Assembly: GCA_945883725.1 (NCBI GenBank) | Contig: CAMCXZ010000005.1 | Location: 1-64,000, forward strand | From: Bifidobacterium breve | GTDB taxonomy: Bacteria > Actinomycetota > Actinomycetes > Nanopelagicales > Nanopelagicaceae | Reading direction: 5' to 3' | DNA length: 64,000 nt | Part shown: positions 1 to 64,000 of the stretch, piece after piece | Numbering within the stretch: position 1 is the stretch's first letter | Layout: each line of letters starts with the position of its first letter | Position numbers and translations under genes: made by a program | Notes under the pieces: generated by a model | What the model saw: the letters and a program-made list of their open reading frames with translations, nothing else | Told to the model about the DNA's origin: nothing | The model's database searches: none

Positions 1-483
1 GGCGATGAGCTCAAGATTTCTGTTCGCGTTATCGAAGGTAACAAGAGCCGTCTTCAGGTTTTCCAGGGAATCGTAATCCGTCGCCAAGGCGATGGCGTTC
101 GCGAAACTTTCACCATCCGCAAGGTTTCTTACGGCGTTGGTGTTGAGCGTACTTTCCCAGTACACACTCCAGTTATTGAAAAGATCGAACTAGTAAAGAA
201 GGGCGATGTACGTCGTGCCAAGCTTTACTACCTGCGCGATCTACGCGGCAAGGCTGCCAAGATTCGCGAAAAGCGCGATGGCGTTGAAGGTTACGGCGAT
301 GGAATTCTTTCAACCCCAGAACCAATTGTTGCAGCTGTTGTCGAAGCACCAGTTGAAGAGGCTGTTGTCGAAACTCCAGTTGTTGAGACTCCTGCCGTTG
401 AAGAAGCAGTAGTCCAAGCTCCAGAAGCTGTTGCTGAAGAAGTAGTTGCAGAAGCAGCTGCCGAAGATAAGCCAGCCGAATAA
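1..483 (+). CDS. rplS: 50S ribosomal protein L19, 5' truncated by window edge, with acidic Ala/Glu/Val-rich C-terminal extension
   Basis: Frame 1 translation [90 protein letters not shown] matches the L19 family; TAA at 481-483. Confidence 0.95.
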
Positions 484-511
484 CTTTTAAAGTTAAACGC
501 GGTTTGCGCAG

Positions 512-1195
512 ATGAGACGCAAGCGGTCTTTCTTACAAGAATTTCCAGTTCTAGTTGTTGTTGCACTTGTCGTATCACTTTTTATTAAGACTTTTGTAGT
601 ACAGTTTTTCTTTATTCCATCAGGTTCGATGGAGAACACACTTCAGATTGATGATCGCGTAGCGGTTAATCGCGTTCCATTTATCTCAAATAATATAAAG
701 CGCGGCGATGTAGTTGTTTTCCGTGACCCAGATAATTGGTTGCCAGCAGCAGATGTGAGTGATTCACCTTTTATTATTGCAAAAGTTAAAACTGCGTTAG
801 TTGCCGTTGGTGTTTTGCCTAATCCAGCCAAACAGTACTTAGTTAAGCGTGTTGTGGGCGTCGCCGGTGATCGCGTAATTTGCTGCACCACTACTGGAAA
901 AATTACCGTTAACGGCCAAGAGATGGTTGAGCCTTATATTTTTGCTGGCAATGTGCCAAGTGATATGAACTTTGATGTCACTGTACCAAAGGGAAAACTA
1001 TGGGTGATGGGCGATCATCGTGGCGCAAGCGCTGATTCTCGTTTTCATCAAGATGATATAAACAAGGGTTTTGTGCCACTTAATCGAATTACTGGTCGCG
1101 TACTAGCAGTCATCTGGCCAATTAAGAATATTTCTCTGGTTCCAAATGTTGATGCGTTAAATCAGCCAGCTGATAAAACAAAAACTAAGAAATAA
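512..1195 (+). CDS. lepB: Signal peptidase I
   Basis: N-terminal TM helix, FIPSGSMENTL catalytic Ser motif, KRVVGVAGD Lys motif, MGDHRGASADSR box. Confidence 0.95.
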   Translation: MRRKRSFLQEFPVLVVVALVVSLFIKTFVVQFFFIPSGSMENTLQIDDRVAVNRVPFISNNIKRGDVVVFRDPDNWLPAADVSDSPFIIAKVKTALVAVGVLPNPAKQYLVKRVVGVAGDRVICCTTTGKITVNGQEMVEPYIFAGNVPSDMNFDVTVPKGKLWVMGDHRGASADSRFHQDDINKGFVPLNRITGRVLAVIWPIKNISLVPNVDALNQPADKTKTKK

Positions 1196-1197
1196 CC

Positions 1198-1803
1198 ATG
1201 AAGGTGATCGAACAGCTATTAATTGAAGCTGGTATTTCACCAATTGCCGGAGTTGATGAAGCTGGTCGTGGCGCATGTGCTGGCCCATTAGTAGTGGCCG
1301 CAGTAATCTTGAAAGATCCGTTTCATCCTGATTTAGCACCAGTGCGTGATTCCAAAGAGATAAAAGAGAATAAACGAGAAGCCCTCTTTGATTTAGTAAT
1401 GGAGCACTGCCTTGCTTACAGCATCATTGAGATTCCGGCTGCCGAAGTTGACTCACGCGGTGTGCATGCGGCAAATCTCGATGGCATGCGCAGGGCAGTT
1501 CAAGCACTTAAGGTTTCACCGGCTTATGTTTTAACTGATGGGTATGCAATTGCTGGCTTAGCGCTTCCAAACTTAGCGGTTTGGAAAGGCGATCAAGTCG
1601 TTCACACAATTAGTGCCGCCTCAATTCTGGCGAAAGTTTATCGAGATCGCATCATGCGCCACCTCGATGAGAAATACCCGGCTTATGGTTTTGCTGGGCA
1701 TAAGGGCTATATCACTGCTAGCCATAGTCAATTGTTAACTGCAAATGGACCGTGTATAGAACATCGACGCTCTTTTGCTAATGTGGCAGCGCTACTTAAA
1801 TAA
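1198..1803 (+). CDS. rnhB: Ribonuclease HII
   Basis: AGVDEAGRGACAGPLV motif; VRDSKEI; SILAKVYRDR. Confidence 0.95.
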   Translation: MKVIEQLLIEAGISPIAGVDEAGRGACAGPLVVAAVILKDPFHPDLAPVRDSKEIKENKREALFDLVMEHCLAYSIIEIPAAEVDSRGVHAANLDGMRRAVQALKVSPAYVLTDGYAIAGLALPNLAVWKGDQVVHTISAASILAKVYRDRIMRHLDEKYPAYGFAGHKGYITASHSQLLTANGPCIEHRRSFANVAALLK

Positions 1804-1878
1804 CCACAGCTTCTTCTCGGCCACAAGGCATTACATACAAGTTAATTAAGTCGGAATCGATCCATAGCCTCTGGCGTT

Positions 1879-2766
1879 ATGAGCAATGATCTTAAAATTT
1901 TTCAATCCGATAGCGAGATTCACTCCAGGGCAAGACTATTTAGTGCCATCGAAGGTGGATCTGCCTTTTGGTCCCGCGAGATTGAAAGTAAAGGTGCAGC
2001 GCAGGTTTTAAATTGCGCCCTCGAAGGTGGCTATGACCCAATTAAATACGCACGCACAATAGAGAAGATACAAAAGAGCAATGCTGACCAACTTCTGCAG
2101 AGCGTCCATGATGCGGGTTCAGTTTTTCTTATTCCAACTGATCCAAATTGGCCACAATCTGTAAGTGAATTGGCAGCACCACCGATTGCACTCGTGATTA
2201 AGGGCGACCCCGCACTCCTTAGCCGAGATTCGTTAGCGATTGTTGGTTCAAGAAATCCAACTCAATACGGTCTGCGCATTGCGCAAGATTTTGCCGCAGG
2301 TTTTGTTGATCGGCAATGGGCAATAATTAGTGGCGGCGCTTATGGAATAGATGCCGCCGCCCATAAAGGGGCACTTATCGCTGAAGGAATAACAGTTGCA
2401 GTGATAGCAACTGGAATAGACATCAATTATCCCGCAGGACATGCACGACTATTTGCTGAGATTGCTGAACTTGGTTGTTTAGTAAGTGAAGTACCACCTG
2501 GCACATCTGCAGTTCCAGCCCGCTTCTTAGCTCGTAATCGAATTATTGCGGCACTTTCAAATGCGACGCTAGTTGTTGAAGCTGCCTTTCGAAGTGGCTC
2601 ACTTAGAACTGCTCGCGATGCGGCGGAATTAATGCGCCCAGTTATGGCGATTCCAGGACCCATTACTTCACCAGTTAGTGAAGGTTGTCATCGCTTAATT
2701 GGTGAACGAGCTGCTGAAATAGTGACTTCAGTAGCAGATGCGGTGGAATTTCTTTCGCCAATGTAA
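1879..2766 (+). CDS. dprA: DNA processing protein DprA
   Basis: SLAIVGSRNPTQYG, SGGAYGIDAAAHKGAL, FLARNRIIAALSNATLVVEA motifs. Confidence 0.93.
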   Translation: MSNDLKIFQSDSEIHSRARLFSAIEGGSAFWSREIESKGAAQVLNCALEGGYDPIKYARTIEKIQKSNADQLLQSVHDAGSVFLIPTDPNWPQSVSELAAPPIALVIKGDPALLSRDSLAIVGSRNPTQYGLRIAQDFAAGFVDRQWAIISGGAYGIDAAAHKGALIAEGITVAVIATGIDINYPAGHARLFAEIAELGCLVSEVPPGTSAVPARFLARNRIIAALSNATLVVEAAFRSGSLRTARDAAELMRPVMAIPGPITSPVSEGCHRLIGERAAEIVTSVADAVEFLSPM

Positions 2767-2781
2767 TGAGATGATTAGCCA

Positions 2782-3708
2782 ATGAGCACAGAGAGTGAAT
2801 TCCGATCGGGCTTCGTCGCCATTGTTGGCCGCCCAAATACCGGAAAATCAACTCTGGTTAATGCACTCGTTGGTAGCAAAGTAGTAATTACTTCGCCACA
2901 CCCAAACACCACTCGTCATGCCATCCGCGGCATCGTTAATGAGCCAGATTTCCAAGCGATATTAGTTGATACCCCAGGCGTGCATAAGCCCAAGACTCTT
3001 TTAGGTAAGCGCTTAAACGCGGTAGTTGAAGAGAGTTTAGATTCAGTTGATGTAATCATTATCTGTTTGCCAGCCGATGAAGAATCAGGTGCTGGTGATC
3101 AATACATTATTGATGAGATTGCTAAGCACCCCCGTAGCAAAAAGATTGCCCTAGTTACTAAAACAGATTTAATCAGCAAAGCTAATCTAGCGACTCGTTT
3201 AGCGAGCATCATGGCGATGGCTAAAGGATTTACTTGGGATGAAATCGTTCCAGTCTCGGCAGCAACTCATGAACAAATTGATCTGCTAAAGAAATTAATC
3301 GGCCAACAGTTAAAGCCAGGCCCAGAGTTTTATCCAACAAATATGCGCAGCGATCAAAGCATTGAGCAGTTAATCTGCGAATTAATTCGCGAAGCTGCAC
3401 TTCGTGATGCGCGCCAAGAACTGCCGCACTCAATCGTGGTAACTATTGATGAAATATCTGAGCGTGAGAAAACCGGCAGCAGGCCTTTCTTTGATATCCA
3501 CGCCACGGTTCACGTTGAACGTGATTCACAACGGGCCATCTTGCTGGGTCATCAAGGTGCACAATTAAAAGATATTGGCATGCGTGCTCGTGCTGACATT
3601 GAGCGCGAACTCGAAGCCCGTATCTTCCTTGGTCTTCACATCAAAGTATCTAAAGAATGGCAGCGTGATTCAAAGATGCTCGATAAATTAGGCTTTGCCG
3701 AGAATTAG
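2782..3708 (+). CDS. era: GTPase Era
   Basis: GRPNTGKSTLVNAL, DTPGVHKPK, TKTDL, C-terminal KH domain. Confidence 0.96.
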   Translation: MSTESEFRSGFVAIVGRPNTGKSTLVNALVGSKVVITSPHPNTTRHAIRGIVNEPDFQAILVDTPGVHKPKTLLGKRLNAVVEESLDSVDVIIICLPADEESGAGDQYIIDEIAKHPRSKKIALVTKTDLISKANLATRLASIMAMAKGFTWDEIVPVSAATHEQIDLLKKLIGQQLKPGPEFYPTNMRSDQSIEQLICELIREAALRDARQELPHSIVVTIDEISEREKTGSRPFFDIHATVHVERDSQRAILLGHQGAQLKDIGMRARADIERELEARIFLGLHIKVSKEWQRDSKMLDKLGFAEN

Positions 3709-3737
3709 CAGCCGGGCCGGTTGAGTAGAATTTAGAA

Positions 3738-4256
3738 ATGACACAGCGACAGGAATTCCGAGTTATCGAGACTTTTCGTGATTTTGAAATTCGTGAGTAC
3801 AAACCCTGTGTTATTGCTGAAGTAAAAGTATCGGCCGATTACTCGAGTGCATCAAGCCGAGCATTTTCCTCACTCTTTGGATACATCTCTAGTGGCAATG
3901 GTAACTCCGAAAAAATCTCTATGACCGCCCCAGTGATTTCGGCTCAAAGACCTGATGATTCTAAGACTTGGTACGTATCATTTGTGATGCCAGCCGGAAG
4001 CAAAATCGAGAATATGCCGCAGCCAAATGATTCAAAAGTTTTGCTTCGTGATTTAGATTCGGAAATTTGCGTAGCTACTTCATTCCGAGGCAAAGCATCA
4101 TCTGAACTGTCCAGGAAGATGGAGGTTCAGCTTCGCGTGGCAGCCGCCAAAGAGAACTTGATGCTTTCGAATGAAACTAGAATTTGTCGCTTTGACCCGC
4201 CCTTTAAGCCAGGGTTCTTGCAATATAACGAGATCGTAATTCCGATTTCCCGTTAA
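3738..4256 (+). CDS. SOUL family heme-binding protein
   Basis: FRDFEIREYKPCVIAEV...FGYISSGN...KISMTAPVISAQ is the SOUL/HBP signature. Confidence 0.85.
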   Translation: MTQRQEFRVIETFRDFEIREYKPCVIAEVKVSADYSSASSRAFSSLFGYISSGNGNSEKISMTAPVISAQRPDDSKTWYVSFVMPAGSKIENMPQPNDSKVLLRDLDSEICVATSFRGKASSELSRKMEVQLRVAAAKENLMLSNETRICRFDPPFKPGFLQYNEIVIPISR

Positions 4257-4261
4257 ATAAT

Positions 4262-5134
4262 TTAAGCAGTTACTGAGGGCTTACGGCTAGCCAAGAACGA
4301 ACCGATCATCACTAACGGCAAGCCAATCATGATTCCGATTGTAAGTGGCTCAGAGAGAATCAACACACCCAAGACCACAGCGACTGCGGTATTAATGTAA
4401 GTAACAATTGAAGATCGGGCTGGCCCAATTTCTTTCAAAACAATGAAGAATGAGATGAAAGCAAGTGCTGTACTAAATATGCCGAGGGCGATAAGCGAAA
4501 TAGCTGATTCTGCGTCGACAGAGCTTGGTGCCGGGAACTGCATAACCATAATTGGAGCGTAAGCAATAGCTGTGATACCCATAGCGAAGCCATTTATTGC
4601 TATGCCAGATACATCGGGCAATTTTTGGGTGATCCTCTGTACCGCATATGCGTAACTGATCGCTGCTACGAGAATCATGGCGATTGAAAGCGGATCAGAA
4701 GTTCCTAGGATACTTTCATATCCAACCAGTCCAACCAGTCCAACAAATCCGACAAAGAGACCAAACATTCGTCTGCTATGCCAAACTGTTTTATCACCAT
4801 TAATTGATGCAAATATTGTTGACCAAATTGGAACTGTTGCGATTAATAATCCAGCTAATCCGCTGCTGATCTTCTTTTCAGCATTAGTGATAAGAATCCA
4901 AGGAATCATCATTTCGAAGATGGCATAGGGAAGAACATATCGCCAGCCACGAATGGCATCCATTAATACCTTCTGATGCAGCGCAATCGGAATCAAAATT
5001 GCAGCGCCGATTAGAACTCGACCACAAACGATCACAGCAGGTGGAATATCTTCAACTGCTACTTTCATTAAGAGGTAAGGAATTCCCCAAAAAAACCCGG
5101 ATATTGCGAAGTGGAAAAGCGCGCGACGGGACAT
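4262..5134 (-). CDS. EamA/DMT superfamily transporter
   Basis: About 10 TM helices; two EamA-like halves. Confidence 0.85.
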   Translation of the reverse strand: MSRRALFHFAISGFFWGIPYLLMKVAVEDIPPAVIVCGRVLIGAAILIPIALHQKVLMDAIRGWRYVLPYAIFEMMIPWILITNAEKKISSGLAGLLIATVPIWSTIFASINGDKTVWHSRRMFGLFVGFVGLVGLVGYESILGTSDPLSIAMILVAAISYAYAVQRITQKLPDVSGIAINGFAMGITAIAYAPIMVMQFPAPSSVDAESAISLIALGIFSTALAFISFFIVLKEIGPARSSIVTYINTAVAVVLGVLILSEPLTIGIMIGLPLVMIGSFLASRKPSVTA

Positions 5135-5156
5135 GTTTTCCTTTAGTTAATCAGAG

Positions 5157-6320
5157 CTATTTGATGAGCGATTGATAGAGCGCAAGAGTAGCGCGCGCAA
5201 CCGCGGGCCAGCCAAATTCGGCAGCTGCACGCTTGCGACCTGCCTCACCATATTGCTTTAGAAGTGCTGGATCTTTCATTAATTCAATAATCGCAGTCGA
5301 TAAATCACTTTCAAGTGTTGCACCATCGCCGGCGTAATTTACAAGTTTGCCTGTGCTGCCATCTGCAACTACTTCTGGAATTCCACCAACTCGAGTTGCC
5401 AGCACTGCTGTCTCGCAAGCCATAGCTTCGAGATTAACTATGCCCAATGGCTCATAGATAGAAGGGCAAATAAAGAGATCTGCCGAAGTTAATAGCGCGC
5501 AAAGTTTTTCATGTGGCAACATATCGGGGATCCAAATTACATTTGGTCGAGTTTTCTGCAGTTCTTCAATTAAAGCTTTAACTTCGTTGCCAATCGTTTC
5601 TTCATCAGGGCTGCCTGCTGCCAGAACTAAGCCATATTCAGCTGGCACTTTCTGCCAGGCTCGTAATAAGTGCGCTAATCCTTTTTGGCGAGTAATTCGA
5701 CCGACGAATATTGCGTATCGGCCAGTAATTCCTAGTTCTGTTAACAGTGCAGGGTCAGCAGTTGGTTTAAAGCGATCAACATCTACGCCATTGCGAATCG
5801 TGACCACTTTAGTTGGATCAACGCTTGGATAAGCGACTAGAACATCTGCGCGCATACCATCGCTAACCGCAATGATCGCATCGGCAGATTCGTAAGCGCT
5901 TTTTTCAGCCCACGACGAAATCTGATAGCCGCCACCTAGTTGATCAGCTTTCCAAGGACGTAGCGGCTCTAGCGAGTGAGCCGTAATTACGTGGGGGATG
6001 CCGTGAAGCATTGAACCGAAGTGACCAGCCATGTTGGCATACCAAGTGTGGCTGTGAATTACATTAACGTTTTGTAAATTATTTGCAATGTCTAAATCTG
6101 TTGCGATCGCTTGAACCGCTGGGTTAGCGTCTGCAAAAGAGGCCGGCGTTGAATAACCAATCGCACCATCATCGCGAACGCCACCGAAGCAATGAACATC
6201 TACTGAAACGCCATCAAGGTTGCGTAGCGCTTCGGTTAACTGCACAGCATGAACGCCAGCACCACCATAAACCTGTGGTGGCCACTCTTTAGTTACAAGT
6301 CCAACTCTGGTCGTTTTCAC
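5157..6320 (-). CDS. glgM: GT4 glycogen synthase / alpha-maltose-1-phosphate synthase (GlgM type)
   Basis: EWPPQVYGGAGVHA start, EPLGIVNLEAMACETAVLATRVGGIPEVV; divergent with glgC as in mycobacteria. Confidence 0.85.
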   Translation of the reverse strand: MKTTRVGLVTKEWPPQVYGGAGVHAVQLTEALRNLDGVSVDVHCFGGVRDDGAIGYSTPASFADANPAVQAIATDLDIANNLQNVNVIHSHTWYANMAGHFGSMLHGIPHVITAHSLEPLRPWKADQLGGGYQISSWAEKSAYESADAIIAVSDGMRADVLVAYPSVDPTKVVTIRNGVDVDRFKPTADPALLTELGITGRYAIFVGRITRQKGLAHLLRAWQKVPAEYGLVLAAGSPDEETIGNEVKALIEELQKTRPNVIWIPDMLPHEKLCALLTSADLFICPSIYEPLGIVNLEAMACETAVLATRVGGIPEVVADGSTGKLVNYAGDGATLESDLSTAIIELMKDPALLKQYGEAGRKRAAAEFGWPAVARATLALYQSLIK

Positions 6321-6342
6321 TTGGTAAGGGTATCGTTAGGAC

Positions 6343-7566
6343 ATGGCGCGCTTTGAACAACCACTCGGCATCGTCCTTGCGGGCGGCGAAGGTAAGCGTT
6401 TAATGCCGTTAACTGCAGATCGAGCAAAGCCCGCGGTTCCATTTGGTGGTTCATATCGCCTCGTAGATTTCGTTCTTTCAAATTTAGTAAATGCTGAGAT
6501 GCGCAAGATTGCGGTTTTAACTCAATATAAGTCGCATTCACTCGATCGCCACATAACCACAACATGGCGCATGTCCACTTTGCTAGGAAACTACGTAACT
6601 CCAGTTCCGGCGCAGCAACGTCTGGGCCCCCGTTGGTATACCGGTAGTGCCGATGCGATTTTGCAGAACTTCAATTTAATTCATGATGAGAATCCAAAGC
6701 ACATTGTGGTCTTCGGTGCTGATCACGTTTATCGTATGGACTCTAGCCAAATGTTTGATTTCCATTTGAGCACTGGTGCTGGTGTAACTGTTGCTGCCAT
6801 TCGCATGAAGCGCTCTGAAGCACATGACTTTGGCGTAATCGAATTAGCCGAAGATGGCGTAACCATTAAAGCTTTCCACGAGAAGCCAAGTGATCCACCT
6901 GCAATGCCAGGGCACCCAGATCTCTGTTTGGTTTCAATGGGTAACTACATTTTCAAGCGCGATGTAATGGAAGAAGCGCTAATTCTTGATTCTGAAGATC
7001 TGGAAAGTCGCCATGACTTAGGCGCAAATATCATTCCAATGATGACTGCTAATGGGGTCGCAAAGGTTTATGACTTTGCGACAAATAATGTGCCTGGTGA
7101 GACTGAGCGCGATAAAGGATATTGGCGCGATGTAGGTTCAATAGATGCCTATTACGATGCACATATGGATTTAGTTTCCATTCACCCAATTTTTAATCTC
7201 TATAACCGTGAATGGCCGCTACTCACCAATCCACCATCACTGCCACCAGCTAAGTTCAGTGAAGGTGGCCTGGCGCAAGATTCAATTGTTGGCGCCGGTT
7301 CAATTATTGTTGGCGGTCATGTAAATCGCTCGGTTGCTTCATACGATGTATTAGTTGAAAAAGGCGCATTCGTTGACGGTTCAGTTTTGATGCCAAATGT
7401 TCGAATTGGTGATCGCGCCGTAATTCGAAATGCAATCTTAGATAAGAGCGTAATTGTTGATCCGGGTGCTCAAATTGGCGTTGATCTTGATCGCGATCGC
7501 GAGCGTTTTACATTATCGCCAGGCGGAATTGTCGTTGTTGGTAAAGGCGTGCGGGTTACCGTTTAA
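6343..7566 (+). CDS. glgC: Glucose-1-phosphate adenylyltransferase
   Basis: [55 protein letters not shown]. Confidence 0.97.
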
Positions 7567-7690
7567 TTCCAGGCTGCTTGGCACGGCCACTACGCACTAA
7601 CTCGCCGGTAACTGCGTTTCGGATATCCAATTTCACAAATTAAGTCGAAGAATCTGCGCCAACAACTAGTTTTTGTTCGCCTTGGCTCGC
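7556..7690 (-). pseudogene. Degenerate N-terminal remnant of an FGGY sugar kinase (xylulokinase-like)
   Basis: Minus-strand translation ...[38 protein letters not shown] resembles the xylulokinase N-terminus (LVVGxDSSTQSxKVxVRDAxTGELVxxGRA). In-frame TAA at 7640-7642 sits where family members have CAA (Gln). Confidence 0.65.
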
Positions 7691-7797
7691 GGGGCAAGGC
7701 TAGACTGTGATCGTCAACGTTGACCATATGAATATTTAGATTTCTCAACTTAAATCTTTAGCGAATCTAATTGACAGCGATATTGGAGTTTACGAAA

Positions 7798-8823
7798 ATG
7801 CGTATTGGAATCCTCACCGGCGGCGGCGACTGCCCAGGCTTAAATGCAGTGATTCGTGGAGTAGTTCAAAAGGGCATCAAAGAATATGGTCACGAGTTCG
7901 TAGGTTTTCGCGATGGCTGGAAAGGCCCACTAGAGGGTTTGACTATGCCGTTAACGCTTGAGAACACTCGCGATATCTTGCCTTTGGGCGGAACCATTCT
8001 TGGTTCTTCACGCACTAACCCATTTAAAATTGATAATGGCGTTGAGCGCATCAAAGAGAACCTGGCTGCCGCCGGCATTGATGCCTTGATCGCAATCGGC
8101 GGCGAAGACACACTCGGTGTGGCAACCAAGCTTGATGCCCTTGGCGTAAAAGTAATTGGTGTGCCAAAGACCATTGATAACGATCTGAACAACACGGACT
8201 ACACATTTGGTTTTGATACTTCAGTAAACATCGCAGTCGAAGCAATCGATCGCTTGCACACAACAGCACAATCACATCACCGTGCTTTGGTTGTTGAAGT
8301 AATGGGTCGTCATGCGGGCTGGATCGCACTCCATTCAGGTATGGCAAGTAGCGCGGCTTGTGTATTGATTCCAGAAGTTAAGTTCTCACTCGACAAAGTT
8401 TGTGCATATGTAAATTCTTGCTTCGAAAAGGGACAAGCCCCGATCATTGTTATTGCTGAAGGTGCGATTCCGCAAGATGGCGATATGGTTATCAAGGATC
8501 AAACGCTTGATGCTTTCGGTCACGTAAAGCTTTCTGGAATCGGTGAATGGTTGGCTCAAGCTGTTGAGGCCAAGACTGGTCACGAATCTCGCACCGTAGT
8601 TCTTGGCCATGTTCAACGTGGCGGAACTCCAAGTGCATTCGATCGCGTATTGGCTACTCGTTTTGGCTTGATGGCAATAACGGCTGCAAGCGAAGGCGAC
8701 TGGGGCAAGATGGTTGCACTCCACGGAACATCGATTGCTCGAGTCCCGTTGGCATCAGCAACTGACAAGCTTAAGACCGTTGATCCTTCACTCTACGCAG
8801 AGGCCGAGGTTTTCTTCGGATAA
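7798..8823 (+). CDS. pfkA: 6-phosphofructokinase, PPi-type active-site signature
   Basis: MRIGILTGGGDCPGLNAVIRG; IAIGGEDTLG; VPKTIDNDLNNTD. ORF track starts at 7771, but ATG at 7798 matches the family N-terminus. Confidence 0.93.
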   Translation: MRIGILTGGGDCPGLNAVIRGVVQKGIKEYGHEFVGFRDGWKGPLEGLTMPLTLENTRDILPLGGTILGSSRTNPFKIDNGVERIKENLAAAGIDALIAIGGEDTLGVATKLDALGVKVIGVPKTIDNDLNNTDYTFGFDTSVNIAVEAIDRLHTTAQSHHRALVVEVMGRHAGWIALHSGMASSAACVLIPEVKFSLDKVCAYVNSCFEKGQAPIIVIAEGAIPQDGDMVIKDQTLDAFGHVKLSGIGEWLAQAVEAKTGHESRTVVLGHVQRGGTPSAFDRVLATRFGLMAITAASEGDWGKMVALHGTSIARVPLASATDKLKTVDPSLYAEAEVFFG

Positions 8824-8863
8824 TTGGTCAACACCAATAACCAAGATTGCCTATTCTTAAGCC

Positions 8864-10210
8864 ATGACTTCTTCCCTGGATAATCTATTCACACCTGGTC
8901 TCGTTGCGGCCCAACAACCGCAATGGCCAGGTGGCTTAGATGGCGAGCCGGTAACTAAGGCTGTTAATCAGTTAAAAGCTTTTCCGCCGCTAGTTTTCGC
9001 GGGTGAATGCGATAACTTAAAAGCCAAGATTGCTTTAGCTGCTGAAGGAAAAGCTTTCTGGTTACAAGGTGGCGACTGCGCCGAAACTTTTGTCGCAGCA
9101 ACTGCAGATTCAATTCGTAATCGCATCAAGACAATCTTGCAGATGGCAGCAGTTCTGCAGTATTACTCAAGTTTGCCAGTTGTAAAAGTCGGACGTATGG
9201 CGGGGCAATTTGCTAAGCCACGATCTAACGACAATGAAACTCGGGGAGATGTAACGCTGCCGGCCTACCGAGGGGATGCGGTAAATGATCTTGAGTTCAC
9301 CCTCGAATCTCGTACGCCAAACCCAGATCGCTTAGTTCGGGTATACAACACCTCGTCTGCAACCTTGAACTTAGTTCGCGCATTTACCCAAGGCGGCTTT
9401 GCCGATCTACGCCAAGTGCACGAATGGAATAAAGGTTTTATTCGCGACAGTTCAGTAGGCGAGCGTTACGAAGCAATGGCTCAAGAAATTGGTCGCGCGC
9501 TGGCGTTTATGACTTCTGCCGGTGTTAACCCCGAAGAATTTAAGACGGTTGATTTCTACTCAAGCCACGAAGCTTTAATTCTGGAATACGAAAAAGCCTT
9601 AACTCGTATCGATTCACGTACTGATCTTCCATACGATGTTTCAGCCCACTTCCTATGGATAGGTGAGCGCACACGCCAGCTAGATGGTGCACATATTGAT
9701 TTCGCATCTAAAATTCGCAATCCAATCGGCGTAAAGCTGGGACCAAAGTCCACAGTTGAAGATGCGCTAACTTTGATCGATCGCTTAGATCCAGATCGTG
9801 AACCAGGCCGCTTAACATTTATTACCCGCATGGGTGCAGGCAAGATTCGCGAAGTATTGCCAGCACTTGTCGATGGCGTAACAAAGTCAGGGGCTAAAGT
9901 TCTTTGGGTCTGCGATCCAATGCACGGCAATACTTACGAAGCACCAAGTGGTTATAAGACACGTAAATTCGATGACGTACTTGATGAAGTTAAAGGCTTC
10001 TTCCAGGTACATAAATCGCTGGGCACGCATCCAGGCGGCATTCACATCGAGCTGACCGGCGACGACGTCACTGAGTGCGTAGGCGGCGGCGAGCAGATTT
10101 CACACGAAGATCTAGCCTCCCGCTATGAGAGCGCCTGCGATCCACGCCTAAATCATTCGCAATCACTTGAGTTAGCATTTTTAGTAGCGGAGATGTTGCG
10201 CGACCGTTAA
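8864..10210 (+). CDS. aroG: Class II 3-deoxy-7-phosphoheptulonate (DAHP) synthase
   Basis: QQPQWPGG, LQGGDCAETF, KVGRMAGQFAKPRS, WVCDPMHGNT. Confidence 0.95.
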   Translation: MTSSLDNLFTPGLVAAQQPQWPGGLDGEPVTKAVNQLKAFPPLVFAGECDNLKAKIALAAEGKAFWLQGGDCAETFVAATADSIRNRIKTILQMAAVLQYYSSLPVVKVGRMAGQFAKPRSNDNETRGDVTLPAYRGDAVNDLEFTLESRTPNPDRLVRVYNTSSATLNLVRAFTQGGFADLRQVHEWNKGFIRDSSVGERYEAMAQEIGRALAFMTSAGVNPEEFKTVDFYSSHEALILEYEKALTRIDSRTDLPYDVSAHFLWIGERTRQLDGAHIDFASKIRNPIGVKLGPKSTVEDALTLIDRLDPDREPGRLTFITRMGAGKIREVLPALVDGVTKSGAKVLWVCDPMHGNTYEAPSGYKTRKFDDVLDEVKGFFQVHKSLGTHPGGIHIELTGDDVTECVGGGEQISHEDLASRYESACDPRLNHSQSLELAFLVAEMLRDR

Positions 10211-10219
10211 GTTTCACCT

Positions 10220-10714
10220 GTGACGCTTTTAATTACCACCAGCAAGACCCCGATCGGCAATCTAAATCTAATTGCTGACGAGCACGTCTTGCTCGGAGCC
10301 AATCTCTCAAGTATATTTGCGCTTAAGAGTGGTCTTGACGTTTCTGACCAGAGCCGTGAAATTAAAGTTGTAAAAAGTATTCCAATTATTAGTGACTTGA
10401 TTGCTGATTATTTCGATGGCGACATCTCTGCGATCAATGGCATCTCAGTCAGACAGCCTGGTGCGACATTTTCACAAGCAGCTTGGAAAGCAATGCGTAA
10501 AGTAAAAGCGGGGGCAGTCATAACTTATTCTGATTTAGCAGACCGTGCTGGTTCAGCAGCTGCAGTAAGAGCAGCCGGAACAGCATGTGCGAAAAATGCG
10601 ATTATGTTAGTTGTGCCTTGTCATCGCATTGTTAAAAGTGGTGGAGCTCTAGGAAACTATGCCTATGGTGTTAACAAAAAAGAATGGCTATTAGGCCACG
10701 AGGGCGCGCTTTAA
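10220..10714 (+). CDS. ogt: Methylated-DNA--[protein]-cysteine S-methyltransferase
   Basis: C-terminal VVPCHRIVKSGGALGNYAYG active-site motif. Confidence 0.93.
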   Translation: MTLLITTSKTPIGNLNLIADEHVLLGANLSSIFALKSGLDVSDQSREIKVVKSIPIISDLIADYFDGDISAINGISVRQPGATFSQAAWKAMRKVKAGAVITYSDLADRAGSAAAVRAAGTACAKNAIMLVVPCHRIVKSGGALGNYAYGVNKKEWLLGHEGAL

Positions 10715-11725
10715 AACTTCGATTGCATACGCTGTGCCTGCATCATCAATATCTAAATGTGTAACCAGGCGCGCATACTTTGGCCCAAGGGCTCCGATAA
10801 GCAATCCTTCAGCCTTGCAACGAGTAGCGAGTTCAGCAGCGGTAATACTTAATTCGGCCAGATCAAGACCAACGATATTTGTCTGCACAGTTAGCGGATC
10901 AATTACTGACGGAACGACTGCATTTAACGCAACTGCAATCTCTTTAGCGCGGCGATGATCTTCGGCTAGTGGAGCAATATTGTGATCGAGTGCGTAATGA
11001 CCAGCAGCTGCGAGCAAACCAACTTGGCGCATTCCAGCCCCGTAACGCTTACGCCATACTCGAGCTTTCGTGACACGATCTTTAGTTGAAAGCATTACCG
11101 AACCGATTGGCGCACCTAATCCCTTAGATAAACAGATGCTAATAGTGTCGAAATACTTTCCATATTCTAGGAATGAGACTCCGCTAGCAACGTGGGCATT
11201 CCAGATCCGAGCGCCATCTAAATGCAGCGCTAAACCAAGCTTTTGGGCACCTGCATGAAGAGCAGCAATCTCAGAAATAGGCTGAACCGTGCCACCACCA
11301 AAGTTATGAGTATTTTCAACCGCTATCGCAGTTGTTGAAACTAAGTATGGGCCAGAATCTGGGCGAGCAATTTCAAGGGCATCTGCCGCATTCAACAAAC
11401 CATTGACGGCTGGCCAAGTACGAGTGGTGATCCCAGAGAAAACTGCCGCAGCCCCAAGTTCAGCGCGAACGATATGAGAATTAGTTTCAGCTAAAAGTTC
11501 TTCACCTGGCGCAACTAACATGCGAATGGCTAATTGATTAGCTAATGAACCAGTTGGCGTAAATACGCCCGCTTCTTTGCCAAACATGGCAGCAACGCGT
11601 TCTTCAAGTGAGTTAACAGTTGGATCATCGCCATAAACATCATCGCCAACCGGCGCACTCGCAATTGCCTCTCGCATTGCAGCCGATGGGGCAGTGACGG
11701 TATCTGAACGAAGGTCAACTCTCAT
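10691..11725 (-). CDS. ltaE: Low-specificity L-threonine aldolase
   Basis: MRVDLRSDTVTAPSAAMREAIASAPVGDDVYGDDPTVNSLEE; 3' end overlaps ogt convergently. Confidence 0.92.
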   Translation of the reverse strand: MRVDLRSDTVTAPSAAMREAIASAPVGDDVYGDDPTVNSLEERVAAMFGKEAGVFTPTGSLANQLAIRMLVAPGEELLAETNSHIVRAELGAAAVFSGITTRTWPAVNGLLNAADALEIARPDSGPYLVSTTAIAVENTHNFGGGTVQPISEIAALHAGAQKLGLALHLDGARIWNAHVASGVSFLEYGKYFDTISICLSKGLGAPIGSVMLSTKDRVTKARVWRKRYGAGMRQVGLLAAAGHYALDHNIAPLAEDHRRAKEIAVALNAVVPSVIDPLTVQTNIVGLDLAELSITAAELATRCKAEGLLIGALGPKYARLVTHLDIDDAGTAYAIEVLKRALVA

Positions 11726-11737
11726 GCGTTAAGTCTC

Positions 11738-12598
11738 TCACGCTTCTTTGAGAACAATTAAGTACATAGCAGCTACAACTAAAATCCCACCGAGTGCAGC
11801 CTGCAGCGTTAATCGCTCACCTGCGAAGATGATGGCGAAGAAAGCCGCAAAGACAACTTCCATAGTCAGGATCACGGCAACTTTGGTTGCCGACATATGT
11901 GCCTGTGACCAAGTCTGGACAATAAAGGCAATTGCTGTGGCAAATACAGCTGTGAATACAACAACTGCCCAAACTCCAGAATCAGGTGGGGCTGAATAAC
12001 CTTCAAACGCTGAAGCTACTCCGGTCATAGCGGCACACATTGTCAATTGAGTAATTGTCATGGCATAAACATCGCGACCAGCCGACCATTTACTTAACGC
12101 TGTAATGTGAGCCGCAAATGCAATAGCGCTAAAGAAAACCATTAGCTCGCCAAAGCCAATAGACCAACCCTTTAGCGAAAGTAAGGCGAGTCCAACTGTC
12201 GCCATAAAAACGTAGAACCAAGTATTTTTGCTAACTCGTTCTTTGAAAATGAGGCCGGCAAATAGCGGTGTAAGCACAACGTATAAACCAGTTACAAAGC
12301 CAGTAATTGCAGCGCCAGTATTGGCTAAACCTACGGTCTGGAAAATATATCCACCGCCAAGCAAGAAGCCCGCCGCCAGCCCGCGAAGCAAAAGATCCTT
12401 AGTGAGTAATTTCAAAACTTGAGGGCGAATTAAAATCATCACCAGGACCGCCATCAAAAATCTGGTGAAAAGGAAGTTATTAACGCTCTGACGTTCAATT
12501 GCTGGTTTCATGACGACGAAAGCCAATCCCCAAGCCGCCGAGACCAGCAGAAGAGCGAACGGTGCCAGTTTCAATTGCAGGTTATGACGCGCGTTCAT
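11738..12598 (-). CDS. EamA/DMT superfamily transporter
   Basis: Multiple TM helices, SAAWGLAFVVMK, two EamA repeats. Confidence 0.87.
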   Translation of the reverse strand: MNARHNLQLKLAPFALLLVSAAWGLAFVVMKPAIERQSVNNFLFTRFLMAVLVMILIRPQVLKLLTKDLLLRGLAAGFLLGGGYIFQTVGLANTGAAITGFVTGLYVVLTPLFAGLIFKERVSKNTWFYVFMATVGLALLSLKGWSIGFGELMVFFSAIAFAAHITALSKWSAGRDVYAMTITQLTMCAAMTGVASAFEGYSAPPDSGVWAVVVFTAVFATAIAFIVQTWSQAHMSATKVAVILTMEVVFAAFFAIIFAGERLTLQAALGGILVVAAMYLIVLKEA

Positions 12599-13461
12599 CC
12601 ACGCATCTTCTTTAGCATCGCAATCTCTTTGCCATGTTTAGGTTCCATTCCCGGAGTTTCCAGAACCATCGGCACATTTTTCATAACGGGGTGATCAAGC
12701 ATCTCTTGGAAAGCTGCCAAACCAATATGACCTTCGCCGATATTTTGGTGGCGATCTTTTAGTGCGCCACAAACATCCATTGAGTCATTAGCGTGGACAA
12801 GTTGGAAACGTTCTGCGCCTGCGATCTCGATTAAGAGATCGATAGTCTCAGTCATGCCGCCTTTTTTAGCGATGTCATGGCCAGCTGCAAATACGTGGCA
12901 AGTGTCCAGACAAATGCCGACCTTTGGGTGATATTCCAAAGCTTTTAAATAATTAGTTAGATCATCTAATTTCTTAACCAGTGATTGACCCTGTCCGGCA
13001 GTTGGCTCAAGTAGAAGCATTGGTGCATCATCACCCAAAGCATTTAGCACCGGCATCATGCCTTCGTGAATCTGTTTCCAGGCATTCTCGACATTATTAA
13101 CATCGACAGCTGAACCAGTATGAATAACAACGCCAAGTGCGCCAATTTCAGCGCCGCGCTTTAAAGAGTAGGCAGTTGAGGCAACTGAATTTTCATATGT
13201 TCCGACGGTAGGTGAACCTAAGTTAATCAAGAATGGGGCGTGAACGTAGGTGAGAATGTCTAGCGCCGCAGCTTTGCTACGGAATTCTTCATCAGCTACT
13301 GGGTTGGCCTCTGGCATTGCCCAACCTCGTGGGTTAGATGCGAAAACTTGAATAACTTCAGCGCCAGTTAGTTCGGCATAAGCGATTGAACGCTTGGCCA
13401 TTCCACCGGAAGTTGGGGTGTGAGCGCCAAGCCTTGGACCTTTTATCTTCGCTTTAGACAT
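12595..13461 (-). CDS. nfo: Endonuclease IV (deoxyribonuclease IV)
   Basis: GAHTPTSGGMAKRSIAYAEL; VGICLDTCHVFAAGHD; HANDSMD. Confidence 0.93.
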   Translation of the reverse strand: MSKAKIKGPRLGAHTPTSGGMAKRSIAYAELTGAEVIQVFASNPRGWAMPEANPVADEEFRSKAAALDILTYVHAPFLINLGSPTVGTYENSVASTAYSLKRGAEIGALGVVIHTGSAVDVNNVENAWKQIHEGMMPVLNALGDDAPMLLLEPTAGQGQSLVKKLDDLTNYLKALEYHPKVGICLDTCHVFAAGHDIAKKGGMTETIDLLIEIAGAERFQLVHANDSMDVCGALKDRHQNIGEGHIGLAAFQEMLDHPVMKNVPMVLETPGMEPKHGKEIAMLKKMRG

Positions 13462-13465
13462 TTGG

Positions 13466-15394
13466 CTAGCCTACTGTGATGGTCACAGTGCTGCCACGTT
13501 TGACCTTGGCGCCCTCTTTCGGTGAAACATTAATAACCTTTTTTGTCTTATTGGCACCAAGAGTTTTAACTTTAACCACCAAATCAAGATCCTTGAGAAT
13601 CTGAGTCGCTTTAGCTTGCGTCTGACCGATGATTCCCTTGGTCGGGATAGTAATAAATGCCGAACCCTTAGAAACTAACAACTCGATCTTGGCACCTTTA
13701 GGAATGTCGCCACCAGCCGGGCTCTGTGAAATCACGCCACCGGGAATAATTTTTTCATCAAAGGCATATGTGACCGTAACATCAAAGCCGGCATCAGTTA
13801 ATTCAGTAAGTGCTTCTTCGCCAATTTTTCCAACGTAGGTATCCACCGCGAGAGTTTCAATTCCTTTACTGACAACTAAATTAATTGTGGCATCACGACG
13901 CACTTTCTTACCTGGCGCAGGGTCTGCCGAAATTACAAAACCTTTGGGAATTTCGGAGTTGAAGACTTCAGTGATAGTGCCAGTGGTTAACGGGAATTTA
14001 GCGATGGCATTTACTGCGGCCTCTGGCGTTAAGCCAACTAGTTGTGGGACTAAGTATCGCTCTGGACCTTTAGAGACGGTTAATTTAACGGTGCCATTTG
14101 TATCAATTTTCTTTCCACCAACTGGATCCTGAGAGAGAATTAATCCCTCCGGCATCTCTTCGCTGTAAACACGTTCGGCAACTTCGCTTTTAAGCCCAAG
14201 CGGCGTTAGAAGCGAGTTCGCCTTATCTACTGATGCTCTAATCACTGAAGGCACGCTAACTTTTGCGCCTGGCCCAAGAATGATCCACCAACCGGCAACG
14301 CCAACGCTTACCGCTAGCGTCATAGCGATGATGCGATTACGACGAACTCGCTTGCTTACGCGGCGTCGTTCTTCGGCGCGATCCTTTTTGGTTGATCCAG
14401 TGTTCTCGGTCATGGGGGCAACTATCTCGGTTGCTTGCACTGATTTAGCAGCTTCGGCACGCTTAGTAGCACGAGATTTATCTCGCACTTCTTCTCGAAT
14501 CGGGGCAACTGGTAGATCTAATTGAAGACTCATTTGCTTACGTTTCGGATCAATTTCATCACGCACTCGATTTAGTTCCGAAAGAAATTCGCCGGCATCG
14601 CGTGGTCGATCATCTGGGTTCGTACTTGTAGCTTTGGCAACCAGGTTTTCAAGTGCTTCGGGCACGCCTTTTACTTTGCTACTTAACAATGGAATTCTCT
14701 CGTTTACATGCATATACGCAATTTGAATTGGAGTATCGGCAGCGAACGGCTTTTCACCTGTGATCATTTCAAATAGCACAATAGCTGCGGCATAAACATC
14801 ACTTCGTGAATCTGCGATACCTCGTTGAACTTGTTCAGGTGATAGATAAGAAACGCTACCGAGAATTACGCTGGATTCAGCCGTCATAGTGGTGCCCAAC
14901 ATATTTCCACGGGCTAAGCCAAAGTCGGCAATTTTTACCCGACCTTCTTTTGAGATTAAAATATTTTCAGGCTTGATGTCACGATGAATAATGCCAATAT
15001 TGTGCGCAGCAGCTAGTGCACTTAAAACCGGATCAATAAAAGAAAGCGCATCATCGACTGTGAGTTTGCCTCGTTCAAAAATGTAATCACGAAGCGTGTG
15101 GCCTTCAACTAGTTCCATCACAATGAAAACTGCCGGAACTCCACTTTGATTCCAACCTTGATCTTGTACTGCAACAATATTTGGATGCGACAGCGACGCG
15201 GCAGCTTTTGCTTCGCGAATAAAGCGACCAACGAAATCTTCATCCTGGGCTAGATGTGGATGCATGATCTTGACTGCAACTTTGCGATCTAGCCGAGTAT
15301 CGATAGCGCTATAAATTGTGGCCATGCCGCCGGTGGCAAGCAGCGCCGTTAACTGGTAACGGTCATCAATTAATTCGCCAGTTAGATCAGACAC
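13466..15394 (-). CDS. pknL: Ser/Thr protein kinase with C-terminal PASTA repeats (PknB/PknL type)
   Basis: IIHRDIKPENIL, DFGLARG; TM helix RIIAMTLAVSVGVAGWWIILG; about four PASTA repeats. Neighbours (class II DAHP synthase, prenyltransferase) resemble the mycobacterial pknL locus. Confidence 0.88.
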   Translation of the reverse strand: MSDLTGELIDDRYQLTALLATGGMATIYSAIDTRLDRKVAVKIMHPHLAQDEDFVGRFIREAKAAASLSHPNIVAVQDQGWNQSGVPAVFIVMELVEGHTLRDYIFERGKLTVDDALSFIDPVLSALAAAHNIGIIHRDIKPENILISKEGRVKIADFGLARGNMLGTTMTAESSVILGSVSYLSPEQVQRGIADSRSDVYAAAIVLFEMITGEKPFAADTPIQIAYMHVNERIPLLSSKVKGVPEALENLVAKATSTNPDDRPRDAGEFLSELNRVRDEIDPKRKQMSLQLDLPVAPIREEVRDKSRATKRAEAAKSVQATEIVAPMTENTGSTKKDRAEERRRVSKRVRRNRIIAMTLAVSVGVAGWWIILGPGAKVSVPSVIRASVDKANSLLTPLGLKSEVAERVYSEEMPEGLILSQDPVGGKKIDTNGTVKLTVSKGPERYLVPQLVGLTPEAAVNAIAKFPLTTGTITEVFNSEIPKGFVISADPAPGKKVRRDATINLVVSKGIETLAVDTYVGKIGEEALTELTDAGFDVTVTYAFDEKIIPGGVISQSPAGGDIPKGAKIELLVSKGSAFITIPTKGIIGQTQAKATQILKDLDLVVKVKTLGANKTKKVINVSPKEGAKVKRGSTVTITVG

Positions 15395-15412
15395 AGCTAA
15401 ATCTTAGGCTAG

Positions 15413-15955
15413 CTATTGCGTAGAGAGGATGAAATCCGCTCTTTCGCGAGTTAAGTCGCGTGCAAAATATTCACTTTCCATCTTCTGCCACTTGACCATC
15501 TCGCCACGAATCTCTTCACCATCTCGCTCTAAAACCCTAGCTAATCCAATACTTTGATCAATATCTAGCCAAATTGAAGTTGTTAAATCCGCTTGAAGTA
15601 GCTGATTAGAGCTACCGACTCCTTCAATGATTAGTAGTTGTGCGGCCTTAATCTCTCGCGTACCAGAAAAAGATGCGGTGGCCCAGTCATAGATGGCTAG
15701 GTCTGTTGCCTTGCCAGAGCTTTGAGCCGCAATTAATTGGGCAATTCGCTGAAATAGATCTTGCGATAGCGCGTCATCCCAACCGTTGTATAACTCATCA
15801 AGATGTATAACTTCAATATCGTAAGTTCCGCCAAATGCTCGCGCGATCTCATCGGCTAACGTGCTCTTTCCGGAACCTGCCGGGCCATCAATTGCTAGGA
15901 CTAGAGGTTTAGCTGATTCGTTAAATAGGTCGCGGAGCGCTTCGTTGATCTGCAT
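15413..15955 (-). CDS. P-loop kinase of uridine-kinase-like superfamily; substrate unknown, candidate vitamin-precursor kinase
   Basis: LAIDGPAGSGKSTLADEIA; HLDELYNGWD; overlaps the upstream PnuC-type gene. Likely start ATG at 15955 (MQINEALRD) rather than 15982. Confidence 0.75.
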   Translation of the reverse strand: MQINEALRDLFNESAKPLVLAIDGPAGSGKSTLADEIARAFGGTYDIEVIHLDELYNGWDDALSQDLFQRIAQLIAAQSSGKATDLAIYDWATASFSGTREIKAAQLLIIEGVGSSNQLLQADLTTSIWLDIDQSIGLARVLERDGEEIRGEMVKWQKMESEYFARDLTRERADFILSTQ

Positions 15956-16523
15956 ACCAACGCCTCCAACCTTGAAGTGCAATCATTGTGAATATTGCGT
16001 ATAGGAATGAAGTGAAATAATAACCTTGATTGAAATAGAGCGCGGTGCCAGCTATATCTACAACTATCCAGATTACCCAACTCTCATATTTTTCTAAGAC
16101 CATTAAAATTTGTGCAATTAGTGAGCCCACAAAGAGAAATGAATCAACAACTGTTGCAGACGCGCCAATTCTAGAAAGAAAGGGCGCCAGAACTAACCAC
16201 AAGCCGAGTATCCATAGAACTGAATAAATGCGGCTCCGGTTGCCAAGTTTGCCAGGCTTAGCACCTGATGGTGCCCAACCTTTCCAGCCACTAAATGCTG
16301 CGGCAATAAATACAAATTGAAGAGCAGCGCTAGCAATTAAGTTAGCTTGATAGAAGAAGATCGCATACAGCGCACTGCTAATTGCCCAAAATGGCCAGGT
16401 TATGCGTTTGCCGGTTGTGCCTAACCAGACTCCGGTTAAGGAAGTAAGCGCTGCGACAAATTCGAGGACAGATACTTCGTAACCCCAGGCGGTAAATAAA
16501 ATGTATGACACGTTAAACCCCAA
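15921..16523 (-). CDS. pnuT: PnuC-family vitamin-precursor transporter; predicted PnuT (thiamine) from its leader
   Basis: About 7 TM, TGKRITWPFWAISSALYAIFFYQANL, W.W.IVDIAGTALYFNQGYYFTSFLYAIF typical of PnuC; THI-box-like leader directly upstream. Confidence 0.8.
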   Translation of the reverse strand: MGFNVSYILFTAWGYEVSVLEFVAALTSLTGVWLGTTGKRITWPFWAISSALYAIFFYQANLIASAALQFVFIAAAFSGWKGWAPSGAKPGKLGNRSRIYSVLWILGLWLVLAPFLSRIGASATVVDSFLFVGSLIAQILMVLEKYESWVIWIVVDIAGTALYFNQGYYFTSFLYAIFTMIALQGWRRWYADQRSAPRPI

Positions 16524-16612
16524 TTCCAGGTCCGCATTACCGGACCGGTCAAGCGGTCGATCTGTGAATTACAGATCCTCTCAGCCAATTCCTTTAGGCT
16601 CCCGCACCGCAA
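16513..16612 (-). promoter_or_regulatory. Candidate TPP (THI-box) riboswitch, with non-canonical 3' half
   Basis: Reverse complement gcggtgcGGGAGCCtaaaggaattGGCTGAGAGGatctgtaattcacagatCGACCGCTTGACCggtCCGGTAATGcggacctggaattgggg contains GGGAGCC...GGCTGAGAGG, GACCGnnnGACC and CCGGTAATGCGG. Confidence 0.8.
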
Positions 16613-16663
16613 ACTATAGCGATTTAGTAAGAAATTCGCGCTGCTTTACGAGAGAATTAGCTC

Positions 16664-16996
16664 GTGGAGAAATACGGTTATTTGGCGATGTTAGCTTTCA
16701 CCCTTTGTGGATCCATCTGGCTAGAAGTATTTTTGAAGGTTGGCGTAATTCGCAGGTTTAAGCGAGTGATTTTGAGCATTTTACCGACCGCTATCTTTTT
16801 TCTAATTTGGGATGCCTACGCAATTAACCGTGGCCATTGGTATTTTGATAAGAATCAGATCCTCGGAATTTTTGGCCCCTTCGGCATTCCGCTCGAGGAG
16901 TTCATGTTCTTCTTAATTGTGCCGCTAGCTGCGCTATTAACAATTGAAGCTGTGCGGACTGTTAAAAAACATTGGGAAGTAGGGGATGAGTCATGA
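16664..16996 (+). CDS. crtYc: Lycopene cyclase domain protein, subunit c
   Basis: GTG start; INRGHWYFDKNQILGIFGPFGIPLEEFMFFLIVP. Confidence 0.85.
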   Translation: MEKYGYLAMLAFTLCGSIWLEVFLKVGVIRRFKRVILSILPTAIFFLIWDAYAINRGHWYFDKNQILGIFGPFGIPLEEFMFFLIVPLAALLTIEAVRTVKKHWEVGDES

Positions 16997-17295
16997 CCTA
17001 CACCCAAATCGCACTGATGGCGGTTTTTATCGCATCTTTCCTTGACCTAGAAGTGCTTCAGACGAAGTTGCTTAAGCGAAAAGTTTTCTGGACTTCTTAT
17101 GCAATTATTTTGCCGTTTCAGTTGCTGACTAATTGGTGGCTAACTTCTAGAGAGATTGTCATGTATAGCGAAGATACAATTTTAGGATTACGTATTGCAT
17201 CCGCACCGCTAGAAGATTTATTCTTTGGCTTTGCGTTAATTCTTTCGGTAATGGCAACCTGGGTTTATCTTGGCCGTAAAGCAAATAAAAACTAA
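16993..17295 (+). CDS. crtYd: Lycopene cyclase domain protein, subunit d
   Basis: APLEDLFFGFALI motif; 4-bp overlap with crtYc. Confidence 0.83.
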   Translation: MTYTQIALMAVFIASFLDLEVLQTKLLKRKVFWTSYAIILPFQLLTNWWLTSREIVMYSEDTILGLRIASAPLEDLFFGFALILSVMATWVYLGRKANKN

Positions 17296-18191
17296 CGAGC
17301 TGCAATCGCCTTTACGTAAGCTTTGCCGGCGACTCGCATCCGTCGCCCGGTAGAAGTCTTTGCTCGCTTATTGAAAATGTCATAACCAATTGCTTCAACT
17401 TCATCAACAATGCCGCAATAGAGTTCACTAGCTGCTTCGATACAAGGTCGACTGGATCGCTCTAGCTGCAGAATCCCTGGCGCCGCCTCTCGCTGTAGTT
17501 GGCGCACTCGCTCGATTTGAAACTTCAAGGCTGCCGTAATTTGTGGGGTTAACTTTCGCGCTTCTAACATTTCGCGATCGACTCCAAATTGAGCTAACTC
17601 ATCTTGTGGTAGATAAACCCGGCCGCGATCTAAATCTTCGCCTACATCGCGAATGAAATTAGCTAACTGAAAAGCAACACCCAATTTTTCAGCTGGCTCA
17701 TAAGCAGCTGGGCTTAAAGCCCCCAAAATAGGAACCATTTCGAGGCCGATTACAGCGGCTGAGCCATATACATATTCCATCAAAGCTTCATAATTGGCAT
17801 ATTCGGTAATAGTTAAATCCATGGTCATTGAATGCAAAAATGCTACAAAATGTTCGTGCGGGATAGCGAAGCGATTAACCGTATCAATTAATGCTCGACC
17901 AACTTGATCATTGGAATCGCCATTCTTTAGCCCCGATAGAACACCATCGCCCCAAGTTTTAAGCTCTGCTGCTTTTTCGGCATCGGATAAAGTTGAAGCT
18001 AAGTCATCAACAATTTCATCGGCATATCTAGCAAACCCATAAAGAGCATGCACAAAAGGCCGCTTTGCTTTCGGCAAAAGCAGAGTTGCTAAGTAATAAG
18101 TCTTGCCATGTAGCGCATTAAGCCGTTTGCATTCTTCATAAGATGCCCGTAACTGCGGGTCAGTTATTCCGGCAGCAGTTAATTCATCCAT
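17292..18191 (-). CDS. crtB: Phytoene synthase
   Basis: YGFARYADEIVDD; LGVAFQLANFIRDVGEDLDRGRVYLPQDEL. Confidence 0.95.
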   Translation of the reverse strand: MDELTAAGITDPQLRASYEECKRLNALHGKTYYLATLLLPKAKRPFVHALYGFARYADEIVDDLASTLSDAEKAAELKTWGDGVLSGLKNGDSNDQVGRALIDTVNRFAIPHEHFVAFLHSMTMDLTITEYANYEALMEYVYGSAAVIGLEMVPILGALSPAAYEPAEKLGVAFQLANFIRDVGEDLDRGRVYLPQDELAQFGVDREMLEARKLTPQITAALKFQIERVRQLQREAAPGILQLERSSRPCIEAASELYCGIVDEVEAIGYDIFNKRAKTSTGRRMRVAGKAYVKAIAAR

Positions 18192-19675
18192 TAATTAACT
18201 GGGCCCACAATTCGTTCAGCTGCTAAGCGACCAGAGATCAAAACCATTGGCACGCCAACACCTGGTTGAGTTCCAGAACCGGTGAAAACTACATTCTCAA
18301 AACCTTTAGCCAGGTTACTTGGGCGAAACGGTCCAGTTTGGAAGAAAGTATGCGCACTCGCAAATGGTGCACCTGCTTCCATTCCCATCGCTTCCCATTC
18401 CAAAGGCGTTGTTAAGTGTTCAACTTCAATGGCATCGCCAAAACCGTCATAGCCACGTTCTTCAAGAGTGGCAATCATTTGATCACGGTAAGGCTTTGAC
18501 TCTTTGCGCCAATCAATATCGGCAGTTAAGTTTGGAGTTGGGAAAAGTACGTAGTAACTCTGCTTACCAGCCGGAGCTAAATCTGGATCATCATGAGTCG
18601 GCACGGTGACAAGCACACTCGGGTCACTCATTAACTGCTTCTTATTGATTAGCTCATCAAAGACGCCATCCCAAGATTTACCAAAGTGAATATTGTGATG
18701 TGCGATGTGATCATATTTCTTGCTAGATCCGATCAGCATGGTTGCGCACGATGGTGAGTAGCGCAGGCGCTTTACTGAACGCGGGGTCTTGCCCAATAGA
18801 TCTCGCCAAGCCACAGGTAGATCAGGGTTTAGAACTACGGCATCGCAGGTAATTCGCTCACCTTTATCGGTGATTACCGCCTTTGCGCGGCCATTCTCAA
18901 AATCAATCTTGGTAACAGTGGTGCTGTATTTGATTTCAACACCATGTTTTTGCGCGGCTGCTGCAAGTGCGACAGGAACTGCATGCATTCCGCCCTTAGG
19001 GAAGAAGACGCCATTTACTGAATCCATATAAGCGATGACCGCGTAAATTGCTAGCGCTTGCTGCGGGCTAACACCGGCATACATGGCCTGGAATGAGTAA
19101 ACCTTCTGCAAGCGAGGGTCTTTTAGATATTGATTAACTTTTGGTTGCAACTTTCTAAAGCCACCGAGTGCTACCAAGCGTGCCAAGTTAGGAGTCAATA
19201 AGTTAAGCGGTGAATCAATGTTGCGATCAATAAAGTCATTCATCTCGTACTTATATAACTTTGTTACGAATTCAACATATCGGCGATAGCCAGCTGCTTC
19301 GGCAGAGCTAACCGTGCGAGCAATTTCAGCTTCCATCTCTTGGGTGTTTGCGTGAACATCTATTTGCGAACCGTCGTCATAGAAGGCGCGATAAAGCGGC
19401 TTCAATGGCATTAAGTCGACCCAGTCTTTGAGTTCTTCGCCAACTGAATTAAAGGCATCGTTAATCAATGAGGGCATGGTTAGCACACTTGGCCCAGTAT
19501 CAAATGAGTAGCCATCGCGCTGTAGTAGACCGCTACGACCACCAGGCACAGACTCACGTTCAATGATTGTTACTTTGCGGCCAGCACCTGCCAGTCGAAG
19601 CGCTGCACTAAGACCGGCATAACCGGCGCCAACTACAACTACATGATCACTAGGACCCTTAATCTGCTTAACCAT
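18191..19675 (-). CDS. crtI: Phytoene desaturase
   Basis: N-terminal VVVGAGYAGLSAALRLAGAGRKVTIIE; C-terminal TGSGTQPGVGVPMVLISGRLAAERI. Confidence 0.93.
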   Translation of the reverse strand: MVKQIKGPSDHVVVVGAGYAGLSAALRLAGAGRKVTIIERESVPGGRSGLLQRDGYSFDTGPSVLTMPSLINDAFNSVGEELKDWVDLMPLKPLYRAFYDDGSQIDVHANTQEMEAEIARTVSSAEAAGYRRYVEFVTKLYKYEMNDFIDRNIDSPLNLLTPNLARLVALGGFRKLQPKVNQYLKDPRLQKVYSFQAMYAGVSPQQALAIYAVIAYMDSVNGVFFPKGGMHAVPVALAAAAQKHGVEIKYSTTVTKIDFENGRAKAVITDKGERITCDAVVLNPDLPVAWRDLLGKTPRSVKRLRYSPSCATMLIGSSKKYDHIAHHNIHFGKSWDGVFDELINKKQLMSDPSVLVTVPTHDDPDLAPAGKQSYYVLFPTPNLTADIDWRKESKPYRDQMIATLEERGYDGFGDAIEVEHLTTPLEWEAMGMEAGAPFASAHTFFQTGPFRPSNLAKGFENVVFTGSGTQPGVGVPMVLISGRLAAERIVGPVN

Positions 19676-19682
19676 TATTTAT

Positions 19683-20780
19683 TCACATATTTCTTTTGGT
19701 CGCGATGATTGCCATCTCGGTTAACAATTCTCTAGCTTGGGGCACTATTTCATCACGATTTAGGGCTTCTAGCGCGGTGGAAGTTAATTCTTCAATTAGA
19801 TCCTCTACGTGCATGGCAGCGCCAGTCTCAGAAATGATCTCTTGTAGGCGTGCGATAGCGCTTTCGGAGATATCGTGATTTCCGAATTCTTTGAGAAATT
19901 CAGCTTCTGCCCGTCCAGAGATGCGATCGTGGGTCATTGCCATCAATACGGTGCGCTTTCCTTCGCGCAAATCATCACCGGCTGGCTTGCCCGTAACTTT
20001 AGGATCTCCAAAAACGCCAAGTAAGTCATCGCGCAATTGAAAAGCTTCACCAAGGGGTAATCCAAATTCGGAATAAATAGAAATAATGTGCGCGCGCTTA
20101 GCTGCATCAGGAATAGCGATGGCAGCGCCTAGATGAAGTGGGCGCTCGATTGTGTATTTAGCAGATTTATAGCGGGCAATGTTTAGCGCTTGAGCAACGC
20201 TTTGAGTGCCGCGAGCTTGCTCGAATACATCGAGGTATTGGCCGGCAATTAATTCAACTCGCATTTCATCATGCACGCTAAGGGCGGCTAAGAGAGATTC
20301 GCTTTTTATTCCAGAACTGTTCAACATTTGATCTGACCAGATAAGTGCTAGATCACCAATTAAGACTGATGCTGATAAACCAAATTGAGTTGCCTTGCCT
20401 TGATACTTTTCAGCTGAGTGCATGGATTCAAATAATTTATGAATCGCTGGTTCGCCACGACGGGTATCTGAGGCATCCATCAAGTCATCGTGAACTAGCG
20501 CGCAAGCTTGCAGTAATTCCAAACTAGCAAAAGCACGAATCTCATCATCACTTAATTGAGAACCAGCACCCATCGCGCCAACTGCTGCGAAGAGGGGTCT
20601 AAATCGTTTTCCGCCATTAATCACAAAGGCAGTCAAACTTGTGGCCGCTGGCTTTAACTCTGGCGCGATTGCGGTGAAGTAATCACTTTGAGTTGATAGG
20701 AAATCCTGGAGTTGCGCCTCGACTTGCTCGCGCAAAGATTTAAGTTGCTCATGCGGTAGAGCAGATGCCTCAGGTTTCAC
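19683..20780 (-). CDS. crtE: Polyprenyl (geranylgeranyl) diphosphate synthase
   Basis: HDDLMDASDTRRG first Asp-rich motif; QLRDDLLGVFGD second Asp-rich motif. Confidence 0.9.
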   Translation of the reverse strand: MKPEASALPHEQLKSLREQVEAQLQDFLSTQSDYFTAIAPELKPAATSLTAFVINGGKRFRPLFAAVGAMGAGSQLSDDEIRAFASLELLQACALVHDDLMDASDTRRGEPAIHKLFESMHSAEKYQGKATQFGLSASVLIGDLALIWSDQMLNSSGIKSESLLAALSVHDEMRVELIAGQYLDVFEQARGTQSVAQALNIARYKSAKYTIERPLHLGAAIAIPDAAKRAHIISIYSEFGLPLGEAFQLRDDLLGVFGDPKVTGKPAGDDLREGKRTVLMAMTHDRISGRAEAEFLKEFGNHDISESAIARLQEIISETGAAMHVEDLIEELTSTALEALNRDEIVPQARELLTEMAIIATKRNM

Positions 20781-20803
20781 GCGCGTAACGATACGCTGAC
20801 CTA

Positions 20804-21658
20804 GTGGCTATTCGTGCGACCAAATACTCTTTTGAGTTCTTTCCGCCTAAAGATCAGGCTGGCGAAGATCGCCTTTGGGCTGCCATGTCAGCGCTTGAAC
20901 CGATCGCCCCAGATTTCATTTCGGTTACATATGGTGCCGGGGGGTCAACCCGTGATCGCACAATTCGCATAACGTCACAGATCACCGAACGAACCTCAAT
21001 TCCAACAGTTGCCCATCTAACTTGCGTTGGTTCAACGCGGGGCGAACTAATCGAAATTCTGCAGAAATATAAGGAAGCTGGCATTCATAGCATTCTTGCG
21101 TTGCGCGGTGACCCAACTGGCGGGCCAAGCGCGCCTTGGGTGCCAACAGTTGGTGGATTCAATCATGCCGATCAATTAGTTGAACTAGCAATGGAAGTTG
21201 GCGGCTTTGAAGTTGGGGTTGCGGCATTTCCTGATGGCCACCCGGCATCAAATGGAGATTTAGCAAAAGATGTCGATGTGCTAATTCGCAAAGAATCTCT
21301 GGGTGCTACTTTTGCGACCACCCAATTCTTCTTTGAAGCACAAAGTTATCAAAGACTAGTTGAAGCACTTGCTGCCAAAGGATCTAGCTTGCCAATTATC
21401 CCGGGCATCTTGCCGGTCACCAATGTTAAGCAATTGGTGCGCATGTCTGAACTAAGCGGAACTCCGATCCCAACAAATATTTTAGAAAAATTCTCGGCTA
21501 TCGAAGATGATCAAGAGGCAGTCCAAAAACTAGGTATTGAGATCGCTACGCAGCTCTGCGAACAATTACTCGAATTAGGTGTACCCGGTCTGCATTTCTA
21601 CACGATGAACACTTCATCTGCCACGCTTGAGATTTATCGAAAGTTGGTCAACAAATGA
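20804..21658 (+). CDS. metF: Methylenetetrahydrofolate reductase
   Basis: YSFEFFPPKDQAGEDRLW; SVTYGAGGSTRDRT; ALRGDPTG; GLHFYTMN. Confidence 0.93.
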   Translation: MAIRATKYSFEFFPPKDQAGEDRLWAAMSALEPIAPDFISVTYGAGGSTRDRTIRITSQITERTSIPTVAHLTCVGSTRGELIEILQKYKEAGIHSILALRGDPTGGPSAPWVPTVGGFNHADQLVELAMEVGGFEVGVAAFPDGHPASNGDLAKDVDVLIRKESLGATFATTQFFFEAQSYQRLVEALAAKGSSLPIIPGILPVTNVKQLVRMSELSGTPIPTNILEKFSAIEDDQEAVQKLGIEIATQLCEQLLELGVPGLHFYTMNTSSATLEIYRKLVNK

Positions 21659-22275
21659 TTAGTAAAAAAGATTTCTATAAGCGTTGGAGTGAATTACATG
21701 GAAATGCCAAAATATCGGGCATCGTGCATGCTTGGCTGGCCATCTCGTATCGGTTTGCGTTAATTGCAACCCTGCTTCGCATTTCCCCAAATGTTTTAAC
21801 GCTGCTGGGATTGATTTCAGCAATTGGTACCGCGCTAATTCCACAGTCTTATTGGGCTATCGCTTTAGTTGTGTTATCGCTTCTCTTTGATGGCATTGAT
21901 GGCAGCGTGGCGATTTTCCAACGTCGCGAAAGCGCTTGGGGAGCAATTCTTGATTCAGTTGCCGATCGCATTAGCGAAGCAGCTTGGGCATATGCGCTCT
22001 ATCAAGTCGGAATTCCGCTGGAAATAGCAGTTGGCTTATGGCTGGCAGCTTCCGTTCAGGAATATGCCCGCGCCAGATTGGCCGCTTTTGAAGTTAAAGA
22101 TTTAGGGATTGTTACTTTCGCTGAGCGCCCGATGCGAGCTAGCCTGTTGTTTATTATTTTGATTGCTTGGCAGTTAGATATTCCTGGCCTTGCGGCAATT
22201 GCTGGCGCTTTCTTAGTGATGCAAATTATTGGCGCACTACAAGTAATGCGCTTTGGTTACAAACAACTTCGCTAA
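21655..22275 (+). CDS. CDP-alcohol phosphatidyltransferase family protein
   Basis: LLFDGIDGSVAIFQRRESAWGAILDSVADR matches the DGxxAR..G.D..D-type motif. Confidence 0.85.
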   Translation: MISKKDFYKRWSELHGNAKISGIVHAWLAISYRFALIATLLRISPNVLTLLGLISAIGTALIPQSYWAIALVVLSLLFDGIDGSVAIFQRRESAWGAILDSVADRISEAAWAYALYQVGIPLEIAVGLWLAASVQEYARARLAAFEVKDLGIVTFAERPMRASLLFIILIAWQLDIPGLAAIAGAFLVMQIIGALQVMRFGYKQLR

Positions 22276-23777
22276 CGCGCACGCCCAATAGCATTTGCCA
22301 CAATTTCGGCACTGATTCCAACTAACGGCAATCCGCCACCTGGGTGAGTTGATCCGCCAACACAAAATAGATTCTTAATTGGTGAACGATTCTTAGTCCG
22401 CAAGAAGGCAGCGGATGCGCTGTTACTCGAAGTTCCATAAATCGAACCACCAGGTGCCATTACCGATTCTTGTAAATCAAGGGGAGTGCGAATTTCTAAG
22501 ACATCTAAACGTTCGCGAATCTTGATGCCGTGGGCTTCGATTTGATCGATAATCGAATTGGCATATTTATGTTTGAAATTCTCATCGCGCCAATCAAAGC
22601 CATCTTGGCCACTTTCGTCATGTCGCGGAGCATTTACTAATACGAACCAACTTTCATGCCCAGGATCTTTAACCATCAGTGGATCATCGGGGGCGCAAAT
22701 GTAGATGGTGGGATTTTCCACTGGTTTCTTTTGCGTGAAGACCGCTTCAAACTCGGCGTCGTAATCTGCCGGAAAAAGAATTGTGTGATGGTTTAGTTTC
22801 TCAGGCGATTCAGATGGACGCAAACCGAGTAACAGCGAGAAACCGGCCAGGGACTTTTGAGTTTTTGCTAAGTTCTTACGTTCACCCCTAGCTCGTTTTT
22901 CAGTAGAGCTAATTAGCTGATGATAAGTAAGGCTGGCATCGCTATTTGAAACAATGAAATCGGCTGCAATTTCGGTGCCATTAGCTAAGGCGATTCCGGT
23001 AGCGACGCCGTTAGCAGTTTGTATTTTGGCGACCGGTGAATTCAAATGAATCTTTACGCCTAGATCTAAACACCGTTTTTCAATCGCCAAAGATAGCTGG
23101 CCCACTCCGCCGGCTAAATGCCACGCACCGAAAGCTTCTTCAACGAAGGCAATGCTGAGCAATACGGCCGGCGCTTTACGTGGATCTGAGCCGCTATAGG
23201 TGGCATAGCGATCAACGATGTAACGAAGCCGTTGATCGGTTAATTTCTCGGTTGCTATCTCGCGTAGTGACTTAAATGGTGCTATCACAAGTAGATCGCG
23301 CAACAAGGTCACTCGTTTGAAGAGGGCAGCCACCGAAGTCAGTTCAGATTCAATAAAGGGTTCGCGCGAGACATCCCACATTGCCTCGGCACGCTTCATG
23401 ATTTGATCCCACTCAGCAGCGGCTTCACTTCCAAATGACGCTGTGATCGCTTGCAGAGTTTGGTAGCGCGAAAGGTTGGCAAACTTAACGCTTGAACCAT
23501 CGGCAAAGCGATAGTCAAAAGCTGGATCAACTGGAATCTGAGTTAAGACTTCTTCCATAATCGAACCAGTCTTTAGAAAGAAGTCTCGGTAAACCGCAGG
23601 CAGCGTTAGTAGCGATGGTCCAGTATCAAAGGCATAGCGGCCAATCCATTCGGTGCGACATTTTCCACCGACGAAGTTTGCCGCTTCAAAGATTTCAACT
23701 TGATGACCAGCTTTAGCAATTCGAGCTGCGGCGCTCATGCCACCAATACCGGCGCCAATGACAACTACTTTGCTCAT
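22272..23777 (-). CDS. CrtI/CrtD-family carotenoid desaturase-like oxidoreductase
   Basis: MSKVVVIGAGIGGMSAAARIAKAGHQVEIFE; CVGGSTHPGGGLPLVGISAEIVANAI. Likely start 23777, giving an ATGA overlap with the upstream GT. Confidence 0.87.
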   Translation of the reverse strand: MSKVVVIGAGIGGMSAAARIAKAGHQVEIFEAANFVGGKCRTEWIGRYAFDTGPSLLTLPAVYRDFFLKTGSIMEEVLTQIPVDPAFDYRFADGSSVKFANLSRYQTLQAITASFGSEAAAEWDQIMKRAEAMWDVSREPFIESELTSVAALFKRVTLLRDLLVIAPFKSLREIATEKLTDQRLRYIVDRYATYSGSDPRKAPAVLLSIAFVEEAFGAWHLAGGVGQLSLAIEKRCLDLGVKIHLNSPVAKIQTANGVATGIALANGTEIAADFIVSNSDASLTYHQLISSTEKRARGERKNLAKTQKSLAGFSLLLGLRPSESPEKLNHHTILFPADYDAEFEAVFTQKKPVENPTIYICAPDDPLMVKDPGHESWFVLVNAPRHDESGQDGFDWRDENFKHKYANSIIDQIEAHGIKIRERLDVLEIRTPLDLQESVMAPGGSIYGTSSNSASAAFLRTKNRSPIKNLFCVGGSTHPGGGLPLVGISAEIVANAIGRAR

Positions 23778-24847
23778 AGTGTGCGCCCCTTCCATTGAAC
23801 TTTTCCGCGGGCATTCCATGAGTAAATTATTAAGTAAATTAAAATTAAGGCTGAAATCGGATGTAAGAAGGAATCAAGAAAGCGACCACGAGATACGCGA
23901 GCAGCGATGATGCGCGAAATAATTACAAATTCCAATGCGTAGAAGCCTGCCGTAAAACCAGCGATAGCGCCAAGCAAGGGAAGAATTCCAGTTAGAAATA
24001 AGAAAGCAATCGCAACGAAGGATCCAAATCTTGATCCGAACGCAGCCCAAAGTGATTTACCGTAGCCAGCTTTAACTTCAGCCCACGAGTTATACATGTG
24101 ACAAGTTGCGATTTGTGAACCATCTGCGACACAGCCTTTGAATCCATTTCGCAATAAGGTGCGAGCAAGTTCCATGTCATCTAAGACAGCTGTTTTTGAC
24201 GCCGAATATCCAGAAACGGCAGAAAGTGAGCTCTCGCGCACAGCAAAGAATTGCCCATTAGCTACCGCAAGTGCTGGCCTGCCTGATTTTTCGGCTATCC
24301 GAAGTGGCACTGTCGATAGCCAAGACCATTGAAGTAGCGGTTGAATCATTCGCTCGCCAAAAGATTTTGCGATCTGTTTTGGATACGGTGAGACGAAATC
24401 TAGCTTTTGCTCAATTAGTAAATTTATAGTTGCGCAAATTGCTTTAGGAGCCAAGCGCACATCAGCATCAATATTTACGATGTAGTCAGCTTTGGCTTTA
24501 GAGCGTAATTGTTCGAGTGCCCAAGGCTTTCCGAGCCAGCCTTCAGGTAGTTGCTGGCCACTTGTGATGGTAAATCTCTGGTCACCTGAAACTTCTTGCT
24601 TCAAGAGCTCAAGAGTTTCATCTTCGGAATTATCATCTAAAAAATAAAATTTAAGGTCAGAGATACCAGTTTGAGCTTTAAGCGAATCAACCAAATCCAC
24701 AATGTTGGTAGCCTCATTGCGAACTGGCAGTAGGACGGCAACGGATGCCGATAAGTCTCGACCGTTACGGGGGATACGAATTGATTGGGCATTAATAAAA
24801 GTCAGCAAGAACATTGCCAACGTTAGAACTAGAGAGACAGTCAGCAT
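23774..24847 (-). CDS. Family 2 glycosyltransferase, CruG-like carotenoid glycosyltransferase candidate
   Basis: VAVLLPVRNEATNIVDLVDSL, NIDADVRLAP, DDMELARTLLRNG; located among carotenoid genes. Confidence 0.78.
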   Translation of the reverse strand: MLTVSLVLTLAMFLLTFINAQSIRIPRNGRDLSASVAVLLPVRNEATNIVDLVDSLKAQTGISDLKFYFLDDNSEDETLELLKQEVSGDQRFTITSGQQLPEGWLGKPWALEQLRSKAKADYIVNIDADVRLAPKAICATINLLIEQKLDFVSPYPKQIAKSFGERMIQPLLQWSWLSTVPLRIAEKSGRPALAVANGQFFAVRESSLSAVSGYSASKTAVLDDMELARTLLRNGFKGCVADGSQIATCHMYNSWAEVKAGYGKSLWAAFGSRFGSFVAIAFLFLTGILPLLGAIAGFTAGFYALEFVIISRIIAARVSRGRFLDSFLHPISALILIYLIIYSWNARGKVQWKGRTL

Positions 24848-24856
24848 ATTAAATAT

Positions 24857-25657
24857 TTATGGACGACCGAGCCAGCGAGCGAAAAAGTATGGCGCTAGCG
24901 CCAAGGTGTAGAAGAAGCCACCAAATAACGCAACACCTGGACGATCAAAGAAGAAGAGATTTGAAACAATTCCACCAAACAAACTCCAGGCCAAGAAAAC
25001 ATCAGATGCCAGAAGTGAGGAACCATACTTACGTTGTTCTCTAGGTAAGGAAAAATTGAGAATAGCCATTAACGTGATTCCGGCTAATAACCAGCCGAAC
25101 ATATTTGATAGCGGAATATCTGGTTGAAACGGAACATGCGAGCCAGTAACGTCCCATTTCCAACGACCAGCGCCAACCATCTGTGGATCTAAAAACAAAT
25201 CCCATGCCATGAGCGCAAAGCCACCGTAGAGAAATGTCCATCTTTTTGTCATCCGTCTTGCAACGATCAGTAACGGGTGAGCCATCATCGCCCAAGCGAA
25301 CGGAACAACTATAGGAATTCCAAGGAACTGTGGGCCGAGGGATGGGTCATAAGAATATGTTCCAAACGGCCAACCAGTATTTTCGCCAATAAGTTCAATT
25401 AAATATGCAAATGGCAAAGTGATTAACAAATAGCGGCCGGTGTATTTCCAGCCATAAGCGAGTCGGGCATGCACGAACATTGCAGCAGCGCCAAAATAAA
25501 CAGTTGCGATGGTAACTACTCGTAGTGCCTCACCAGAGAGCAACGGGTAAGACATTTGTAAGAATAGTGCTGCCACCATGGTGCCGACCTGGAGACCATT
25601 TGCAAACGGTGATACGCCTCGGCGCCGACGGCGAGGTGTGTAGTTGCGAATGGACAT
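24857..25657 (-). CDS. cruF: Carotenoid biosynthesis membrane protein, CruF-like (gamma-carotene 1',2'-hydratase family)
   Basis: Polytopic; GENTGWPFGTYSYDPSLGPQFLGIPIVVPFAWAMMAHP; MAWDLFLDPQMVGAGRWKW. Confidence 0.82.
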   Translation of the reverse strand: MSIRNYTPRRRRRGVSPFANGLQVGTMVAALFLQMSYPLLSGEALRVVTIATVYFGAAAMFVHARLAYGWKYTGRYLLITLPFAYLIELIGENTGWPFGTYSYDPSLGPQFLGIPIVVPFAWAMMAHPLLIVARRMTKRWTFLYGGFALMAWDLFLDPQMVGAGRWKWDVTGSHVPFQPDIPLSNMFGWLLAGITLMAILNFSLPREQRKYGSSLLASDVFLAWSLFGGIVSNLFFFDRPGVALFGGFFYTLALAPYFFARWLGRP

Positions 25658-25684
25658 GTGCCTAGTCTGCCCTATTTAGGCAAG

Positions 25685-26347
25685 TTAAATCGTGCCCCGG
25701 ATCTCGCGCACGGCGAATCGGGCAAAAAGCTCTTCGGCATACCAATCGAATTCAGCAGTTTGGGCAATAGCCTTTTGATGCGCAGCGCCCTTGTAAGCAA
25801 AATCTTTGATTGCCTGCATTGACTCCCAGAGTGAGAAAGTTCCTTGTAATCCAATTGGTGCCTCACCAATACCGATTGTTGAAATCAAGCCAGGACTGGA
25901 ATGCAAACTCGCAGTTACCGGTGGCACTGATTTAAAGAATCGCAGCGTTTGGCTGGCTTTGATGCGAGCACGAGTAATGGCGACTACTTGACCTTCAAAA
26001 TTATCTGGCGCGCTTGTTTCGAATGGTTTTTGCTTAGACCACATTCCAGTCGCTGCAATTGGATCAAGGACAACTCGAAATTCAGAGACTGATTTACTGC
26101 GCCATGCTCGGATTGTTGATGAACTATCTAGCGCTGCTAATTGGTTTTCTGGGATTACCACCAGACAACCCCAGCGAGTTGGGTCGGCGTCCCTTGGCGT
26201 GAAAGTTTCACCTTTCCCACAACCTAACATTTTGGCGAATGTCACACCATTACTTCGTCGCAGCATTGTGCGATCGATCGCCATTCGAAAAAGCGCAAAA
26301 AGCAAATGCTTGCGATTGATCTTCCAGAAGTAAATGACGGTAATCAC
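25685..26347 (-). CDS. Spheroidene monooxygenase (CrtA)-like protein
   Basis: FAKMLGCGKGETFTPRDADPTRWGCLVVIPE; ITRARIKASQTLRFFKSVPPV; EAPIGLQGTFSLWES; FAYKGAAHQKAI. Confidence 0.78.
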   Translation of the reverse strand: MITVIYFWKINRKHLLFALFRMAIDRTMLRRSNGVTFAKMLGCGKGETFTPRDADPTRWGCLVVIPENQLAALDSSSTIRAWRSKSVSEFRVVLDPIAATGMWSKQKPFETSAPDNFEGQVVAITRARIKASQTLRFFKSVPPVTASLHSSPGLISTIGIGEAPIGLQGTFSLWESMQAIKDFAYKGAAHQKAIAQTAEFDWYAEELFARFAVREIRGTI

Positions 26348-27132
26348 TTAGCCAACTTTGCGATTTCTGCTACTACACGATCTGGGTAATCCCACATAGG
26401 CGCGTGTCCACAACTTTCCCAATTTATCCAGGTGGCATGTTTTGGGGCTAAAGATTTTTCTTGACATGAACTAGCTGGCAAAGTTTTATCGCTATCGCCA
26501 AAGACAATAGTGATTGGCACAGTTGACGAAACCTGCTCGTCGAAGCGCTTTTTTAACATCGCATCCCATGCTGGAAAATAACCGGTTGAATTAGCAAGTG
26601 CCAAAGTGGCATCTAAACAAAGTTGGTATGAATATTTTTGCCATTGCGGGCTTACATCACCGAAGCCAAGTTTGCGACCCCATTCATATTTAAGTCCAAA
26701 CGGTGAAACAACCTTCAAGCTACTCGCCAAGTTTCGCGCAATTGCGGTGCCTGGATAACGGACATTAAATGGCGCTAACCAAAGTCCAGCAGGCGCTAAA
26801 CCTAAAATGCTGGCAACGCGTTCAGGTTGAATTACCGCAAGTTCTAGCGCAGTCCAGCCGCCTAATGAATTGCCCACTAAGTGCGCCTTGCTGATGTTAA
26901 GTGAATCCATAGTTTCTAAAACATATTCGGCTAAAGATTTAGGGCTCATGTCTAAGCCAGCTGATAATTGAGTCTCGCCATGGCCAGGTAGATCAACAGC
27001 TATGACTCGGTAACTCTTTGCCAGTTCAGGAATAACTAATTGCCAAGCGGTAGCTGCTGAACCCATGCCATGAACAAGAATTAGCGGCAGGCCAGAATTA
27101 CCAGCACCATATTCTTGATAGTTAAGAATCAT
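26344..27132 (-). CDS. Alpha/beta hydrolase
   Basis: LILVHGMGSAATAWQ; VGNSLGGWTALEL nucleophile elbow; GHAPMWDYPDRV. Confidence 0.88.
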   Translation of the reverse strand: MILNYQEYGAGNSGLPLILVHGMGSAATAWQLVIPELAKSYRVIAVDLPGHGETQLSAGLDMSPKSLAEYVLETMDSLNISKAHLVGNSLGGWTALELAVIQPERVASILGLAPAGLWLAPFNVRYPGTAIARNLASSLKVVSPFGLKYEWGRKLGFGDVSPQWQKYSYQLCLDATLALANSTGYFPAWDAMLKKRFDEQVSSTVPITIVFGDSDKTLPASSCQEKSLAPKHATWINWESCGHAPMWDYPDRVVAEIAKLAK

Positions 27133-27369
27133 TTATTCGCCAACCACCATTGGTTTAGCTGAAGTGATGGCTAAGAGTTCAGCGAAAGAAGTTGGGTAAA
27201 CCGCGTGAGGATGTCCAGCAGCAGCCCAAACAACGTCGTAATCGCTTAGCGCTTGATCAATCAGAATAGTTGCGGGAGAGACCCAGCCAATTGGGGCAAC
27301 GCCCCCTATGGCTTTTGAAACCATTGCTAATGAGGAAATTCTGTATGAGGTTCGAACTTGGTCTCTCAT
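27133..27369 (-). pseudogene. Truncated paralogue of YbaK/aminoacyl-tRNA deacylase-like protein (C-terminal half only)
   Basis: IGGVAPIGWVSPATILIDQALSDYDVVWAAAGHPHAVYPT is almost identical to the C-terminal half of the 27779..28264 product; N-terminal ~100 aa absent. Confidence 0.75.
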
Positions 27370-27378
27370 CGGAAATGC

Positions 27379-27774
27379 CTACGCGGCTACTTCTGTTCTT
27401 TTTGTGTCGGATTTCAAAATTTGATAAAAAGCAAATGTAATGATTAATGCGGGAATAACGTTCCAACGCTCATTAGCGCTTCGAGATGCTGCATTAGCAA
27501 GAATCCCCAAGGCTCCGAGAATTACAAAAGCTTTAACTATCCATTTTGGCTTAACTGCTAGGCCGTAGGAGGAGCGAGTAAAAATCACTACCTGATAAGC
27601 AATTAGGGCAAAATTTAAAATGTAAACAATTCTGAGGTAAGTGGGAAAGACCTCAAATTGACCACCAGCTGCGCGATCAAGTGCGTAAGAAGCACCCAAC
27701 ATGACACCGCCAACTAAATATAGGTTCCAAGCAAAAGAAGCAAAAACTGCGGTTACAAAAGTTTTGTTCCTCAT
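27379..27774 (-). CDS. Uncharacterised small membrane protein
   Basis: 131 aa, about 4 TM helices; no family recognised. Confidence 0.6.
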   Translation of the reverse strand: MRNKTFVTAVFASFAWNLYLVGGVMLGASYALDRAAGGQFEVFPTYLRIVYILNFALIAYQVVIFTRSSYGLAVKPKWIVKAFVILGALGILANAASRSANERWNVIPALIITFAFYQILKSDTKRTEVAA

Positions 27775-27778
27775 TTAA

Positions 27779-28264
27779 CTAGTCTCCTACAATCATTGAT
27801 TGCGCACCAGTGCATTGAATCAATTCGTCATACGTTGTTGGATACACCGCATGAGGATGTCCAGCAGCAGCCCAAACAACGTCATAATCATTTAACGCTT
27901 GATCAATCAGAATAGTTGCGGGGGAGACCCAGCCAATTGGGGCAACGCCGCCAATGGAAAAGCCGGATTGCTCTTTCACGTATTCAGCATCAACTCGACC
28001 AAGCTTTTCGATTCCTAAATTACTTGCTACTAAATCGGTATCAACACGATGACGGCCACTTGTAATAACTAAAAGCGGTGAGCCATCAGGCAGTTTAAAG
28101 ATTAGCGATGATGCGATTTGGCCAACTTCGATACCCAGAGCTGCTGCGGCTTCAGCGGCAGTTCTTGCGCTATCGGATAAAACTTTAATCTGGCCAGCAC
28201 AGCCATGTTCTAACAGCGCGGCAATTACGCGCTTTACTGCGGCTTTCTCTAGTACGCCATCCAT
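27779..28264 (-). CDS. YbaK/EbsC family (aminoacyl-tRNA deacylase-like) protein
   Basis: AAAALGIEVGQIASSLIFKLPDGSPLLVITSGRHRVDT; SIGGVAPIGW; VWAAAGHPHAVYPTTYDELI. Confidence 0.87.
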   Translation of the reverse strand: MDGVLEKAAVKRVIAALLEHGCAGQIKVLSDSARTAAEAAAALGIEVGQIASSLIFKLPDGSPLLVITSGRHRVDTDLVASNLGIEKLGRVDAEYVKEQSGFSIGGVAPIGWVSPATILIDQALNDYDVVWAAAGHPHAVYPTTYDELIQCTGAQSMIVGD

Positions 28265-28282
28265 GGATACAAAATACCTGCT

Positions 28283-29029
28283 TTAGAAGACCCACGCATT
28301 TAATAGCGTGATAACTGAGATAGTAAAGAGCAAAATAGCAAAGGCACGTTTAAGGATATTTGGCGAAACATGGGCACTTTTGCCTGAGGCTATTTGAGCC
28401 ACAATTACCGCGGAGATTGCCATTGTTATTGGAGTTGCCCAATTAACTTCAGACCAAATTTTATAATGGCCCAAGAAAGAGATAGTTGAATTAAGTACAA
28501 TAATTAAAAGTGCAGTGCCAGCGGCTTTATTTTGAGGCACTTGGAAGAAGAGAACAAGAATTGGGATTGCTAAAAAGCCGCCACCAATTCCAAATAATCC
28601 AGTTATTGAACCAATAACCAGCGAAACCAATACCAGCACCCATGTCGGCATTTTTCGTTCTGGTCCTGAAGTAAAGGGTTTTATCAACATGGATATTCCA
28701 GCGACTAAAAGAACTAGCGAGAAGCCGGTCAAAATGAAACGCTCGCTAAGCCGATACGCAATGAGTGATATTGAGATATTGGTAGTTAGGCCGAGTAGAC
28801 AAATAATTAGTGCTTCTTTAACCAACACATCTTTACTTTTGAATTTTGGAACTAGCCCTGATGCCGCGGCAAGTAATACAACAGCGAGAGCGGCAGTTGT
28901 GGCTTGGCTGGCCGAGAAATCAAAACCGTAAATCAGAATTGGAACTGAAAGCATCGCACCGCCAGCACCAATGAAACCCAAGACCGAACCAATTAAAGCG
29001 CCGGCGATTAGCCCCTCGATGATTAACAC
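28283..29029 (-). CDS. Sulfite exporter TauE/SafE family membrane protein
   Basis: GAGGAMLSVPILIY; GIGGGFLAIPILVLF; 8 TM pattern. Confidence 0.88.
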   Translation of the reverse strand: MLIIEGLIAGALIGSVLGFIGAGGAMLSVPILIYGFDFSASQATTAALAVVLLAAASGLVPKFKSKDVLVKEALIICLLGLTTNISISLIAYRLSERFILTGFSLVLLVAGISMLIKPFTSGPERKMPTWVLVLVSLVIGSITGLFGIGGGFLAIPILVLFFQVPQNKAAGTALLIIVLNSTISFLGHYKIWSEVNWATPITMAISAVIVAQIASGKSAHVSPNILKRAFAILLFTISVITLLNAWVF

Positions 29030-29042
29030 TGGTAGATAATGA

Positions 29043-29087
29043 CAGAACGCCCCCGGAAATATGCGAGATATCTCCGAGGGCGTTCTG
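29043..29087. terminator. Strong hairpin between doxX-like and tauE-like genes, candidate terminator or processing site
   Basis: CAGAACGCCCCCGGA...TCTCCGAGGGCGTTCTG near-perfect ~14-15 bp stem; no long T-tract. Confidence 0.6.
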
Positions 29088-29104
29088 GTTACTGCTGTGA
29101 TTAT

Positions 29105-29518
29105 TTATAGGCTAAAGAATGCAGAGGTAATGCTTGGACCAAAATCAGTACCTGTTGCTACAAGTGCGAAGATGACTAGGGCAGCGCCAGTAAGAGATAG
29201 ATCTTTGAAGAAGCCAATGCTTTCGTTCTGCTTGGCCGTCGCATCAGTTTCTTTCCAGAACGCATGCATTAGGACAGCTGCTGGAATTAGGAAGGCAGCG
29301 ATTAGCAGTGCGCCTAGGTCGGCATAAATACCAAGGGCGATGTAAAGACCACCAATGAGGATCATGAGACCGGAAACGATCACGCTTAGCTTGGCTGCTG
29401 GAACCTTCTTGTATTTGGCATAGCCAGTCATTGCCTCAAGCTTGGTGAGGTGTGCGATACCTGAATTGATGAAGATCAGCGCGAAAAGTACGCGGCCGAT
29501 TACTAGTACTACGTCCAT
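29105..29518 (-). CDS. DoxX family membrane protein
   Basis: MDVVLVIGRVLFALIFINSGIAHL; 4 TM. Start at 29518 is preceded by AAAAGGAGTCCC (SD). Confidence 0.83.
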   Translation of the reverse strand: MDVVLVIGRVLFALIFINSGIAHLTKLEAMTGYAKYKKVPAAKLSVIVSGLMILIGGLYIALGIYADLGALLIAAFLIPAAVLMHAFWKETDATAKQNESIGFFKDLSLTGAALVIFALVATGTDFGPSITSAFFSL

Positions 29519-29655
29519 GGGACTCCTTTTATTTGGCTTGAATGTGTTACTTACTTGGCTAGAGTAGAGCAAAAGTAGTTGAAAGTTAAACTATTTTGGG
29601 GCATGTTGCGCCTCGATAAGGGCCACTTGCGCCTGTCGGTAGTGGGCGGTACTTT

Positions 29656-29671
29656 TCGAACATCTGTTCGA
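29656..29671. promoter_or_regulatory. LexA/SOS box
   Basis: TCGAACATCTGTTCGA, perfect match to the actinobacterial/Bacillus-type SOS consensus, ~33 bp upstream of the DUF6504-dnaE2-dinB operon. Confidence 0.9.
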
Positions 29672-29703
29672 ATATCCACAGGAAAACCAGGAGCACCAGC
29701 AAA

Positions 29704-29994
29704 ATGTCAGCCAATACCGCACCTATCGTCGTTGCCGGCCCAGAAGTCATGACCGATGGCGCAGCAACCCCAATTGAATTTACCTATCGTGGTCGACGCT
29801 TTCGAATTCACGCAGTGCTTACTAGATGGTGCGAAGCGGGCGGCTGGTGGAACCGAATTAGCGATGGCATCTATCGCCCCGATGATCAAGCTCGCGCACT
29901 TTGGCGCGTTGAAGCAGCACCGCTTGGCGCGTTAACTACCTTCGAACTCGAACGCGATGAGATCTCGGGTCAATGGATTATTCGTAGCGTTTAG
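29704..29994 (+). CDS. DUF6504-type small protein
   Basis: PIEFTYRGRRFRIHAVLTRWCEAGGWWNR; directly upstream of dnaE2. Confidence 0.7.
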   Translation: MSANTAPIVVAGPEVMTDGAATPIEFTYRGRRFRIHAVLTRWCEAGGWWNRISDGIYRPDDQARALWRVEAAPLGALTTFELERDEISGQWIIRSV

Positions 29995-30008
29995 CTGCGC
30001 TTAACTTT

Positions 30009-33000
30009 ATGAGCTTTATTCACCTACATGTTGCTAGCGCGTACTCACTTAAGTACGGCACAACGCAACCTGCCGATTTAGTTGCTCGCGCCCGCGAATT
30101 TAATATGCCGGCGCTAGCAGTGACTGATCGCGATGGTTTGGCCGGTGCAATTCGTTTTGCGCAAAGTTGTGTAGCCGAAGGAATCGCACCAATCATTGGC
30201 GTTGATCTAGCAATTAAATTACCTGGCGTTACGGATAAGAAATTACCGCGGTTAACACTATTGGCAAATGGCGATGGTGGTTGGCGATCGCTCTGTCGTT
30301 TCATGACGAGTTTGAATTTAAACGCAACTGATCGCAACCCAGTAATTACCTTAGATCTGCTCGAACGATTTAGTGAATACAGTTTAGGTTTACAAGTTTT
30401 ACATGGTCCCGAATCACCAGTTAGTTATGCCATTGCCGATAAGCGACCTGATTTAGCAATTGAAGTTTTTAATAAAACCCGCGATCTATTTGGCGACCAT
30501 GCCATTGAAATTGTTTCGCATTTAGTTGCTGGCAGTGGCCCACGATCAACGCCACATGCTGCGCGTTCGTTAATCTTTGCGCGTGATCACGATCTAGATG
30601 CTGTGCTTAGCAACGCAGTGCGCATGCGCGATCGTGAAGATGGCCCAATTGCTGACATTCTCGATGCGGCTAGACAGTTAGTGCCGCTGCATCCACGCCA
30701 TGTTGAACGGCGCAATGCCGAAGCATTTCTAAAATCAACTGATGCGATGGCAGCACTTGCTTCTGAAATCGCGCTAGCTGCCGGCGAGCGAACTCCGCGC
30801 TATTTACTAAAGACCACTCGCAAGTGGGCTGAACGCGCGCTGTTATCGCCAACTCGCGATATTGGCTTAGGTGGAATTCATTTACCTGAAGCGCACGTGG
30901 TTGGCGCCACTAACCAGCAAGAGATGCGCACTTTATTGCGTAGCCGTTGCGAATCAGGGCTTAACTGGCGATATCGCGACAGCGCCACAATTGCTAAAGC
31001 TAAGCAACGACTAGATGACGAGCTTGCAACTGTGGCAACGCTTGGTTACGAGTCATATTTTTTAACTGTTGCCGACATAACTGATATGGCGCGCGAACGT
31101 TCGATTCGCGTGGCAGCTCGTGGTTCAGGTGCTGGCTCATTGATTTGTCATCTACTTGGTATCTCAGGGGTTGAACCAATGACCCATGGTTTATTGATGG
31201 AACGTTTTTGCTCACCGCTTCGTCGCGCGTTGCCAGATATTGATATCGATGTTGAATCCGATCGACGACTTGAAATTTATGATTTAGTTTTCAAACGTTA
31301 TGGCGATAGCGATTGGAGTAAGCCTGGCAATACTTCGCGGTGCGCAACTGTGGCAATGGTTGATACCTATCGAGCTCGCCATGCGATTCGTGATACTGGC
31401 GCTGCTATGGGAATGTCGCTGGGCGAGATTGATCTAATTGCCAAGTCCTTGCCACATGTGCGGGCACGCCATATTTCACAGGCTTTAGCTAACCTGCCCG
31501 AATTAAAGAATTTAAATTTATCAGCGCCTCTTACCGCTATGACAATCTCGTTAGCTGAACGCCTCGATGGCTTACCGCGCCACTTAGCGATGCATCCGTG
31601 CGCCGTGGTCTTATCCGATGGCGGTTTATTAGATCGAGCGCCGTTAACATTAAATGCCGGTGGCTATCCGATGGTCGAATTTGATAAAGATGATGTCGAA
31701 GCAGTGGGCTTACTGAAGTTAGATATCTTGGGCGTGCGTATGCAATCGAGTATTTCATTTGCGTTATCGGAAATTGAACGCACTGAAGCTAAAAGTATTG
31801 ATATCGATGCAGTCGCACTAGATGATGCGAAAACTTTTGAACTAATTAAATCAACTAAGACTCTTGGCTTATTTCAAATTGAGAGCCCGGGGCAGCGCGA
31901 GCTAGTTGGCAAACTCGAACCAAATACTTTCAACGATTTAATTATCGAAATTTCACTCTTTCGCCCGGGGCCAGTAAAGAGCGACATGATCACACCATTT
32001 CTAAAAGCGCGGCATGGTTGGTCGCCAGCAAAATTAATTCATCCTCGGCTGCACGATATTTTGGCTGAAACCGAAGGCGTGGTGGTCTTTCACGAACAGG
32101 TAATCCGCATCATTGCCGAAATGACTGGGGTCTCATTGGCCCAAGCTGATGAGAAACGGCGCGCACTCGGCGATCGCGATGGACAGCAAGAAGTCTGCGA
32201 CTGGTTCTTTCCGGCTGCTACCGAAGCTGGTTTTGAGCTGCCGGTAATTAGTGAAGTGTGGGAAGTTCTGCGCGCTTTTGCCTCCTTTGGTTTCTGTAAA
32301 GCACATGCGGCAGCTTTTGCGCTGCCCACTTATCAATCAGCATGGTTGAAAACTCATTACCCAGCAGCATTTCTAGCTGGCGTTTTAACCCATGACCCAG
32401 GCATGTATCCGAAACGGTTAATTCTCGATGAGGTGCGCCAATTAGGTTTAACGATTGCCCCGCTTGATATTAATTACTCTGATCGGGTTTATCGGGTTGA
32501 AGATAATGGCAGTGCAATTCGTATTTCACTATCAACAGTTGGCGGCATTAGTGACCGCGAAATCGAAAGCATTATTGCAGCCCGACCATATGTTGATCTA
32601 GCAGATTTCTTCCGTCGCTCAGGGGCGGCAATGCCAACTATCGAATCGCTAATTCTTACTGGGGCTTTTGATGCGATACATAACTTAGATAGCACTGAAC
32701 TTAATCGCCGTGATTTGTTGCTGCACTTAAGTGATCTGCGACAAGGACCAGTACAAGCAATCTCTGGGTCGCAATTAACTTTTGGTTTTGCACCCCCTGC
32801 GCTAATTCCAAGTGGGTTACCCGAACTACGCGAGAGTGAGAAAGTGCAACACGAAGTAGAGCGACTTGGCATGGATGTCACGCACCACATGATCGAGTTC
32901 TATGGCGAATTCCTAAACGCAATTGGCGCAGTTCGTTCATCTGAACTTTTAAAGCAGCGTTCGCGAACTTCGATTCTGGTTGCTGGTGTAAAAGTCATGT

Positions 33001-33272
33001 TGCAAACACCACCAGTTCGATCAGGCAAACGAGTAATTTTCTTAACGTTAGATGATGGCTACGGTTGTAGCGATGCGACCTTCTTCCCAGATGCCCAAAC
33101 TGATTACGCTGGCACGCTTTATAACTCGCAATTGTTATTAGTGCGGGGCGAAGTTCGCCGCACTGGCGCTAGGGGAGTATCGCTACGCGCTGATGCAGCT
33201 TGGTCTTTACCTGATCTTTACGCCCAATGGTTAGCAAATAAAGCAGATACATCTAATAAGGTGGCGATATGA
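30009..33272 (+). CDS. dnaE2: Error-prone DNA polymerase III alpha subunit DnaE2
   Basis: HLHVASAYSLKYGTTQP PHP-like N-terminus; LPDIDIDVESDRR catalytic motif; SFGFCKAHAAAFALPTYQSAWLKTHYPAAFLAG. Confidence 0.94.
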   Translation: MSFIHLHVASAYSLKYGTTQPADLVARAREFNMPALAVTDRDGLAGAIRFAQSCVAEGIAPIIGVDLAIKLPGVTDKKLPRLTLLANGDGGWRSLCRFMTSLNLNATDRNPVITLDLLERFSEYSLGLQVLHGPESPVSYAIADKRPDLAIEVFNKTRDLFGDHAIEIVSHLVAGSGPRSTPHAARSLIFARDHDLDAVLSNAVRMRDREDGPIADILDAARQLVPLHPRHVERRNAEAFLKSTDAMAALASEIALAAGERTPRYLLKTTRKWAERALLSPTRDIGLGGIHLPEAHVVGATNQQEMRTLLRSRCESGLNWRYRDSATIAKAKQRLDDELATVATLGYESYFLTVADITDMARERSIRVAARGSGAGSLICHLLGISGVEPMTHGLLMERFCSPLRRALPDIDIDVESDRRLEIYDLVFKRYGDSDWSKPGNTSRCATVAMVDTYRARHAIRDTGAAMGMSLGEIDLIAKSLPHVRARHISQALANLPELKNLNLSAPLTAMTISLAERLDGLPRHLAMHPCAVVLSDGGLLDRAPLTLNAGGYPMVEFDKDDVEAVGLLKLDILGVRMQSSISFALSEIERTEAKSIDIDAVALDDAKTFELIKSTKTLGLFQIESPGQRELVGKLEPNTFNDLIIEISLFRPGPVKSDMITPFLKARHGWSPAKLIHPRLHDILAETEGVVVFHEQVIRIIAEMTGVSLAQADEKRRALGDRDGQQEVCDWFFPAATEAGFELPVISEVWEVLRAFASFGFCKAHAAAFALPTYQSAWLKTHYPAAFLAGVLTHDPGMYPKRLILDEVRQLGLTIAPLDINYSDRVYRVEDNGSAIRISLSTVGGISDREIESIIAARPYVDLADFFRRSGAAMPTIESLILTGAFDAIHNLDSTELNRRDLLLHLSDLRQGPVQAISGSQLTFGFAPPALIPSGLPELRESEKVQHEVERLGMDVTHHMIEFYGEFLNAIGAVRSSELLKQRSRTSILVAGVKVMLQTPPVRSGKRVIFLTLDDGYGCSDATFFPDAQTDYAGTLYNSQLLLVRGEVRRTGARGVSLRADAAWSLPDLYAQWLANKADTSNKVAI

Positions 33273-34489
33273 GCACGGAACCAACTGAGGGAACCGCAAC
33301 GATTCTCCATGTTGATATGGATGCTTTCTATGCATCTGTTGCAGAGCGCGATGACCCTTCATTGCGCGGTAAAGCAGTAGTAGTTGGGGCAGGCGCGCGT
33401 GGTGTGGTGCTGTCAGCAAATTACGCTGCACGAAAATATGGAATCAGGGCTGCAATGCCAGTTGGTCGGGCAAAGCGAATGGCGCCGCATGCAATTTTCG
33501 TAACTCCAGATCATCAGCGGTATTCCGAAGTCTCGGCAAAAGTAATGGAAATATTTGATTCATTTACGCCGCTAGTCGAACCAATTTCACTTGATGAAGC
33601 TTTTCTTGATGTAACAGGTGCTCGTAAATTACTTGGCACTGGCCGCGAAATTGCCGTTGAAATCAGACGACAAGTTGAAGCTAGTGAAGGTATAACTTGT
33701 TCGGTCGGCATTGCGCCTTCAAAGTTCATTGCCAAGTTAGCATCTGGTCATTGCAAGCCAAATGGCATTCTCGAAATTCCAGCTGATCGAATTCTAAACT
33801 TTCTACATCCCTTGCCAGTTAATGCAATTTGGGGAGTTGGGCCAAAGACTGCTGAAACTCTAGAACGGTTAGGTTTGCGCACGGTTGCCGATATTGCCAA
33901 TTTGCCTCGCGCGACTTTAATTAGAGCACTTGGTCAAGCAAGTGGTGCTTCACTATATGAGCTAGCTTGGGGCCGCGACTACCGCGATGTAACACCGAAT
34001 GAACCAGATAAAAGTATTTCAGCAGCTGAAACTTTTGCCCAAGATCTAGATGACCCCGAAGAAATTTTGCGCGAGTTCTTACGACTTACTGAAAAAGCTG
34101 CTGCTCGACTACGTGAAAATGGTTACTACGCAAAAACAATTTCAATCAAAGTTCGCTTTGCTGATTTCTCAACTATCTCGCGTTCAAAAACGTTGCCACT
34201 TCCGATTGACAGCACTCACGATATTTATGAAAATGCTAAATCACTTTACTTAGCTTTAAACCTTGATCGGGCTCGCTTGCGCCTAGTTGGTATCTCGCTC
34301 GATAATTTAAGCGAGGCTGCCCCAGAGCAATTGCTGCTCGGAGCCCGCGAACGAGGCTGGCGAGAGGCAGATTCGGCTATCGATCGGGCCAAATTACGCT
34401 TCGGCGGCGGTAGCGTGCGGCCAGGGCGGCTAATTAAGAAATCCTCAGCAGATCCCAAGGAGCCAGAGGGCGAAAAAAGTAGCGAGTAA
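33269..34489 (+). CDS. dinB: Y-family DNA polymerase IV
   Basis: ILHVDMDAFYASVAERDDPSLRGKAVVVG; PISLDEAFLDVTG; catalytic acidic residues intact; ATGA overlap with dnaE2. Confidence 0.94.
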   Translation: MSTEPTEGTATILHVDMDAFYASVAERDDPSLRGKAVVVGAGARGVVLSANYAARKYGIRAAMPVGRAKRMAPHAIFVTPDHQRYSEVSAKVMEIFDSFTPLVEPISLDEAFLDVTGARKLLGTGREIAVEIRRQVEASEGITCSVGIAPSKFIAKLASGHCKPNGILEIPADRILNFLHPLPVNAIWGVGPKTAETLERLGLRTVADIANLPRATLIRALGQASGASLYELAWGRDYRDVTPNEPDKSISAAETFAQDLDDPEEILREFLRLTEKAAARLRENGYYAKTISIKVRFADFSTISRSKTLPLPIDSTHDIYENAKSLYLALNLDRARLRLVGISLDNLSEAAPEQLLLGARERGWREADSAIDRAKLRFGGGSVRPGRLIKKSSADPKEPEGEKSSE

Positions 34490-34496
34490 CGCGCAC

Positions 34497-34886
34497 ATGT
34501 TCTATTGTGGCCTTATGCCACTTTCCGAGCGTGAAGAGAAGCTACTGGCCCAGATGGAAAAGGCCATGTTGGCCGATGACCCACGTCTAGTTTCAGCTTT
34601 AACTGGCGCACCTACAAAATCTAGTCGTCGCAATTTAGGTCTGGCAGTGGTCTTATTTTTCGCAGGTTTTGGCGCAGTATTCGGTGGCGTATTTAGCAAG
34701 ATCTATCCAATTAGTTGGGTTGGATTTTTGATTTGTTTAACTGGTTTATCGATTCTGGCTGCCGGGCTTAAGGGCAAAGTTGAAGCAATTGCCAATGGCC
34801 AGCGCCCAACAAAACCAGCTAAAAAGGGCTTTAAAGAGCGTATGGACAATCGCTGGGATGATCGCGGTCGCGACTCGATGGAGTAA
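34497..34886 (+). CDS. DUF3040 family membrane protein
   Basis: MPLSEREEKLLAQMEKAMLADDPRLVSAL N-terminus, two TM helices; located upstream of mraZ as in other actinobacteria. Confidence 0.87.
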   Translation: MFYCGLMPLSEREEKLLAQMEKAMLADDPRLVSALTGAPTKSSRRNLGLAVVLFFAGFGAVFGGVFSKIYPISWVGFLICLTGLSILAAGLKGKVEAIANGQRPTKPAKKGFKERMDNRWDDRGRDSME

Positions 34887-34911
34887 TTTTTAGCTAGATC
34901 TAGATTCACCT

Positions 34912-34938
34912 AAGGCCCCCGCTCGGGGGCCTTTTTTT
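34912..34938 (+). terminator. Rho-independent terminator
   Basis: AAGGCCCCCGCTCGGGGGCCTTTTTTT. Confidence 0.93.
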
Positions 34939-34973
34939 ATGCCTGAAACAAGTGGAGGGATCTGCCCATAAAA

Positions 34974-35039
34974 AGGGGGGATTAGGGAAATAAGTGGCGA
35001 AAGGTGGTTGTAAATGGAGGAAAAGGGAGTAAAGTGGGG
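34974..35039 (+). promoter_or_regulatory. 10-bp-phased repeat array upstream of mraZ, candidate MraZ operator
   Basis: RGGG/RTGG cores at 34974, 34984, 34994, 35004, 35014, 35024 and 35034 at exact 10-bp spacing (attAGGGaaa taaGTGGcga aagGTGGttg taaATGGagg aaaAGGGagt aaaGTGGgga). Confidence 0.75.
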
Positions 35040-35075
35040 AACTAGAGCATTCAAACCTTGGGGAAGGGGGAGCTC

Positions 35076-35507
35076 ATGTTTCTCGGCACTCACGAGCCTC
35101 GCCTTGATGAAAAGGGCCGCTTAATCCTTCCTGCCAAGTTCCGTGAAGATCTTTCGGCCGGCCTAGTAATTACTAAAGGCCAAGAGCGTTGTCTTTATGT
35201 ATTTCCATCAGCTGAATTTGCAACTCTTACTGAACAACTTCGTCAAGCGCCAGTAACTGTTAAAGGTGCACGTGACTACATGCGTGTGATGTTTGCTGGC
35301 GCACACGATGAAATTCCTGATCGTCAAGGTCGCATAACTATTCCGCAAGCACTTCGTACATATGCCGGACTCGATCGCGATTGCGTTGTTATCGGTGCAA
35401 ATACTCGTGTCGAGATTTGGGATTCAACTTCTTGGAATCAATACCTAAGCGATCGCGAAAAGGGATTCGCTGAAGTTTCCGAGGAGGTGTTCCCAGGTCT
35501 CTTTTGA
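35076..35507 (+). CDS. mraZ: Transcriptional regulator MraZ
   Basis: [29 protein letters not shown] track start (35058, TTG) is probably too far upstream. Confidence 0.95.
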
Positions 35508-35515
35508 TCTAACCA

Positions 35516-35612
35516 CTATCTCTTTTGGCCACCGCCGACCCTACGAAAACGGCGCCCCTTCCCCGGTGCCGTTTATGAAACTCCGTCGGCCGGCGGTGAC
35601 CAGAAGAGATAG
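35516..35612 (+). ncRNA. Structured leader in mraZ-rsmH intergenic region, possible mraW RNA motif
   Basis: ctatctcttttggccaccgccg / cggcggtgaccagaagagatag near-perfect ~22 bp stem enclosing a second hairpin aaacggcgcc/ggtgccgttt. Confidence 0.7.
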
Positions 35613-35684
35613 CGATAACGAAAAACAGAACATGGAGCACAAGCAGTAAAGAAGTAAAGCAGTAATCAACGAGAGGGGGAGAAG

Positions 35685-36629
35685 TTGCTAGAACACATTT
35701 CAGTAATGCGCGATACCTGCGTTGAACTTCTAACCCCCGCAATTAATAAATCAGAAACTCCAGTTGTTGTCGATGCAACTCTTGGTCTTGGCGGACATAG
35801 CGAAGCGCTACTTGAATCAAATCCAAATCTAGTTTTAATTGGAATCGATCGTGATCTCGATGCGATTGTTAAAGCAAAGAATCGTTTAGCAAAATTTGAA
35901 AACCGCGCAAAACTAAATCACGCAATCTTTGATGAAATTACCGAAGTAGTAAATAGCTTTGGTTATAGCAAGGTTGACGGAATTCTTTTTGATCTAGGTG
36001 TTTCATCAATGCAGCTTGATCAGAGAGATCGTGGATTTTCTTATTCCCAAGATGCCCCCCTTGATATGCGCATGGATCGATCAACGGGAATAACAGCTAG
36101 CGAAATCATTAACACGTACGCACCTGGTGAATTAGTACGAATTCTGCGCACCTACGGTGAGGAAAAATTCGCAACCCGGATAGTTGAAAACATTGTTAAA
36201 GAGCGAGCTAAAGCGCCACTTAATTCGACCGCCCAGCTTGCTACCTTGGTTAAAGAGAGCATTCCAGCGGCTACTCGTCGCACAGGCGGTAATCCAGCCA
36301 AGCGCACATTCCAAGCACTTCGCATTGAAACCAATGATGAACTGGGCGCAGTTAATCGCGCAATTCCACAAGCACTTGAATTGCTTAAAGTCGGTGGCCG
36401 TCTAGTGGTGATGTCATTCCAGTCACTGGAAGACCGCATCGTAAAAGAGATTTTTACTCAGGCCACAACTTCGGGCACACCACGTGACCTACCAATTGAT
36501 CTTCCTGAATTCGCTGCGAAATTTGCTCTGGTAGTTCGCGGATCGGTTCTACCAAGTGAAGCAGAGATTGCCGCGAACTCGCGTGCGCAATCTGTTCGTC
36601 TACGTGCAATAGAACGGTTGGCCGCATAA
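35685..36629 (+). CDS. rsmH: 16S rRNA (cytosine(1402)-N(4))-methyltransferase
   Basis: HISVMRDTCVELL; VDATLGLGGHSEALL; GILFDLGVSSMQLDQRDRGFSY. Confidence 0.96.
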   Translation: MLEHISVMRDTCVELLTPAINKSETPVVVDATLGLGGHSEALLESNPNLVLIGIDRDLDAIVKAKNRLAKFENRAKLNHAIFDEITEVVNSFGYSKVDGILFDLGVSSMQLDQRDRGFSYSQDAPLDMRMDRSTGITASEIINTYAPGELVRILRTYGEEKFATRIVENIVKERAKAPLNSTAQLATLVKESIPAATRRTGGNPAKRTFQALRIETNDELGAVNRAIPQALELLKVGGRLVVMSFQSLEDRIVKEIFTQATTSGTPRDLPIDLPEFAAKFALVVRGSVLPSEAEIAANSRAQSVRLRAIERLAA

Positions 36630-37048
36630 TGGCAATTACAGCGCTAGCTCCAGCAATTAATCGATCAAAGAATAAAGTGATTGAGCGGTCTTCTGAAGTC
36701 GCTCTTCGACTGGTTCCTAAGATCGACATGGACAAGCGAGCCGACCAAAAAGTTTTTATTCTCTTTCTAACCGGCATTGGCGTACTTGGCTTAGTTTCAC
36801 TTCTCTTTATAAATACTTTGCTTGCTCAAGACGCGTTCAAGCTTTCAAAGCTACAGCTTGAGGCCCGGTTACTCACTGATCAGCGAGAAGCCTATATTCG
36901 TCAGTTAGATCGAATCTCATCACCGATGGCACTTGCTGCCGCAGCAACAGAAATGGGTATGAGGCCATCTGCAACTCCGACATTTTTAAATCTTGACGAA
37001 CTTCAAGTTCCTAAGGCTGAAGCAGTTGCTGGAGGATCAATTGGGTAA
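36629..37048 (+). CDS. ftsL: FtsL-like small bitopic division protein
   Basis: One TM helix followed by coiled-coil; position between rsmH and ftsI. Confidence 0.7.
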   Translation: MAITALAPAINRSKNKVIERSSEVALRLVPKIDMDKRADQKVFILFLTGIGVLGLVSLLFINTLLAQDAFKLSKLQLEARLLTDQREAYIRQLDRISSPMALAAAATEMGMRPSATPTFLNLDELQVPKAEAVAGGSIG

Positions 37049-38867
37049 TTTTCTACTTGTTCGTAAGCGCATTCAAGTTTTAATTGCGCTTACTTTAATC
37101 TTTATGGCGATATTCGTCGCAAAGGTTATTTGGGTGCAGGTAATAACTGCTAACTCAATTAGAACTTGGGCGGTTAATGAAATGGAGAACGTGGCAACGC
37201 TACAAGCGCCTCGTGGCACTTTTACCGATGTAAATGGCGTTGCGTTGGCAAAGAGCGTAAATGCCATAAATATTGTGGTTGATCAGAGCGCGATTTCCAA
37301 CCCAGCTTTTACTGCCAAATTTACTTCTCCTATTTTGGGAATGCCGGTTTCCGAACTTCAAAAACTATATACCGGTGAATTAAAGTGGAAATTGATTTAT
37401 CGCAATGCCAAGCCAGCAGTCTGGAGTGCGTTAAAGAAAGCGATTGCTGAACATAACAGCGCGCTAGAACCGAAAGAATTTGATCAACGCATCACTGCTT
37501 TCTATCCAGAGCGTGCCTACATCCGAGAGTATCCATCTGGCTCTTTAGTAGCTTCACTTATCGGCTTTGTTAATCAAGAAGGTAAGGGCGCAACTGGTTT
37601 GGAATCGAGCATGAACTCGATTATCACCGGAACTAACGGCAAGTACTCATATGCCAATGGTTATGGCGCAGAAATTCCTGGGTCACAATCCGAGATCATC
37701 GCAGCTAAAGCTGGAACTTCGATTAGATTAACGATTGATCGCGATATTCAGTGGGTTGCCTCAAAAGCTATCGCCGAGGCAGTCAAGTCAGCAAATGCAA
37801 GTAGCGGAACTGTAATTGTGATGGATCCAAAGACCGGTGCAATTTTGGCTCATGCGACAGCGCCTACTTTTAATTTAAACAATCGCGACAGTGTTTCACT
37901 CGCTGCGATGCGAAACCCTTCAGTTCAAGATGTTTACGAGCCAGGATCAACCGGAAAAATCATGACTGTTGCCGCCGCTCTGGAAGAGAACAAAGTAACT
38001 CCAACAACAGTATTCACAGTTCCTGATTCTATTAATCGTGGTGGTTCCAAGTTCAGCGATCACAAAAATCATGCTGATTGGCGACTAACAACTTCAGGCA
38101 TTCTGGCAGTGTCTAGCAACACTGGCACCATTATGATCGGTGAGAAATTATCAAATAATCAATTACACGATTACTTGAGTAAATTTGGTATCGGAGAAAG
38201 TACAGGTTCTGGATTACCTGGTGAGTCAAGAGGAATTCTTCGTCCAGTTTCTGATTGGTCAGGAACTTCCGCGCCGACTATTGCTTTCGGCCAGGGGTAT
38301 TCGGTGACCGCGATGCAGGCAACTAGCGTATTTGCCACTATTGCAAATAATGGCGTTCGCGTTTCACCAACTGTGATTGCTGGAACAAATGAAGCAAATG
38401 GAAATTTCACACCTGCAAAACCCCGCACAACCGTGCGAGTAGTCAGCGCCGAAACTGCCACCAAAGTGCGCATCATGATGGAGAGCGTGGTTTCTGCAAA
38501 CGGAACAGCGCCATCTGCCGCTATTCCTGGGTATCGAGTCGCTGGCAAAACTGCAACCGCTAACCGTTATAACGATATTTGTGGCTGCTATAGCGGCTTC
38601 ACAGCTTCGTTCATTGGCTTTGCACCTTCTGATGCACCTAGATATGTAGTTTCAGTAACCATCCAAGATCCCAAAGGAATGCACTGGGGCGGATACCTAG
38701 GTGGGCCAGTATTTAAGAAAGTAATGTCATTTGTTCTTGAGTCAAAGCACATTGCGCCAACTGGAACGAAAATAGTGCCAGTAGCTCTTGATGAAAAACA
38801 ATTAAAGAAAGCAATAGCTAAGGCTAAAGCACAAGAAAAAATTAACTCGGCAAGCGGCGGACTCTAG
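37041..38867 (+). CDS. ftsI: Peptidoglycan D,D-transpeptidase FtsI/PbpB
   Basis: YEPGSTGKIMTVAAALE, SSNTGT, KTATANRY. TTG at 37041 preceded by GGAGGA is a better start than 36993. Confidence 0.93.
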   Translation: MGNFLLVRKRIQVLIALTLIFMAIFVAKVIWVQVITANSIRTWAVNEMENVATLQAPRGTFTDVNGVALAKSVNAINIVVDQSAISNPAFTAKFTSPILGMPVSELQKLYTGELKWKLIYRNAKPAVWSALKKAIAEHNSALEPKEFDQRITAFYPERAYIREYPSGSLVASLIGFVNQEGKGATGLESSMNSIITGTNGKYSYANGYGAEIPGSQSEIIAAKAGTSIRLTIDRDIQWVASKAIAEAVKSANASSGTVIVMDPKTGAILAHATAPTFNLNNRDSVSLAAMRNPSVQDVYEPGSTGKIMTVAAALEENKVTPTTVFTVPDSINRGGSKFSDHKNHADWRLTTSGILAVSSNTGTIMIGEKLSNNQLHDYLSKFGIGESTGSGLPGESRGILRPVSDWSGTSAPTIAFGQGYSVTAMQATSVFATIANNGVRVSPTVIAGTNEANGNFTPAKPRTTVRVVSAETATKVRIMMESVVSANGTAPSAAIPGYRVAGKTATANRYNDICGCYSGFTASFIGFAPSDAPRYVVSVTIQDPKGMHWGGYLGGPVFKKVMSFVLESKHIAPTGTKIVPVALDEKQLKKAIAKAKAQEKINSASGGL

Positions 38868-38868
38868 A

Positions 38869-40362
38869 ATGTTGCGACCTCACGATCCCATTCCTGGACG
38901 AACTCTTCGTGCGGTTGCTGAACTTACTTCAGCTTTTTCAAAGAATCCAGATTTAGAAAGTATTTCGATTACTGGGATATCTATCGATTCACATCAAATT
39001 GAAGCCGGTGATTTATTTGTCGCAGTTGCTGGCACAAAAGTTCATGGGGCAACTTATGCTGGTAATGCAAAATTAAATGGTGCTGTTGCAGTTCTAACTG
39101 ATGAAGTTGGTGCTGGCATAATTAGCGATCTACCAGTTTTAGTAGTTACAAACCCTCGGGCAGCAGCAGGAGTGATTGCAGCCTGGCTACATAAAGAACC
39201 GATGCGCGACATGTTTAGCGTCGGAGTAACTGGCACGAATGGCAAAACCACTGTAACGACATTGATGTATCAGATAGCAATGGCCGCTAGCCGGCAGAGT
39301 GGATTAGTCGGAACTGTTGAAACCCGAATCGGTGATGAAGTCATTGAAGCGCTTCGCACCACTCCTGAAGCCCCTGAACTACAGTTTTTAGCTGCGGTAA
39401 TGCGTGAGCGGCACATGCGCAATCTATTTATGGAAGTTTCCAGCCACGCAATTTCGCTAAATCGAATTGGTGGCTCACATTTTGATATTGCGGCTTTTAC
39501 TAATCTGTCCCAAGATCACTTGGATTTCCATGCCGACATGGATTCCTACTTTGCCGCAAAAGCTGGGCTCTTTAGCCATAAATATGCCGATACTGCCTAT
39601 ATAAATATTGATTCCCCATGGGCAGCGAGACTTTTGGAAATTCAAGAATTGCCAGTAGTCCGAATTTCACGTCAGGAAAAGTCAGCAGATTGGTATTTTG
39701 ATCACATCGAAATTGGAGTTCGCAGCACCGCAATCGCAATTAGAGGTTCTGGTGGAATTTTGATTGAGACTTCTACTAAATTGGTAGGAGATTTCAATTT
39801 AGATAATCTACTAATGGCGATAGCAATTTGCGTTGCCAGCGGCATTGATCCAATCGACATCGCAGCTATTACGCCATCGTTAACTGGCGCTGAAGGCCGA
39901 CTTGAAAAAGTTGATCTAGGCCAGTCATTTAGCGCCCTAGTTGATTATGCACACTCACCAGATTCAGTTGCAAGTGTCTTGGAGACTTTAAGGAAAAGTA
40001 CCGTTGGGAAAGTTATCGCAGTTCTAGGTTGCGGTGGTGACCGAGACAAAAGTAAGCGACCACTAATGGGCGCTGCTCTATTAGCCGGATCTGACTTAGC
40101 GATTTTTACCAGTGATAATCCGCGAAGTGAAGATCCAGCTCAAATCATAAAAGAGATGGTTTCTGGTTTAACTCTGCCTGGTACTAGTGAAGTTGAACCT
40201 GATCGAAAACGAGCAATTGAAATTGCGGTGGCCGCAGCAAAACCTGGTGATGTAGTTGTGATTCTAGGAAAAGGACATGAATCAGGCCAAGAGATTGCCG
40301 GCGTCAAACATAACTTTGATGATCGTTTAGTTCTTGCCGCCGCGATAGAGGCGACCCCATGA
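38869..40362 (+). CDS. murE: UDP-N-acetylmuramoyl-tripeptide synthetase MurE
   Basis: VGVTGTNGKTTVTTL; LVDYAHSPDSVASVLE; GCGGDRDKSKRPLMG. Confidence 0.96.
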   Translation: MLRPHDPIPGRTLRAVAELTSAFSKNPDLESISITGISIDSHQIEAGDLFVAVAGTKVHGATYAGNAKLNGAVAVLTDEVGAGIISDLPVLVVTNPRAAAGVIAAWLHKEPMRDMFSVGVTGTNGKTTVTTLMYQIAMAASRQSGLVGTVETRIGDEVIEALRTTPEAPELQFLAAVMRERHMRNLFMEVSSHAISLNRIGGSHFDIAAFTNLSQDHLDFHADMDSYFAAKAGLFSHKYADTAYINIDSPWAARLLEIQELPVVRISRQEKSADWYFDHIEIGVRSTAIAIRGSGGILIETSTKLVGDFNLDNLLMAIAICVASGIDPIDIAAITPSLTGAEGRLEKVDLGQSFSALVDYAHSPDSVASVLETLRKSTVGKVIAVLGCGGDRDKSKRPLMGAALLAGSDLAIFTSDNPRSEDPAQIIKEMVSGLTLPGTSEVEPDRKRAIEIAVAAAKPGDVVVILGKGHESGQEIAGVKHNFDDRLVLAAAIEATP

Positions 40363-41750
40363 TCAAATTATCAGCTCGTGAAATCTCACTCATTGTTAAT
40401 GGCTCACTTCATGGTGATGAAAACATTATGGTGACACAGACACCGGTATTTGATTCGCGCAAAGCTATAGCGGGCTCACTCTTTCTGGCTCTAATTGGTG
40501 AGAATACCGATGGCCATAGTTTCTGTTCTGATGCGTTCGCAAACGGTGCAGTATTGGCACTTACCACTCAGGTAGTTGATCAACCTTGTGTGGTCGTATC
40601 TGATGTCATGCAGGCAGTGGCTGACTTAGCCAAATTTGCTCGAGTGCAGTTAGAGAATTTAACGGTCATTGGAATCACTGGATCGCAGGGCAAAACCACC
40701 ACTAAAGATCTGCTCAACTACATACTTTCTTCAGTTGGTGAGACAGTTGCGCCGATTGGTTCATTTAATAATGAGTTAGGTGTTCCGCTTACGATATTAG
40801 AGTGCAATGAGCAAACTAAGTACTGCATCGTCGAAATGGGTGCTCGTCATATTGGTGATATTTCGGTACTTTGCGAAATTGCTAAACCTAAAATTGGCGC
40901 AGTTCTAAAAGTTGGCAATGCACACATTGGTGAATTTGGTTCTCGCGAAGCAATTGCGCACGCTAAATCAGAATTAATTTCTTCACTAGTTAGCGGTGGC
41001 ACAGCTGTTCTTGGAACTTACGATCAATTTACACCTGCCATGAAAGTTGGCGATGGGGTAGCAGTGCTTACTTTTGGCGAGCGAAGTGATTGCAGTGTGC
41101 GGGCTGCAGATGTTGAGATACGCGAAGGACGTCCGCACTTTGATTTAGTTACCAAATCTGGACGCGCAGCTGTTGGAATGCGACTAGTTGGACTACATCA
41201 AATTCCGAATGCTTTGGCTGCAGCAGCGATCTCAAGCGCGCTGGGATTATCGGTTGATCAAATAGCTGGAGCTCTATCAATGGCTGAACTGGCTAGCAAA
41301 TGGCGAATGGAAATTTTTGAATTAGATGGTCGATTGATGATTAATGATTCATATAACGCTAATCCTGAATCAATGGCAGCTGCGCTACGAACATTAGCTT
41401 TGTTTGCCCAAGAACGCGGCGGATCATCTTGGGCAGTGTTAGGAAAGATGCATGAACTAGGACCATCTGAAAACGATGACCATGCCGCTATTGGAAAATT
41501 GGTTAGCGATTTGGCAATCGATCATCTTCTTACAGTTTCCATGCCTGCCTATGGCGAGGGCGTTCCAAGTAATAGTGAGACTAAGGTGCACGCACAAAAT
41601 GATAAGAACTCAGTTGTCGAATTGTTAAATCAGATGCAATCCGGTGATGTGTTGCTGGTGAAAGCATCGCGAGCCGAACACTTCGAAGAAATAGCCCAAG
41701 AATTAGCAGCGAACTGGCAAACTGAGTCAGGAAAGAAGGATGACGAATAA
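40359..41750 (+). CDS. murF: UDP-N-acetylmuramoyl-tripeptide--D-Ala-D-Ala ligase
   Basis: GITGSQGKTTTKDLL; MINDSYNANPESMAAAL. Confidence 0.96.
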   Translation: MIKLSAREISLIVNGSLHGDENIMVTQTPVFDSRKAIAGSLFLALIGENTDGHSFCSDAFANGAVLALTTQVVDQPCVVVSDVMQAVADLAKFARVQLENLTVIGITGSQGKTTTKDLLNYILSSVGETVAPIGSFNNELGVPLTILECNEQTKYCIVEMGARHIGDISVLCEIAKPKIGAVLKVGNAHIGEFGSREAIAHAKSELISSLVSGGTAVLGTYDQFTPAMKVGDGVAVLTFGERSDCSVRAADVEIREGRPHFDLVTKSGRAAVGMRLVGLHQIPNALAAAAISSALGLSVDQIAGALSMAELASKWRMEIFELDGRLMINDSYNANPESMAAALRTLALFAQERGGSSWAVLGKMHELGPSENDDHAAIGKLVSDLAIDHLLTVSMPAYGEGVPSNSETKVHAQNDKNSVVELLNQMQSGDVLLVKASRAEHFEEIAQELAANWQTESGKKDDE

Positions 41751-42821
41751 ATGAGACAGATACTTATCTCGGGTGCAGTTGCGCTCTTCTTCGCTTTATT
41801 CGGCACCCCGGCGTTAATTAGATTGTTAGCCAAGCGCGGATATGGTCAAATCATTCGAGATGACGGACCTAGCTCACACCACACTAAACGTGGCACTCCA
41901 ACTATGGGTGGCTTAATTATTATTTTCGCAGCGATTGCGGGATATTTGCTAAGTCATGGAATAACACAGACGGCTATGACGGCTTCGGCGCTCTTGGTAA
42001 TTGCCTTAGTAGTCGGACTTGGCTTTGTTGGATTCTTAGATGACTGGCTAAAAGTTTCTCGAGAAAAATCTTTGGGCCTTAAGGGCCGGTATAAAATTGT
42101 TGGGCAAGTATTAATTGCAGCGACCTTTGGATATTTCGGAATTCAATTTGCTGATAACGAAGGTCTAACGCCAATCTCATTGAATTTATCAGCGGTTCGT
42201 GACACCAGTATCGTGCTCGGTGGCGTGCTAGTTGTAATTTGGATTGCGTTAATGGTAACTGCCACTAGTAATGGCGTGAATTTAACTGATGGTCTTGATG
42301 GCTTAGCAACCGGTGCTTCGGTGATGACTTTCTTAGCTTTCATCTTGATCGGAATTTGGGAGTTTGGTCAAAGTTGTGAGATCGCTGCAGATGTTGCAAG
42401 CGGCTGCTATTCAGTTCGTGACCCACTGGACTTAGCGGTATTGGCAGCTGCTCTTGCTGGCGCATGCACCGGATTTCTTTGGTGGAATGCTTCGCCCGCA
42501 AAAATATTTATGGGAGATACCGGATCGTTGGCTCTCGGTGGCGCGCTAGCAGGCTTAGCCAGCACCTTAAGAGTTCAACTTCTATTGATACCGCTAGGTG
42601 GACTATTCGTAATCATTACGATGTCGGTAATTATTCAGACGTTGTATTTCAAAGCAACTGGTGGAAAAAGAATCTTTAGAATGGCGCCACTGCACCATCA
42701 CTTTGAATTAAAGGGCTGGGGCGAAGTAACTATTGTTTTGCGTTTCTGGATCATCGCAGGATTGTGCGTAGCCCTTGGTTTGGGCCTCTTCTACGCCCAA
42801 TGGTTAAGCCTCGAGAGCTAA
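41751..42821 (+). CDS. mraY: Phospho-N-acetylmuramoyl-pentapeptide-transferase
   Basis: [50 protein letters not shown]. Confidence 0.97.
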
Positions 42822-42824
42822 AAA

Positions 42825-44258
42825 ATGTCTATTACTCCAACATTGACAACACTGGGCGGCGTAACGCTCGCTCATGCAAGAGTGTTGGTACTTGGTGGCG
42901 GAGTTACTGGTCGATCTGTTGCTCAAGTTCTAAGCAACATGGGTGCTGAGATTTCTGTTTATGATGAAAGTCAGAGCAGTGAATTTGATTTTCATCGGGT
43001 AACACTTAACGAGGTGTCAAATATCAACTGGGCAGCTGCCGTTGTTTCACCAGGTTGGCGGCCTAGTCATCCAATTATTGCCGATCTTCGAAATCGCGAA
43101 ATTCAATTACTAAATGAAATTGATCTGGCTTGGGAAATTAAGCAACAGGTAGCACCGGGGCAGAAGTGGTTAGCAGTAACCGGTACTAACGGTAAAACTT
43201 CAACCGTAGAACTAACCGAAGCTATTCTTAAAGCTGCCGGTGTAAACGCTTTCGCTTGTGGCAATGTCGGAACTCCGGTAATTGATGCCGTCACCTCTGA
43301 TCAAAGATATGAGTATTTAATTCTAGAACTTTCCTCATTCCAGCTGCATTGGGCTGAATCAGCCGAATTTGTGGCCGGTTCAATCCTAAATATTGCACTA
43401 GATCATATTGATTGGCATGGCTCTTTGGCCGAGTACGCCAAAGCAAAATTAGATTTGTTGAGTCGCTCAGTAACTGTGATCCTAAATGGCGATGATGCAT
43501 TAGTTGTTGAAGGAAGTGCGCACTGGCAAGGACGAAAAGTTTTCTACACCCTGCAGACCCCTAAGCCAGGTGAGATCGGGTTAGTTGAAGATCTCTTGGT
43601 TGATCGAGCTTTTGTGGTAGATCCTATGGAAGCTGCCATGTTTTGCGAGTTGAGTGAAGTGCAACCAACTGCGCCACATTCAGTTGCAAATGCGTTAGCG
43701 GCTGCCGGATTAGCGCGAGCAATTGGAATCGACCATGAAGTAATTCGTGGGGCAATTAAGAAATTTAGACCAGGACGACATCGCATTGAATTAGTTTTAG
43801 AGCAGAACGGAGTTCGCTGGATTGATGATTCCAAAGCAACTAACCCACATGCGGCCCAGGCATCTCTAATGTCACAGCTCAGCGTGGTCTGGATTGCTGG
43901 GGGGCTGGCTAAAGGCGCCGAGATGGGTGACTTAATTGCGCAAGTGGGATCACGATTGCGCGGGGCTGTGTTGATAGGCACCGATCGAGAATTAATCGCC
44001 CATGAACTAGAGAACAAATATCCAAAGGTGGCTCTAGTTCGCGTAGATCCAAAACCTGGTCATGATCGAAGCAGTGCCGATAACGAATTTATGAATCAGA
44101 TAGTCACCGAGGCAAAACTTCTAGCTCAAAATGGGGACGCCGTACTACTAGCGCCAGCATGTGCGTCGATGGACCAATTCGTTTCATATGGCGATCGCGG
44201 CGATCGTTTTGCTAAATCAGTTCGAGAAATAGTGGGTAATAATGACAACGCAAGTTAA
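42825..44258 (+). CDS. murD: UDP-N-acetylmuramoylalanine--D-glutamate ligase
   Basis: AVTGTNGKTSTVEL; GRHRIELVLEQNGVRWIDDSKATNPHAA. Confidence 0.95.
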   Translation: MSITPTLTTLGGVTLAHARVLVLGGGVTGRSVAQVLSNMGAEISVYDESQSSEFDFHRVTLNEVSNINWAAAVVSPGWRPSHPIIADLRNREIQLLNEIDLAWEIKQQVAPGQKWLAVTGTNGKTSTVELTEAILKAAGVNAFACGNVGTPVIDAVTSDQRYEYLILELSSFQLHWAESAEFVAGSILNIALDHIDWHGSLAEYAKAKLDLLSRSVTVILNGDDALVVEGSAHWQGRKVFYTLQTPKPGEIGLVEDLLVDRAFVVDPMEAAMFCELSEVQPTAPHSVANALAAAGLARAIGIDHEVIRGAIKKFRPGRHRIELVLEQNGVRWIDDSKATNPHAAQASLMSQLSVVWIAGGLAKGAEMGDLIAQVGSRLRGAVLIGTDRELIAHELENKYPKVALVRVDPKPGHDRSSADNEFMNQIVTEAKLLAQNGDAVLLAPACASMDQFVSYGDRGDRFAKSVREIVGNNDNAS

Positions 44259-45414
44259 GCGCAGCAAGTTACTTCAGCCATTTAATACTTTTGCGCTCTT
44301 TGCCATCTGCGTAACAGCTTTAAGTATCTTAGGTTTGGTAATGGTTTTCTCGGCCTCGACTATTTACTCAACCAAAGTAAATGGCAATACTTACGGAACA
44401 TTTGTAAGGCAGCTGGTATTTCTAATATTAGCGCTACCTATTGGCTGGGTAGCCGCAAAGTTACGACTTAATTTATGGCGGGCAATCGGTCGTGTTTCGC
44501 TATTGGTTTCCATTGGTATGTTAGCCGTGTTATTGATTCCAGGAATTGGTCATGCTGTTAATGGCAACCGAAATTGGATTGGGATCGGACCTTTTGTGGT
44601 TCAGCCTTCTGAGTTCGCTAAATTCTTAATGATTCTTTGGGCTGCAACAATGTTGGCACAGTATGAAAATGCCGGAGTTGTGCGAACAAATGTATTGAAA
44701 TTAATTGTCCCTGGATATTTCGGTGTTTTAATCTTTGTTTTAGCCGGAAAAGATTTAGGAACTGCCGCCGTTATTGGCGCGACTATGGCTGGGTTGCTTT
44801 TTATTTCTGGAATCCCACTTCGACTCTTTGCCACAGTTTCTGCAGTAGGTATGGCTGGAATAAGTGTTCTAATTCTTACTTCCCCATATCGAGCAGCTCG
44901 ATTCCTGGTTGTATTTAATCCCTTCGCTGAAGGTGACTACAAGAATTTTGGTTGGCAACCAGCACATAGTTTGATGGGTCTGGCAACTGGTGGACTATTA
45001 GGCGTTGGCCTCGGAGCTAGTCGGCAAAAATGGGGTTATTTAGCTGAAGCTCATACAGATTTTATCTTCTCGGTAATTGGTGAAGAACTAGGGCTACTTG
45101 GAACCATAGCGACAATATTGCTTTTCTGCGGTTTGATATTTGCCATTTTCCGGATTGCAATGCGCGCAAGTGATCCGATGGTGAGATTTACATGTGCGGG
45201 TATTGGAGTTTGGATCTCAATTCAATGTTTCTTTAACATTGGATCAGCAATTAGTTTGGTTCCAGTAGTCGGAGTTACCTTGCCATTGATCTCATACGGT
45301 GGCTCATCGCTGATTTCTACCTATTTGGCGCTGGGCTTTGTGTTAGGCGCAGCACTTCGTGATCCAGAAGTTGCTCGCGGAATCCGAGAATTCCGAAAGT
45401 CGAATTCAAAATGA
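44242..45414 (+). CDS. ftsW: SEDS peptidoglycan glycosyltransferase FtsW
   Basis: GLVMVFSAS; EAHTDFIFSVIGEELG; VGVTLPLISYGGSSLIS. Confidence 0.95.
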   Translation: MTTQVKRSKLLQPFNTFALFAICVTALSILGLVMVFSASTIYSTKVNGNTYGTFVRQLVFLILALPIGWVAAKLRLNLWRAIGRVSLLVSIGMLAVLLIPGIGHAVNGNRNWIGIGPFVVQPSEFAKFLMILWAATMLAQYENAGVVRTNVLKLIVPGYFGVLIFVLAGKDLGTAAVIGATMAGLLFISGIPLRLFATVSAVGMAGISVLILTSPYRAARFLVVFNPFAEGDYKNFGWQPAHSLMGLATGGLLGVGLGASRQKWGYLAEAHTDFIFSVIGEELGLLGTIATILLFCGLIFAIFRIAMRASDPMVRFTCAGIGVWISIQCFFNIGSAISLVPVVGVTLPLISYGGSSLISTYLALGFVLGAALRDPEVARGIREFRKSNSK

Positions 45415-46481
45415 AGATAGTCCTAGCAGGGGCGGGTACTGCTGGTCATATCGAACCAGCTTTAGCTGTAGCCGATGCCTGGAAAAAAGAATTCCCAACA
45501 AGTAAGTTTGAGTTCGTTGGAACTGCGGCAGGCTTAGAGAACGTTTTAGTTACTGGTGCTGGATATAAACTGAGCACAATTGCCAAAGTTACTCTGCCGC
45601 GATCGCTTTCACCAGCTGGATTGTTAGCACCACTTCGTTTTGGGCAAGCACTTTCTAAATCAATCCAGATAGTAAATGGTGCTGACTGCGTAATTGGTTT
45701 TGGCGGATATGTATCAGCTCCGATTTACTTAGCCGCCGCCTTACGTAGAATTCCATTTGTAATACATGAAGCAAATGCGATACCTGGCTGGGCGAATAAA
45801 TTTGGTGCATTTTTGGGTGGGGCAATAGCGGTCGGCAAACCAGTTAAGGCTGGAAAATTTAAAAGCGCCGAAGTTGTTGGGTTGCCGCTTAAGTCAGCGA
45901 TAAGTGCTGCCTTTGATGGCGCTAAGAGTAATTGGCCTGCTGCCCGCAACGCAGCCAAATCTAAACTCGAAATCAAATCTGGCAAACCCTTGCTTTTAAT
46001 TATGGGTGGATCACAAGGTTCCGCTGCGATCAATTCAGTTGTTGCCAGCTCGCTTTCGAATTTACTTAACGACTTTGAGGTTATTCACTCAGTTGGCGGC
46101 AAGAATGAGCTGCCGTTAGCAAGTGCTGGATATCAGCCGGTTTCCTATATCGAGGATATGGCTACAGCTTACTTGGCTGCCGACTTAGTTATCGGTCGTA
46201 GTGGTGCGATTACTTGCGCTGAAATCAATGCTTTGGGTAAATATGCGATCTTTATTCCACTAGCCATTGGTAATGGCGAGCAAGCGCGCAATGCTGACTT
46301 TCTCATTGAACAAGGTCGTGCGGTACTAGTGTCACAAAGTGAATTCAGCGCGCAGTGGCTGATGAAAAATATCTCTCGCGCGCTGGCGAAATCCCATGAA
46401 TTTATGGCTGGAAACGAAAGTGATCGCGCCGCTGTCGCAAATATTGTTAACTTAATGCGCCGTCATGCCAGAATTGGTTAA
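45411..46481 (+). CDS. murG: UDP-N-acetylglucosamine transferase MurG
   Basis: GAGTAGHIEPALAVA; IGFGGYVSAP; HEANAIPGWANK; IMGGSQGSAAIN. Confidence 0.95.
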   Translation: MKIVLAGAGTAGHIEPALAVADAWKKEFPTSKFEFVGTAAGLENVLVTGAGYKLSTIAKVTLPRSLSPAGLLAPLRFGQALSKSIQIVNGADCVIGFGGYVSAPIYLAAALRRIPFVIHEANAIPGWANKFGAFLGGAIAVGKPVKAGKFKSAEVVGLPLKSAISAAFDGAKSNWPAARNAAKSKLEIKSGKPLLLIMGGSQGSAAINSVVASSLSNLLNDFEVIHSVGGKNELPLASAGYQPVSYIEDMATAYLAADLVIGRSGAITCAEINALGKYAIFIPLAIGNGEQARNADFLIEQGRAVLVSQSEFSAQWLMKNISRALAKSHEFMAGNESDRAAVANIVNLMRRHARIG

Positions 46482-47864
46482 ATGAAGCCGAATCTAACTT
46501 TGCCAGAGTTAATTGGTAAGCGCGTGCACTTCATCGGTATTGGCGGAGCTGGTATGAGCGGCTTAGCTCGTATTTCACTTTCACACGGAATTAAAGTTTC
46601 CGGCTCTGATGCTAAGGATTCAAATGTTGTTGATGCCCTGACCGCCCTTGGCGCAAGCGTTACTGTCGGACACCAAAGTGAGAACGTTGATGGGGCAGAT
46701 CTAGTTGTTTTCTCAACTGCCATTTCGGAGAGTAATCCAGAACGATTACGTGCTATCGAATTAGGAATTCCGCTAATTGCTCGAGCAACTGCGTTGGCAC
46801 TTCTAATGTCAGAATCCAAAAGTATAGCGGTAGCAGGAACGCATGGAAAAACTACAACTTCATCAATGCTCACCGTCGCTCTTCAAGCAACCGGCGCTGA
46901 CCCTTCTTTTGCGATCGGCGGCACAATTACGGCGTCTGGCTCGAATGCACATCGAGGCACTGGTGAATATTTTGTGGCCGAAGCCGATGAATCCGATGGC
47001 TCCTTCATTGCGTATCACCCTTATGGCGCAATAATTACAAATATTGAATTCGATCACGTCGACTACTTTGCTGACGAGAACGCAGTTTTTGAAGTCTTTA
47101 CAGATTTTATTACAACAATAGATAGCGATGGGTTTTTGATTTACTGTAATGACGATAAAGGAGCGCGCAAGCTTGGCAGTGCTATAACAAGCACGCGCAC
47201 TTTTACTTATGGCACCTCACCAGATTCGGATTTAGTCATTGATCAAATAACTCTTTTGCCGCTTGGCTCAAGCGGTCGCGCCATCTGGCACGGAAAGGTA
47301 ATTGGCAAACTAGAGCTAAATGTTCCGGGCCACCATAATCTGATGAATGCAGCTGCCGCACTTGCAACCGGAATAGTTCTTGAACAAGCCCCGGGCGAAA
47401 TGATTGATGGCTTATCAACCTTTAAGGGAGCTGGTCGACGTTTTGAAATAAAGGGCACCATCAACGGAATTCGAGTAATTGATGACTACGGCCATCACCC
47501 AACTGAAATTGAAGTGACTTTGACCGCAGCGCGCAGGTTTGTCGGTGATGGCCGATTAATCGTAGTTTTTCAACCGCACCGATACTCGCGCACTAAAGCG
47601 TTCATTGACAATTTCGCGACCGCCTTAGATTTGGCTGATGAAGTAGTTGTGCTTGAAATTTATGCCGCTAGCGAGAAACCAATAGCTGGAATTAGCTCGG
47701 AAGCGATTGTTGAAAAAATGACCCGCGGTCAGTTCATTCCTAACTTTATAGATGCCGTGGAAACAGTTGTAAAATCTGCAAAACCTGGTGATGTAATAAT
47801 CACACTGGGTGCCGGCGATGTGAGTTCCCTAGCGCCAATCATCGTAGAAGAGCTAGCTAAGTAA
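46482..47864 (+). CDS. murC: UDP-N-acetylmuramate--L-alanine ligase
   Basis: VHFIGIGGAGMSGLARI; AGTHGKTTTSSML; DDYGHHPTEIEVTL. Confidence 0.96.
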   Translation: MKPNLTLPELIGKRVHFIGIGGAGMSGLARISLSHGIKVSGSDAKDSNVVDALTALGASVTVGHQSENVDGADLVVFSTAISESNPERLRAIELGIPLIARATALALLMSESKSIAVAGTHGKTTTSSMLTVALQATGADPSFAIGGTITASGSNAHRGTGEYFVAEADESDGSFIAYHPYGAIITNIEFDHVDYFADENAVFEVFTDFITTIDSDGFLIYCNDDKGARKLGSAITSTRTFTYGTSPDSDLVIDQITLLPLGSSGRAIWHGKVIGKLELNVPGHHNLMNAAAALATGIVLEQAPGEMIDGLSTFKGAGRRFEIKGTINGIRVIDDYGHHPTEIEVTLTAARRFVGDGRLIVVFQPHRYSRTKAFIDNFATALDLADEVVVLEIYAASEKPIAGISSEAIVEKMTRGQFIPNFIDAVETVVKSAKPGDVIITLGAGDVSSLAPIIVEELAK

Positions 47865-48533
47865 ATGTTCTTACGTAAACATCGATTATTCACAGTTTTG
47901 GCGATCTTGCTAACAACTGGTTTGGCTTATCTACTTGGATGGTCGAATGTTCTTACTATCAAAGAGATTAGCTACATAGGATCACCAACAAAGAGTAGCG
48001 AGGCAACAGTTAAGGCTCTGGCTAATATAGAAATCGGTGAACGACTTGCTCGAGTTGAAACGCGCAAAATTGCGGGACGGCTACAGACCTTGCCATGGAT
48101 TGAAAGTGCCGATCTATCGCGCAATTGGTTTTCTGGAAAAATCGTTGTAGCAGTCACGCCGCGAATACCGATTGCCACTTTTAACGGAGAACTGATGGAT
48201 GCGACCGGCAAAAGATTTGAGTTGCCAGGAGGCTTTAAATCAAAGCTGCCTTCAGTTTTTGCCAGAGATACCAAAAGTGGCTTAGCTGCGATCAAGTTAT
48301 TCACTAAATTGCCGACTGAATTCTCAACCCGTACTTCAGCCTTTACCGCCATCTCACCTGAAAATATTAATTTTAAAATAGTTGAAGGCAAACGCTCACT
48401 TATGGTTATCTGGGGATCTGATATTGAAATTGATCTTAAACTCAAGGTATATAGGGCTTTGGTGGCACTTCCCGAGAATTCAAAAATAAAGAAAATTGAT
48501 TTAACCGAACCTCGTTCTCCAATTGTAAAATAA
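47865..48533 (+). CDS. ftsQ: Cell division protein FtsQ (POTRA)
   Basis: Single N-terminal TM, POTRA-like IGERLARVETRKIAGRLQTLPWIESADLSRNW; position before ftsZ. Confidence 0.88.
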   Translation: MFLRKHRLFTVLAILLTTGLAYLLGWSNVLTIKEISYIGSPTKSSEATVKALANIEIGERLARVETRKIAGRLQTLPWIESADLSRNWFSGKIVVAVTPRIPIATFNGELMDATGKRFELPGGFKSKLPSVFARDTKSGLAAIKLFTKLPTEFSTRTSAFTAISPENINFKIVEGKRSLMVIWGSDIEIDLKLKVYRALVALPENSKIKKIDLTEPRSPIVK

Positions 48534-48682
48534 AATATTGATGTAAAAATAGTTAAAATAAAAAATAAAAAAGATGCGTGGCGGTCTTTGCCTACCTGAC
48601 CTACTAAGAATACTTTCGCCTATATATCAGGCATAACAGTGATTCTCAACTTGAGGTTTACTGTTCTTTAGGAGGATAAAAA

Positions 48683-49816
48683 GTGGCTTCACCACAGAAT
48701 TATTTAGCGGTCATCAAAGTTGTTGGTATTGGTGGCGGTGGAGTTAATGCAATAAATCGCATGATCGATGTTGGTTTAAAGGGCGTCGAGTTCATTGCGA
48801 TTAATACTGATGCACAACATTTGTTAATGAGTGATGCTGATGTGAAATTAGATATTGGTCGCAAGTCAACTAAAGGTCTTGGTGCTGGCGCTGCACCGGA
48901 AAAAGGTCGCGAAGCCGCGTTAGATCACGCAGATGAAATCGAAGAAATTTTGCGCGGTGCGGATATGGTTTTCGTAACTGCTGGTGAAGGTGGCGGTACT
49001 GGCACTGGAGGCGCTCCAATTGTTGCAAAAATTGCACGCGATTTAGGTGCGTTAACAATTGGTGTTGTTACTCGTCCATTTAGCTTTGAAGGAAAGATTC
49101 GCCAATCGCAAGCTGATATCGGGATTGAAGAACTTCGCAGCGAAGTAGACACTTTAATTGTTATTCCAAATGATCGCTTGTTAGCAATTAGTGATCGCAG
49201 CATTACAGCAGTTGATGCTTTTAGATCAGCTGATCAAGTTCTGCTTTCTGGTGTTCAAGGCATTACCGAAATCATTACCCAGCCAGGTTTAATTAACTTG
49301 GACTTTGCAGATGTTAAAACTGTCATGACTGATGCTGGTTCAGCGCTAATGGGTATCGGTTCTGCTCGTGGCGAAGATCGTGCTCGTCGCGCTGCTGAAC
49401 TTGCTATCTCAAGTCCGCTTCTTGAAGCTTCAATAGATGGCGCAATGGGCGTATTGCTTTCAGTTGCGGGTGGATCGGATTTAGGTTTGTTCGAAATAAA
49501 CGAAGCGTGCGAACTTGTACAAGCCTCAGCGCATCCAGATGCGCGGATTATTTTCGGAACTACTATCGATGATGCACTAGGCGATGAAGTACGCATAACC
49601 GTTATAGCAGCTGGTTTTTCTGGGGGAGAGCCAAAGAAGGTTTCGGTTCCGGTTATAAATGCAGCTGCCCTTTCAGGCAATGCTGATCCGCTACCAACAA
49701 ATGACCCAATTTCGGTTGCACTTGATCTAGATGGCGATCGTCCATTACGTCCACGCGTAAAGTTTGAAGAGTTGGTCTCTGAGGACGATATTGATGTGCC
49801 TGACTTTATGAAGTAG
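48683..49816 (+). CDS. ftsZ: Cell division protein FtsZ
   Basis: GTG start; [35 protein letters not shown]-terminal [17 protein letters not shown]. Confidence 0.98.
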
Positions 49817-49818
49817 AA

Positions 49819-50481
49819 ATGGAAAGTTTCTTTACTAATCGCCATGGTGGTTTTAGCCATGGCGATTACTCTTCCTGGAACTTAGCCAGTCATGTCGGCG
49901 ATGATCCAACTGATGTTGAGCGAAATCGAGAGAAGTTACGGGATCGCGTTGGCGAATTCGCAATAATGTCGCAGGTACACGGCGATAGCGTTTTTATTGT
50001 TGATCAAGTTCCGGTGCAAGCTCCCGTGGCAGATGCCCTGATTTCCGCAAACCCCGAGATAGCTTTGGTAGTAATGGTTGCTGATTGCATTCCACTTTTA
50101 TTGCGCAGTGAAAATTTAGTTGCAGCCGTTCATGTTGGCAGGGCTGGTTTAATGAATTCAATTGCCTTGAAAACTGTGGCCATGATGACCGCCCTTGGCG
50201 CAAACCAGATTATGGGAAATATCGGGCCTGCCATTTGTGGAAATTGCTATGAAGTTCCGCAAGAGTTACAAGATGAAGTTATTGCGATACATCCACTGGC
50301 AAGAAGTAAAACCAGAACTGGTACGCCAGCGCTAGATTTGCCGAAAGCGCTAATTGCGGCGCTAGCCGAAGTTGATGTGCCAGTGGGAATATCAACTGGC
50401 TGCACGTTGGAAGATGAGAATTATTTCTCCTATCGACGTAATCAGATAACTGGTCGTCAAGCTGGAGTTATAAAATTATGA
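49819..50481 (+). CDS. pgeF: Multicopper polyphenol oxidase/PgeF-type (YfiH) peptidoglycan editing factor
   Basis: TNRHGGFSHGDYSSWNLA; MVADCIPLLL; HVGRAGL; GPAICGNCYEV. Confidence 0.92.
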   Translation: MESFFTNRHGGFSHGDYSSWNLASHVGDDPTDVERNREKLRDRVGEFAIMSQVHGDSVFIVDQVPVQAPVADALISANPEIALVVMVADCIPLLLRSENLVAAVHVGRAGLMNSIALKTVAMMTALGANQIMGNIGPAICGNCYEVPQELQDEVIAIHPLARSKTRTGTPALDLPKALIAALAEVDVPVGISTGCTLEDENYFSYRRNQITGRQAGVIKL

Positions 50482-51149
50482 GTAGTCGCAAAGATGAGAT
50501 AGCTCGAAATCTGCGCGAGGTTAGAGAGCGCATTAATCGTGCCGCCCAATCTGGCGATAGAGACCCGGCTGAGATTGAATTAATCATCGTCACTAAGACT
50601 TTCCCAATTTCAGATATCGAAATTCTGCGCGACTTAGGCGAATTGAATTTTGGCGAGAATAGAGATCAAGAGGCAGGCCCAAAAGCTCAAACGATCCCAG
50701 CTACCTGGCATTTTCAAGGCCAAATTCAGAGCAACAAAATTAAATCCATCTGCGAATGGGCTGATGTAATTCATTCGATCTCCAGTGAAAAAGAAATCCT
50801 TAAATTTGCCCAGAGCCCCCGTAGCCATCAAGTTTTCTTGCAGGTTTCCCTAGATGGCGAACTCGGTCGCGGGGGAGCAAGTAGGTCAGATTTGGCCCAG
50901 TTGGCTGACCTAGTAAATGAGAGTAATAACTTAGAACTTTTAGGGCTAATGGCTGTTGCCCCACTAGGTGTAGAGCCGGAAAAAGCATTTGCTGATTTGG
51001 CCCAGATAAATCAAGGGTTTAAGAGTCAATTCCCAAACTCTAAATATCTATCCGCTGGCATGAGTGGCGACTTTGAAGCAGCTATCAAGTTTGGTGCGAC
51101 ACATATTCGAGTAGGTAGTTCAATCCTCGGTTCCAGATCACCCCACTAG
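50478..51149 (+). CDS. YggS family PLP-binding protein
   Basis: IIVTKTFP; NFGENRDQEAGPKA; WHFQGQIQSNKIKSI; GLMAVAP; MSGDFEAAIKFGATHIRVGSSILG. Confidence 0.93.
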   Translation: MSSRKDEIARNLREVRERINRAAQSGDRDPAEIELIIVTKTFPISDIEILRDLGELNFGENRDQEAGPKAQTIPATWHFQGQIQSNKIKSICEWADVIHSISSEKEILKFAQSPRSHQVFLQVSLDGELGRGGASRSDLAQLADLVNESNNLELLGLMAVAPLGVEPEKAFADLAQINQGFKSQFPNSKYLSAGMSGDFEAAIKFGATHIRVGSSILGSRSPH

Positions 51150-51161
51150 TAACCTTGCCTT

Positions 51162-51629
51162 ATGGCATTTTCAGTTCACAAAATGGCGACCTTCTTAGGT
51201 CTAAAAGACGATCCAGAGCTAGATCAAGTTGCATTTGCGCAAGAACCTGTGCGCAGTGGAGCGGTATCAGTTCGCGAACCTCGCGGATCGGTAGTGCGAA
51301 ATGTTGCCTCACGTCCGGTAGCTGTGGCGGTTCAACCTGAGCTCTCACCTATGGATCGCATCATTACTTTGCACCCACGCACTTACAGCGAAGCGCGCAC
51401 AATTGGCGAGCAGTATCGCGAAGGCAATCCAGTAATTATGAACTTAAGCGACATGGAAGAAACAGAGCGCAAGCGTTTAGTTGACTTCGCAAGTGGTTTA
51501 GTTTTTGGATTACACGGAAGCATCGAACGTGTGACTTCAAAAGTATTCTTGCTCTCACCTGAGAATGTAAGTGTCAGTAATGACGCAAAAAACGCAGCAG
51601 CTGAAGCATCCTTTTTCAACCAGAGCTGA
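51162..51629 (+). CDS. sepF: Cell division protein SepF
   Basis: RIITLHPRTYSEARTIGEQYREGNPVIMNLSDMEETERKRLVDFASGLVFGLHGSIERVTSKVFLLSPENV. Confidence 0.93.
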   Translation: MAFSVHKMATFLGLKDDPELDQVAFAQEPVRSGAVSVREPRGSVVRNVASRPVAVAVQPELSPMDRIITLHPRTYSEARTIGEQYREGNPVIMNLSDMEETERKRLVDFASGLVFGLHGSIERVTSKVFLLSPENVSVSNDAKNAAAEASFFNQS

Positions 51630-51636
51630 TTCTTAG

Positions 51637-51921
51637 ATGTTTAGTATTGGTGGCTTAATAGCCGATTTACTTCAACTCTTTTTACTCTGTTTATTCCTGC
51701 GCCTAATCTTGGATTATGTTCGAATGGCTAAGCCTGATTGGCGGCCAAGTGGCATTCTCCTGATCGTTGCAGATTTTATTTATGCCGTAACTGATAAGCC
51801 GCTTCGCTTTGTGCGTCGCTTTGTGAAACCACTTCGACTGGGTGGAATCAGCATCGATCTTTCAATGTTAATTCTCTTTATTGTAATTTCGCGGGTCGCC
51901 CCGCTTCTGCGCTCGTTTTAA
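51637..51921 (+). CDS. YggT family membrane protein
   Basis: LRLILDYVRMAKPDWRP; VTDKPLRFVRRFVKPLRLGGISIDLS. Confidence 0.9.
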   Translation: MFSIGGLIADLLQLFLLCLFLRLILDYVRMAKPDWRPSGILLIVADFIYAVTDKPLRFVRRFVKPLRLGGISIDLSMLILFIVISRVAPLLRSF

Positions 51922-54900
51922 CTAAACCTGTTTAACTAACTTAACTGTTAAGCCAAGTTCGTTTTCACCAAGATCAAGTGCTTGCTCTGCCTGCATTTGA
52001 GTTGCTAGTACTTCACCTTGGATATGTGACAAGTCTGCAGCGATAGCATCCAGCACATCGTTATTGGCGTTGTAAGTGACGTTAATTCGATCTGAGATAT
52101 CAAAACCATTAGTTTTTCGAGCGTCTTGAATAAAGCGAATAACTTCGCGTACCAGGCCTGCGCTAATTAGGGCTGGACTTAAGGCTAAGTCAAGAGCAAC
52201 GCTCTCACCATCATGGCTAGCTACATTCCAACCGCTCTTAGGGGTTTCAGTAACTACCAAATCATCGAGAGTAATTTCCCACTCGCTAACCTGAGTCGAA
52301 CTATTTGAACGCAAAGTTGTGACTAATTCTGCGGGGTTCTGCGCTGAGATTGCTTTAGCAATATCTTGTACAGCGCCTCCAAATTTTGTACCCAGAGTAC
52401 GGAAGTTGGCCTTGATAGAGATATCAACTAATTCGCCATCAGCGCTAGCAATATCTTCCAGATCAATCACATTTAACTCTTCGGCAATTTGCTCTTTCAT
52501 AGCAACGGGTAGCGCTGCCCAGCCTTTAGCTGAAATCAGAGCACGTTGCAGCGGTTGACGAATTTTCACGCCACTTTCGGCGCGAGCTGCGCGTCCTAGT
52601 TCAACTATGCGTTTAGTTAAAGCAACTTGGGCCGAAAGCGTTGCATCAATCTGACTTCGATTAGCAACCGGGAAATTAGTTAGGTGAACTGAGCTACTCG
52701 CATTTGCATCAACTGGACGCACAAGTACTTGCCAAACTTCCTCAGTAATAAATGGCACCATTGGTGACATTAATTGGGTCAGAACTACTAGTGATTCATG
52801 CAGAGTTGCCATGGCGGCTACATCGCCATCCCAGAATCGGCGTCTGGATCGACGAACGTACCAATTAGAAAGGTCATCGATAAATGCTGCTAGTGCTTTA
52901 CCGGCACGTTGTGAATCGAAATCGCTAAGTGCTTCATCAACTTCAATTATTAGTGACTGTAATTCGCTATTGATCCAGCGATCCATAAGTGGGCGGGTGT
53001 CCATTGCCGGAGCTTGTGATAACTCAAAATTTGCTGCTTGCGCATACAAAGCATGGAAAGAAACGGTATTCCAATAGGTTAATAGTGTTTTGCGAATAAC
53101 TTCAGTAATTGCCTCGTGCCCAACACGACGAGCAGACCATGGCGAACCAGCGGCCAACATGTACCAACGAATCGCATCGGCGCCATGTTGTTCCATCAGC
53201 GCCATTGGTTCTAAAACATTGCCTAAGTGCTTACTCATCTTGCGGCCATCTTTATCAAGAATGTGACCAAGGCAGAGAACAGTTTTGTAAGAAGATTGAT
53301 CGAAGACAAGGGTTCCGATAGTCATTAACGTGTAGAACCAGCCGCGAGTTTGATCAATTGCTTCGCAGATGAAGTCAGCTGGGTAGGCAGCGGCGAATTT
53401 CTCTTTGGAACCCTCTTTGTGTGGGTAACCAAATTGGGCAAATGGCATTGCACCTGAGTCATACCAGCAGTCAATAACTTCTGGGGTGCGAGTCATTGGC
53501 TCTTTACACTCTGCGCAGTTAAATAAAATGTCATCAACAAATGGACGATGGGGATCTAGGTTGGAAAGTTCTTGCCCAGCTAGTTCACCGAGTTCGGCTA
53601 ACGAGCCAACACAAACTTCATGTTTATTCTCGCAACGCCAAATAGGTAGTGGCGTACCCCAGAAACGATTTCGGCTTAGCGCCCAGTCAATATTGTTATT
53701 TAACCAATCTCCGTATCGACCGGTCTTAATTGTTTCTGGATGCCAGTCAGTTTTTTCATTCTCGCGAATGAGCGCATCCTTGATCGAAGTCGTGCGGATA
53801 TACCAAGAAGGTTGTGCGTAATAAATTAGAGCTGTGTGACAGCGCCAGCAATGTGGGTACGAGTGTTCGTATTGCACATGCTTATATAGAACACCAAGAG
53901 ATTTGAGCTCTTTAACTAACGGTTTGTCAGCATCTTTAAAGAAGAGACCGCCAACTAATTTAACTTCAGGTAAAAACTTGCCATCAGGTGCAATTGGATT
54001 AACAACTGGCAAGCCGTATGAGCGACAGACCGCTAAGTCATCAGCGCCAAATGCGGGGGATTGATGTACTAAACCTGTGCCATCTTCTGTCGTTACGTAA
54101 GTAGCTAGAACAACGAAGTGGGCATCTGGAATCTCTACGAAATCAAAGGGGCGTTGGTATTTGGTATGTTCAAGTGCGCTACCTGGCATGCTCTGCAATA
54201 TTTCAACTTCACCTTTGAGGGCTGAAATTAGATTCTCGGCAACTATTAGAACTTCACTACTAGAAACTTCATCCAGCACTGTTGTTACTTTGGCAACTAC
54301 ATAAGTCACTTCTGGATGTACGGCGATAGCGGTGTTTGAAACTAAAGTCCAAGGGGTGGTTGTCCACACTAACAGCGCTGCGCCTAGCTCTTGCAGGGGG
54401 CCGCTAGTAACTGGGAAACGCACGAATACCGATGGATCAGTAACAGTTTCATAGCCTTGCGCTAATTCGTGATCTGATAAACCAGTTCCACAGCGAGGGC
54501 AATATGGTGCAACGCGATGATCTTGTACGAGTAAACCTTTTTGCCAAATCTCTTTTAAGCTCCACCAAACACTCTCGACATATTGTGGCGACATAGTCCA
54601 ATAAGCTTCTTCGAAATCAACCCAGAAGCCCATGCGATTAGTCATGTCGGTAAATGCACCAACGTGTCGCTGCACTGATTCGCGACACTTATCGTTAAAG
54701 GCTGCAATTCCAAATTTTTCAATATCGCCTTTGCCGGCAAAACCAAGTTCTTTTTCAACCGCAATCTCAACCGGCAAACCATGGCAATCCCAACCGGCAT
54801 TGCGAATAACTTGCTTGCCTTTCATAGTATGAAAGCGCGGGAACACATCTTTAAATACGCGGGCTTCAATATGGTGAGTACCAGGTAAACCATTGGCTGT

Positions 54901-55047
54901 TGGTGGGCCTTCATAGAAAGTCCAAGTATCTGCGCCATCACGATTACTAACGGATTCTTCGAAAACCGAATTTTCTTTCCAGAAAGTCAGGATGGAACGC
55001 TCCATGGCAGGCAGATCAATAGCTGCTGGGATTGCGCGAAATGTCAT
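51922..55047 (-). CDS. ileS: Isoleucyl-tRNA synthetase
   Basis: FYEGPPTANGLPGTHHIEARVFKD; DGRKMSKHLGNVLEP. Confidence 0.97.
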   Translation of the reverse strand: MTFRAIPAAIDLPAMERSILTFWKENSVFEESVSNRDGADTWTFYEGPPTANGLPGTHHIEARVFKDVFPRFHTMKGKQVIRNAGWDCHGLPVEIAVEKELGFAGKGDIEKFGIAAFNDKCRESVQRHVGAFTDMTNRMGFWVDFEEAYWTMSPQYVESVWWSLKEIWQKGLLVQDHRVAPYCPRCGTGLSDHELAQGYETVTDPSVFVRFPVTSGPLQELGAALLVWTTTPWTLVSNTAIAVHPEVTYVVAKVTTVLDEVSSSEVLIVAENLISALKGEVEILQSMPGSALEHTKYQRPFDFVEIPDAHFVVLATYVTTEDGTGLVHQSPAFGADDLAVCRSYGLPVVNPIAPDGKFLPEVKLVGGLFFKDADKPLVKELKSLGVLYKHVQYEHSYPHCWRCHTALIYYAQPSWYIRTTSIKDALIRENEKTDWHPETIKTGRYGDWLNNNIDWALSRNRFWGTPLPIWRCENKHEVCVGSLAELGELAGQELSNLDPHRPFVDDILFNCAECKEPMTRTPEVIDCWYDSGAMPFAQFGYPHKEGSKEKFAAAYPADFICEAIDQTRGWFYTLMTIGTLVFDQSSYKTVLCLGHILDKDGRKMSKHLGNVLEPMALMEQHGADAIRWYMLAAGSPWSARRVGHEAITEVIRKTLLTYWNTVSFHALYAQAANFELSQAPAMDTRPLMDRWINSELQSLIIEVDEALSDFDSQRAGKALAAFIDDLSNWYVRRSRRRFWDGDVAAMATLHESLVVLTQLMSPMVPFITEEVWQVLVRPVDANASSSVHLTNFPVANRSQIDATLSAQVALTKRIVELGRAARAESGVKIRQPLQRALISAKGWAALPVAMKEQIAEELNVIDLEDIASADGELVDISIKANFRTLGTKFGGAVQDIAKAISAQNPAELVTTLRSNSSTQVSEWEITLDDLVVTETPKSGWNVASHDGESVALDLALSPALISAGLVREVIRFIQDARKTNGFDISDRINVTYNANNDVLDAIAADLSHIQGEVLATQMQAEQALDLGENELGLTVKLVKQV

Positions 55048-55069
55048 TTACTACTCCATCTTCATAACT

Positions 55070-55240
55070 TTCGAAAATGGAGGGACGGGTTTCGCAACTT
55101 AGCGATCACCGCGGTACCACCCGCCTTATCTATCGCTAAGCCTGACTAGTCAGAAAAAGCAGTAGATCACTTATTTACTAGCGTTCAGATTCCAGTTCTA
55201 CTGCGGCAGCTGCCGCCTCTTCTGGAACGCTCTCAGGTGA
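55070..55240 (-). promoter_or_regulatory. T-box leader of ileS (Ile specifier)
   Basis: Minus strand carries GCGGGTGGTACCGCGGTG (T-box core; + strand about 55107-55124). Upstream stem GCGTTC(55230-55225)...GAACGC(55186-55181) carries ATC specifier candidate (GAT on + at 55188-55190). Confidence 0.88.
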
Positions 55241-55375
55241 TGGCCTGGTCATTGCGCTTTGAACCTGCGGGAATTCTATTCCAAGCAATGGCTGGCAACC
55301 AAAATTCGGCCTACTTTGAATAAGGCGCGGTGGCGCGAGTGGCATTTAGCGCTTATTGGGCATAAGGTGCCCCGC

Positions 55376-56194
55376 GTGCCTACCAAAAAAAGTGCTAAAC
55401 CCGCTGCGAAGAAATCCCCTGCCAAAAAGGCAGCCCCAGCGAAGAAAGCCGTAGCGAAGAAGGCTCCGGCCAAGAAGGCAGCCCCTGCCAAGAAAGCGGT
55501 AGCGAAAAAAGCGCCGGCTAAGAAAGCTGCGCCAGTTAAAAAGGCCAAGACCAGTGTTGCCCGCCCAGCTGCAACTAAGCCAGCTTCTAGCAAAACAATT
55601 GGCAAACCATTTCCAGCTAAAGCCGGATCTAAAACCACAATTAGCGTTGATGAAAAATCACAAACGGTAAGTGTTAATACTGTTGTAATCGCGCCAGTTG
55701 AAGTTGTGGTTGAAGAACGTCGCCTAGTAATGCCACCACCACCGCGCCCTAATAAGAGTAGTAAAAAGATTGCACCTCTTAAGCCATTGAAAGCTGCGCC
55801 ATCACCATTAGTTGCTGCCGAAAATGAAGGAGCATGGACTGCTGCTGAACTTAAAGCAATCCGGGCCGAGATTTCAAAAGAACTTCTGCGTTTGAAAGAT
55901 GAGTTAGCAAAAGTTGAACTTGAGATGGATGATCTGATTCATTCTTCATCTGAAGGCGCTGGCGACGATCAGGCCGATGCGGGTACTAAAACTTTCGAGC
56001 GCGAACATGAAATGTCACTTGTAATTAATGCGCGCGACATGGTTCTACAAACCGAACGTGCTCTCGAGCGAATTGATACCAAGAGTTATGGCCTTTGCGA
56101 AGAATGTGGCAACACAATTGGTAAAGCCCGCTTACAAGTTTTCCCACGCGCAACGCTCTGCATGATCTGCAAAGCTAAGGAAGAACGGCGCTAA
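55376..56194 (+). CDS. TraR/DksA-type C4 zinc-finger protein with Lys/Ala/Pro-rich histone-H1-like N-terminal region
   Basis: CEECGNTIGKARLQVFPRATLCMICKAKEE zinc finger; repeated AKKAPAKKA/AKKAVAKKA. GTG 55376 (MPTKKSAKPAAKK) is a plausible start; ORF track starts at 55259. Confidence 0.85.
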   Translation: MPTKKSAKPAAKKSPAKKAAPAKKAVAKKAPAKKAAPAKKAVAKKAPAKKAAPVKKAKTSVARPAATKPASSKTIGKPFPAKAGSKTTISVDEKSQTVSVNTVVIAPVEVVVEERRLVMPPPPRPNKSSKKIAPLKPLKAAPSPLVAAENEGAWTAAELKAIRAEISKELLRLKDELAKVELEMDDLIHSSSEGAGDDQADAGTKTFEREHEMSLVINARDMVLQTERALERIDTKSYGLCEECGNTIGKARLQVFPRATLCMICKAKEERR

Positions 56195-56195
56195 C

Positions 56196-56663
56196 GTGCG
56201 CCGCCTCTATCTAGTTGCGGCACTTACATGGGGGCTGGACTTATCCTCCAAGATTTGGGCAGTAAATAATCTTTCTGCGCGTAATCCAGTCGAAATTCTA
56301 GGATCATTTTTCCAATTAACTTTAGTTCGAAACCCTGGGGCAGCTTTTAGTTTCGCAACTGGGGCAACAATTGTGTTCACCTTCATCTCTATTGCAGCCG
56401 TCATCGCAATTGTTTATTACAGCAGTAAAATAACCTCGATAGGTTGGGCAACCACCCTTGGCTTAGTTCTCGGTGGCGTTCTAGGTAACTTAACTGATCG
56501 ACTTTTTCGAAGCCCAGGCTTTCTTAAAGGCGAAGTTATTGATTGGCTCGAGTTAACCCGATGGCCAGTATTTAATTTGGCCGATAGCGCGATCGTAGTT
56601 GCTGCGTTCCTAGCAATAGTTTTAACCATTAGAAATGTTGGGCCAGTAGATGTCGCAAAATAA
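56196..56663 (+). CDS. lspA: Lipoprotein signal peptidase
   Basis: DLSSKIWAVNN; NPGAAFSFATG; GNLTDRLFR; VFNLADSAIV. Confidence 0.95.
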   Translation: MRRLYLVAALTWGLDLSSKIWAVNNLSARNPVEILGSFFQLTLVRNPGAAFSFATGATIVFTFISIAAVIAIVYYSSKITSIGWATTLGLVLGGVLGNLTDRLFRSPGFLKGEVIDWLELTRWPVFNLADSAIVVAAFLAIVLTIRNVGPVDVAK

Positions 56664-57603
56664 AGGCAATCGTGAATTGCGGACTTTGGCTGTTCCTGAA
56701 GGTGTAGCTGGCGAACGAATCGATAGCGCGCTAACTCGCGTATTGGGTCTATCTCGAACTGCAGTTGTGCGACTCCTAGAAGATGGCGATATCACAACCG
56801 ATGGTCGCGCACTTCTAAAATCAGAACGAGTTGAAGCCGGCCAAATAATTGAAGTCTTATTGCCAGCACCGCTAAATCCTGATCCAATTCCATTGACCCC
56901 AATTGAAGGTCTAACCGTTGTTTATGACGATGATGCAATTGTGGTTATTGATAAACCAGTTGGTTGCGCGGCACATCCAAGTCCAGGTTGGACTGGCCCA
57001 ACTGTTGTCGGTGCGCTAACTGCGGCCGGTTACACAATTACTACAACTGGTCCAGCAGAACGTGCTGGCATTGTTCATCGCCTTGACGTCGGAACATCTG
57101 GATTAATGGTGGTGGCAAAATCTGATCAGGCTTATCACGTATTAAAGGATGCCTTTCGTGATCGCACTGTTGAAAAAATTTATCACGCACTCATTCAAGG
57201 ACATATTGATCCTTCTAGTGGCACGATTGATGCACCGATTGATCGTCACCCAAAAGAGGATCATAGATTTGGCGTAGTAGCTAACGGCAAAATCAGTATT
57301 ACTCACTATGAAGTAATTGAATATTATCGATCTGTTTCCCTAGTTCAAGTAGAACTTGAGACTGGCCGCACACATCAGATTAGAGTTCACTTCTCTGCCC
57401 TCCATCACCCACTTGTTGGCGATACAACTTATGGCGCAGATCCAGTATTAGCCAAAAGCTTAGGCATGGCGCGACCTTGGCTCCATGCCTTAGAACTACG
57501 CTTTGCCCACCCGATTACTGGGGCACCAATGTCGTTTAAGGCACCTTATCCAAGTGACCTGCAAACATCATTGGGGCTGCTCAGCGATGCGGTTCTTCCA
57601 TAA
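56650..57603 (+). CDS. rluD: 23S rRNA pseudouridine synthase, RluD family
   Basis: S4 domain; GIVHRLDVGTSGLMVVAKSD; ETGRTHQIRVH. Confidence 0.93.
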   Translation: MSQNKGNRELRTLAVPEGVAGERIDSALTRVLGLSRTAVVRLLEDGDITTDGRALLKSERVEAGQIIEVLLPAPLNPDPIPLTPIEGLTVVYDDDAIVVIDKPVGCAAHPSPGWTGPTVVGALTAAGYTITTTGPAERAGIVHRLDVGTSGLMVVAKSDQAYHVLKDAFRDRTVEKIYHALIQGHIDPSSGTIDAPIDRHPKEDHRFGVVANGKISITHYEVIEYYRSVSLVQVELETGRTHQIRVHFSALHHPLVGDTTYGADPVLAKSLGMARPWLHALELRFAHPITGAPMSFKAPYPSDLQTSLGLLSDAVLP

Positions 57604-57637
57604 TTATCGGCCTTTCGGAAAGTAGATCTCTAACTAA

Positions 57638-60600
57638 ATGTCTGACTCATTCGTTCACTTACACGTACATACCGAGTATTCGATGCTCGATGGTGCGGCA
57701 CGCGTTGGCGAATTAGTTCAAGCAGCAGCCCAGCTAGAAATGCCGGCGATCGCAATGACCGATCACGGAAATGTTTTCGGCGCTTTTGACTTCTATAAGC
57801 AGGCAACTAAGGCCGGCATTAAACCAATCATTGGTATTGAAGCCTACGTTGCTCCCGAATCTAGATTTAATAAGAGCCGAGTTAAGTGGGCCGATGGCGG
57901 CGAAGACGATGTCTCGGGCGGTGGTTCTTATACCCATATGACGATGGTGGCTGAAAACAACGTCGGGCTAGCAAATCTTTTCCGGTTATCTTCGCTGGCA
58001 TCACTGGAAGGCTTTTACTACAAACCGCGAATGGATCGTGAGTTACTTTCTAAATACGCGGAGGGAATTATTGCAACGACTGGTTGCCCAGGTGGCGAGA
58101 TTCAGACTCGTCTACGTATGGGTGCTTACAAAGAAGCGTTGCGTGCGGCAAGTGATTACCGCGATATTTTCGGTGCCAATAATTTTTATCTCGAATTAAT
58201 GGATCATGGAATTGAAATTGAAACTCGAGTTAAAGCCGATCTCTTAAAGTTAGCTAAAGATCTTAAGTTGCCGTTACTAGCAACTAATGATCTGCACTAC
58301 ACCGCTAAAGCTGATGCTAAATCACACGAAGCTTTGTTATGTGTGCAGTCAGGTTCGACGCTGGCTGATCCAAAACGATTTAAATTCGATAATGATGAAT
58401 TTTATTTAAAGACGCCAGCCGAAATGCGCGAACTTTTTAAAGAGTTGCCTGAAGCCTGCGATAACACGCTGCTGATTGCCTCACGCTGCGATGTGAAATT
58501 ACGCGAAAATGAAAATTTAATGCCAGTGTTCCCAGTACCTGCTGGTGAAACTGAAGTAACTTGGCTGGTTAAAGAGTCGCAAGCCGGTTTACTTCGCCGA
58601 CTAAATGGCGAAGTACCTGCCGCGTATTCCGAACGTTTAAATTACGAACTTGAAGTCATGAACAAGATGGGTTTTCCTGGCTACTTCCTTGTGGTTGCCG
58701 ACTTAGTTTCACATGCGCAAAGCCAAGGTATTCGAGTTGGCCCTGGACGTGGTTCTGCAGCCGGCTCTTTAGTTGCCTACGCCTTAGGTATTACTGGGCT
58801 TGACCCAATTGAACATGGGCTGTTGTTCGAGCGATTCCTAAATCCAGAACGTATCTCGATGCCTGATATCGATTTGGACTTCGATGAACGTCGTCGCAGC
58901 GAGATGATCCGTTATGCCACAACTAAATACGGCGAAGATCGCGTTGCTCAGATTATTACTTATGGCACAATCAAGTCTAAACAAGCAATTAAGGACTCAA
59001 CTCGAGTACTTGGTTATCCATATGCAATAGGCGAGCGTTTAACTAAAGCTCTGCCTCCGGCTGTGATGGGTAAAGATATTTCATTAGGCGGTGTCTTTAA
59101 TCCGCAAGATGACCGTTATGGAGAAGCTAGTGAATTCCGCCAACTCTATGACACTGATCCGGATAGCAAAGTAGTTGTAGATACTGCTCGTGGTCTGGAA
59201 GGACTTAAGCGACAGTGGGGTGTTCATGCTGCTGGTGTGATTCTCTCAGCCCAACCACTACTTGATGTAATTCCAATTCATCGTCGCGAAGCTGACGGTG
59301 CGATAATTACACAATTCGATATGGGCGCTTGCGAAGCTACTGGATTATTAAAGATGGACTTCTTAGGACTTCGAAATCTTTCAGTTCTAGATGATTGCTT
59401 GCTTAATATCAAAGCTAACCGCGGCGAAGATGTTGTACTCGAAACTTTAAAACTCGATGATAAAAAAACTTATGAGCTCCTTGCTCGCGGCGACACCCTG
59501 GGTGTGTTTCAACTCGATGGTGGGCCAATGCGCGCACTACTTAAAAGCTTGGCACCAGATTCATTTGCAGATATTTCAGCGGTAATTGCGTTATATCGTC
59601 CGGGCCCAATGGGTGAAAATGCGCACAACAACTACGCCGATCGTAAGAATAAACGTAAGCCAGTTGAACCAATTCATGCCGAACTCGAAAAACCACTCGA
59701 AGAAATTCTGGGCGACACCTACGGTCTGATTGTCTATCAAGAACAAGTAATGGCGATTGCCCAGAAAGTTGCGGGCTTCTCACTTGGTCGCGCAGATCTT
59801 TTGCGAAAGGCTATGGGTAAAAAGAATCGTGACGTGCTAGATAAAGAATATGTTCACTTCGAAAGTGGCATGCGTGGAAACGGTTTCTCAGCAGCGGCGA
59901 TTAATCGTCTTTGGGATGTGCTAATTCCGTTCTCCGATTACGCGTTCAACCGTGCGCATAGCGCTGGTTACGGCATGGTCTCGTACTGGACCGGGTATTT
60001 AAAAGCTAATTACCCAGCCGAATACATGGCAGCGCTTCTAACAAGTGTTCGTGATGACAAAGATAAATCTGCCCTTTATTTATCTGAATGTCGCCGCATG
60101 GGTAGCAAAGTACTTCCGCCAGATGTTAATGAATCTGATGCCGAGTACACCCCGCGCGGAATCGATATCCGTTTTGGTTTAGCTGCAATTCGCAATGTTG
60201 GCGAAGGTGTCGTTGCATCGATTAAAGCAGCGCGCGAAGCTAAGGGCCGCTTTACTTCATTTGGTGATTTCTTAGCCAAGGTTGATGCGCAAGTCTGTAA
60301 CAAGAAGACAATTGAGTCTTTGATTAAAGCTGGCGCTTTTGACTCTCTCGGTGACTCCCGTAAAGGTCTAATGAGTATTCATCTCGAGGCTATTGATTCG
60401 GTAATTGAAAGTAAGCGGGCCGAAGCGATTGGCCAATTTGATTTATTTGGTGGCGACAACACAACTTCAGTTGCAACCATGGAAGTAGAAGTACCAACTG
60501 GCGAATGGGAGAAAGCGCTGCTCTTGAGCTATGAGCGCGAGATGTTAGGTCTCTATGTTTCTGATCATCCACTTCTTGGCGTTGAACATATTCTGCGTGC

Positions 60601-61138
60601 AAGTGTTTCAAAATCAATTTCTGAGTTAATCGATGAAGGCGGAGATCACGAGCAGATTGTGACCATCGGCGGCTTGATCACTGGCATCACTCGCAAAATT
60701 ACTAAAACTGGTTCGAACTGGGCTGTGGTAAATATTGAAGATTTAGAAGGCGCTCTCGAAGTTTTATTCTTCTCAAATACTTACAATCAATACGCCCTTA
60801 CATTAACGACCGACCGAGTTGCACTCATTCGTGGCCGAGTAGATCGACGCGAGGACAAGCTTCGCTTTACTGCCCTTGAGGTAACTTTTCCGGATATTTC
60901 GCAAGGGCCAGCTGGTCCATTGGTTATCTCGATGCCAGTTGCCCAATGCACACCACCGATCGTTGATCGGTTGAAAGAGATCTTGCGAACTCATCCCGGA
61001 AAACGCGAAGTCCATCTGCAGTTAGAAGAACCCGCTGGCAACACAGTGATGAAGCTCGAATTTAAGGTCACATCTTCGCCAAGTTTGAGCGCTGATCTCA
61101 AAGCGATCCTTGGGGCTAATTGTCTGCAGAACGTATAG
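57638..61138 (+). CDS. dnaE1: DNA polymerase III subunit alpha (replicative)
   Basis: FVHLHVHTEYSMLDGAARV PHP domain; MPDIDLDFDERRR catalytic motif; YAFNRAHSAGYGMVSYWTGYLKANYPAEYMAALL. Confidence 0.97.
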   Translation: MSDSFVHLHVHTEYSMLDGAARVGELVQAAAQLEMPAIAMTDHGNVFGAFDFYKQATKAGIKPIIGIEAYVAPESRFNKSRVKWADGGEDDVSGGGSYTHMTMVAENNVGLANLFRLSSLASLEGFYYKPRMDRELLSKYAEGIIATTGCPGGEIQTRLRMGAYKEALRAASDYRDIFGANNFYLELMDHGIEIETRVKADLLKLAKDLKLPLLATNDLHYTAKADAKSHEALLCVQSGSTLADPKRFKFDNDEFYLKTPAEMRELFKELPEACDNTLLIASRCDVKLRENENLMPVFPVPAGETEVTWLVKESQAGLLRRLNGEVPAAYSERLNYELEVMNKMGFPGYFLVVADLVSHAQSQGIRVGPGRGSAAGSLVAYALGITGLDPIEHGLLFERFLNPERISMPDIDLDFDERRRSEMIRYATTKYGEDRVAQIITYGTIKSKQAIKDSTRVLGYPYAIGERLTKALPPAVMGKDISLGGVFNPQDDRYGEASEFRQLYDTDPDSKVVVDTARGLEGLKRQWGVHAAGVILSAQPLLDVIPIHRREADGAIITQFDMGACEATGLLKMDFLGLRNLSVLDDCLLNIKANRGEDVVLETLKLDDKKTYELLARGDTLGVFQLDGGPMRALLKSLAPDSFADISAVIALYRPGPMGENAHNNYADRKNKRKPVEPIHAELEKPLEEILGDTYGLIVYQEQVMAIAQKVAGFSLGRADLLRKAMGKKNRDVLDKEYVHFESGMRGNGFSAAAINRLWDVLIPFSDYAFNRAHSAGYGMVSYWTGYLKANYPAEYMAALLTSVRDDKDKSALYLSECRRMGSKVLPPDVNESDAEYTPRGIDIRFGLAAIRNVGEGVVASIKAAREAKGRFTSFGDFLAKVDAQVCNKKTIESLIKAGAFDSLGDSRKGLMSIHLEAIDSVIESKRAEAIGQFDLFGGDNTTSVATMEVEVPTGEWEKALLLSYEREMLGLYVSDHPLLGVEHILRASVSKSISELIDEGGDHEQIVTIGGLITGITRKITKTGSNWAVVNIEDLEGALEVLFFSNTYNQYALTLTTDRVALIRGRVDRREDKLRFTALEVTFPDISQGPAGPLVISMPVAQCTPPIVDRLKEILRTHPGKREVHLQLEEPAGNTVMKLEFKVTSSPSLSADLKAILGANCLQNV

Positions 61139-61160
61139 CTCTTAGAAGTAGAATAGGGGA

Positions 61161-62468
61161 GTGATTCGAACCCTCGATCTGCGTGGTCGCACTTTAAGTA
61201 AAGCGGAAATCAACCGCGAGATTCCGCGCGCTCGGTTAGATGTCGAAACCGCGATTATTGCGATTGCGCCGATTCTGAAGCGCGTTAAAACCGGCTCTGA
61301 AGAAACCCTGCGTGAGTTAGCTCAAGAATTCGATGGCGTGAAACCAGCCCAGATTCGAGTTCCACAGACTTCCCTTGATCAAGCTCTAGCCGAATTAGAT
61401 CCAGCAATTCGCACAGCTCTCGAGCTTTCGATATCGCGAATCCGTAAAGTTCACGAAGACCAAGTGCGCAGCGTTAAGACCGTACAAGTTGTTGATGGCG
61501 GAACCGTAACTGAGAAATGGATTCCAGTAGATCGCGTTGGGTTATATGTTCCGGGTGGTCGCGCGGTTTATCCAAGTAGCGTCATGATGAATGTAGTTCC
61601 GGCCCAGATTGCAAAAGTTTCCAGTATCGCCGTTGCATCGCCGCCACAAAGTGAATTTGGTGGCTTACCGCACCCAACTATTTTGGCGACTTGCGCGTTA
61701 CTTGGAATATCTGAAGTTTATGCCGTTGGTGGCGCACAGGCGATAGCGCTATTTGCTTACGGAATCGATGACTTCTGCGAAAAATGTGACTTAGTAACTG
61801 GCCCTGGAAATATTTATGTTGCCGCTGCTAAGCGCGCGCTTCGTGGCGTGATTGGCATTGACTCTGAAGCCGGCCCAACTGAAATCGCAATTCTGGCCGA
61901 TGAAAGTGCTTTTGCAAGTGATGTTGCGGCAGATTTGATTAGCCAAGCTGAGCACGACCCAATCGCAGCTGCGGTACTGGTTACAACTTCATGTGAACTA
62001 GCAACTGCTGTTCAAGCAGAGCTAAAGGTTCGTGTGGCTGCGACCAAACATAGCGATCGAATCACGACGGCGCTTTCTGGTATCCAGTCGGCAATTGTTT
62101 TAGTCGATTCAATTTCGCAAGGTCTAGATGTGGTTAACGCATACGCGGCCGAACATTTAGAGATTCAAACTAAAAATGCAGCAAGTGATGCCGAACTAAT
62201 TCGCAATGCTGGCGCTGTTTTCATTGGTCGATTCACGCCAGTCTCATTAGGTGACTACGCAGCTGGCTCTAACCATGTTCTGCCAACTGGCGGCTGCGCT
62301 TGTCATTCCAGCGGTTTATCAGTCCAAACGTTCCTACGTGGCTTGCACTTTGTTTCATACGATCAAAAGTCCTTCCTTGATTTAGTGCCAACTGTTGTGA
62401 CACTTGCTAACTCTGAAGATTTACCGGCGCATGGCGAAGCAATGACCGCGCGCCTGGAGCAACTGTGA
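61161..62468 (+). CDS. hisD: Histidinol dehydrogenase
   Basis: [42 protein letters not shown]. Confidence 0.96.
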
Positions 62469-63577
62469 GTAATTCAAATAATTGGCCAACTTGGTTGCCA
62501 CTTCGCGAACCACTTAAACCATTGTCGCCATATGGTGCGCCACAAGTTGCGGCAAGTGCTCAGCTAAATACCAATGAGAATCCGTTTGCACCATCTGCAG
62601 CGCTAGTTGCGGCAATTACAAAACGGGTCGGCGAAGTTAGCGCAACTCTTAATCGTTATCCAGATCGTGAGGCGATCGCATTACGTGCTGGGTTGGCGAA
62701 ATACATAAGCGCCCAAACTGGAGTCGCTTTTGATCTGTCTAATCTCTGGGCCGCAAATGGCAGCAACGAAATTATCCAATCTATTTTTCTAGCATTTGGT
62801 CGCGAAAGCGCGCTTGGCTTTACGCCTTCCTATTCAATGCATCCGCTAATAGCCAAAGTAACTTCAGTTGATTGGTTAGATGGAAAGCGTCGCGAAGATC
62901 ATTCACTTGATGTTGCCGCAGCCGTTGAGCAGGTACTTGCTACTAAGCCAACTCTTACCTTTATTACAACTCCAAATAATCCGACTGGTTCAGTAGTCAA
63001 AATTGCCGAAATTATTGAACTAGCTAAAGCCACGGCTTCGGTTGGCGGTTTGCTGGTAGTCGATGAGGCATACGCCGAATTCTCAAGCGAAACTTCTGCA
63101 GTTACCTTAATTGCGCAATATCCGAGCGTGATTGTTATTCGCACCATGAGTAAAGCATTTGCTTTTGCCGGCGCTCGATTAGGTTATCTAATTGCAGATC
63201 CAGCAGTCATTCAAGCTCTCCAACTGGTTCGCTTGCCGTATCACTTAAGTGCAATCACCCAAGCAGTTGCTGAAGTCGCACTTTCTTTTTCAGATGAACT
63301 CTTATCTGGTGTTGATACGTTAATTGCCCAGCGCGGGGTCGTGCAGGCTGGATTAACAAAGTTAGGTTTAACGATCACGCCAAGTGCGGCCAACTTCTTG
63401 CTCTTTGGTGGCTTTAACCAACCAGCAGATCAGATCTGGCAGAAGTTGCTAGATCGCGGCATCTTGATTCGAGATGTGGGATTATTAGGTCAACTTCGTG
63501 TAACCATCGGCACCGCCGCCGAAAATCAAGCATTTTTGTCAGCCCTATCGCAAGTTCTAGCAGAAGGAGATAAGTAG
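62465..63577 (+). CDS. hisC: Histidinol-phosphate aminotransferase
   Basis: [43 protein letters not shown]. Confidence 0.95.
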
Positions 63578-64000
63578 ATGAGAACTGCCCGAGTCGAACG
63601 AAAGACTAAGGAATCTCATGTCCTCGTCGAATTGAATTTAGATGGCGATGGTTCAATCAACGTTGACACTGGTGTGCCATTTTTTGATCACATGCTCTCG
63701 CAACTAGGAAAGCACTCTGGCTTTAATTTAACGGTTAAAACTACTGGCGATGTTGATGTTGATTCACACCACACAGTTGAAGATACCTCACTTGCTTTCG
63801 GCCAAGCACTTCGTGAAGCATTGGGCGATAAAGCAGGCATCCGTCGCTTCGGTGATGCCATGGTTCCACTCGATGAAGTATTAGTTCAAGCAGCTGTTGA
63901 CCTTTCTGGTCGACCATATTTAGTACATCGTCAACCAGAGATCGTTGAGCTAATCGGTACTTTCGACACCACTCTCGGAAAACATATTTGGGAATCAATT
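63578..64000 (+). CDS. hisB: Imidazoleglycerol-phosphate dehydratase, 3' truncated by window edge
   Basis: RTARVERKTKESHVLVELNLDG; GVPFFDHMLSQLGKHSGF; DSHHTVEDTSLAFGQALREALG. Confidence 0.95.
   Translation, partial: MRTARVERKTKESHVLVELNLDGDGSINVDTGVPFFDHMLSQLGKHSGFNLTVKTTGDVDVDSHHTVEDTSLAFGQALREALGDKAGIRRFGDAMVPLDEVLVQAAVDLSGRPYLVHRQPEIVELIGTFDTTLGKHIWESI

Follow-up and report, generated by a model that had tools for sequence, protein, structure and literature searches.

A probable thiamine acquisition operon with a candidate P-loop thiamine kinase behind a variant THI-type leader in acI actinobacteria

Introduction

A THI-type leader, a pnuT-like gene and an overlapping P-loop kinase gene of Ca. 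Planktophila probably form a two-gene operon for thiamine acquisition, in which uptake by a PnuT-like carrier, trapping by the kinase and a further step by ThiL would act in sequence. acI actinobacteria, which dominate the plankton of fresh waters, rely on thiamine from outside. Their conversion of thiamine to TPP was unexplained before; a concrete candidate gene is now assigned to the missing step, and ThiL is predicted to perform the second one.

We propose that thiamine would enter the cell by facilitated diffusion through the PnuT-like carrier and would be phosphorylated to TMP by the translationally coupled P-loop kinase. TMP, which could not exit via the carrier, would be trapped, and ThiL, encoded elsewhere, would convert it to TPP. 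The THI-type riboswitch, which abuts the Shine-Dalgarno sequence on its 3' side, would lower translation when thiamine compounds are plentiful. The trapping principle of PnuC-type carriers has been described for nicotinamide riboside (NR) and NadR (PMC7221760).

The association of THI elements with PnuT and the thiamine auxotrophy of acI are already known. As far as its accessible sections go, the work of Kang et al. 2017 (PMC5301498) reports thiamine auxotrophy in acI, describes almost all salvage enzymes as lacking and, on the ground of the THI element, proposes PnuT for the acI homologs. It covers the lineage and the operon head that we describe, its strain IMCC26103 corresponding to our locus L128, but the kinase and the altered aptamer are unmentioned in those sections. 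The present analysis adds a kinase that is a candidate for phosphorylating thiamine, the assignment of the second step to ThiL, the displacement of the kinase by a NadR-like one and an aptamer without J4/5. A literature search, for which subscription papers were mostly out of reach, found no paper naming the kinase or the altered aptamer.

Anatomy of the locus

The window, i.e. the whole stretch of 64,000 nucleotides that was analysed, stems from a genome of 1.34 Mb (completeness 86%) which belongs to Ca. Planktophila, acI lineage, family Nanopelagicaceae. On the minus strand the order is THI-type leader, pnuT and overlapping kinase gene, with the following features.

16508-16615, minus strand: THI/TPP-type riboswitch aptamer, variant (Rfam RF00059, own model R1, covariation in 45 distinct leaders)
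16579-16584, minus strand: CUGAGA, the pyrimidine (HMP)-binding J3-2 core, intact (sequence, 45/45 leaders; role of J3-2 from PMC3764141)
16526-16548, minus strand: P4-P5 arm with the J4/5 positions paired and one bulged pyrimidine (covariation)
16518-16521, minus strand: GGGG Shine-Dalgarno sequence of pnuT (sequence; AGGA-like in the same place in relatives)
15921-16511, minus strand: pnuT-like gene, GTG start, 196 aa, PnuC fold (Pfam PF04973, AlphaFold, Foldseek; start by alignment)
15963-15967, minus strand: GGAGG Shine-Dalgarno sequence of the kinase, within pnuT (sequence)
15413-15955, minus strand: P-loop kinase, uridine-kinase fold, PRK06547-like, 180 aa, proposed thiamine kinase (Pfam, NCBIfam, AlphaFold, Foldseek)

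Alignment to relatives places the start of pnuT at GTG 16511 and that of the kinase at ATG 15955; in both cases the TTG start called mechanically is too early. The GGGG of pnuT lies 4 nt downstream of the 3' strand of P4. A preliminary description of this DNA had noted a transporter, a kinase and a THI-box-like leader, all of which are real by Pfam, Rfam E-value, conservation and covariation, and its estimate of a gene overlap of about 35 nt becomes exactly 35 nt with the corrected starts. Upstream and divergent lie two split lycopene cyclase subunit genes (CarR_dom, window 16664-17295), neighbours which are conserved in genome G210 too. The downstream neighbour was identified by eye as a PASTA Ser/Thr kinase gene.

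The leader is a THI-type element

The leader matches the Rfam TPP model RF00059 over its full length (1-105) with 37.8 bits (E 6.7e-6 in 501 bases), which is below the gathering score of 54.3, so that a default Rfam scan lists nothing. It is the sole RF00059 match in its genome (E 4.3e-6). Among 101 genomes of the genus, many of them incomplete and not independent of one another, 75 hold an RF00059 match (E up to 0.1), one of them two; the matches lie directly before pnuT wherever comparable, and none of the 101 genomes exceeds the gathering score. All 47 complete genus leaders that were extracted carry the element before pnuT.

The overall architecture is that of a TPP riboswitch, P2, P3 and P5 being paired in an alignment of 45 distinct leaders. 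Here 97.8% of the cells are paired, double changes occur at 9 pairs and the covariation signal is lost when the pairing partner is slid; CUGAGA is invariant in 45/45. Our own model R1, which was trained on a set that includes the window's sequence, scores 85.7 bits at 16517-16612. A failing Rfam TPP model had been named beforehand as an argument against the thiamine proposal. It does fail at the default threshold; because of the E-value, the conservation and the covariation, the leader is nevertheless a real THI-type element.

A pattern derived from the leader matches many Ca. Planktophila, P. lacus, P. limnetica, other uncultured actinobacteria and acI strain IMCC26103. Four MAGs from freshwater whose records bear the name Bifidobacterium breve or Streptomyces griseus (L125, L135, L138, L149) hold an acI-type operon; these records are probably mislabelled.

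The PnuT-like carrier

The pnuT product is a member of the NMN_transporter family (PF04973; 137.7 bits, E 5e-40); about 100 homologs share 49-90% identity with it. Its AlphaFold model (pLDDT 92.4) is matched by Foldseek to PnuC 4qtn with E 4e-8 and TMq 0.80. PnuT thiamine transporters have reportedly been treated by Jaehme and Slotboom and by Rodionov. With these the carrier shares the PnuC fold, the THI element and the facilitated-diffusion class that needs metabolic trapping. The partner differs, being a PRK06547-like P-loop kinase here and a thiamine pyrophosphokinase (TPK) there.

Pfam and NCBIfam call the carrier PnuC, an annotation that had been foreseen. This name, and the pairing of pnuT with a NadR-like kinase in other actinobacteria, would suit a nicotinamide riboside uptake module made of PnuC and an NR kinase. 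We hold such a module to be improbable, since a THI element stands ahead in 47/47 complete genus leaders examined and since genomes without TPK and ThiE would then lack any known path from thiamine to TPP. The carrier motif WxxWxxVD, as compared to WxxWxxVN in PnuC 4qtn, may likewise speak against NR. Linkage to a THI element, together with ThiL in genomes without ThiE or TPK, agrees instead with the designation PnuT. The second, FMN-linked paralogue that Kang et al. 2017 (PMC5301498) name PnuX, in the sections accessible, probably corresponds to weaker second matches (28-31% identity) in some genomes.

The missing step of the thiamine pathway

Profile searches found TPK (TIGR01378) in none of the 101 genus genomes and in none of 31 further genomes, each at least 90% complete. 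ThiK (TIGR02721) likewise exceeds its cut-off in 0/101 genus genomes. ThiE does so in one of the 101, as a borderline match, and is absent from the window's genome. ThiL is found in 99 of them, in 81 over the cut-off, and reaches 198 bits in the window's genome. Since there is no TPK, no ThiK over the cut-off and practically no ThiE, and ThiL is kept, the gap lies between thiamine and TMP, where the kinase fits; with ThiL alone retained, the known route from thiamine to TPP needs some TMP maker. A check of the genome for thiN, thiL, thiC and thiE had been proposed earlier, and for the window's genome it gives TPK and ThiE as missing and ThiL as present.

The module could instead import HMP or thiazole, the kinase being a ThiD- or ThiM-like enzyme, as variant THI leaders before cytX (HMP carrier) in another family might suggest. 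The two halves cannot be joined without ThiE, which is below the cut-off in 100/101 genomes and absent from the module's own, and an HMP or thiazole kinase was rejected on this ground; we regard this as very improbable. Of the thiamine uptake-and-trap proposal in the preliminary description, the thiamine part is thus the best-supported reading (no TPK, ThiK or ThiE, presence of ThiL, linkage), and its HMP and thiazole alternatives are disfavoured because no ThiE is there to join the halves.

E. coli ThiK (YcfN) would share with our kinase the reaction from thiamine to TMP, followed by ThiL, but ThiK belongs to the APH family and the window's kinase to the uridine kinase/PRK P-loop family. A ThiK-like APH protein was considered as a universal TMP maker and rejected, for weak matches of this type (56-73 bits, cut-off 299) occur in roughly one in three genomes of the genus and none occurs in the window's genome. 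At L070-L072 the APH-like proteins have 309 aa and score 70-73 bits to ThiK. Their occurrence in a third of the genus counts against reading the P-loop protein as the thiamine kinase.

The kinase

The kinase had been described as a uridine-kinase-like P-loop protein, and it passes the Pfam PRK/uridine-kinase cut-off (PF00485; 35 bits, cut-off 22). It is below every specific NCBIfam cut-off: its best family is the uncharacterised PRK06547 (NF005115, 'hypothetical protein') with 96.2 bits (cut-off 173), and uridine kinase TIGR00235 gives 44.7 bits (equivalog cut-off 220.3). The closest solved folds to its AlphaFold model (pLDDT 94.9) are uridine-cytidine kinases (Foldseek E 5.5e-11); a comparison with a viral structure library added nothing.

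Among 99 homologs 25 positions are invariant, including D23, K30, D53, Y56, G58, W59, W91, E111, W129, R140, R144, D145 and W156. The modelled fold and the invariant D53, Y56, W59, W91, E111, R144 and W156 indicate a presumably active kinase. Fold, Walker A, D-x-x-Y motif, EG motif and R/D lid are common to this protein, the uridine-cytidine kinases, the PRK family and PRK06547. From uridine-cytidine kinases and PRK06547 it differs by scores below the specific cut-offs and by W59, W91 and W156, invariant in the PnuT-linked set. No His or Arg is conserved just after the Y/F-D/N-W motif, the site which we take to be that of base recognition in uridine-cytidine kinases.

Linkage to pnuT and reciprocity with ThiE

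In 203 of the 205 loci that hold both, kinase and pnuT are neighbours on the same strand, within 70 nt of each other; some places are counted twice in this set. The neighbourhood survey proposed in the preliminary description thus yields near-universal linkage. In two families the linkage persists despite differing flanking genes. Behind a THI element and pnuT the slot is filled in four genomes (L265, L278, L285, L248) from two other actinobacterial families by a NadR-like kinase without adenylyltransferase domain, assigned to its family (AAA_28) by Pfam for two of the four. As two different kinase families adjoin THI-pnuT, they argue for selection on phosphorylation of the imported vitamin.

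The 31 further genomes hold the kinase in 22 cases and ThiE in 3. Among the 24 of these genomes that come from families f1 and f39, the two with this kinase, 21 have the kinase without ThiE, 2 ThiE without the kinase, 1 both and 0 neither (Fisher p 0.011, relatedness uncorrected), so that kinase and ThiE are almost reciprocal in these families. The single exception, G210 (L316), is a thiamine prototroph with a full thiC-thiM-thiE operon behind a canonical riboswitch. Its kinase gene occupies the corresponding position, flanked by crt and pknB genes; pnuT and riboswitch are missing there, and the encoded copy has RDE for the invariant RDG and has lost one more invariant residue.

A general actinobacterial salvage kinase for uridine, cytidine or another small alcohol, before which riboswitch and pnuT were merely inserted, with TPP coming from an unrecognised enzyme, would account for the uridine-kinase fold, for homologs elsewhere without pnuT and for the solitary kinase of G210. 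We think this unlikely, since two families keep the linkage to pnuT despite their flanks, ThiE is reciprocal except in G210, the His or Arg after the Y/F-D/N-W motif is not conserved and the G210 copy is altered at otherwise invariant residues.

A thiamine-specific role of the kinase is our inference, and homologous kinases without pnuT occur in other actinobacteria, where the best match of the family does not lie beside pnuT; the kinase may therefore have another or a wider role. That G210 keeps it without pnuT also counts against a thiamine kinase. Around PRK06547 homologs of fourteen other actinobacteria no recognisable thiamine gene was seen, ORF calling being poor in this high-GC DNA. In family f39 (L242, L244, L246, L249) some 0.9 kb separate the pnuT-kinase operon from a gene recognised by eye as 2-oxoglutarate dehydrogenase E1-like, a TPP enzyme.

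A variant aptamer with an altered pyrophosphate pocket

In canonical TPP riboswitches the metal ions and the pyrophosphate are coordinated by G60, C77 and G78 of J4/5 (PMC3764141), and switching of E. coli thiM requires pyrophosphate recognition (PMC4112796). The leader has P2, P3, the CUGAGA core, P4-P5 and the L5 UAAUG in common with RF00059, but the J4/5 loop is replaced: the positions homologous to G60, C77 and G78 are base-paired and covary, and the canonical pocket is not found. Among the 45 distinct leaders, columns 68-85 pair as C-G in 26 and as G-C in 11, and columns 69-84 are G-C in 18, G-U in 14 and A-U in 12, i.e. paired in 44/45. When sister genera are included (117 distinct leaders), both pairs are formed in 102 and the inner pair in 116, and in the sister-genus leader L252 P4-P5 is a perfect 8-bp helix (CCAAUUCG/CGAAUUGG). 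We conclude that the leader is a variant of the THI-type riboswitch in which the canonical pyrophosphate pocket is lacking. Such an element would represent a naturally occurring change of specificity in a riboswitch class that ranks among the best studied.

In the same family, canonical CCUG...CG-N-AGG arms stand before thiC-thiM-thiE (G210, L236) and before thiO (L237). Among the leaders sampled, the canonical aptamer precedes thiC in 15/15, thiE in 3/3 and thiO in 8/9 cases; the variant also occurs before ykoE and cytX. The neighbouring genes in this comparison were labelled by motif or by eye, and the automatic labels canonical and variant hold only roughly for two or three leaders near the boundary (L268, L282). 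Because the model used for sampling had been derived from the variant, the p value of the cross-table is unreliable. A rule that variant aptamers precede uptake genes only was rejected, with one variant before thiO and nine canonical aptamers before cytX.

We tentatively put forward a wider reading, about which we are rather doubtful: PRK06547-like kinases could be a new, non-homologous thiamine kinase family, possibly the missing ThiK of TPK-less actinobacteria, whose operon would stand under a pocket-less riboswitch sensing thiamine or TMP rather than TPP.

Base-pair-closed P4-P5 arms occur before cytX or thiO in other actinobacteria (L258, L263, L264, L247), which suggests that several lineages gained the variant or have kept it. 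In Coriobacteriia (L161, L188, L189) a J4/5-less THI aptamer is likewise found, and it precedes an operon with a TPK-like ORF, recognised by eye downstream in L188 and L189.
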